This document shows positions 1-36,163 of a DNA stretch of 36,163 bases, in pieces (the stretch's first letter is position 1; every line of letters begins with the position of its first letter). The notes beneath the pieces were generated by a model. The model made no database searches. It saw only the letters and a program-made list of their open reading frames with translations, and was not told the DNA's origin. The DNA lies in the NCBI GenBank assembly GCA_003242895.1, contig QKMY01000065.1, positions 1 through 36,163 of the forward strand, given 5' to 3'. Source of the stretch: Candidatus Margulisiibacteriota bacterium. GTDB taxonomy: Bacteria > Margulisbacteria > Riflemargulisbacteria > GWF2-39-127. The translations under genes were made by a program, and so were the position numbers.

Positions 1-97
1 ACCTCACGATGGACACCCTTGTCTTGAGCTAATGGTTGGCACTATCAACCCCCATATCGGACTTTCACCGACTAGAAAGCGCCCATGCTGGGCGCAC
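1..97 (-). mobile_element. group II intron, class C type, 5' end of domain I (cut by window edge)
   Basis: Read on the minus strand, the element begins GTGCGCCCAGCATGGGCG at position 97. It continues with TCTAG, GGTGAAAGTCC and then AAGGGTGTCC before leaving the window at position 1. These blocks, in this order, are the conserved start of domain I of bacterial group II introns; the AAGGGTGTCC segment resembles class C introns such as the one from Oceanobacillus iheyensis. Position supports this: the 5' splice site lies 13 nt after the hairpin of the rpoD terminator, and class C introns are known to insert behind terminator stem-loops. The reverse transcriptase gene and domains II-VI would lie beyond the left edge, so activity cannot be judged. 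Confidence 0.87.
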
Positions 98-106
98 ATA
101 AATATG

Positions 107-128
107 AAAACCCGCGCAAATGCACGGG
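107..128 (-). terminator. intrinsic terminator of dnaG-rpoD
   Basis: On the minus strand the arms CCCGTGC and GCGCGGG form a 7-bp stem (one G-T pair) around the loop ATTT. The stem is followed by TTTTCATATTTAT. It lies 35 bp downstream of the rpoD stop. The group II intron begins right after the T-rich tail. Confidence 0.85.
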
Positions 129-162
129 ATTTCGGTTGTAATATTAATATATTTCATGTATT

Positions 163-1236
163 TTAATTATTTAAAAATATCTTTAAACGATCACATCTAA
201 GAGGATGTCGCAACTTTGCTAAGGCTTTCGCTTCTATTTGACGTATTCTCTCTCGAGTTACATCATATACCTTGCCGACTTCCTCTAATGTTCTTGGTTT
301 GCCATCATCAAGCCCAAACCGTAGCTTCAACACCATATATTCTCTCTCGGTTAACACTTCCATGGCTTTTTTGATCTCTTCTTTGAGCATACTATTGAGT
401 ACAAGATCTTCAGGAGTAGCTGTATTTTTATCTTCGACAATGTCACCAAGTCTATTACTATCCTCGTCGCCAACAGGCATTTCAAGTGAAAGTGGTACTA
501 GGGATACTGTTAATATTTCTCTTATTTTGTCCGCTGACATATTAGTACATTCAGCGATTTCTTCGTCTGTTGGTTTTCTTTTCTTTTCTTGAAGCAATAA
601 TCGAGAAGTTTTTCTTAATTTATTAATCGTCTCGACCATATGTACCGGAATCCTGATAATTCGTGATTGATCAGCAATAGCCCTGGTTATCGCTTGTCTA
701 ATCCACCACGTAGCATAAGTAGAAAACTTGAATCCTTTTTTATAGTCAAACTTTTCGACAGCCTTAATAAGTCCCAAATTTCCTTCCTGTATCAAGTCAA
801 GAAAAAGCAAACCTCTTCCAATATACTTCTTTGCAATACTTACTACCAAACGCAAATTAGCTGAAACCAACTTGGCAGTGGCTTCGGCGTCGCCGGCTTC
901 TATCCTTTTAGCTAGAGATTGTTCTTCCTCAGTAGTCAGCAGTGATAAATCACCGATTTCCTTCAAATACATTTTCACAGAATCTTCAGAAGCAATATCC
1001 TTCTTATGAATTTCATCAAAAACATCAACCCCTTCGAACTCTGCTTCTTCTTCAAATTCCTTTATTTCTGTTTCTTCTTTTGCATCATCAACCTCAACTT
1101 CAACTTCAACTTCAACTTCAGCTGTTGCGAATACGTCAATAAACTTGTCTTGTTCTAAATGTTCATCCAGTACATCTTCCTTTATTAATATTTCTGTCTT
1201 ATCAAATGAGTTATTACCTGCTGAAAGGTTAACCAT
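163..1236 (-). CDS. rpoD: RNA polymerase primary sigma factor RpoD (sigma-70)
   Basis: This is the housekeeping sigma factor that directs RNA polymerase to TTGACA/TATAAT promoters. The 357 residues hold region 1.2 (about 85-118), region 2 (about 125-200, with [30 protein letters not shown] and the -10-reading [13 protein letters not shown]), region 3 (about 205-275) and region 4 (about 290-350, with [18 protein letters not shown] and the helix-turn-helix [21 protein letters not shown]). The N-terminal 80 residues are acidic and include a Val-Glu dipeptide run in place of a long region 1.1. The start has a strong Shine-Dalgarno (GGTGGAGGGG). It follows dnaG by 41 bp, the classic primase-sigma pairing of the macromolecular-synthesis operon. 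Confidence 0.97.
1091..1119. repeat. in-frame 6-bp tandem repeat inside rpoD
   Basis: The unit CAACTT is present in four perfect copies (1095-1118) with a degenerate copy beside it. On the coding strand it reads GAAGTT and encodes the alternating Glu-Val run at RpoD residues 40-49. Because the unit is 6 bp, slippage would lengthen or shorten the acidic N-terminus without breaking the frame. Confidence 0.8.
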
Positions 1237-1277
1237 ATTTCCCCTCCACCTTCAAATTTTTTGCCCGAACCAAACAT

Positions 1278-3089
1278 TTAATCATTATTGTTTCTTGAAG
1301 ATTCTTCATCTTGCTTGAAAGTTGAACTAACTCTTCTCAATCGAAGATTATTTAGCTCTTTCAAAAGATTATCCAGCTCTTCCAAATTGTTATCTTCTTG
1401 AGCATGCTTAATGCTCTCTTCTATATTAATTCTTTTTTGTTCATACTCGAAATTCTTTAATACTTTGACATTATCCCAAAAACCGTTCACCTCCTCTTTC
1501 ATATCATTGATTAAAATACTTACGTACCGATTTTTCAAAAGCTCATCATCCAACATCTCTATGATAGAAGTTGAAGAGCCTTCATTATTACAGATAATTG
1601 AATATATCTTTCGCATATTTTCATCGACAAAATATTCAGGGGGAAGTTCTTGCGAAACTTCCTTTCTCTTCAAACAATCTTGGGAAATTATCCGGATTAT
1701 GATTTCCTGGGCTTTAACATACTTATCTTTTGTCGGTTGTTTAACATTTTTTGAACTATCTTTTCCCCCCGTTTTTTTGAAATATCTGAATTGCCTTAAC
1801 TTTGAATATACAGACTCTTCTGATATCTTGAGCTTATCCGATACTTGCTTAATAATTGGCTGCGTTTTCAAAGCATCATTAATGCTGTCTAAGAACACGA
1901 CAATTTCATCTACTGCTTTGCTAACATTCTCAGCTACTTGCAAGTTATATTTTGCCACCGTCTTATCAATCTTAAACATTGTAAACGGTATTGCGTTTAC
2001 AATTTGATTAGTAAGAGATTCAATACCTTCTGATCTAATAACTTCATCCGGGTCCTTTTTTGAAAACTCCACAATATTTACATCAACATTCAGATTATAA
2101 AGGATCTCTCCTGCTCTCAGCGCAGCATTTACACCCGCGGCATCAGAATCATAACCAATAACGGCATTATCCGCATATCGTTTTATAAGACGGGCCTGTT
2201 CAATTGTCATAGCAGTACCTAACGTTGCAACAACGTTTACAATTCCGGAAATATAACAAGAAAGAAAATCCATATAACCTTCAACAATTAATGCAGTTTT
2301 TCCCTTTTTTATGTGATCCTTTGTCAAATGTAATCCATATAATATTTTGCCTTTATGATAAATATCATTTTCAGGAGAATTAATATATTTTGCCTGTTTA
2401 CTCTCATCGGCACCAGGAATTATTCTAGCACCAAAAGCAATTACGTCACCAAAAGAATTGCATATCGGGAATGTAATGCGATCCCTGAACCTATCAATAT
2501 AATCTCCGTTTTCTCGCTTAATTACTAATCCGGCAGAAATTAAACTATCTATGGCTGCGCCTGAGTTCTTTAAAAACATCAATAGAGAATTGGCGGAGCG
2601 AGGGGCGTATCCAATCTGGAAGTGCTTAATATGTTCATCACTAAAACCTCTATTTAACAAATAATTGTAGGCGTTTTTAGCTTCTTCTTTGAGGATTAAG
2701 GAGTGGTAGAATTTTGCAGATTTATTCACGGTCTCTAGTATAGGAGATTTCTTATCATAGCTCTTACTTGCATCAATCTCTATGGTAACGCCAACTCTAT
2801 TAGCAAGATATTGAATAGCCTCTATGAAAGAAAAATTTTCAACCTTTGTTATGAAACGAAGAACGTTTCCGCCTTCGTTGCAGCCAAAGCAATGCCAGAT
2901 ATTTTTATCAGGTGACACAGTAAAGGACGGGGTCTTTTCATTATGAAATGGACATAGTCCAATATAATTAGTTCCCCGTTTGCGAAGACTTACATAATCT
3001 CTGATAACTGAGATTATATCTGCCTTCTCTATAACTTCATTAATCGTTTCTTTAGATATCAAATACTCACATACCCTTTCAAACAACAT
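1278..3089 (-). CDS. dnaG: DNA primase DnaG
   Basis: DnaG synthesises RNA primers for replication. Visible parts are an N-terminal zinc-binding domain (CPFH followed by CFGC: C46, H49, C67, C70), the catalytic core with RFRDRITFPI, and a TOPRIM fold containing LIVEGYMD and GYDSDAAG. The C-terminal helicase-interacting region is poorly conserved. The reading frame opens with a TTG at 3143, but that codon lies inside the ppdK terminator. ATG 3089 is used here (603 residues). TTG 3062 is an alternative and gives MISKETINEVIEKADI, closest to the usual DnaG start; neither has a strong Shine-Dalgarno. A TATAAT box (minus strand, 3123-3128) just after the ppdK terminator may supply a promoter. The gene is cotranscribed with rpoD. 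Confidence 0.93.
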   Translation of the reverse strand: MLFERVCEYLISKETINEVIEKADIISVIRDYVSLRKRGTNYIGLCPFHNEKTPSFTVSPDKNIWHCFGCNEGGNVLRFITKVENFSFIEAIQYLANRVGVTIEIDASKSYDKKSPILETVNKSAKFYHSLILKEEAKNAYNYLLNRGFSDEHIKHFQIGYAPRSANSLLMFLKNSGAAIDSLISAGLVIKRENGDYIDRFRDRITFPICNSFGDVIAFGARIIPGADESKQAKYINSPENDIYHKGKILYGLHLTKDHIKKGKTALIVEGYMDFLSCYISGIVNVVATLGTAMTIEQARLIKRYADNAVIGYDSDAAGVNAALRAGEILYNLNVDVNIVEFSKKDPDEVIRSEGIESLTNQIVNAIPFTMFKIDKTVAKYNLQVAENVSKAVDEIVVFLDSINDALKTQPIIKQVSDKLKISEESVYSKLRQFRYFKKTGGKDSSKNVKQPTKDKYVKAQEIIIRIISQDCLKRKEVSQELPPEYFVDENMRKIYSIICNNEGSSTSIIEMLDDELLKNRYVSILINDMKEEVNGFWDNVKVLKNFEYEQKRINIEESIKHAQEDNNLEELDNLLKELNNLRLRRVSSTFKQDEESSRNNND

Positions 3090-3130
3090 CAAGGGACATA
3101 AGAAATGCTTACTATTAACAATATTATAAA

Positions 3131-3170
3131 AATGAAAAAACAACTGAGGGCGGATAAAACGCCCTCAGTT
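3131..3170 (-). terminator. intrinsic terminator of ppdK
   Basis: On the minus strand an 11-bp perfect stem, AACTGAGGGCG / CGCCCTCAGTT, closes a 7-nt loop and is followed by GTTTTTTCATTTTT. It begins 10 bp after the ppdK stop codon and separates ppdK from dnaG-rpoD. Confidence 0.9.
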
Positions 3171-3179
3171 ACTTGTTAA

Positions 3180-5972
3180 TTATTTACTTTCTTTAAGCGC
3201 AGCATGAGCAGCAGCTAAACATGCTATTGGTACTCTGTATGGAGAGCAGCTAACATAGGTTAATCCAATATTATGGCAGAACTCTACAGTTGCAGGTTCT
3301 CCACCATGTTCACCGCAAATACCGAGTTTGATTTTTGGATTTGTTTTCTTGCCTTTTTCGATTGCTATCTTCATTAATTCTCCAACTCCAACCTGATCTA
3401 GAACCTGGAATGGATCTTTGTCATAAATACCCTTTTCCACATACTCGCCCAAGAAGTTACCAGAATCATCACGAGAAAAACCGCACGTCATTTGAGTAAG
3501 GTCATTTGTTCCGAATGAGAAAAACTCAGCTTCTTTAGCTATTGCGTCTGCAGTAATTGCTGCTCTTGGAACTTCAATCATTGTTCCGATCATATATTGC
3601 AGAGTGACGCCGGCAGCTTTCATTTCTTCATCAATCACCTTTATGGCGTTTCCTTTAAGAATGCTAAGTTCTTTTACATCACCTACAAGTGGGATCATGA
3701 TTTCAGGAACGATGTCTTTTCCTGACTTTTTAATATCAATAGCAGCCTGGATAATAGCCTTCACTTGCATATCATAGATTTCAGGATAAGTGATACCTAA
3801 GCGGCAGCCTCTATGACCTAACATCGGATTAAACTCGTGAAGGGATTTAACTTTGTAGTTTAATGTTTCAACGCTTACATTCATGTCTTTTGCAAGTTCT
3901 TCAATTTCAGATACCTTAGTTGGTAAGAACTCATGTAACGGAGGATCAAGTAATCTTATTGTTACCGGAAGCCCTTCCATAGCTTTAAATATGTCATAAA
4001 AATCAGTTTTCTGCATCGGAAGTAGTTTTACCAATGCTTTCAGCCTACCTTCTACGTTATCAGAAAGGATCATCTCTCTCACAGCTTTTATTCTATCGCC
4101 GCCGAAAAACATATGCTCAGTACGACATAGACCAATACCTTCAGCGCCAAAGGTCCTTGCGATTAAGCTTTGATCAGGTTGATCCGCATTTGTACGAATA
4201 CCAATCTTCTTAAAGCCACTTGCCCATTTCATTAATCTGTCATATTCTAGATAGAGTTCTGATTTAGATGGATCAAGAGTCTTCTCAACCATAACCTGCA
4301 AAATTTCTGAAGGCTTGGTTTTGATTTTTCCTGCGATTACTTCGCCTGTAAAACCATCAATTGAAAGAAACTCCCCTTGTTTAATAACTATGCTACCAAC
4401 TGACATCTGTTGTTTTGCGTAGTCAATATTTAATTTACCGCATCCGGCAACGCATACTGTTCCTAATTGTCGAGCAACAACAGCAGCGTGTGAAGTTGCG
4501 CCACCCATGGCAGTAAGAATCCCTTCGGCAACAATCATACCCTTAATATCTTCTGGAGTAGTCTCTATTCTAACAAGAATTACCTTTTCTTTTCTTACTT
4601 CTGCAGCTTCTACAGCTTCACTGGCACTGAAATATACCTGTCCGCAAGCAGCACCAGGACCAGCATTAAGACCACGAGCCAAAACTCTATCGTCTGACTG
4701 AGCCTTTACTTTATCATTCGTATCGAATATCGGACGAAGAACTTCATTAAGCTGGTCAGCGTTTACGCGAAGAACAGCTTCTTTTTCGACTATCATGCCT
4801 TCATTAACCATGTCAACTGCACACTTAATGGCAGCAAATCCAGTACGCTTAGCATTTCTGGTTTGAAGCATATAGAGCTTGCCGTCTTGTATCGTAAATT
4901 CCATATCCTGCATATCTCGGTAATGTTTTTCCAAATTAGTTTTGTACGTAATTAATTGCTTATACGCTTCAGGCATTATTTCTTCTAGTGATGGGTACTT
5001 TGACTTTCTGTCAGCTTCTGAAATACCGTGCTGTTCTGACCATTCTTGTGAAGATTCCAGAGATATCTTCTGAGGAGTTCTTATACCAGCAACAACATCC
5101 TCGCCTTGGGCATTAATTAAAAATTCACCATAGAACTTATTTTCGCCGTTAGCCGGATTTCTAGAAAAACATACGCCGGTAGCTGAGGTATCACCCATGT
5201 TTCCGAATACCATTGCCTGTACGTTTACTGCAGTCCCTAATAAACCTTTTATGCTATATTTTTGGCGATATACAATAGCTCGCTCATTATTCCATGAATT
5301 AAACACAGCAGCTATAGAAGCCCATAATTGTGTAAGTGGATCTTGAGGAAAATCTTCGCCTTTTTCTTTCTTAAATATCTGCTTATAAGTATTAACCAAT
5401 TCTTTTAAGTCATCGGCTGAAAGATCAGTATCTTTTACTTCTTTTGGATCTCTACCGGTTTTTTTTGCAAATTTATTCTTTTCTTCAGTTAGCGCTTCTT
5501 CAAAGTGATGTTTAGGTACATCCATTGCAACATCTGAAAACATTTGAATAAAACGTCGATAAGAATCCCAAGCAAACCTTGGGTTATTTGTTTTTTTAAT
5601 AATTCCTTCAACAACCTTATCGTTAATGCCAAGGTTTAAAACAGTATCCATCATGCCAGGCATAGATTCTCTGGCGCCAGAACGTACAGATACTAGTAAT
5701 GGATTTGAAGGATCTCCAAGCTTCATGCCCATTGAAGCTTCAAGCTTAACAATGTTTTCTGACACCTCTTTATCGAGGTCTGCTGGCATTTGTTTTCCAT
5801 TTTTATAATAGTGGTCACACACCTCTGTTGTTATTGTGAATCCGGCAGGAACTGCAACGCCTGAATTAGTCATTTCAGCAAGACCCGCTCCTTTACCTCC
5901 AAGAAGATCTTTTTGCTTCCCGTTTCCATCTGCTTTACCATTTCCAAAAAAGTATACCTGTTTATTTGCCAT
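3180..5972 (-). CDS. ppdK: pyruvate, phosphate dikinase
   Basis: PPDK interconverts pyruvate + ATP + phosphate with phosphoenolpyruvate + AMP + pyrophosphate. In anaerobes it often works in PPi-dependent glycolysis as well as in gluconeogenesis. The N-terminal nucleotide-grasp domain starts with LLGGKGAGLAEM and contains SVRSGARESMPGMMDTVLNLG. The central swivelling domain carries the phospho-histidine in GGATSHAAVVARQLG (His about 495). The C-terminal TIM barrel carries GICGEHGG and the PEP-binding SFGTNDLTQM. It is about 930 residues; roughly 50 more than the usual 875-880, with a lysine-rich stretch near residues 160-212 as the apparent insertion. The frame extends to a GTG at 5984, but ATG 5972 has a well-placed GAAAGGTGA Shine-Dalgarno and gives MANKQVYFFG. 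It appears monocistronic, with its own terminator. Confidence 0.96.
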   Translation of the reverse strand: MANKQVYFFGNGKADGNGKQKDLLGGKGAGLAEMTNSGVAVPAGFTITTEVCDHYYKNGKQMPADLDKEVSENIVKLEASMGMKLGDPSNPLLVSVRSGARESMPGMMDTVLNLGINDKVVEGIIKKTNNPRFAWDSYRRFIQMFSDVAMDVPKHHFEEALTEEKNKFAKKTGRDPKEVKDTDLSADDLKELVNTYKQIFKKEKGEDFPQDPLTQLWASIAAVFNSWNNERAIVYRQKYSIKGLLGTAVNVQAMVFGNMGDTSATGVCFSRNPANGENKFYGEFLINAQGEDVVAGIRTPQKISLESSQEWSEQHGISEADRKSKYPSLEEIMPEAYKQLITYKTNLEKHYRDMQDMEFTIQDGKLYMLQTRNAKRTGFAAIKCAVDMVNEGMIVEKEAVLRVNADQLNEVLRPIFDTNDKVKAQSDDRVLARGLNAGPGAACGQVYFSASEAVEAAEVRKEKVILVRIETTPEDIKGMIVAEGILTAMGGATSHAAVVARQLGTVCVAGCGKLNIDYAKQQMSVGSIVIKQGEFLSIDGFTGEVIAGKIKTKPSEILQVMVEKTLDPSKSELYLEYDRLMKWASGFKKIGIRTNADQPDQSLIARTFGAEGIGLCRTEHMFFGGDRIKAVREMILSDNVEGRLKALVKLLPMQKTDFYDIFKAMEGLPVTIRLLDPPLHEFLPTKVSEIEELAKDMNVSVETLNYKVKSLHEFNPMLGHRGCRLGITYPEIYDMQVKAIIQAAIDIKKSGKDIVPEIMIPLVGDVKELSILKGNAIKVIDEEMKAAGVTLQYMIGTMIEVPRAAITADAIAKEAEFFSFGTNDLTQMTCGFSRDDSGNFLGEYVEKGIYDKDPFQVLDQVGVGELMKIAIEKGKKTNPKIKLGICGEHGGEPATVEFCHNIGLTYVSCSPYRVPIACLAAAHAALKESK

Positions 5973-6040
5973 TTCCTTACTCACCTTTCTTCTTTAATAT
6001 TGGTTTCCTCTATATTCACGAGGATGGTAACACATTTATT

Positions 6041-6116
6041 TGGTGGAGCTGAGGGGGCTCGAACCCCTGACCTTTTGGCTGCCAGCCAAACGTTCTCCCA
6101 GCTGAACTACAGCCCC
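6041..6116 (-). tRNA. tRNA-Ala (anticodon GGC)
   Basis: The minus strand folds into a full cloverleaf: acceptor GGGGCTG/CAGCTCC (one G-T pair), D stem GTTC/GAAC, anticodon stem TTTGG/CCAAA with loop CTGGCAG (anticodon GGC), T arm AGGGG-TTCGAGC-CCCCT, then A73 and an encoded CCA. It is 76 nt long. A TATAAT box on the same strand at 6141-6146 is placed to start transcription about 18 nt before the mature 5' end. The 3' end lies about 70 bp before ppdK on the same strand. Confidence 0.96.
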
Positions 6117-6246
6117 ATTTATATTTATTAAAAATAAAATATTATAGAATATTTATTTTAGAATAATCATCACATTTTTTAATCATGAAATATAATAATA
6201 TATTTTTTACTTTAAATAAAGCCCTATTTTTATTAGTATGAGATTA

Positions 6247-6585
6247 TTAATGATATATAATTGATGAATTTTTCCAAATTTGTTCAAGATTATATTTGGA
6301 TCTTTCTTCAACACCCATGACATGCACCATTACGGGACCTACATCTATAACGATCCACTTGCTGCTTTTAGTCCCATCCAATGATACTTTTTCATGAACT
6401 TCGCGCAATTTGTCACTAATCCGATTTGCTATAGATTCAACGTGTACATTACTTGTTCCACTACAAATAATAAAATAGTCAACTATATTTGATTGCTTAG
6501 AAACATCATAAACCTCAATCTCGTTAGCTTTTAAGGCTTCAGCTTCATTCGTAATTATTTCTATCAATTCTTCTGTTTTTAACAC
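6247..6585 (-). CDS. rsfS: ribosomal silencing factor RsfS (Iojap family)
   Basis: RsfS binds ribosomal protein L14 on the 50S subunit and blocks subunit joining in starvation. The 112 residues match the family length. They show the hallmark central blocks VYDVSKQSNIVDYFIICSGTS, then KWIVIDVGPVMVHVM and a C-terminal YNLEQIWK. The start is a GTG with GGGGTGAT about 11 nt upstream. It is the last gene of a yqeK-LCP-rsfS run, 57 bp after the LCP gene. In many bacteria rsfS and yqeK sit beside nadD, which is absent here. The AT-rich 130 bp downstream, before the tRNA, shows no convincing terminator. Confidence 0.95.
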   Translation of the reverse strand: MLKTEELIEIITNEAEALKANEIEVYDVSKQSNIVDYFIICSGTSNVHVESIANRISDKLREVHEKVSLDGTKSSKWIVIDVGPVMVHVMGVEERSKYNLEQIWKNSSIIYH

Positions 6586-6642
6586 CTATTAATCATCACC
6601 CCGAAATCTGTTGTTAATTATTTAAAGATTGCACAATTATAA

Positions 6643-8121
6643 TCATAACCGTCCTTTAATATCTTTCCAGTCTTTACCTATTACAATTGTTACATCCAAC
6701 TTCTTGTTCGGCTTATTATAAGTGATAATATTTTTTGGGTCAATCTTTAGCGAAGTTGAGAGCTGAAGGACTTCTTTCGTCAAACCTTTCCAATCCACAA
6801 TAATAGTTTTGTTATAATTAAAATGAGCGGCATTTCCAACCCAGGGAACTTTGATTCCTTTAACCTTTAATTCCCGAGCTATCTTCTTCGCTATAAAAGG
6901 ATAACCAGACCCATTGAGTATTTCAACACTCAAATTCATGTTATCCGGCAATACTTCACCCTTGCTGACTTCTTGAAGTGTAGGAATAATCTTGCTAATT
7001 GCGCGAGTTGAAAGTTTAACACCCTCACCTAAAGAATTTTTAGGGTTCATTGTGCTTGCCGCTTTTATTGCCTTATTAACATCGGATTGCCTTTCTTTCT
7101 CGGATACTATTTTCTCACCCGGCTCCGTCGACACAGCCCCTGTGGGTTCCATATCTGCAGGACCTTCTTTTTCTACATTCTCAATTCCTTGAATAACCTT
7201 GTCTACAAGTTTTAAGGTTGAGGGAACATCGGGCCGCCAGTAGCTAAGACCTTCAAGCAAAACAGGACCGCCTGGTACCGTATCTATTACGATATTATTA
7301 GCAGCGAATGCAGTCCTCATTTTCAGACCAAAAAGCAAAAGTTGTTTTGTTGTTAGATTTGTGCTGAAATTACTTGTTAATTGCTTAAAAAGCTGTGGCG
7401 CCTTAAAAATATTACCAGATTGAATTATTTTATCTGCTACAGCTTTCATAAAATCTTGTTGGCGTTTTATTCTTCCAATATCTCCGGCAGCGTCATGTCG
7501 GTAACGAACATAGCCCATAGCTTGCTTGCCTGAAAGAACCTGTTTTCCAGGGCGCAGGTCAATATAAAGCTCTCCAGCTTTATCAACGTAATACATTCGT
7601 TTAGGCACATCGACCGTTATGCCACCAAGCTGATCAATTACGTTAACAACTCCGTCAAGATTAATAACAACATAATACTGTATCGGTACCTGAAGAAAAG
7701 CAGATACAGTTTTAACAGATAAATCGATACCGCCGAATGCATATGCATGGTTCACCTTAGTAAATCCATGCCCGGGAACTTCAACCCGTGTATCCCTTGG
7801 GATCGAAATTACGCCAACTCGATTCTTATTTGAATCTAAATGAACAAGCATGATCGTATCTGTTCTATGAGCTCCGTCAGTCGCATCGACACCTGCTACC
7901 AAAATATTAACGTTATTATCAAAGCCTGACTGAGGCATCATGGTGATAAGCATGTCCATAAGGGATAATTTGCCAAAATTAATTGCCGTATATACTCCAA
8001 GAAACCCAGCCAAGAAAAAAGTACACAGGGCAAAAGCAATATAAGCAAATATCTTTTTTTTATTTTTTGATTTCTTATTCGGGATTTGTGAATTATTCGT
8101 TTGTTTAGGTATATCGTTCAT
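6643..8121 (-). CDS. LytR-CpsA-Psr (LCP) family cell-wall polymer ligase with LytR_C domain
   Basis: LCP enzymes transfer polyprenyl-linked glycopolymers to peptidoglycan on the outer side of the inner membrane. The 492 residues have a lysine-rich cytoplasmic tail (1-23) and one membrane helix (about 24-46). The LCP catalytic domain (about 70-235) contains VNILVAGVDA, the Asp/Arg cluster GAHRTDTIMLVHLD, SIPRDTRVEVPG, KVNHAYAFGG and the lipid-binding GRIKRQQDF. A Pro/Glu-rich linker (about 305-345) leads to a C-terminal LytR_C domain (about 395-490) beginning VEILNGSG. The start is 14 bp after the yqeK stop, so the two are probably cotranscribed. In a diderm the acceptor polymer is unknown; attachment of a surface glycan is the likely role. 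Confidence 0.93.
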   Translation of the reverse strand: MNDIPKQTNNSQIPNKKSKNKKKIFAYIAFALCTFFLAGFLGVYTAINFGKLSLMDMLITMMPQSGFDNNVNILVAGVDATDGAHRTDTIMLVHLDSNKNRVGVISIPRDTRVEVPGHGFTKVNHAYAFGGIDLSVKTVSAFLQVPIQYYVVINLDGVVNVIDQLGGITVDVPKRMYYVDKAGELYIDLRPGKQVLSGKQAMGYVRYRHDAAGDIGRIKRQQDFMKAVADKIIQSGNIFKAPQLFKQLTSNFSTNLTTKQLLLFGLKMRTAFAANNIVIDTVPGGPVLLEGLSYWRPDVPSTLKLVDKVIQGIENVEKEGPADMEPTGAVSTEPGEKIVSEKERQSDVNKAIKAASTMNPKNSLGEGVKLSTRAISKIIPTLQEVSKGEVLPDNMNLSVEILNGSGYPFIAKKIARELKVKGIKVPWVGNAAHFNYNKTIIVDWKGLTKEVLQLSTSLKIDPKNIITYNKPNKKLDVTIVIGKDWKDIKGRL

Positions 8122-8135
8122 TATAGTTCTTTCTT

Positions 8136-8756
8136 TTATTTTTCATTAATATTACTCATCAAGTTTAATTGAAAACTAAGTGTACGCGGATGTATATATT
8201 TGTTACTATTTTTCAAATAGGCAATAACCTCTTCCACAACTAAATAAGCAGCGCGATTTAGGTCTTTGTATATATATTGATTTATATGATTAATTATTCT
8301 ACTATCTAATCCCCTGGTTGGCTCGATAAAGTCTGCAATATATATTATTTTATCAAGTTCAGACATATCAGCATCGCCAGTAGTATGTTTCCTTATTGCA
8401 GAAAGAATATCATCATCAATTATACTATATTCCTCCTCAGCAATGATCGAGCTAACAAAGGCATGCAACAGAACCGGGCTCTTAAACTCTATTTCGTCTG
8501 GAGTAACTCCATTTTTAATCGCAATAGCAAGATATTCTTCATGTGTAAGATAACGAGAGCAATCATGCAACAAGCCAGCAATTTCTGCTTTTTCTTGCGA
8601 AACTTTATAGTAGGAGGCAATATTCACAGCCACTTTTGCGACTTCGAGTGAATGAACAAACCTTCGAATATCGAGCTTCTTCTCTAAATAACCTCGAATG
8701 TCGTTTAGAGAGTATTTATCTATACTTAATCCAATAACGGATACATCTTCCTTCAC
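8136..8756 (-). CDS. yqeK: YqeK-type HD-domain hydrolase (probable symmetrical Ap4A hydrolase)
   Basis: YqeK proteins split diadenosine tetraphosphate into two ADP using a di-iron HD domain. Ligands are visible in order: H35 (RRFVHSLEVA), H64-D65 (AGLLHDCSRYL), H98 (SPVLLHAF), H124 (IRKHTTGD) and the ADFIEP motif near 141-146. At 206 residues it is typical. In-frame stops lie directly upstream of the GTG at 8756, so that GTG (weak ribosome site) is the first possible start. It heads the yqeK-LCP-rsfS run. Its upstream region carries a promoter and an internal terminator, listed separately. Confidence 0.92.
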   Translation of the reverse strand: MKEDVSVIGLSIDKYSLNDIRGYLEKKLDIRRFVHSLEVAKVAVNIASYYKVSQEKAEIAGLLHDCSRYLTHEEYLAIAIKNGVTPDEIEFKSPVLLHAFVSSIIAEEEYSIIDDDILSAIRKHTTGDADMSELDKIIYIADFIEPTRGLDSRIINHINQYIYKDLNRAAYLVVEEVIAYLKNSNKYIHPRTLSFQLNLMSNINEK

Positions 8757-8806
8757 AAGGTTATACCATAGTTGTTGTTATCAAGAAGCTGAAAACTCCT
8801 TAGATT

Positions 8807-8835
8807 AAAAAAAACCAAAGTAGCATACTTTGGTT
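8807..8835 (-). terminator. intrinsic terminator in the yqeK leader (candidate attenuator or sRNA end)
   Basis: On the minus strand AACCAAAGTA / TACTTTGGTT form a perfect 10-bp stem with a 3-nt loop, followed by eight T. No minus-strand gene lies upstream, because glmU starts divergently at 9158. The signal therefore ends a short leader transcript about 50 bp before yqeK. Confidence 0.82.
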
Positions 8836-8948
8836 CCTTAAAGTTCATAATAAATCTCACGATTAAAACGAAGTAATTTTGCGATCAAAAAATATCAACT
8901 TTCATTATATTAGAGTCAATATATTATATGCCTTCTTAAGCAAGATCA

Positions 8949-8977
8949 ATACTATCATAGGCATAATGGGTTGTCAA
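8949..8977 (-). promoter_or_regulatory. sigma-70 promoter reading toward yqeK
   Basis: The minus strand has a perfect TTGACA (8972-8977), a 17-bp spacer and TAGTAT (8949-8954). Transcription would start near 8942, giving a leader of about 185 nt before yqeK that meets the terminator at 8807-8835 after about 110-135 nt. Confidence 0.7.
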
Positions 8978-9004
8978 TAATTTTCATAGGAGTTATAATA
9001 CATA

Positions 9005-9088
9005 ACGATTATACAATAGATCATTTGTGTGATGATTCTTTATTAAATTTTACTATATTATTTTAGCCTAGAATCTATGTATAATCGT
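9005..9088. repeat. inverted repeat with outward-facing -10 boxes between yqeK and glmU
   Basis: Arm 9005-9021 (ACGATTATACAATAGAT) and arm 9073-9088 (ATCTATGTATAATCGT) are inverse complements except for one inserted A, and are separated by 51 bp. Each arm contains TATAAT in the outward direction: minus strand 9008-9013 toward yqeK, and plus strand 9080-9085 toward glmU. Neither has a recognisable -35 at the usual distance, so promoter activity is uncertain. Confidence 0.6.
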
Positions 9089-9157
9089 CATTTGTACAAA
9101 GCTAATTTCATAAAGAAATAACAGATAATTCAAATTATAAATAAATGGAGAAAATAA

Positions 9158-10114
9158 ATGACATTACATGCAATTATACTAGCAGCGGGAAAAGGCACAA
9201 GAATGAAATCAAAAAAGGTCAAAACAATCCATGATGTCGCAGGAATACCTGTCATCAATAAAGTCATCAATAATCTCGAAGAGCTAAACATTAGTTCAAT
9301 GTGTATCGTCGTAGGTTTTCAATCTGATGATGTATTAAAAACCGTCACCTCAACCAAAGTTGAATTCGTTACACAAAAAGAGCAGCTTGGAACTGGACAT
9401 GCAGTGATACAAACCGAAGAAAACTTTAAAAATAAGGAAGGTGATATCATCATTCTTCCCGGCGATGCTCCACTTATAAGCGCAAAAACCCTTAATGATT
9501 TTTATTTGTATCACAAGAAAACTGATGCCCACATTTCTGTCCTATCGACGTCAATGCCAGACCCGACCGGATACGGACGAATTATTAGAGATAAAAGCGA
9601 TCAGGTACTTAAAATTGTCGAGCAAAAAGATGCCACCGAAGATGAACGCTTAGTGAAAGAAATAAACACAGGTATATACTGTGTCAGCAAATCTGTTCTA
9701 TTTCAAAGTTTAAAAAGCATAACAACTGATAACAAGCAAAAAGAATACTACCTGACCGATATCATCCAGATTGCAAAAAATAACGGACAATCAGTATATT
9801 CATATGTTGCTAACAATTATCGTGAATTCCAGGGAATTAACAGCAGAAAGGACCTATCAGACGTATCTCTCTATCTATACCAGTTAAAAAATGAACTCCT
9901 GATGAATAATGGGGTGACAATTATTGATCCGAACACAACCTATATTGAACACAACGCAATAATAGATCAAGATACAATAATCTATCCAGGAGTATACATT
10001 AAAGGACATTCAATAATCGGAAATAATTGCGTTATAGGTAGCAACACATATATTGAAAATGGGATCGTGCCTGACAACACTGTGATTCTGCCTAATCAAA
10101 ATATTATTGCATAA
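9158..10114 (+). CDS. glmU: GlmU-like UDP-N-acetylglucosamine pyrophosphorylase lacking the acetyltransferase domain
   Basis: The uridyltransferase half of GlmU makes UDP-GlcNAc from UTP and GlcNAc-1-phosphate for peptidoglycan. Residues 1-230 hold the nucleotidyltransferase motifs: LAAGKGTRMKS, K22, EQLGTGHAV, LPGDAPLI, GYGRII and EINTGIY. The remaining residues are a linker and only about seven hexapeptide repeats (about 255-305). The protein stops at 318 residues, where full GlmU has about 450. The missing part normally acetylates GlcN-1-P. The 250 bp downstream contain no continuation in any frame, so this is not a recent frameshift. The start has GGAG eight bases upstream. Another enzyme must supply GlcNAc-1-P if this gene is the sole glmU. 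Confidence 0.9.
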   Translation: MTLHAIILAAGKGTRMKSKKVKTIHDVAGIPVINKVINNLEELNISSMCIVVGFQSDDVLKTVTSTKVEFVTQKEQLGTGHAVIQTEENFKNKEGDIIILPGDAPLISAKTLNDFYLYHKKTDAHISVLSTSMPDPTGYGRIIRDKSDQVLKIVEQKDATEDERLVKEINTGIYCVSKSVLFQSLKSITTDNKQKEYYLTDIIQIAKNNGQSVYSYVANNYREFQGINSRKDLSDVSLYLYQLKNELLMNNGVTIIDPNTTYIEHNAIIDQDTIIYPGVYIKGHSIIGNNCVIGSNTYIENGIVPDNTVILPNQNIIA

Positions 10115-10362
10115 TAAATTATTGCAATCCTCTTATCGAAAATACCTGTTATTTTGCATCATCAAAACAGGAATGATTACTCTGTTGATCAAAACACACC
10201 ACAGCGTAGCAATCAAATTTTCCTACTATTTTTTCGTTAATAATAATTTCAGTAAACCCAGAAGAGCTAACGGTTATATAAAAAACAATTCTATCTAGTG
10301 ATCAAAATTATTTGAAAGATAAGAAAAAAAATGCTATAAGATATAATATAGGTGGTGACGAT

Positions 10363-10977
10363 TTGAGCTGGAAACAAATCATAGAATTATTACAACAAGG
10401 TGAAGGACCTTCAATCGAGTTTAAAAAAAACTTGTTGAATTCCATTGATTTGGCAAAAGATCTTGCTGCTTTTTCCAATGCTAAAGGGGGTTATATAGTT
10501 CTTGGCATTGATGATAAAAATGGTCATTTAATAGGAGAAACAGTCACTAAAGAATGGATTCTAGCCGTAGCTAAAGCAAAATGCAACCCCAAGCTTATCC
10601 CACTTGTTACTGAAATTGAGAAGGCAAACAAAAATATATTGCTAATCTCGGTCCATGAAGGAAATTCAAAACCCTATTTTGCTGATTCCAAATGTTATAT
10701 TAGAGATAATAAAATTACACGATTAGCATCCCTGGACGAAGAGAAGTCTCTCTCTGCAAACCTTAAGAATATTCATGAAGGCCTAAATAAAAGACAAAAA
10801 GATGCCCTCAACCACGTTCATGAGAATGGCTCGATTACTAATATGATCTATAGAGACCTTTTCAAGGTATCCCACAAAACTGCACATATTGAATTAGTAG
10901 AGCTTCTAAGGCAAGAATTATTAGCTACAGCAGGAAAAGGAAGAAGCACGTGCTACATCTTGCCTGAAATTAAATAG
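10363..10977 (+). CDS. AlbA_2 (Schlafen-type) putative DNA-binding/ATP-binding regulator with C-terminal winged helix
   Basis: The first 120 residues match the AlbA_2 fold found in Schlafen-like bacterial regulators: GEGPSIEFKKN, then DLAKDLAAFSNAKGGYIVLGI, LISVHEGNSKPYF and YIRDNKITRLAS. Residues about 135-200 look like a winged helix-turn-helix (KRQKDALNHVHENGSITN, then a recognition-like helix and GRSTCYIL). Partners and targets of such proteins are mostly unknown; many are transcriptional regulators and some belong to defence loci. The start is TTG 10363, chosen because AGGTGGTG lies 5-6 nt upstream and the protein then opens like its family (SWKQIIELLQQGEG). It is convergent with the methyltransferase gene, 6 bp apart. 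Confidence 0.8.
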   Translation: MSWKQIIELLQQGEGPSIEFKKNLLNSIDLAKDLAAFSNAKGGYIVLGIDDKNGHLIGETVTKEWILAVAKAKCNPKLIPLVTEIEKANKNILLISVHEGNSKPYFADSKCYIRDNKITRLASLDEEKSLSANLKNIHEGLNKRQKDALNHVHENGSITNMIYRDLFKVSHKTAHIELVELLRQELLATAGKGRSTCYILPEIK

Positions 10978-10983
10978 GCAGGG

Positions 10984-12051
10984 TTATTTACATTTAAGAT
11001 AAAACAAGTATTCAGTAACAACCCTTTTTTTAGACTGTCCTGCACCATTTCCAAAAACATTATATGGCAATTCAACAATATCAACGTGGCCTTTTTTCTC
11101 TAAAATTGTTAGCATTTCATTTCTTTCTAATAATCCTTCAGAATTATAACTGACAAATATATGCTCGGCTTTAATATGCTTTATCAACATCCGAAATGCT
11201 AGCTCTGCATATTTTACCTGAGAATAACGGCTTTTCAATAAATCGCGCTTGAACTTCTTGGTTTTCCCATAAACCTCAGGCTTATTCCATTTAACAATAT
11301 TTTCAAGAATATGATAATTATCTATATACTGACGGGTATTATACGGAGGGTCAATATAGACTACCTGAGTGTGAATGTGCTCGACTAGAATATTTGCATC
11401 CATAGATACTATTAAGTTTTTATTCTTACTAACCGCATAGTTTGGGTACTTCATTTCAAGTTTTTTATATACATTATTATCTATTTTATGTATCCCATTC
11501 ACCATCGATTTCGAACCTAAATGCTTTAGATAAGAATCATACTGCCCGCAGGTATTGGCACACTTATCAATTGAGTATATCAGACTAGTCAATAGGATAC
11601 TTTTCTCTTTAAAGTTGATTTCTCTTTTTTTATATATTTCTTCTATGGTATCTCGAATTTCATCTATAATTTTTGCATTCTCTATTGTAAAATAGCATCC
11701 TCCAAAATTATGACTAACATAACCATAATAACCATCTACCTGATTAAATTTATCTATAAGTTCATAAATCTTGGGGACCGATACCTCAATATTATTACAC
11801 CCGAAAAAAGCCTGATAAATTATATAATTAGAAAATAAAATATCATTAACTACAAGCTGAGCATCAGGAAATATTTTTTTTATGCCTTCTGCCACTACCC
11901 CAGTTCCAGCAAACAAATCTGCAAATGAATATATTTCACCAACCCGATCTATCATAATCTTTAGCAAGGGTGCTAATAAATTAGACTTCGATCCGAGATA
12001 TTTCCTATTCTGGATATTAAAAGTTTCTATAGGTTTTACTATGTTTTGCAT
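10984..12051 (-). CDS. D12-class DNA adenine-N6 methyltransferase, solitary
   Basis: The enzyme transfers a methyl group from S-adenosylmethionine to adenine N6 in DNA. The N-terminal motif X (NRKYLGSKSNLL, residues 15-26), the AdoMet-binding motif I (FADLFAGTGVVAEG, 43-56) and the catalytic motif IV (YIDPPYNTRQY, 232-242) appear in the order of the D12 (alpha) group. Residues between 75 and 215 form the variable target-recognition region. It is 355 residues long, longer than Dam. No restriction endonuclease is adjacent, so it is either an orphan regulator-type methylase or half of a degraded restriction-modification pair. The start has AGGAG about 8 nt upstream. The target sequence cannot be told from the protein. 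Confidence 0.88.
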   Translation of the reverse strand: MQNIVKPIETFNIQNRKYLGSKSNLLAPLLKIMIDRVGEIYSFADLFAGTGVVAEGIKKIFPDAQLVVNDILFSNYIIYQAFFGCNNIEVSVPKIYELIDKFNQVDGYYGYVSHNFGGCYFTIENAKIIDEIRDTIEEIYKKREINFKEKSILLTSLIYSIDKCANTCGQYDSYLKHLGSKSMVNGIHKIDNNVYKKLEMKYPNYAVSKNKNLIVSMDANILVEHIHTQVVYIDPPYNTRQYIDNYHILENIVKWNKPEVYGKTKKFKRDLLKSRYSQVKYAELAFRMLIKHIKAEHIFVSYNSEGLLERNEMLTILEKKGHVDIVELPYNVFGNGAGQSKKRVVTEYLFYLKCK

Positions 12052-12444
12052 ATTTACTACTCCTGTTTAACATTTTACCAATAATTTCAAAAAACCAAAT
12101 GTTTCAAAATAATTGTTAATGATATTTTATGTTAATAAATGGGATATACAGTTCTAATCGCTATTTAATGGCCGGATAAATAAAAGTCAACGGAAATCCT
12201 TGTATCACTAATAGTTATAGAAAATAATCGCAACACGTTAACAAAAAAACTTATTATTAAAGAAAATATTGCAATTGCAGGAATCCATCTTTTTATGATA
12301 CCATCTGGAAATGAATTATTTTGCAAATTCTGAGAGAGTCTTAAAATATACATTTCACAATAATCTTGCTAATAGCATATACAATATTTGAAATTATTGC
12401 AGAAAGAGTACGACATATAAACAGAGGGAGAAAGGATTGATAAA
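12052..12444. other. 393-bp intergenic region
   Basis: This very AT-rich spacer separates the methyltransferase from the first DHp-like gene and must contain both divergent promoters. A 62-codon minus-strand frame (12165-12353) would encode one hydrophobic helix, but it lacks a ribosome site and family resemblance, so it is not called. TATACA (12385-12390) with TTCACA about 18 bp upstream is a weak candidate promoter for the gene at 12445. Confidence 0.4.
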
Positions 12445-12816
12445 ATGCAAATAACTAATACGATTTTTAATCCTACAATAAACACAGCATTGAATCAGAT
12501 CAATAATAGTGTCAATCAACTCAACCAAATCAATAAAATGGACATCGAAAATGAATACTTAAAAAAAGCACTCAACGTAGTAAGCATATCCTTAAACCAT
12601 GAAGTCAATAATGCCCTGACACCAATTTTTTTCATGTCAAACTTCTTCAAAAATAAAACTGATGATCCTGACTTAAAAGCAGCTCTTGAGATTATTCTAT
12701 TAGCTGCCAAAAAGATACAAAATACCGTAACAAGCATTAATAACCTGCAGAAAGCGGATGTAATACCAACAACTCAATACTTAGAAGGTATTACGATGTT
12801 AGATATTGGAAATTAA
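12445..12816 (+). CDS. orphan histidine-kinase DHp-like small protein, copy 1
   Basis: I do not know a named function. Residues 45-103 resemble the dimerisation/phospho-acceptor (HisKA) helical hairpin of two-component kinases. The H-box is SLNHEVNNALTPI, with H52 followed by an acidic residue and the NxL pattern. A second amphipathic helix (DLKAALEIILLAAKKIQNTV) follows, ending in YLEGITMLDI. No ATP-binding HATPase domain follows; the protein ends at 123 residues. The first 35 residues are Asn/Gln-rich and probably flexible. A good ribosome site (GGGAGAAAGGA) precedes the ATG. It is paralogous to the gene at 13720 and sits just upstream of thpR on the same strand. It could accept phosphate from a kinase in trans, form heterodimers, or be a kinase remnant. 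Confidence 0.7.
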   Translation: MQITNTIFNPTINTALNQINNSVNQLNQINKMDIENEYLKKALNVVSISLNHEVNNALTPIFFMSNFFKNKTDDPDLKAALEIILLAAKKIQNTVTSINNLQKADVIPTTQYLEGITMLDIGN

Positions 12817-12884
12817 TTCCTTGGTTATACAAACAGATTATCGACTTGAAATTGACCACTGAATACTATAAACTAGCTCTTAAA

Positions 12885-13424
12885 ATGAGAGCTTTTATAT
12901 CCTTTAAATTACCATATGAACTTATTTATTCCCTAAAAACTACTACACAAAACCTTAAACAGTTTGGTACAGATATTCGTTGGGTAACGCAAAATAATTA
13001 CCATATTACCATTTCTTTTTATGAGAGCGTGACTGAAACTGACTTCGAAAAAATCTTTATTAAACTATCTGAGACTTATTCTGAACTATCATCAATAAAG
13101 TTTTCACTAGCGTCTATTGAGATATCCCCGAACTTACATCATCCACGGTTATTATGGTTTAGGCTTAGCAATGAAACCCATTTTCAGGAAGTTTATAAAA
13201 CAGGAAACTTCGTGGACGACAACAAGTTCAAACCACATATCACGCTTGGTAGATTCAAGTCATCACAAAATATTGTAAATTTGGACTCCCACCTGCAAAA
13301 TAATTATTCTATCGATAAAATTGATAAAAATATTTATTCAATAAACACTATAGAATTCGTTAAAAGCACAATTTCCGATTCAGGTCCTACATATTCACTA
13401 CTTAAATCCATAAGACTTAAGTAG
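12885..13424 (+). CDS. thpR: RNA 2',3'-cyclic phosphodiesterase (2H family, LigT/ThpR)
   Basis: ThpR opens 2',3'-cyclic phosphate ends of RNA (and in vitro joins tRNA halves by 2'-5' linkage). The two catalytic HxT motifs are visible: HIT at residues 40-42 (NYHITISFY) and HIT at 118-120 (KPHITLGRF). The N-terminal MRAFISFKLP matches the family start, so ATG 12885 is preferred over the in-frame TTG at 12846, although no Shine-Dalgarno is evident. The length of 179 residues is normal. It lies between two DHp-like paralogues on the same strand, 68 bp after the first. An inverted repeat folds across its stop codon. Confidence 0.9.
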   Translation: MRAFISFKLPYELIYSLKTTTQNLKQFGTDIRWVTQNNYHITISFYESVTETDFEKIFIKLSETYSELSSIKFSLASIEISPNLHHPRLLWFRLSNETHFQEVYKTGNFVDDNKFKPHITLGRFKSSQNIVNLDSHLQNNYSIDKIDKNIYSINTIEFVKSTISDSGPTYSLLKSIRLK

Positions 13425-13427
13425 TGA
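13395..13427. repeat. inverted repeat across the thpR stop codon
   Basis: TCACTACTTAA and TTAAGTAGTGA form a perfect 11-bp stem around an 11-nt loop, and weaker pairing extends it. The thpR stop (13422-13424) lies in the right arm. There is no T-run after it on the plus strand, so it is not a typical intrinsic terminator. It may protect the mRNA 3' end. Confidence 0.6.
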
Positions 13428-13719
13428 GAATACAATGATGATCGCATATTAAATTAAAATATTTTATTATTCAAATAAACACCCACAAAAATGTTTACAG
13501 CTGACCCTGAAAAAAGTAATTTTAACGCTATTACTTCTAATTAAGGGGCCTCGATCGATAGATACAGATGAAAAACTACAAAAATAACTTCTCTAGCTAA
13601 CAGGATAATATACCGCATTTTTTTTATGCTGGAATAATTTAGCGCCTACCTATATAATATCACTCGAAATAAAAAGATATATTTTAATATTGTTTAAATC
13701 TCAACGTTAATTACATCAT
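13425..13719. other. 295-bp intergenic region
   Basis: The spacer between thpR and the second DHp-like gene is AT-rich with no coding signal. A TATAAT lies at 13653-13658 on the plus strand without a good -35. A short AT-rich inverted repeat (AAGTAAT / ATTACTT) lies near 13515-13537. Confidence 0.4.
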
Positions 13720-14091
13720 ATGACACTAACTTACAATAAAATAAAGAATATCAGTATTGACGAGCATTCTCAGCCAAGATTTGAATCGCCAATGGAAGTG
13801 TTGAATCATATTTCGACAACTTACAACCACGAAATTTTTAATGCGCTCCAGCCTATCCTTACACTTGCAAATATACACATAAAAAAAAGCATTGATCCAC
13901 AATCGAAACAAATTTGGGAAACAATACTCTCTTCATTGTACAAAATTGAAGATGTTGTTAAAGCTATCAATAAGTTAGCTTACATTAATACTATTCCAAG
14001 AACAGAGTATATAGAAGGAATCGAGATGATAGATATAAAAAAAATATTATCAGCTATAGAATCGAATTCTGAAGCCGTTGCAAGAAACTAA
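13720..14091 (+). CDS. orphan histidine-kinase DHp-like small protein, copy 2
   Basis: Function not recognised. It is the same length (123 residues) and layout as the protein at 12445. An H-box-like TYNHEIFNALQPI (H37-E38) is followed by a hydrophobic second helix (KQIWETILSSLYKIEDVVKAI) and the shared ending RTEYIEGIEMIDI. The two copies are clearly related over about 75 residues but are diverged elsewhere, so the duplication is old. There is no ATPase domain, receiver domain or membrane helix. No ribosome site is evident before the ATG, so the start is less sure; M25 is another option that keeps the whole DHp hairpin. It converges with the PorV-TPR gene, 9 bp apart. Confidence 0.68.
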   Translation: MTLTYNKIKNISIDEHSQPRFESPMEVLNHISTTYNHEIFNALQPILTLANIHIKKSIDPQSKQIWETILSSLYKIEDVVKAINKLAYINTIPRTEYIEGIEMIDIKKILSAIESNSEAVARN

Positions 14092-14100
14092 GCAATCATA

Positions 14101-15903
14101 CTATTTATTACTCAGATAAAGAGAGAGCTTAAACTGCAATTCCTCATTATCTGGAGCTAGTTTCAAGGCTTTTGACCAAATATCAACGGCATGTTCTTTT
14201 TGGTCTAGTCGAATATACATGTTTCCTAGCCAGACATAAGCCTTTATTGAAGCTGGATTTAATTCAATTGCCCTCAGATAGCTATCAATAGCAGATTTGT
14301 AATCCTGCTGAATGAAACAGACATATCCATGTTCGTAGAACCTATCAGATTCTTCTTCTATTGTTTTGCCGCCTTTAGTCCATGATTTTCTTGCTTCGTC
14401 GGATTGTCCGAGCATTTTATAACTATTTCCCAACCAGAGATATGCAAGTTCAAACTTCGGGTCGATAGCTATCGCCTTTTTATACTCGCCAATAGCTTTT
14501 TCATAATTCCTATCATTAAAATAAACATAACCCTGCTGATAATAATCCGGGGCAGTATTAATTTTGAAATACTTAGCAACTCGTTTTTTTATACTTTCAT
14601 TACCAGGATCAAGAGTAAGCGTTTTATCCCAATATTCCCGAGCTCGATCCTTCTGATCTAAATTGAGATAGGAGGCACCTAAGGCTATATAGGTTCGGAT
14701 TCTTTTGTCATCAAATTGTAATGATTGAAGCAATAGCTCGATAGCTTTTTCGTATTCCTCGTTTATAAATGCCGCATTTGCTTGATTGATCAACACAGTA
14801 AAACCATCTGGATACTCATTTTTTTTCTCTTCAGGAGAATACATCCGATCGGAAATAGGTAGTGATTGCCGGTTATTATTCGTTGTTAACACTGAATCAA
14901 CATTCAACTCAACACTCTTGGTGGGGATAGTATTAGCAGTTCCTATCGTTTCAGGTACCAGAACTGTCTTCATTTTCTTTTCCGGCAAAGAGAATTGATA
15001 CCCAAAGGAGAATCTCTGCAAATTGCCTACCTCATTATATTTTGAGGCCATTACAGCATAATCAAAATTAACCGGACCTAAGCTGATCCCAAGCCCAAAC
15101 GTACTCTGCCCCTCATTCATGCCACCACGAAGTTCAAGTTCATCTATTAGCCTGTAACCTACTCCAAAATGATAAGTGTACGGACGGTTTGTGATTTTTT
15201 TTATTGAGGCACGGACACGGACTTTCGCATCAATTGACTTATAATCAAAAGCTCCGATAATCTTTAATGGCGCTGTATCAAGACTCTCATTAAAAGTGTT
15301 CCACTTTAAAGCTGGCTTCAAAATATTAATTGCTGATATTCCAAAGCGGTAACTATTATCAAGGGCCCATATAATACCAATATCCATTCCATAGCCAGAG
15401 GAAGAATTGTCCCACAATTTTTGATCGATAAATTTCAACGTACATCCTGCAAAAATCTTTTTTGTACTAAAATCAGTTGCATAACTTATTAGCAGAGCAG
15501 TCGAAATATAGGAAAAAAGTTCCCCGGTCGCTTCGGGCCTACCTTCAGAATTAATTTGCGTTTCAGGAATGTTGCTTACGCCTGCCGAATAATAATGGGT
15601 TGCAAAGGTACCGTACTGAAAAGGTACTGCTACTGCCAGCGACTTATAATTGGTATCGATAAAAATAGATTGGTACATGCTCTCCAAAACAGCATTTTTT
15701 ATGCCATAAATTCCAGCCGGATTGTATAACGTCTCCCAGATTTCTCCGGTATTTGCACCGAAGGCATCACCATAAGCCATCGCTTTTGCTCCACCACCAT
15801 TCTCAAGAAAAACAGCTCCGTTTTCAGAGGCAAGAACGTATGAACAGCAAAGAAAGCAGACAAAAAATACTGACAATTTAGTTGATATAAGTCTTTTTAA
15901 CAT
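14101..15903 (-). CDS. PorV/PorQ-like outer-membrane barrel fused to C-terminal TPR repeats
   Basis: Residues 1-26 are a signal peptide ending YVLAS. Residues 27 to about 310 look like the FadL-type barrel of the PorV/PorQ (UPF0164) family: ENGGGAKAMAYGDAFGA and ETLYNPAGI at the start, alternating beta strands, and a family-like FDYAVMASKYNEVGNLQRFSFG near the end. A Ser/Asn-rich linker (about 310-365) leads to at least five tetratricopeptide repeats (about 368-600), for example YEKAIGEYKKAIAIDPKFELAY. In Bacteroidota, PorV carries type IX secretion cargo to the surface. Here the gene directly follows a giant protein with a FlgD-like C-terminal domain (TAATG, 1-nt overlap), so a cargo-handling role is a reasonable inference. 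PorV proteins of Bacteroidota are shorter and lack TPRs. Confidence 0.85.
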   Translation of the reverse strand: MLKRLISTKLSVFFVCFLCCSYVLASENGAVFLENGGGAKAMAYGDAFGANTGEIWETLYNPAGIYGIKNAVLESMYQSIFIDTNYKSLAVAVPFQYGTFATHYYSAGVSNIPETQINSEGRPEATGELFSYISTALLISYATDFSTKKIFAGCTLKFIDQKLWDNSSSGYGMDIGIIWALDNSYRFGISAINILKPALKWNTFNESLDTAPLKIIGAFDYKSIDAKVRVRASIKKITNRPYTYHFGVGYRLIDELELRGGMNEGQSTFGLGISLGPVNFDYAVMASKYNEVGNLQRFSFGYQFSLPEKKMKTVLVPETIGTANTIPTKSVELNVDSVLTTNNNRQSLPISDRMYSPEEKKNEYPDGFTVLINQANAAFINEEYEKAIELLLQSLQFDDKRIRTYIALGASYLNLDQKDRAREYWDKTLTLDPGNESIKKRVAKYFKINTAPDYYQQGYVYFNDRNYEKAIGEYKKAIAIDPKFELAYLWLGNSYKMLGQSDEARKSWTKGGKTIEEESDRFYEHGYVCFIQQDYKSAIDSYLRAIELNPASIKAYVWLGNMYIRLDQKEHAVDIWSKALKLAPDNEELQFKLSLYLSNK

Positions 15904-18900
15904 TATTTCAATACCGCAATTTTAAGGATAGCTTTCTTCTTTACAGAATTAATGTTTTCTGCTGTCACTACAGCGAAATACACACCATTAGCAACAATCT
16001 CTCCATACCTGTTTCTCCCATCCCAGAGAACCTCATTGTAGCCGGGGTTTCCCCCGTCCGGGTTGCCGGCCCAAAAATGCCACGATTGCAGCATTTTCCC
16101 CGTAATATCAAAGATCCTTATATTTATTTCAGCATTTTCTGACATTTGATAGGTAATTTTCAATATATCATTTATTCCATCATAATCAGGGGAAAAAGGA
16201 TTCGGACCATGAATTGCTGAAAAATCAAAAAACAAAGATTTTATACGAAAAACAGGCGAAGTTCTTTCGAGAATGTTATTATTAGCATCTTTTGCAGTAA
16301 CTTTATAAAAATAGGATCCAGGAAACAAGTTTTCATACGGTCGATAAATAACTGTAACTTGCTCTGTAGTTATTTGATAATTTGTTGTACTCATTGATAT
16401 CAGAGTATCGACTACACCAATAACTCGATAAAGCTCTACCGTGGACATAGTCAATCCTATTCCCGCCGAATTATCCCGAAGCAGTAGCTTCAACTCAGGA
16501 CGGGAAGACACATAGTCGTTGGTGCTGATTAATTCACCATCAATATACACGCCTGACAGATCAGGAGCGATGAGATCGGCAGTAGAGAAAATTCCAAAGG
16601 TAGTGAAATGGTTCGTATAAAAAGTAACTTTTTGAGCGATAACATTGACGCTGGTAATGCCTGAAGCGTTCCAGCTTGCAGTAGATGGATTCCACCATAA
16701 TACGAGAAGTTGGGAGGTTGTAGTGCCTGACGGAAGGTCAATAGAAATCTTAACCGGTAGAGCAAATATCGGATTTTCGATACCAGAAATCTTTACATCC
16801 ACACCGCCCAGATAGGTATTATTTGTAATTCCCATCGCAGCTGAGTTCAGACTAGAAAGAACGTGGACATCTAAGTTGACGTCTTTTTCATAAGCACCGA
16901 GCGGTATGATTATTTTGGCAGATAGACCATTACTCGCATTTGTACCTTCAGCTGCGGAATATGATAACACAGCATTCTCAGATGATTCGTTTCCGGCTAC
17001 ATCTTGAGCCTTTACAACGAACAGATTATTACCTTCCATCAGGTTCATTGTTACGTCATAGAAGTTGATAGTCACAGGAACAGCATTCTCGGTTACGAAA
17101 AAATAGGTGTTGCCATTTTGCCAATACTGATCAACAATCACGTTCGCTATTGAAGCTATATTGTCAGAAACAATTCCGCTAATTCTTACGCTACTAAGCA
17201 ATGTAGTACTTCTTGTGGGTGTTTGGATCGTGATACTTGGTGCTACTCCATCAACTCCTACCTGAACTCCTTCCGATAGAGTAACCGCTAAGGGTAAGCC
17301 TTGTGTTTCGAGCCTATTTCCGGCACTATCATGCCCGCTAAACCAATAGCTCAGAGTAACACTGTTTCCTATTGAAGCTACCGGCAATGTTGCACTCGCA
17401 AGATAATAGTTATTATTAACATATGATATATTCATTGTTATTACATCTATCTGATTTGCATACGCCATATTTACAAAAACATCACCAGTTACTATACGCA
17501 TTGCCTCATAGACAAGAAAATACAGATTAAAATCTTCTTTTTTGATATATTCCCCAAAAGGAACTGAACAGCTCGCGGTAATAAGATATGGAGAGGTATT
17601 GTCGATAGATAACCTGCTGATATTCGTGCCTGTGCTTTCGGTCATTTCATACCCCATTATTTCTTCGAAGCCATATGCACTTATATTTACCGTCCCTGGC
17701 TTTGAGGGCGCGTTAAATGTAGCAATATAGGTTGTAGAGTTAAGAAAAATTCCCTGTATTATATTTTGAGATGAAGAATCATATGTATAGAAAAGATTAA
17801 TTGTTGGTAACAATGTGGTTTCCAGTAAATCATTACTTGTAAAGGTCATTGTAACGGTTGTTCCCGTTTTTATTGCGTCTGATGGCGAACAGAGCACGGT
17901 GAGAGAAGGTATTCCGCTGTCAAAAACTATAATAGCAGCAGGATAAAAAGGTGAATTCCTGTCTGTATTCAGCGCATTCCCAACAACATCGGACCCGGAA
18001 AACCAAACTTTGGCATAATCACAATCATTTAACGAATAAATACCGCCATTTGAAAAATCGAAATTGTTCAAAGTAACCGGAATATCACCCTGGGATAGAT
18101 CACTATGCAATAAACATGATAAAGTTACACTTTTAGGCTGATTGCTACTATCATATAATTTCCAGTTAAGGACAAATGCGTTAATAGATACTAAGCTATT
18201 TTCGTTCATAGTAGCTACAATATCAAAATTCCGGACCCGATCAAAACGAAGCCTCTGAGGAATGTTATGAGTGATAATACTGGGACCTTGAGTATCGAAG
18301 ACCATAAACGGACAGTTTGCCGGACTAAGAACGTTGAAATCATTCCCAGCAATATCTCGTCCAGTAAGAAAGAAACTAATTGTACTATTATTACTTGCAA
18401 TCATATTGAAACTTGTATAAAAAGCAGTCATGGAATTATTGGGAGTCGAAACCAGATGATAAGCAATACTTTCATTAATTGATTGTCCGACATTTAATGC
18501 TAACGTATTTTCAGATATATTCTCATTTGCTATGATTTTCAGGTAGATATTATCTCCATTAATAATTGTGTTTCCGCTATTGTTTGTAGGAAATATCTGG
18601 GTTAAAAATTCATCCCTGAATGCGAACAGAGAATAACCCGTAAGTTTATCGGACCAGGAAATATTCCCTGTCAACACATTGCCCGCCCTATCTAAAAAAG
18701 CATTCCTATCCATAATACTAATTCCGAGAATATCATTCGATGAAAGGACTATCCCTATAGTTCCTGTTACGCTATCTGAAAAAATTGAATTACGTGGAAT
18801 GCTAAATGGAATGGGAATTCCATTAATAAAGGCGCCTGATGCCGAAGTTAAATCAGCTGTAACAATTACTGGCTCGGTGAATTTGATTACGATAGTATTA

Positions 18901-20408
18901 GTTCCTTCATAACTCGAGATATAAGCGATTTGCGGTTGATCGGTATCGACAATTACTGAAGCTGTTATAACTCCACCCAGGCTCTTACCAACTTCATCTG
19001 TAGCATTAAGCGTGATAAAATAATTACCATCAAGATTCGTTGAGGCTATCAATTCCCAAGTCGCAACGCCGTTGATGTAAGAATCTGGAGTAACCTGACT
19101 TTTACCATTCACAGGTGTCAGATCTAAAAAGATGTTTGCGGTTATTAAAGATGAATCTACGATGTTTGCGGTTATCAGAAACGTATCACGATTCTTGACT
19201 ACACTGTTATTGTTTATTGTAAGGATGTTAATTGTCGAACAATGAGGAGCTAGTGTATCTATCTTAACCTTCATTGCAGTGGTCTCACTGATTGAGAAAG
19301 GCATGATATTCGAGGTTATTTCATTTCCGGCCATATCAGAACCTTCAAACCAAAAAGACAAATCGTCACCATCAGAAAGTCCTGGTACCGAACCCTGAAT
19401 AATTGATCCGACTACTTGCATTGGCAGTCGAGATAAGAAGCCATTTAGCCTGTAGGCAAGGATAACGAATCCATCCTGAAGCCCAGAAGAATTAACATAA
19501 TCATTGGCGATCTCAGTGACTGATGCAGTAATAGCTAATGTTTGAACATCATAGGCTTTATCATTAATGAGATTAATAGAAATAATCGCAGGCTGGACAT
19601 TATCGAAATAAACTTGAATTGAAGATGATATAGCATTTGGACTTATCAATGAATTAGAAACTGGATTTCCCGCTGCGTCCGTACCGGAAATCCAATAGTA
19701 CAAATAGTTTTGTGTAGCCGTAGAGGCTGGTATAGTTGCAAAAGCGCTAAATGAGGGGGCTTCGCCAACTATAGTCAGTGAAACGTTCCCTGTTATGCCA
19801 GCGTCGACAGGATTTAATGAATTAGAAAACTTATAACAAAGAACAAGATTATTTATAGTTATGCCTACATTATCATTAATATTCAAAGAAACAGTGAAAT
19901 CCTTAGTTTGAATAAAAGAATTATTTGAAGGTGTTGTATAATATAGACTTACGATCGTTGGACCTGTGTTATCTGAACAAGCCGCAGTGACCGAATATAG
20001 TACGGTTCCAAACGAGGTCGGATAAGTATCATCAGCTACCAGAAAATAATAATACTTCTGCGAATTAACCAACCCTTGTGCGTCGACAAAGCTCGCAACA
20101 GCTCCATTTTGGGAAACACTGCAATTGAGTGTAATCGGCTGTAAGTTTTGGGATAACCAAGCAATATCTTTACCCTCAACATTATTTGTGCTGCGATAAA
20201 TATCATAAATAACATAGCTGTTTGTTACCGGAGAAAAAATATCTCCAACGCTGATAAGTGGCTGCCATTCTAATCTAATAGCACCATTAACAACAGAATT
20301 AGCAGTTATATTGCTTTCAGAGAACGCAGTTGTTCCAATAAATAGCGAAATCAAAACCACTATTATAAAATACCAAAGCCGATAGATTATCTCGCAGTTA
20401 AAATTCAT
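15903..20408 (-). CDS. giant secreted Ig-like repeat surface protein with FlgD/T9SS-type C-terminal domain
   Basis: A 1501-residue exported protein, probably an adhesin or surface-layer component. A signal peptide (about 1-30) is followed by a fibronectin-III-like domain (about 31-145). Tandem Ig-like modules follow, opening with DNTGPTI/DTQGPSI-type strands and closing with a motif like YWISGTDAAGNP. Related endings include FWFEGSDMAGNE, FFLTGRDIAGND, VWFSGSDVVGNA and YWFSGHDSAGNR. A beta-rich segment (about 1170-1290) resembles a ZU5-like module, then one more Ig-like module. The last 105 residues are a FlgD-Ig-type C-terminal domain with GPNPFSPDYDGIND and NGVYFAVVTA. In Bacteroidota such endings are secretion and anchoring signals for the type IX system. 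The ATG overlaps the previous gene by 11 bp and has AGGA upstream. No enzyme motif was seen. Confidence 0.88.
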   Translation of the reverse strand: MNFNCEIIYRLWYFIIVVLISLFIGTTAFSESNITANSVVNGAIRLEWQPLISVGDIFSPVTNSYVIYDIYRSTNNVEGKDIAWLSQNLQPITLNCSVSQNGAVASFVDAQGLVNSQKYYYFLVADDTYPTSFGTVLYSVTAACSDNTGPTIVSLYYTTPSNNSFIQTKDFTVSLNINDNVGITINNLVLCYKFSNSLNPVDAGITGNVSLTIVGEAPSFSAFATIPASTATQNYLYYWISGTDAAGNPVSNSLISPNAISSSIQVYFDNVQPAIISINLINDKAYDVQTLAITASVTEIANDYVNSSGLQDGFVILAYRLNGFLSRLPMQVVGSIIQGSVPGLSDGDDLSFWFEGSDMAGNEITSNIMPFSISETTAMKVKIDTLAPHCSTINILTINNNSVVKNRDTFLITANIVDSSLITANIFLDLTPVNGKSQVTPDSYINGVATWELIASTNLDGNYFITLNATDEVGKSLGGVITASVIVDTDQPQIAYISSYEGTNTIVIKFTEPVIVTADLTSASGAFINGIPIPFSIPRNSIFSDSVTGTIGIVLSSNDILGISIMDRNAFLDRAGNVLTGNISWSDKLTGYSLFAFRDEFLTQIFPTNNSGNTIINGDNIYLKIIANENISENTLALNVGQSINESIAYHLVSTPNNSMTAFYTSFNMIASNNSTISFFLTGRDIAGNDFNVLSPANCPFMVFDTQGPSIITHNIPQRLRFDRVRNFDIVATMNENSLVSINAFVLNWKLYDSSNQPKSVTLSCLLHSDLSQGDIPVTLNNFDFSNGGIYSLNDCDYAKVWFSGSDVVGNALNTDRNSPFYPAAIIVFDSGIPSLTVLCSPSDAIKTGTTVTMTFTSNDLLETTLLPTINLFYTYDSSSQNIIQGIFLNSTTYIATFNAPSKPGTVNISAYGFEEIMGYEMTESTGTNISRLSIDNTSPYLITASCSVPFGEYIKKEDFNLYFLVYEAMRIVTGDVFVNMAYANQIDVITMNISYVNNNYYLASATLPVASIGNSVTLSYWFSGHDSAGNRLETQGLPLAVTLSEGVQVGVDGVAPSITIQTPTRSTTLLSSVRISGIVSDNIASIANVIVDQYWQNGNTYFFVTENAVPVTINFYDVTMNLMEGNNLFVVKAQDVAGNESSENAVLSYSAAEGTNASNGLSAKIIIPLGAYEKDVNLDVHVLSSLNSAAMGITNNTYLGGVDVKISGIENPIFALPVKISIDLPSGTTTSQLLVLWWNPSTASWNASGITSVNVIAQKVTFYTNHFTTFGIFSTADLIAPDLSGVYIDGELISTNDYVSSRPELKLLLRDNSAGIGLTMSTVELYRVIGVVDTLISMSTTNYQITTEQVTVIYRPYENLFPGSYFYKVTAKDANNNILERTSPVFRIKSLFFDFSAIHGPNPFSPDYDGINDILKITYQMSENAEINIRIFDITGKMLQSWHFWAGNPDGGNPGYNEVLWDGRNRYGEIVANGVYFAVVTAENINSVKKKAILKIAVLK

Positions 20409-20943
20409 TCCATAATCCTATATTTATTGTTTTGTCTTTCAGCGTTAAATTACTATCAGCTCGAACTACGTAATAAAACTCATTTTCAACATAGAACAAC
20501 CCCCACTTTATCCCATAAGAATGTGAAGTTCCTACGGAAAAGTCTGGGACCATATTGAGATATACCTTATCAGACGCAAGCAACATTGCTCCGCCAGAGC
20601 AAAAAAGCGTAATGCTATTTAGGAATTCCCCGGACAAGAGAATAATCTTGGAATTGAGGCGAATATCATTTAAAGATATTATTGAGAACGAGCTAAATGA
20701 AAACCGGTAAGGTCCAGAATTATTTTTGTCACGCAAATTAAAACCGATACCACATCGTTCGTAATTATCTGAATTCGCAATAAAGAATTGATAACTAGAA
20801 ATAGTATCATTATTATCAATTTCCTGAGCATACGTATTTGCGATACCGAAAAACGTAAAAATAACAATCAGAATTACGTGAAACATAGTGCCCCGCATAG
20901 TATGACAAATATTTATTATTTTGTTCACATCAAAAAGGTTCAT
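20398..20943 (-). CDS. small exported protein of unknown function, first gene of the surface operon
   Basis: Not a recognised family. The 181 residues start with a signal-like segment whose hydrophobic core (HVILIVIFTFFGIANTYA) lies at about 22-39, so the N-region is unusually long. An internal start (MRGTMFHVIL, M16 or M20) would give a more ordinary signal peptide. The remainder is rich in alternating polar and hydrophobic residues, as in a beta sandwich. It ends with a run of strands (SYGIKWGLFYVENEFYYVV) that recalls C-terminal beta-rich domains of cell-surface proteins. The ATG at 20943 has AGAGGAT six bases upstream. It overlaps the giant Ig protein by 11 bp, so the products probably work together. 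Confidence 0.75.
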   Translation of the reverse strand: MNLFDVNKIINICHTMRGTMFHVILIVIFTFFGIANTYAQEIDNNDTISSYQFFIANSDNYERCGIGFNLRDKNNSGPYRFSFSSFSIISLNDIRLNSKIILLSGEFLNSITLFCSGGAMLLASDKVYLNMVPDFSVGTSHSYGIKWGLFYVENEFYYVVRADSNLTLKDKTINIGLWNEF

Positions 20944-21003
20944 GACGTATCCTCTGAAAAACGCAGGGTCAAATTAATAATCGATGCATAGAAATCTATA
21001 TTT

Positions 21004-21032
21004 ATTTTAGAATAAAACAAAATCTATAACAA
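21004..21032 (-). promoter_or_regulatory. candidate promoter of the surface-protein operon
   Basis: On the minus strand TTGTTA (21027-21032), a 17-bp spacer and TAAAAT (21004-21009) lie about 60 bp before the first gene. The -10 side overlaps one copy of a 17-bp direct repeat. Confidence 0.5.
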
Positions 21033-21054
21033 ACATTTTTTAGAATAAAACAAA
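21005..21054. repeat. 17-bp direct repeat, two copies
   Basis: TTTTAGAATAAAACAAA is found exactly at 21005-21021 and 21038-21054, a 33-bp period. One copy overlaps the predicted promoter and the other provides the T-rich tail of the tusA terminator. Confidence 0.8.
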
Positions 21055-21077
21055 GACGACTCCTTTTAGGAATCGTC
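21045..21077 (-). terminator. intrinsic terminator of tusA
   Basis: On the minus strand GACGATTCC / GGAGTCGTC pair (one mismatch) around TAAAA and are followed by TTTGTTTTATT. It lies about 43 bp after the tusA stop. Confidence 0.8.
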
Positions 21078-21119
21078 GTAATTTGTTTACTATTAAAAGC
21101 TCTGTAATCAACCCAATAG

Positions 21120-21341
21120 TTAGAACTGAATAACGGCGGTCTTGTATGTTCCTTCATTTCTGAACTCTTGAATAACTTTATTCATTTTTTGAGCCCAGCC
21201 TCGGAGGTCAGTTTCAAACGTATGACAATCTGCTCTTACCACAAGAACGTCCCCTGGGCTCATTTTAGTTGCCTCAATTGTAACCTTTAATAACGGTTGA
21301 GGACATTTTAACCCTCTGCAATCCATTTCTTTCTTTACCAT
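21120..21341 (-). CDS. tusA: TusA/SirA-family sulfur-carrier protein
   Basis: TusA-family proteins carry persulfide sulfur on a conserved cysteine, for tRNA thiolation, molybdenum cofactor or selenium/sulfur metabolism. The signature DCRGLKCPQPLLK has the active Cys13 of the CPxP motif. ADCHTFETDLRGWAQK follows in the usual second half. At 73 residues it is a complete single-domain protein. It has a strong ribosome site (GAGGGAGG) and its own terminator, so it appears monocistronic. The neighbouring hydrogenase protease gene is divergent; no link in function is evident from sequence, and the exact sulfur-relay partner is unknown. Confidence 0.92.
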   Translation of the reverse strand: MVKKEMDCRGLKCPQPLLKVTIEATKMSPGDVLVVRADCHTFETDLRGWAQKMNKVIQEFRNEGTYKTAVIQF

Positions 21342-21663
21342 AAAAGCCTCCCTCTAATATATATATATATATGCTTATTTGTTATTCAGATAATCAGTGC
21401 GTTAATGGCGGACCTATTTTTGATTCATTTAGAAATAACAGATATGAAGATTTCCCTTATAAATCACCGATCACACAAACCATATTTTCAACCACTATTA
21501 ATTATAGCAATTATAAAGTATATTTACAAATACAAGAGAATTCTTCATAATAACAAAATAATTAATTGTATGTTGTCGAAATTATTAGCCCGTTGTATAC
21601 AATTCTGGCAATCAACCAGTTATTATTCTTATACCAATAATATTTCGAAATACCTTAAAAACC
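21342..21663. other. 322-bp divergent intergenic region
   Basis: This is the region between tusA (minus) and the hydrogenase protease (plus). It begins with a short AT dinucleotide run (about 21356-21372). A 98-codon plus-strand frame spans most of it, but its composition is that of random AT-rich DNA and it overlaps the next gene, so it is not called. A promoter candidate for the plus-strand genes is listed separately. Confidence 0.5.
21573..21601 (+). promoter_or_regulatory. candidate promoter for the hydrogenase protease and FAD protein genes
   Basis: TTGTCG (21573-21578), a 17-bp spacer and TATACA (21596-21601) lie about 60 bp before the start at 21664. It is the best sigma-70 match in the region. 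Confidence 0.5.
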
Positions 21664-22131
21664 ATGAAAAACAACATTTTGATAATCGGGTTAGGAAATG
21701 ACATAATTTGCGATGACAGGATCGGTCTCGATCTAGCTGCAACTATTGCTGATGAACTATCCATACCATTAGCAGCATCTCAAGCTGTAAACCTTGGCCT
21801 GTTAAGTGATTTAGATGGGTTTGACACAATTATCATTATCGACTCTATTATGACTGGGAGCAATTCTATTGGCGCTTTAACAAAACTATCATTATCTGAC
21901 CTAACGACCGTCACCGGAAATTATTCAACACATCAAATTAGTTTTCTGGATCTGATTAATGCAGGAAAAGCCATGGGATTTTCAATGCCTACCTCAATTA
22001 TTATTTATGCTATAGAGATCCTTGACAATAAAACGATAACTGAAAAAATGACCACAGAATTACAGGATAAATACCCTTATATTTTAAAAGAAATAAAAGA
22101 TGATATTAATCATAGCTTCGGAAGTAATTAA
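21664..22131 (+). CDS. [NiFe]-hydrogenase maturation protease (HycI/HyaD family)
   Basis: These endopeptidases remove the C-terminal tail of the hydrogenase large subunit after nickel insertion. The N-terminal GLGNDIICDDRIGLDLA matches the family nickel-sensing loop. Candidate metal ligands are D18, D60 (IIIIDSI) and H90 (NYSTHQISFLDLI), followed by the conserved IIYAIEI. The residue after the DD pair is Arg where Gly is usual. At 155 residues the length is normal. No hydrogenase subunit or Hyp gene lies in the window, so the substrate must be encoded elsewhere. The next gene starts 2 bp after the stop, implying an operon with the FAD protein. Confidence 0.87.
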   Translation: MKNNILIIGLGNDIICDDRIGLDLAATIADELSIPLAASQAVNLGLLSDLDGFDTIIIIDSIMTGSNSIGALTKLSLSDLTTVTGNYSTHQISFLDLINAGKAMGFSMPTSIIIYAIEILDNKTITEKMTTELQDKYPYILKEIKDDINHSFGSN

Positions 22132-22133
22132 TC

Positions 22134-23714
22134 ATGGAATATCTTATTGAACAGCTAAAAATCCCAATTGATGAGTTTATCTCTATAGAAGATTCGTTAA
22201 AAAAGCTCTTTGGAAAACAATACCTAAATATCAAAACCTTCAATATTATTAAAAAATCTATCGACGCCCGAGATAAAGCTTCAATCAAACTCGTTTTTTC
22301 ACTTAAAATCAAATCGCACAAAAAAATACTCCCTCAAAAAGCAAATAACGCAAAAATCACAAGGTTTGTGCCGGAGCCTACGCCATATCTCACTAAAAAG
22401 CGGATACGAAACTCTAGACCTGTGGTTGTTGGATTGGGGCCTTCAGGAATTTTCTGCGCTTTGAGGCTTCTTGATTATGGGATTACACCAATAATAATAG
22501 AACGAGGAAAAAAAATTGAAGAGAGAAAAAGCGACGTTCAGTCACTTTGGAGTTCAGGGTTACTCGATACAGAAAGCAACCCTCTTTTCGGCGAAGGTGG
22601 TGCAGGAACTTATTCTGATGGCAAGTTGACAACCCAAATCAATAATCCTTTCAATAATTATATCCTTGAAAAACTGGTTTTTTTTGGTGCACCGTCGGAC
22701 ATTCTCTATGAAGCAAAACCTCACATCGGTACTGACAAACTACAAATTATCCTTAAAAACATTAGAAATCACCTGATTGAGAAGGGAGTTACAATTCACT
22801 ACTCCTCAGTTTTCTCAGCTCTACTTACTAATCAATCGGTTGTTCAAGGCATTATTATTAATGATATTCTAGAACTAAAAACAGAGGTAGTCTTTCTTGG
22901 TATTGGCCATTCCGCACACGATACCTATAAAAATCTCTATAATAGCGGAATAGAAATGGAGCCAAAACCTTTTGCCCTAGGATTCAGAATTGAACATTCA
23001 CAAGAGGCAATAAACAAAATCCAATACGGCGAAAAATACAAGAATCATCACCTACTTGGTTCTTCGCCTTACAAATTAACATTTAAATCGTCACAGGGAA
23101 GACAAGTGTATTCTTTCTGCATGTGCCCAGGTGGGCAGATTATTTGTGCCAGCAATCAGAAAAACAGATTAGTTATTAATGGCATGAGCAGTCATGCTCG
23201 TAATTCCGGAAGTGCTAATAGTGCCATCGTGGTTAATATTCAACCGGATGATTTCTATCAATCATCACCGATGGACGGACTCGCCTTTATTCAGCACTTC
23301 GAACAAAAAGCTTACGATCTGGGTCAAAAACCTTTTTTTGCACCAGCACAAAAGCTCCGTGATTTTTTAATCAACCGGACTACCAAGACTGCACTAACAA
23401 CAACTTACCGCCCTGGTAATACACCAACCAACCTACACAATATATATCCGTCTTTCGTTAATACAGCATTAATCGATGCATTTCACTATTTTGACAAAGT
23501 TATGACTGGTTTTGTTTCAGATGAAGCGGTTCTACTTGGAGTCGAGACGAGAACCTCATCACCTGTTCGTTTTCCCCGAGGCAAAGATGGCCAGCACACT
23601 ATGATTAAAGGGCTCTATCCTATTGGTGAAGGTGCCGGTTATGCCGGCGGAATAATGAGCGCAGCGCTTGATGGTATTAAAGCGGTTGAAAGCCTCATTG
23701 CAAGCGAAACATAA
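22134..23714 (+). CDS. FAD-dependent dehydrogenase of the COG2509 type
   Basis: An uncharacterised but widespread flavoprotein family. About 95 N-terminal residues form a small alpha/beta domain (DEFISIEDSLKKLFG, then LVFSLKIKSHKKILP). They are followed by the FAD-binding Rossmann motif VVVGLGPSGIFCALRLL and acidic end IIIERG near residues 95-125. Family blocks NPLFGEGGAGTYSDGKLTT, FALGFRIEH and FCMCPGGQIICASNQ follow. The C-terminal FAD contact is LYPIGEGAGYAGGIMSAALDG. The substrate is unknown. Pairing with a hydrogenase protease hints at a redox role but proves nothing. The stop is only 2 bp from the convergent atpC stop. Confidence 0.88.
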   Translation: MEYLIEQLKIPIDEFISIEDSLKKLFGKQYLNIKTFNIIKKSIDARDKASIKLVFSLKIKSHKKILPQKANNAKITRFVPEPTPYLTKKRIRNSRPVVVGLGPSGIFCALRLLDYGITPIIIERGKKIEERKSDVQSLWSSGLLDTESNPLFGEGGAGTYSDGKLTTQINNPFNNYILEKLVFFGAPSDILYEAKPHIGTDKLQIILKNIRNHLIEKGVTIHYSSVFSALLTNQSVVQGIIINDILELKTEVVFLGIGHSAHDTYKNLYNSGIEMEPKPFALGFRIEHSQEAINKIQYGEKYKNHHLLGSSPYKLTFKSSQGRQVYSFCMCPGGQIICASNQKNRLVINGMSSHARNSGSANSAIVVNIQPDDFYQSSPMDGLAFIQHFEQKAYDLGQKPFFAPAQKLRDFLINRTTKTALTTTYRPGNTPTNLHNIYPSFVNTALIDAFHYFDKVMTGFVSDEAVLLGVETRTSSPVRFPRGKDGQHTMIKGLYPIGEGAGYAGGIMSAALDGIKAVESLIASET

Positions 23715-23716
23715 TA

Positions 23717-24124
23717 TTATTTGCTTCTCCTTGCAAACGCTAGCCGCCCTTCTGCCCTTTGCAGTTCAGCATAAGCACTCTCTATCCCATCATGTTTTTT
23801 TGTATTGATCTTTGCCAAAGCTCTCTGTTTAGCTTTTTCGGCCCTTTCGATATCGATCTCGTCTACAGTTTCAACATAATCAGCCAAAATATTAACTTTA
23901 TCCGGCATAATTTCGACAAAACCTTTAGCTACGAAGACCTCAACTATTTCCTTTTCCGATTTCTCAATATGAATAACGCCCGGACGTAATATTGAAAAAA
24001 GCGGAGAGTGGCTGGAATAAATCCCAATATCCCCTTCATAACCAGGAACTTCAGCATATTGAGCTTTCCCTTCAAAGAACCTTCTTTCCGGAGTAATAAC
24101 GGTCATATTAAAAGTATCGGACAT
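23717..24124 (-). CDS. atpC: F-type ATP synthase epsilon subunit
   Basis: Epsilon joins the gamma stalk and rotor ring and inhibits ATP hydrolysis. The N-terminal beta sandwich has FNMTVITPERRFFEG, VPGYEGDIGIYSSHSPL and FVAKGFVEIMPDKVNILAD. The C-terminal helical hairpin (about 90-135) is rich in Ala, Lys and Arg, as usual for the inhibitory arm. The 135 residues match the family. It is the last gene of the atp operon, 16 bp after atpD, with GCAGGGGC before the ATG. No terminator is seen; the operon runs into a convergent gene whose stop is 2 bp away. Confidence 0.95.
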   Translation of the reverse strand: MSDTFNMTVITPERRFFEGKAQYAEVPGYEGDIGIYSSHSPLFSILRPGVIHIEKSEKEIVEVFVAKGFVEIMPDKVNILADYVETVDEIDIERAEKAKQRALAKINTKKHDGIESAYAELQRAEGRLAFARRSK

Positions 24125-24140
24125 GCCCCTGCTCTCGCTT

Positions 24141-25535
<1,395 letters not shown>

Positions 25536-25574
25536 TTAATCCCCCCGAATAAGCTCTTTCACTATTAATATCAG

Positions 25575-26432
25575 TTATGACAACACTTCCGCCGCACCCA
25601 CAATCTCAGCAATCTCCGTTGTTATCATTGCCTGCCTCAATCGATTTAAGGTCAACCCAAGATTATTGAGGACCTCCTGGGCATTGTCAGTTGCAGACTG
25701 CATAGCAGCCATACGAGCCGCTTGTTCCGCTGCAAAACTTTCCACTACGAATCTGTAGACCTGAAAGGTGATATGCTGTTTCAAAAGCGAATCGATAACT
25801 GTTTCGCTGGATGGCTCATAAATATATTCGATAGATTCGACTCTCTTATTATTTTCAAAAATCGTCATCGGCAATAATTGAATATTCGTTACTGTCTGCA
25901 CACTGGCAGATTTAAATTCATTATATACAATATTAATACGACTATATTTTTTTTCTAAATAGTAAGCAATGATCATTTCTACGATCTCAGCAACATCGGA
26001 ATATTGAAAACCTTCAATAAAGTTAATATATTGACCCTCAATGGCATATTTTCTCCTTTGAAAATAAGTTAATCCTATCTTTCCAATACAAATAAGGGAA
26101 AAATTCCGGTATTTTCCGGCATTAATATATCTATTCACTTCACGAATAACATTTCCATTAAAACTTCCGCATAAGCCACGGTCACTTGTTATTATAACGA
26201 TTAGTGCATTATGGCTTTCATGTAATTGGAAAAACTGATGCGAACCCATTTCTATTCCTGCAGACATATCAGCTATTAATTCATATAGCATATTTGAATA
26301 AGGACGAGTTTTATTCAAACGCTGCTCAGCTCGATAGATCATTGCTGCCGATACCATCTTAAGCGCTTCGGTGATTTTCTTTATCTTGGAAATACCTTGA
26401 ATATTTCTTCTGATATCAAGGAGGCTTGCCAT
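25575..26432 (-). CDS. atpG: F-type ATP synthase gamma subunit
   Basis: Gamma is the rotating shaft. The N-terminal helix SLLDIRRNIQGISKIKKITEALKMV and the C-terminal helix LTLNRLRQAMITTEIAEIVGAAE form the characteristic coiled coil. The central Rossmann-like domain has VIITSDRGLCGSFNGNV. At 285 residues it is normal. The ATG overlaps the atpA stop by one base (TAATG), indicating translational coupling. Confidence 0.97.
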   Translation of the reverse strand: MASLLDIRRNIQGISKIKKITEALKMVSAAMIYRAEQRLNKTRPYSNMLYELIADMSAGIEMGSHQFFQLHESHNALIVIITSDRGLCGSFNGNVIREVNRYINAGKYRNFSLICIGKIGLTYFQRRKYAIEGQYINFIEGFQYSDVAEIVEMIIAYYLEKKYSRINIVYNEFKSASVQTVTNIQLLPMTIFENNKRVESIEYIYEPSSETVIDSLLKQHITFQVYRFVVESFAAEQAARMAAMQSATDNAQEVLNNLGLTLNRLRQAMITTEIAEIVGAAEVLS

Positions 26433-27946
26433 TATATCCCTGCCTTATAATATTGTTTGAAGGCTTCAATAGCTGAATTAATATTGTTTCTTAATTGATC
26501 ATCCAGTGCATTTTTATTATCAATTTCTTCGAGGAAATCAGGATGCTCATTTTCAATAAATTCGAGCAGTCCAGATTCAAATTTTCTTATTTTTTCAACG
26601 GGAATATCATTCAAGAAATTATTGACAACAGCGTACAGTGAAATTACTTGCCTGCTGATATCCAGTGGTTGATATTGATCTTGCTTTAATACTTCAACAA
26701 GTCGTTTCCCCTTTTCGAGTTGAGCCTGACTCGTTTTATCCAGTTCAGTCCCGAATTGCGCAAATGATTCGATATCCCGATATTGTGCCATGTCAAGTCG
26801 TAATGCCCCGGACACCTCTTTCATGGCTTTTATCTGAGCACTACCTCCAACTCGAGATACGGATAGCCCAACGTCAATCGCAGGCCTGACCCCTGCATTA
26901 AAAAGCTCTGATCGCAAATAGATTTGACCATCAGTTATTGAAATAATATTTGTTGGTATATATGCAGAAATATCACCAGCCTGAGTCTCGACTATCGGAA
27001 GCGCAGTCATACTCCCCCCACCCTTATCGTCGCTATACTTTACGGACCTTTCCAGTAGCCGAGAATGAATATAGAAAATGTCACCCGGATAAGCTTCTCT
27101 TCCTGGCGGGCGCCTCAACAGTAGAGAGATCTGGCGGTATGCTTTAGCGTGGTTGGATAGATCATCATAGACTATAAGCACATCGTTGCCATTATCCATG
27201 AAATCTTCCGCCATTGAACAGGCAGCATAAGGTGCAATATATTGAAGTGTTGCAGTATCGCTTGCTGTAGCTGAAACAACTATCGAATAAGCCATCGCAT
27301 TATAATCCCGTAATAATTTAACTACATGCGCCACCGTAGAATCTTTTTTACCTATCGCAACATAAATACAGATGACATTTTTTCCGAGCTGATTGATGAT
27401 TGTATCGAGCGCAATTGCAGTCTTTCCAGTTTTTCTGTCACCAATTATCAACTCGCGTTGGCCTCTTCCGATAGGGATCATAGAATCAATCGCCTTAAGT
27501 CCTGTTTGAAGTGGTTGTTTGACAGGTTGCCTGTCTATTACCCCGGGAGCACCCCTTTCAATAGGTCTCCATTTTTTTGTTTTAATCTCTCCTAATCCGT
27601 CGATAGGCTGACCTAACGGATTAACAACTCTTCCCAGCAGTTGCTCTCCAACAGGTACGCCAACAACCCTTCCTGTCGTTCGTACTTTGTCTCCTTCCTG
27701 TATATTAGTATCTGATCCCAGGATGATACATCCAATATTATTTTCTTCGAGATTAAGAGCGATCCCAAATGTATCATTACCAAAGGCTAAAAGTTCTCCC
27801 GACTTTGCATTCATAAGTCCGTAAATACGGGCAATATTATCGCCTACCTGAATAACTGTACCAAGGTCTTCTATCTCTACCTTTTGCTCATATTGTTTTA
27901 TACGATTAGTCAGTATCTCAACGATCTCTTCCGGCCTAATATTCAT
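26432..27946 (-). CDS. atpA: F-type ATP synthase alpha subunit
   Basis: Alpha forms the non-catalytic half of the F1 hexamer. The Walker A loop [15 protein letters not shown], the Walker B-like [17 protein letters not shown] and the [13 protein letters not shown] block are all present, as is the adenine-site [11 protein letters not shown]. The frame extends to a GTG at 27958, but ATG 27946 is better: GGTGGTGG lies five bases before it and the protein then begins [12 protein letters not shown], as in other alpha subunits (504 residues). It is coupled to atpG by TAATG. Confidence 0.98.
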
Positions 27947-28028
27947 CGTTACCACCACCTTGATCTTACATGAACCGTTGTTGTTTATTAATAAAAAGAG
28001 TGAGCGCCTTATGCCTATTTGATGTTGA

Positions 28029-28559
28029 TTAAAGCTCGCGAAACTCCTCTAGCCGAGACTGCAATGATAGATTGATAAATTTATCCAAATAAGTAATTAC
28101 GATTCCCCCAATTAGCGACTTATTGATCTTTACATTTAAGATAATTTTTTTTTCCAGTCTTTTTTCTAACGATGCGATAGCAGCTTCTACATTTGTATCG
28201 CTTAGCGGAAAGGGTGTATGAATTACAGCATAAACAATCCCCATTAATTCGTTATACTTCTCTTCAATAAGAGTTAACATACCATCCAGATACATTATTC
28301 TTTTTTCAGTAACAATCAAGATAAAAAAGTTCATTATATAATTATTTATAGGCTGGATTCTTATAAGGATTTCATTGAACATACCTATTTTTTCTACATC
28401 ACTCACTCTTGGGTCTTTTAGGTAAAGATATATTTTCTTATTATCATCGAAGATTTTTTTTAAATGGATAAGAATAACTAAGGTAACGTCCAAATCTTTT
28501 TCTTGAATTGCGTCAATGAGAGATTGAACATATCGAGCAATCACCATTCTGTTATCCAT
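28029..28559 (-). CDS. atpH: F-type ATP synthase delta subunit
   Basis: Delta (OSCP) ties F1 to the peripheral stalk. The N-terminal helical bundle starts near [18 protein letters not shown] and contains [23 protein letters not shown] in pieces. The C-terminal part has [11 protein letters not shown]-type sequence (written [15 protein letters not shown]) that marks the family. It is about 176 residues. ATG 28559 is preferred over the upstream TTG 28565; CGGAAA lies about 10 nt before it. It follows atpF by 14 bp, and a 70-bp gap separates it from atpA. Confidence 0.93.
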
Positions 28560-28573
28560 AGGCAATTTCCGGT

Positions 28574-29050
28574 TTAGATCCCAGCGATCAAGTTCTCAGT
28601 AAGTTTGTCATTAATTTCTTTGGTAATATTTTTTGTTAATATCTGCTCAGTCAATATAGTGCTCAAATATAAAACTTCTTCACTTAATTTCTTTCTTGCT
28701 TTTTCCATATCACTACTTATCTCATCTTTAGCTTGATTCACGAGTCGAAGAGCATGGCCATTAGCCTCATCCAGCATTTTTTCATGAACTTTCCTCGCAC
28801 TATCTTTTGATTTATTTATAATTTCTAAAGCAAGTCTACGAGCATTATTCAGATTATCCTGACCTTCTTTAATAAGATGCTTTGCTTCCGACTCTTGATA
28901 ATTGATATCCTTCATAGCCTGACTAATTTTACTCTCACGCGTATCAAGAAAATTAATTACAGGTTGATAAAACAACCTTTTCAGGATGTATAGAAATACG
29001 AGAAAGTTAACGATCTGCATTATGAGATCATAAATATTGATTTCGATCAT
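28574..29050 (-). CDS. atpF: F-type ATP synthase b subunit
   Basis: Subunit b is the membrane-anchored peripheral stalk. One membrane helix (LIMQIVNFLVFLYILKRLFY, about residues 7-26) is followed by a long charged coiled coil (about 30-158) beginning with PVINFLDTRESKISQAM. The open frame reaches a GTG at 29095, next to the stop of the preceding gene. ATG 29050 has GAGGTA five bases upstream and gives the usual short periplasmic N-terminus and a typical 158-residue length. Confidence 0.95.
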   Translation of the reverse strand: MIEINIYDLIMQIVNFLVFLYILKRLFYQPVINFLDTRESKISQAMKDINYQESEAKHLIKEGQDNLNNARRLALEIINKSKDSARKVHEKMLDEANGHALRLVNQAKDEISSDMEKARKKLSEEVLYLSTILTEQILTKNITKEINDKLTENLIAGI

Positions 29051-29094
29051 AACTACCTCTACATTCTGTTCGTTTTCGACAGTATTGCTTGTCA

Positions 29095-29352
29095 CTATCC
29101 TTTAACGACAAAAATAAGAATTAAAGCAATAATTAAAGCATATATACTATTTGATTCAGTTACTGCCTGGCCTATCAACATAGTTCTCGTTATAATATTT
29201 GCCTGATCAGGTCTCTTTGCAACACTTTCACAGGCTTTCGCTGCAGCATAACCTTCACTTAACCCTGCTCCGATTGCTCCAATTCCCATAGCAATACCAG
29301 CACCTAGCAAAGCTGCAACTCGTATTAATTCAGGACCTGTAATATTTACCAT
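29095..29352 (-). CDS. atpE: F-type ATP synthase c subunit, single hairpin, sodium-type ligands
   Basis: A normal two-helix rotor protein of 85 residues with a polar loop KRPDQ. The ion-binding carboxylate is E66 followed by S67 (GQAVTESNSIY), and helix 1 carries E33 in GLSEGYAA. In the sodium c ring of Ilyobacter tartaricus the corresponding ligands are Gln32, Glu65 and Ser66. A Glu at the Gln32 position is the known two-carboxylate sodium motif of Fusobacterium nucleatum. The family knowledge therefore predicts sodium coupling. The ribosome site GGGGGG is strong, 15 bp after the larger c gene, with which it shares clear sequence similarity. Confidence 0.95.
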   Translation of the reverse strand: MVNITGPELIRVAALLGAGIAMGIGAIGAGLSEGYAAAKACESVAKRPDQANIITRTMLIGQAVTESNSIYALIIALILIFVVKG

Positions 29353-29367
29353 AATAGCCCCCCCTTT

Positions 29368-29847
29368 TTATACAAAAAAGATCAATATTAAAGCAATAAC
29401 AAGCGAAAATATTGCTGTCGTCTGCGAAACAGACTGCCCGATAAGCATGGTAACTACAATAACATTATTCTTCCTCGGCTGACGGGCAACCCCCAAACAC
29501 GCTTTTCCAACCGGCAGACTTGCTCCGAGACCGGCACCAAAGGTCCCGATTCCTATGCATATTCCCGAGGCCAAATAGGCAATTCCTGTTACTAATCCTG
29601 AACCGGCCCCACCCTGAAAAATTAGAATCAATGCCGTTACAAGAGCAAAGATACTTGAACTCTCAGCAACTGCTTGTCCTACCAGCATAGTATTCACAAT
29701 TCTCACCGATGCTGCCGGCTGCCGGGTTATTGCTTCTGAGGCTTTTGCCGCAGCATGTCCCTCTCCCAGTCCGGCTCCAACCACTCCCAGACCAAGTGCA
29801 ATTGCAGCCCCAAAATATCTAAAAACCATAGAATAATCAATGTCCAA
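29368..29847 (-). CDS. duplicated four-helix c subunit with only one ion-binding hairpin
   Basis: The protein (about 159 residues) is two c-subunit hairpins in tandem joined by a short GGAGSG linker. Each hairpin keeps its own polar RQP loop. Hairpin 1 has E29 (GLGEGHAA) and E62-S63 (GQAVAESSSIF), a full sodium-type site. Hairpin 2 has Ala (A109, GLGASLPV) and Gln plus Thr (Q142-T143, GQSVSQTTAIF) at those places, so its carboxylate is lost. One site per four helices is the hallmark of V-type rotors and of the c1 subunit in Acetobacterium woodii. The start is uncertain: TTG 29847 has GGGGTG four bases upstream; TTG 29859 and ATG 29829 are alternatives that do not alter the helices. Confidence 0.9.
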   Translation of the reverse strand: MDIDYSMVFRYFGAAIALGLGVVGAGLGEGHAAAKASEAITRQPAASVRIVNTMLVGQAVAESSSIFALVTALILIFQGGAGSGLVTGIAYLASGICIGIGTFGAGLGASLPVGKACLGVARQPRKNNVIVVTMLIGQSVSQTTAIFSLVIALILIFFV

Positions 29848-29942
29848 GCAACACCCCAAACTTCACATTATTATATTAATTCCATAAATTAGTCGAGATA
29901 TATCATATGATATTTTTAGCGTCAACGATTATTTAAGCTACA

Positions 29943-30764
29943 TTAATCTCTCACTTTTATTGCAATATATGTTAATGCCAGCATAGTAAATACAAATGCC
30001 TGGACTACCCCCTCAACTAATCCGAAAAAAAATTGCAGCGCTATAGGTACTACCAAATTTGACACTAATCTGGAGACTATAAGGAGAACTAGAGATCCCC
30101 CAAGTATATTGCCAAAAAGACGTAACGAATGGGAAGTTACTTTTGCAATCTCTTCAATAATATTAAGCGGAAATAAATACCAGACGGGATGAAAATACGT
30201 TTTTAGATAACCGGAAAGCCCTTTTTTCTTTATGGTCGTTCCATGAACTATTATTGCAACCATTATTCCCATACCCAGATCAGTTGAGAGATACCTTGTC
30301 GGTTCTGCGAACTCCGGGATCGAAAAAAGAAAAGAATACCATTCACTTTCTGGGATAGTTAAAGAAACATTAAAAAAGTTGTGATAATGTATTTGGGCCA
30401 TCGTTAATCCAAATATTTTTAATATCAATGATATGCTTGTTCCAAGAATAACAAACAAGTTAGGAATTATCCCGATCAGATTACACAACAAGATAAAAAT
30501 AAATATTGTAGCTATAAGTGGGGTATAGGAATAATAACTTGGACCGAGCGATGAAATGACCAAATCTCTAAAAAAATTAATAAATAATTCAGCAATGCTT
30601 TGAACTCTTCCTGGAACTACCTTCAAATTTTTTGAAACCCAGAGTGCAAAGCCAATGCCGGCAATCATAATAATCCACGTCATTGCCATGATAGTCGTAT
30701 TTATTGTTATCAGTCTGCCAAATAATGTAAATGAGAAATATGAAACTTCGAAGATCCCGTTCAT
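29943..30764 (-). CDS. atpB: F-type ATP synthase a subunit
   Basis: Subunit a forms the ion half-channels beside the rotor. Five to six membrane helices are visible. The essential arginine lies in HSLRLFGNILGGSLVLLIVS, and the conserved NLIGIIPNLF and LVEGVVQAFVFTMLALTYI blocks are present. At 273 residues it is normal. The ATG at 30764 has AAGGATG upstream. The gap of 95 bp to the first c gene is the widest in the membrane part of the operon and contains a 14-bp palindrome (29900-29913). Confidence 0.97.
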   Translation of the reverse strand: MNGIFEVSYFSFTLFGRLITINTTIMAMTWIIMIAGIGFALWVSKNLKVVPGRVQSIAELFINFFRDLVISSLGPSYYSYTPLIATIFIFILLCNLIGIIPNLFVILGTSISLILKIFGLTMAQIHYHNFFNVSLTIPESEWYSFLFSIPEFAEPTRYLSTDLGMGIMVAIIVHGTTIKKKGLSGYLKTYFHPVWYLFPLNIIEEIAKVTSHSLRLFGNILGGSLVLLIVSRLVSNLVVPIALQFFFGLVEGVVQAFVFTMLALTYIAIKVRD

Positions 30765-30839
30765 GAATACATCCTTACTCTTACAGCAAGAACACTATGG
30801 GAATAATATCATTTCAAACAACTAAGGATTTTACCGGTG

Positions 30840-31211
30840 TTATTTTGATAAACAATAATATTCTATGAATTCTTTTAATACACAGATAATTGTTATTGAG
30901 AACAACCCGATTACCATTGAAATAACATTTATCCGGGGAAATAAAAAAGGGATCAAAAAAGCCATTATAAGATATATATATTTTGAGACAACTAGCTTAA
31001 TTATTACATTTTTAGTAACCTTACCTTTTTCAATTTGATCAAGATACTTGATAGTTTGATTAAAAATGATAATCCTAAAGCTTGCGCCCCAAAGCAATCC
31101 CGGGATCAAAGTCTTGTTAAGCAGGAAAAAAAATATTAATAATATACCAATTAAAATGAATTCAGCCTGTAATACTATGGTACGGTAACGGTTAATGGTT
31201 CTTATGGTCAT
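30840..31211 (-). CDS. atpI: AtpI-like membrane protein of the ATP synthase operon
   Basis: AtpI proteins help assemble the c ring and may transport magnesium or calcium. About four hydrophobic helices are visible (starting ILIGILLIFFFLL, LLWGASFRIIIF, YIYLIMAFLIPFLF and VIGLFSITIICVL). Sequence identity in this family is low, so the call rests on topology and position between atpZ and atpB. The frame extends to TTG 31232; ATG 31211 is used here, although its ribosome site is weak. Either start overlaps the end of atpZ, which implies coupling. Confidence 0.8.
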   Translation of the reverse strand: MTIRTINRYRTIVLQAEFILIGILLIFFFLLNKTLIPGLLWGASFRIIIFNQTIKYLDQIEKGKVTKNVIIKLVVSKYIYLIMAFLIPFLFPRINVISMVIGLFSITIICVLKEFIEYYCLSK

Positions 31212-31428
31212 CTTCCGTAGTAATCTTGCCAATGAGCTTATAAGCCTGATAAAATCCGCTGATAACTCCGAGAATGATAAATACGAACAATACTAAGCCC
31301 TTACCTCCGACTTTATTATCTAGAAAAAAGCCAATAAGAAAGAATATAACAATAGTAGATCCCAATGTAAAACCCAGTTGCATGGTAACTCCCACGTATT
31401 GAAGTATTTTGTTCCAGTCATTACTCAT
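31192..31428 (-). CDS. atpZ: AtpZ-like small membrane protein
   Basis: AtpZ (gene-1 type) proteins have two membrane helices and work with AtpI in c-ring assembly or divalent-cation transport. The 78 residues show YVGVTMQLGFTLGSTIVIFF as helix 1, the conserved FFLDNKVG turn, and GLVLFVFIILGVISGFYQAY as helix 2. ATG 31428 is preferred over GTG 31437 because the protein then begins MSNDWNKIL, as in the family. It is the first gene of the atp operon. Confidence 0.87.
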   Translation of the reverse strand: MSNDWNKILQYVGVTMQLGFTLGSTIVIFFLIGFFLDNKVGGKGLVLFVFIILGVISGFYQAYKLIGKITTEDDHKNH

Positions 31429-31468
31429 CTTTTCCACAAACTAAGTCTCATAATTCTATTATGCTAAG

Positions 31469-31497
31469 AATGTATAACTATTTTTGTTTTTTTTCAA
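31469..31497 (-). promoter_or_regulatory. candidate promoter of the atp operon
   Basis: On the minus strand TTGAAA (31492-31497), a 17-bp spacer and TACATT (31469-31474) lie about 40 bp before atpZ, in the only sizeable gap upstream of the operon. Confidence 0.5.
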
Positions 31498-31533
31498 TAC
31501 TATTTTATATGCAATATGTGAGTAACTCCGGGA

Positions 31534-31878
31534 TTAATAAAATAATATCCGATCACCGATCTTCAGGTGTTTGTCTTGATAAGCGTCAGGATGACATTCT
31601 ATGACTTTTTTGGTACCCCAGATCATTCTACCGATTCTATGAGGTGGTAAAACCTCATAACCAATAATCGCATTATTGGAATTGAGATGAATAACACCAA
31701 TCGTATATTTCATAAAGAAAGAATGAACAGAACTACAATTATCAATAATTAACGGTTCCTCAGTTAAAATGCTCGTTGTACCTAATAGCCCTTGCAATCT
31801 ATCCATAAAACCAGTTGTGAGGCGGGCTCTTGAGAAAATTATTGATCTATCTTTTTGTATTCTTATATTTTTTTTCAT
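31534..31878 (-). CDS. DUF192 family protein
   Basis: The 114 residues carry the family pattern: GFMDRLQGLLG, LIIDNCSSVHSFFM, IGVIHLNSNNAI and the closing HLKIGDRILFY. The biochemical role of DUF192 is not established. Unlike many members, this one has no signal peptide; it starts MKKNIRIQKDRS and so should be cytoplasmic. It follows prmC by 56 bp on the same strand and precedes the atp promoter. A weak GGGGAATAG ribosome site is present. Confidence 0.88.
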   Translation of the reverse strand: MKKNIRIQKDRSIIFSRARLTTGFMDRLQGLLGTTSILTEEPLIIDNCSSVHSFFMKYTIGVIHLNSNNAIIGYEVLPPHRIGRMIWGTKKVIECHPDAYQDKHLKIGDRILFY

Positions 31879-31934
31879 TTCTGCTATTCCCCGGTTAAAT
31901 CATGAGTTGATATAAATTCATCAGATTTTTTTGG

Positions 31935-32807
31935 TTAACGTACTGTTCCGGTGACGATACGGTCTATATCTTGGTAATCTTTATAAAATTTAATATTTTT
32001 CACACCACTATCAATAAGCAGCTGATTAATAGACTCATTAATATCATAACCTATTTCAAAAATAACAGAAGACTCATGTCGATAATTTTTACACTTATTA
32101 AGGATTTGGCGATAAAACATCAAACCATCAATACCACCATCTAGCGCTGATACCGGTTCTTTCTTAACTTCTTCACTGAGGGTTTCTAAATCAGAAGTTA
32201 AAATGTAGGGGGGATTCGAAATAACATACAATTTATTGTTAAATAAGGAGTTAAAATCAAGATCGATAATCCCTTTATTAATACATTTAAGATTTTTCAC
32301 GTTATACCTATTGGCATTTTTTTGAGTGATTTCCATAGCCTTTATGCTTTTTTCAACAGCAACTACATTGTATTCAGGAAAGCTATCAGATAAGGCAATA
32401 GAAATACAGCCACTTCCTGAGCCGATATCCAAAATAGTTAATTCTTTATTTAAAGGTCGACCTTCTTTAATTGCATCAATTGCAACTTCAACTAATAGCT
32501 CGGTTTCAGGTCTAGGGATAAGAACATTTTCATCAACATAGAGTTCATAATCGAGAAAATAAGCCTTTTTAAATATATATTGATAGGGAATATGGCGAAC
32601 TCGCTGAGATATTATTTTTCGATAATTGGCAAGTTCTTCATCATTAAGAGGTTTTTCAAATTTAAGAAATAATTGCAGCCTGGGTAAATGAAGAGTCTCT
32701 GAAAGTAATACCTCAGCTTCGTATTTTGGATTATCTATATTATGCTTTTCAAGATATTCATATGACCATTTTAGGATTTTTATAATAGTCCAGGAAGATT
32801 CAGTCAT
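31935..32807 (-). CDS. prmC: release-factor glutamine methyltransferase PrmC
   Basis: PrmC methylates the Gln of the GGQ motif in RF1 and RF2 to promote peptide release. The N-terminal five-helix substrate domain (about 1-85) includes PKYEAEVLLSETL and QRVRHIPYQYIFKKAYF. The AdoMet domain has PRPETELLVE, ILDIGSGSGCISIAL and the catalytic ISNPPYI, followed by EPVSALDGGIDGL. At 290 residues it is typical. It lies 42 bp after prfA, its substrate gene, an arrangement conserved across bacteria. The start lacks an evident Shine-Dalgarno. Confidence 0.96.
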   Translation of the reverse strand: MTESSWTIIKILKWSYEYLEKHNIDNPKYEAEVLLSETLHLPRLQLFLKFEKPLNDEELANYRKIISQRVRHIPYQYIFKKAYFLDYELYVDENVLIPRPETELLVEVAIDAIKEGRPLNKELTILDIGSGSGCISIALSDSFPEYNVVAVEKSIKAMEITQKNANRYNVKNLKCINKGIIDLDFNSLFNNKLYVISNPPYILTSDLETLSEEVKKEPVSALDGGIDGLMFYRQILNKCKNYRHESSVIFEIGYDINESINQLLIDSGVKNIKFYKDYQDIDRIVTGTVR

Positions 32808-32849
32808 GGGTTATTTCTCGATTATTTAAGCTTGATTACTGAGATAACG

Positions 32850-33914
32850 TTATTCAGTCTTCATTTTTTCAAGTCGATCAACAGCGAGCAATGCCTCGAT
32901 GATTTCATCAATATCACCGGTTAAAATATCATTAAGTTTATACAATGTTAAACCGATACGATGATCTGTAACCCTTCCCTGCGGGAAATTATAGGTCCTA
33001 ATCTTCTCACTTCTATCGCCAGATCCAACAAGCAATTTTCTAGTTGAAGATATCTCTTTATTCTGCTGTTCCACTTGAGATTCAAAGATTTTGGCTTTTA
33101 AGAGATGCATTGCTTTATCTTTGTTTTGGTGCTGACTCCTTCCGTCCTGACATGCGACAGCTACGCCGGTTGGAATATGTGTAACTCTCACTGCTGAATC
33201 AGTTTTATTAATATGCTGACCTCCTGCTCCTGAAGCACGATAGGTATCAATTCTCAAATCATTCGGATTGATCTGGATATCCACATCTTCCACTTCCGGC
33301 AATACTGCAACGGTAACTGCTGACGTATGTATCCTACCACTCGCTTCTGTTTCCGGAACCCTTTGCACTCGATGAGTACCGCTTTCATATTTTAACTTCC
33401 CATAAACAGAGTCGCCTTTAACAAGGAGAATTACTTTACTCAATCCCCCCATGTCGGATTCTGTCTGCTCAATTAGTTCAACCTGCCAACCCTTTTTCTC
33501 TATGTAACGAGAATACATATTCAAGAGATCGCGTGTAAAAAGAGAAGCTTCTTCTCCACCTGTCCCACTCCTAATTTCAAGGTAAGCATTTTTATTATCA
33601 TTAGGATCGCGAGGCAGTAATAATAGTTTTAACTCATCTTGAATTTTTTCCAAGTGTTCCTTCGAAGTCTGAAACTCTTCTTGAGCCAGCTCAATCATAT
33701 CTCGATCATTTGACTCAGTTAATATCTCGGAGGCTTCGTCCATCTGTTTTTTTATTGTTTTGTACTCTCTATATTTTACAATAGTCTCTTTCAAGTCTGA
33801 ATATTGTTTAGAGTATTCTGCGTACTTCTTCTGGTCACTTAATACATCAGGTGAACCCAGCAAACGCTCAATTTCATCATATTTGATTTCAATATCTTCT
33901 AATTTTCTAAACAT
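32850..33914 (-). CDS. prfA: peptide chain release factor 1
   Basis: RF1 ends translation at UAA and UAG. The catalytic GGQ is in RASGAGGQHINKTDSAVR. The stop-codon tripeptide reads PET in RVQRVPETEASGRIHTSA, which fits the PxT of RF1, whereas RF2 has SPF. The N-terminal coiled coil (about 1-95) and the C-terminal RIGLTLYKLNDILTGD are also typical. The frame extends to TTG 33926, but ATG 33914 follows GGGAT at suitable spacing and gives MFRKLEDIEIKYDEIE (354 residues). It is cotranscribed with prmC. Confidence 0.97.
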   Translation of the reverse strand: MFRKLEDIEIKYDEIERLLGSPDVLSDQKKYAEYSKQYSDLKETIVKYREYKTIKKQMDEASEILTESNDRDMIELAQEEFQTSKEHLEKIQDELKLLLLPRDPNDNKNAYLEIRSGTGGEEASLFTRDLLNMYSRYIEKKGWQVELIEQTESDMGGLSKVILLVKGDSVYGKLKYESGTHRVQRVPETEASGRIHTSAVTVAVLPEVEDVDIQINPNDLRIDTYRASGAGGQHINKTDSAVRVTHIPTGVAVACQDGRSQHQNKDKAMHLLKAKIFESQVEQQNKEISSTRKLLVGSGDRSEKIRTYNFPQGRVTDHRIGLTLYKLNDILTGDIDEIIEALLAVDRLEKMKTE

Positions 33915-33982
33915 TTTTAATCCCAACTTATTATTTGTAACTTATTTCCAAATTGATAAAATTATTGTTTAAGATATCCTTT

Positions 33983-34012
33983 ATATTACTCATAAAAAGC
34001 TTTCCTTGACAA
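33983..34012 (-). promoter_or_regulatory. candidate promoter of prfA-prmC
   Basis: On the minus strand TTGTCA (34007-34012), an 18-bp spacer and TAATAT (33983-33988) lie about 65 bp before prfA. The rest of the 245-bp gap up to DUF1385 shows only a weak hairpin near 34120-34155. Confidence 0.5.
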
Positions 34013-34159
34013 TATCAACAGTACTCCATGAATTGTTATCAATTAATTAATCCAGAACCTGTTTCCTGCAAATCATCCAAGCCTATTCTTCTCTTTAATA
34101 AGCTTAAATTGCTTAAACAACTTCTCTTATGGCTCATAGCTAACTTAAGAGGTTTTAGG

Positions 34160-35023
34160 TTAGATTACTTCTTTTAACGCTGCAAGAGCAACTTCAATTT
34201 GCTTTTCATCAGGTTCTCTGGTAGTTATTTTTTGTAACATCAGACCCGGGAATACTAGCCAGTGCAAAAAGAAAATATCGTATTTTTTATTTAGCTTAAT
34301 TATCTCGTATGCTATACCAGAGATAATTGGCATCAACATTATTTTATAGGCTACACGATGAAAAAAATCAGGTCTCCCTAAAAAAGTAAAAACAATGATA
34401 CTAATTATCATCACAACCAAAATAAAACTGGTTCCACATCGAGGATGAAGTGTCGTACGTTTTTTAATATTGTCCATATCTAGTCCCTGACCGGATTCAT
34501 AAGCATGAATAACCTTATGTTCCGCGCCATGATATTGATACACACGTTTCATATCATCAAAAAACATAGTAAATATCAAAAAGGAAAAAAACAAAGAAAA
34601 CCGAATAACTCCTTCGATTACATTCAATAGTAAGGTGTTCGAAACCATTGATTTCAGGTGATCGAAAATAAATGCAGGAAGAACAATAAACATAGCAACA
34701 GATATCCCAATACTAAATGCGGCGGAAAAAGTTAACTCCCATTTACTTGTTTTCTTTTCAGTCGATCCACCCAATGCTACCTCGGCTGAATACATCAAGA
34801 TATTAAATCCTAAATAGAGCATTTCCAATAAATTAATAAAGCCGCGCAATACCGGTAGATTCAAAAACTTATATCGTTTTGATAGTGATTGATACTGCCT
34901 TTTCTCAATAACAATTTTATTTTGAGTATTTCTGATTGCAGTAGCAATAATATTTTCGCCACGCATCATGACACCTTCAATAACAGCCTGTCCACCAACT
35001 GCGAGATCTTTCAAATCGCTCAT
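34160..35023 (-). CDS. DUF1385 (YqhQ-like) membrane protein
   Basis: The family has no proven function. The 287 residues begin with the hallmark VGGQAVIEGVMMRG and contain the conserved YHGAEHKVIHAYE and LHPRCGTSFIL, whose His and Cys residues look like a metal or redox site. Four or more membrane helices are visible (near residues 60-80, 95-120, 135-155 and 200-225). The neighbours rpmE, thyX and prfA match the usual rpmE-YqhQ-prfA-prmC context. The ATG has AAGGGG upstream and lies 2 bp after the thyX stop, indicating coupling. Confidence 0.9.
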   Translation of the reverse strand: MSDLKDLAVGGQAVIEGVMMRGENIIATAIRNTQNKIVIEKRQYQSLSKRYKFLNLPVLRGFINLLEMLYLGFNILMYSAEVALGGSTEKKTSKWELTFSAAFSIGISVAMFIVLPAFIFDHLKSMVSNTLLLNVIEGVIRFSLFFSFLIFTMFFDDMKRVYQYHGAEHKVIHAYESGQGLDMDNIKKRTTLHPRCGTSFILVVMIISIIVFTFLGRPDFFHRVAYKIMLMPIISGIAYEIIKLNKKYDIFFLHWLVFPGLMLQKITTREPDEKQIEVALAALKEVI

Positions 35024-35025
35024 AT

Positions 35026-35715
35026 TTACCCCTTACTGCCGAACGTATATTTACCGCAGGACTTGTCTTCATTGCAATAACCTAAATTTTGGCATTTGGG
35101 CTGCAACTTTGAAGCCAAATATTCATCTATCTTAAAAACTTCTTTTTTAATCTTTCCAAACAATTCAACTATTTCCCATTGCGCCCTAAAACACAGCCGG
35201 ATCGAAGAAACAGTAAAAAGCTCTCTGAAATTCATTGTCATTATAAGTTTCGTTTCTGTAGCGTTAGGAAGAATGTACCGAGCATCTTCAGCTGGAATCC
35301 CAATGTCAATTAACTTCTTATAGGCTCGTTTAATCTCTTCTATGAGAAGTTGATACTCATTAAGAGCTTCAGTGTTTTTCTTGATAGTTTTGGGTACGAT
35401 AAAATCGACATCCGTCGTCTCTTTTCCCTTACAATAATTAACATAGCGTTGGCTTTGTTGGGAAAAAGATGCTAGTCTATGCCTTACTAACTGATGAGTT
35501 AATGCTCTAGACACTCCTTCAATGGCAAAAGTCATTGATACATGTTCAAGTACAGAGTGATGGCCTGATTTAATTGTTCCATCAATCAGGCTTATCATTT
35601 CGTCAATACTTTTTTCTTTTAACCTTATCGGCCCCACTGCACTATAACAAGTACGGCATGATTTATAAATAACTTCTAACGGATTAGGAGTAGCAGATAC
35701 TATCTCAATATTCAT
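35026..35715 (-). CDS. thyX: FAD-dependent thymidylate synthase ThyX
   Basis: ThyX makes dTMP from dUMP using methylene-tetrahydrofolate and reduced FAD. The ThyX motif RHRxxSxxxxSQRY is present as RHRLASFSQQSQRY, preceded by HHSVLEHVSMTFAIEG. The active-site region near the C-terminus has FRELFTVSSIRLCFRAQWEI. The tail carries four cysteines (PKCQNLGYCNEDKSCGKY and one earlier), a feature of some anaerobe ThyX proteins, possibly metal-binding. At 229 residues it is normal. It follows rpmE by 11 bp without a clear ribosome site of its own. Confidence 0.96.
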   Translation of the reverse strand: MNIEIVSATPNPLEVIYKSCRTCYSAVGPIRLKEKSIDEMISLIDGTIKSGHHSVLEHVSMTFAIEGVSRALTHQLVRHRLASFSQQSQRYVNYCKGKETTDVDFIVPKTIKKNTEALNEYQLLIEEIKRAYKKLIDIGIPAEDARYILPNATETKLIMTMNFRELFTVSSIRLCFRAQWEIVELFGKIKKEVFKIDEYLASKLQPKCQNLGYCNEDKSCGKYTFGSKG

Positions 35716-35726
35716 AAAGTTAATCT

Positions 35727-35930
35727 TTATTTTATATTTGCGTATTTCTTATTGAACTTCTCTACACGGCCTTCAGTATCAACAATTCTCTGCTCTCCAG
35801 TAAAAAACGGATGACATTTTGAGCAGATATCAACACGAACTGTCTCAAGTGTTGATCCAGTTTCATGTGATGCACCACATACACATGTTGCGGTTAACGT
35901 TTTGTATTTTGGATGTATATCTTTTTTCAT
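35727..35930 (-). CDS. rpmE: 50S ribosomal protein L31, zinc-binding form
   Basis: L31 sits at the subunit interface of the ribosome. MKKDIHPKY is the family start, and the zinc ligands are CVC near residue 17 and CSKC near residue 37, with [20 protein letters not shown] after them. An upstream GTG at 35942 is in frame, but ATG 35930 has AGGTGA eight bases before it and fits the family (67 residues). It is the first gene of the rpmE-thyX-DUF1385 run and has its own promoter and a leader hairpin. Confidence 0.96.
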
Positions 35931-35962
35931 TAGTCCATTCACCTCTAATTAATTTTTAAATT

Positions 35963-36010
35963 ATCCGGAGATTTAATTATGACCATAATACTACCCTAAA
36001 AACTCCGAAT
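35963..36010 (-). promoter_or_regulatory. leader hairpin of rpmE
   Basis: In the rpmE 5' untranslated RNA (minus strand) ATTCGGAG and CTCCGGAT can pair over 8 bp (one G-T) around a 32-nt loop, between the promoter and the ribosome site. Ribosomal-protein leaders often fold like this for autoregulation, but this fold is not a known motif to me. Confidence 0.4.
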
Positions 36011-36019
36011 GCGAATAAT

Positions 36020-36047
36020 AGTATACACTAATCAAATTCATTGTCAA
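36020..36047 (-). promoter_or_regulatory. sigma-70 promoter of rpmE
   Basis: On the minus strand a perfect TTGACA (36042-36047), a 16-bp spacer and TATACT (36020-36025) lie about 90 bp before rpmE. The remaining sequence to the right edge shows nothing I can support. Confidence 0.68.
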
Positions 36048-36163
36048 CGTTATTGGTACTAAGTCAGTAGTTCTAATTATAAAGAGCAAAGGTTAACAGA
36101 AATAGTTAGTGAGTTAAAAAAATAAACAGGCTAGCATCAAGTAATCATAAAAAAACATCTCCA

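Follow-up and report, generated by a model that had tools for sequence, protein, structure and literature searches.

Introduction

In three-part hybrid kinases of the ArcB and BarA type the HPt domain is a monomeric bundle without a HisKA match. In the split kinase HK1/HK2-TcrA of Mycobacterium tuberculosis an ATPase-less phospho-acceptor is phosphorylated by a separate ATPase-only partner. Proteins denominated “HisKA, no HATPase” form a recognised class in archaea that is listed in P2CS as “possible incomplete histidine kinase”, and Galperin et al. 2018 (PMC5847659) put forward a phospho-acceptor, phosphotransfer or phosphatase role for them as a proposal only. Phosphotransferase activity is known from kinases whose ATPase domain is degenerate, PhyT being an example for which Spo0B and ChpT are named as earlier cases (PMC5898713). 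In isolation, the DHp domain of HK853 is homodimeric, associates with its regulator in a 1:1 molar ratio and acts as a phosphatase (PMC5727384), the latter being discussed further in PMC7005713.

Here, we describe two small DHp proteins from a member of Candidatus Margulisiibacteriota, the large family to which they belong and the C-terminal tail by which its members can be told from complete histidine kinases.

Two paralogous DHp proteins without CA domain

The window (the whole analysed stretch of 36,163 nucleotides, contig QKMY01000065.1) contains the following features:

12445..12816, + strand: DHp1, CA-less DHp protein, 123-aa ORF with Pfam HisKA match
12598..12618, + strand: H-box of DHp1, HEVNNAL (H52-E53-V-N-N56-A-L58), from the sequence
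12778..12807, + strand: tail motif of DHp1, YLEGITMLDI (Y112-L-E-G115-I-T-M118-L-D-I121), from alignment and model strands
12885..13424, + strand: thpR, RNA 2',3'-cyclic phosphodiesterase (TIGR02258)
13720..14091, + strand: DHp2, CA-less DHp protein, 123-aa ORF, paralogue of DHp1
13828..13848, + strand: H-box of DHp2, HEIFNAL (H37-E38-I-F-N41-A-L43), from sequence and alignment
14008..14037, + strand: tail motif of DHp2, YIEGIEMIDI (Y97-I-E-G100-I-E-M103-I-D-I106), from alignment and model

The first-pass annotation had presented these genes as two orphan DHp paralogues of 123 residues on one strand that lack an ATPase domain, and this description holds. Both proteins are 43% identical over 81 residues spanning H-box to tail (E 6e-21), and neither of them matches HATPase_c, i.e. 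the CA domain that follows the DHp in a complete histidine kinase is absent. DHp1 exceeds the Pfam HisKA (PF00512) cut-off of 26.9 bits with 28.3 bits; DHp2 on its own reaches 13.6 bits, which is under the cut-off, and matches the family profile built here with E 2.4e-19, being itself one of the 71 rows of this profile. The pair thus has the composition of “HisKA, no HATPase” proteins (HisKA with its histidine, without HATPase). HPt (PF01627) is matched neither by DHp1 and DHp2 (Pfam scan, E<=10) nor by the 80 relatives described below, and the searched ORFs of the window gave no match to HATPase_c, a receiver or a further kinase. No relatives of DHp1 were found on viral contigs and no plasmid-borne relatives were found.

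DHp1 consists of an N-terminal coiled-coil helix, the DHp hairpin and a C-terminal β-hairpin tail, and in DHp2 the DHp hairpin is followed by the β-hairpin tail and a short helix. The predicted phospho-acceptors are His52 in DHp1 and His37 in DHp2. A Shine-Dalgarno-like AGAAAGGA precedes DHp1, and no obvious Shine-Dalgarno site was seen on inspection of the start region of DHp2.

In the tree, which was built from few columns and from which only this grouping is used, DHp1 and DHp2 are sisters (support 98/92) with branches of 0.51 and, for DHp2, 1.28 changes per column; their next relative, weakly supported, is a GAF protein of the same genome (contig C63). Therefore the sequences suggest that the pair probably arose by duplication following the loss of a sensor domain. 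DHp1 and DHp2 could in principle be decaying, functionless remnants of such a duplicated sensor-DHp-tail gene of the C63 GAF type, as there is no sensor domain, no neighbouring partner and no Shine-Dalgarno site for DHp2 and both branches are long. We consider this very improbable, since both frames are open, H-box and tail are kept despite 57% mutual divergence, DHp1 is preceded by a good Shine-Dalgarno site and a further stand-alone member of 129 aa is found elsewhere in the genome.

The middle ORF scores 91.6 bits against TIGR02258 (cut-off 65.7), so thpR indeed lies between the pair and all three genes are on the + strand. The TIGR match starts only at residue 14, which makes ATG 12885 a likelier start than TTG 12846. 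An inverted repeat AGCTCTTAAAATGAGAGCT at 12875-12893 surrounds this likely start; it was marked terminator-like by the scan and could be chance. The proposal that the three genes form a functional operon tying a phosphorelay to RNA end processing can appeal to the common strand and to the 68 bp between the DHp1 stop and the likely thpR start, but DHp2 begins another 295 bp beyond thpR, no LigT/thpR gene occurs near any of the 80 relatives (surroundings of up to 4 kb on each side) and no DHp gene lies within ~1.5 kb of the five thpR genes detected elsewhere in the phylum. A module including thpR is thus hardly credible, and thpR is probably an unrelated neighbour outside the module. Upstream of DHp1 a Schlafen AlbA_2 gene (10312-10977) and a D12-class adenine methyltransferase gene (10984-12051) are located end to end in convergent orientation, which is unrelated to the DHp finding.

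Predicted structure

AlphaFold (AF2) monomer models were computed from 71-row alignments. The DHp1 model (mean pLDDT 89.7) comprises helices 10-71 and 75-101 and strands 109-113 and 116-119, and the DHp2 model (mean pLDDT 83.1) comprises helices 24-56 and 60-86, strands 94-98 and 101-104 and a helix 106-122. According to these models the tail is predicted to be a β-hairpin with the conserved glycine near its turn. The leading Foldseek matches are DHp domains, namely GacS (7n0e, TMt 0.91) and ERS1 (4mt8, TMt 0.83), with a best E-value of only 0.08, the small size of the fold keeping the E-values weak. The nearest solved structures, including the GacS-RetS complex, accordingly support the two-helix hairpin known from solved DHp domains, here followed by the tail. 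Profile matches to solved structures were mostly histidine kinases and ended before the tail or only grazed it.

A family with a C-terminal tail that excludes the CA domain

Scanning of GTDB genomes with an H-box-based pattern yielded 80 loci from Zixibacteria, Marinimicrobia, Latescibacterota, Deferribacterota, Calditrichota, Krumholzibacteriota, Nitrospinota, Nitrospirota, Bdellovibrionota and others. The tail was not part of the pattern, though hits with a tail may have been preferred in the confirmation by tblastn. All 80 relatives match HisKA (Pfam, E<=1e-3) and HATPase_c is absent from the Pfam families that they match; their other domains include GAF models (at least 36), Response_reg (18) and PAS models (at least 16). 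REC-, GAF-, PAS- and membrane-DHp-tail architectures occur. In 78 of the 80 loci, 61-88 residues lie between the H-box and the end of the ORF. Both exceptions (L123:3196-4125 and L169:3527-4678) have a receiver added after the DHp-tail, which shows that the protein can continue beyond the tail.

The consensus of the tail is Y-x2-[G]-x2-M-[IL]-D-[IL], with the tyrosine conserved in 69 and the methionine in 68 of the 71 aligned sequences. The ending Y[L/I]EGIxM[L/I]DI that had been noticed in both proteins is real and, as was supposed, under selection; it is not peculiar to the pair and marks numerous DHp proteins without CA as one large family. The H-box residues H, E(+1) and N(+4) are present in 71/71 sequences and in the window pair, an invariance that is partly circular as this motif was what the scan pattern required. 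In one membrane DHp-tail protein (L011:931-1773, identical with L207) the H-box reads HIINNHL, i.e. histidine and tail are kept and Glu(+1) is lost.

Within the phylum a profile search of 74 genomes was performed and 30 loci were inspected. The tail is present in 19 of them, which end at most 27 residues past the match with no CA following, ten possess a CA domain but not the tail, and in the remaining one (L202) the frame is disrupted. A second CA-less DHp gene (L224:661-2622) beside a GAF-DHp-tail gene has an incomplete tail ending in KDYPVISN and is perhaps decaying.

The genome of the window encodes seven CA-less DHp proteins, the window pair and five others:

C63: GAF-DHp protein
C22: two REC-DHp proteins in tandem
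C34: REC-DHp protein
C5: stand-alone DHp protein of 129 aa

All seven end in Y-x2-G-x2-[MIV]-[ILV]-x-[IL]. A regex census of HisKA-hit ORFs caught six of them, with the tail 51-58 residues beyond the H-box, and DHp2 was added as the seventh by eye; in the same census the tail occurs in none of the 27 H-box ORFs of this genome in which a kinase G-box follows. The window pair has the two features of this DHp-tail class, a tail ~50-58 residues past the H-box and no CA after it. None of the intact genes tested combines the tail with a downstream CA domain; the two are mutually exclusive there. The reading of DHp1 and DHp2 as the broken end of a kinase is ruled out, because in 80/80 relatives no CA follows the DHp and full kinases have no tail. 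The first-pass annotation had asked for further genes with H-box and tail and whether some of them are full kinases: many such genes exist across phyla, and the full kinases are those without the tail.

The C34 gene clusters with CheW, MCP, REC-PAS, REC-PAS-HK and two single REC genes. No ATPase-only partner adjoins DHp1 or DHp2 in the window. A solitary HATPase_c ORF without DHp is located on another contig of the genome (G000:C26:9922-10239, L092:1908-2228), where a DinG-like helicase gene precedes it by ~40 bp, and represents a probable kinase fragment or possibly an ATPase-only partner. The solitary HATPase ORF on C66 is an RsbW-like gene adjoining a STAS anti-anti-sigma-like gene.

Hybrid kinases and gene neighbourhoods

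In one genome of the same phylum (G056) two hybrid kinases carry the DHp-tail at the position of the HPt domain in three-part hybrid kinases. The first (L221:598-3285, 895 aa) has the order TM-HisKA-HATPase-REC-REC-DHp-tail and is apparently intact; the second (L220:1641-4973, 1110 aa) has the order 7TMR-DISMED2-HATPase-REC-REC-DHp-tail and its first kinase is degenerate.

Operon-like links to kinases and receivers are found as well. Krumholzibacteriota loci L176 and L181 show the gene order HK, single REC, PAS-DHp-tail, and in L186 of the same phylum a HK gene is close upstream of a PAS-DHp-tail gene. In L184 a HK gene is followed by a REC-DHp-tail gene after a gap of 6 bp. In ten mostly Marinimicrobia loci a PAS-DHp-CA kinase gene lies upstream of a GAF-DHp-tail gene on the same strand, with a gap of 5-114 bp where measured; these loci are mostly from related lineages and are therefore not independent events. 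In two of these loci the upstream kinases (L136:2236-3504 and L125:2294-3451) have lost the glutamate of the H-box (HAISQ and HSLGQ), the adjoining DHp-tail being intact, and the L136 kinase has a degenerate CA domain without the CA glycine boxes.

The ten kinase-adjoining loci, the altered kinases of L125 and L136 and the GacS-RetS complex among the nearest structures are what speaks for heterodimer partners or anti-kinases, a role in which a full kinase would bind the DHp-tail chain through its own DHp and either phosphorylate it in trans with its CA domain or be held off, as GacS is by RetS. For DHp1 and DHp2 we regard this as unlikely: 18/80 relatives have a receiver of their own and two chains even contain REC-REC, so that a kinase partner is not needed, and no kinase adjoins the window pair.

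Proposed role as phosphotransfer proteins

We propose that DHp1 and DHp2 are stand-alone CA-less DHp-tail proteins that act as dimeric histidine phosphotransfer proteins and assign a probability of roughly 0.55 to this reading. The two proteins would pair into DHp-type dimers. Lacking CA they cannot autophosphorylate and therefore depend for their phosphate on kinases whose genes lie elsewhere in the genome. The H-box histidine would take it from the receiver of a response regulator or hybrid kinase and hand it to another receiver, as HPt, Spo0B and ChpT do, and would represent the second histidine of a relay; the retained HExxN motif could also let DHp1 and DHp2 drain phosphate from receivers. 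Among the roles considered in the first-pass annotation, phosphotransfer with receivers is the best supported: the HExxN motif is kept and the placement in the hybrid kinases resembles that of HPt, and we infer it on these grounds; the receiver domains carried by 18 of the 80 relatives add to this, as do the operon-like links of relatives to kinases and receivers and the gene cluster around C34. Against a relay it must be said that no kinase or receiver gene is present near DHp1 and DHp2 and hence no partner can be named, that the HPt-like position comes from two hybrid kinases of a single genome, that in Marinimicrobia the adjoining gene encodes a kinase instead of a receiver and would suit a heterodimer or adaptor role just as well, that Glu(+1) is lost in L011/L207 and that DHp2 combines the long branch with the missing Shine-Dalgarno site.

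By analogy, phosphatase action appears as the main rival. DHp1 and DHp2 would then be dedicated response-regulator phosphatases, their DHp dimer binding phospho-receivers, hydrolysing via His and Asn(+4) and setting the off state, with any phosphotransfer incidental. The E/DxxT/N residues E(+1) and N(+4) are kept in the pair and in 71/71 family members, the isolated HK853 DHp has this activity (PMC5727384) and Galperin et al. put it forward for archaeal HisKA proteins without HATPase (PMC5847659). However, the conserved residues were partly selected by the scan pattern, the motif is common to kinase and phosphatase activity, and the REC-REC-DHp-tail order of L220 and L221 favours transfer, which leaves an exclusive phosphatase role rather unlikely.

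Going beyond the relay role of the pair, we tentatively suggest that DHp plus β-hairpin tail is a distinct and widespread signalling domain that might replace HPt in many uncultured phyla. Its tail would then be functional and not a relic, e.g. by capping the bundle at the CA dock or by reading receiver phosphorylation, and DHp1 and DHp2 would be its minimal free-standing form, possibly serving many orphan regulators of the cell as a general relay pair.

DHp-tail proteins generally carry the annotation of histidine kinases but cannot be kinases, a point also made for archaea in PMC5847659, and the tail offers a simple, testable signature by which they and full kinases can be told apart. Hybrid kinases with a DHp-tail at the HPt position suggest a phosphorelay layout missed by Pfam HPt searches, and therefore relays in these phyla would be under-counted. 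Strings of kinase, receiver and DHp-tail genes make the role of “HisKA without HATPase”, a long-standing question, directly testable.

Comparison with known systems

The idea of an undescribed module has to be narrowed. “HisKA, no HATPase” was already recognised as a class (PMC5847659); for the tail and its exclusion of CA no mention was found in titles, abstracts and passages of the open-access literature, to which the search was confined. Like that class, the relatives described here combine a PAS, GAF or REC sensor with a C-terminal HisKA, a conserved histidine and no ATPase; the proteins there are archaeal, no conserved tail is reported in the cited passages, and the window pair has no sensor domain.

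The phospho-acceptor of HK1/HK2-TcrA in Mycobacterium tuberculosis is similar to DHp1 and DHp2 in lacking an ATPase domain. In contrast, no ATPase-only gene adjoins the window pair, the solitary HATPase fragment being located on C26. RetS-GacS, with DHp-DHp contact between different kinases, is a close structural match to the models, but RetS has an ATPase-like domain and the window pair has none.

Spo0B, ChpT and PhyT/PhyP are also derived from histidine kinases, have their histidine on a DHp and relay between receivers (PMC5898713). Compared by domain layout, they keep a degenerate ATPase-like domain, whereas the chains of DHp1 and DHp2 end past the tail and have only the β-hairpin after the DHp. 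With the HPt of three-part hybrid kinases the DHp-tail shares the position after the receivers, as seen in L220 and L221, but unlike HPt the DHp-tail domain is a HisKA.
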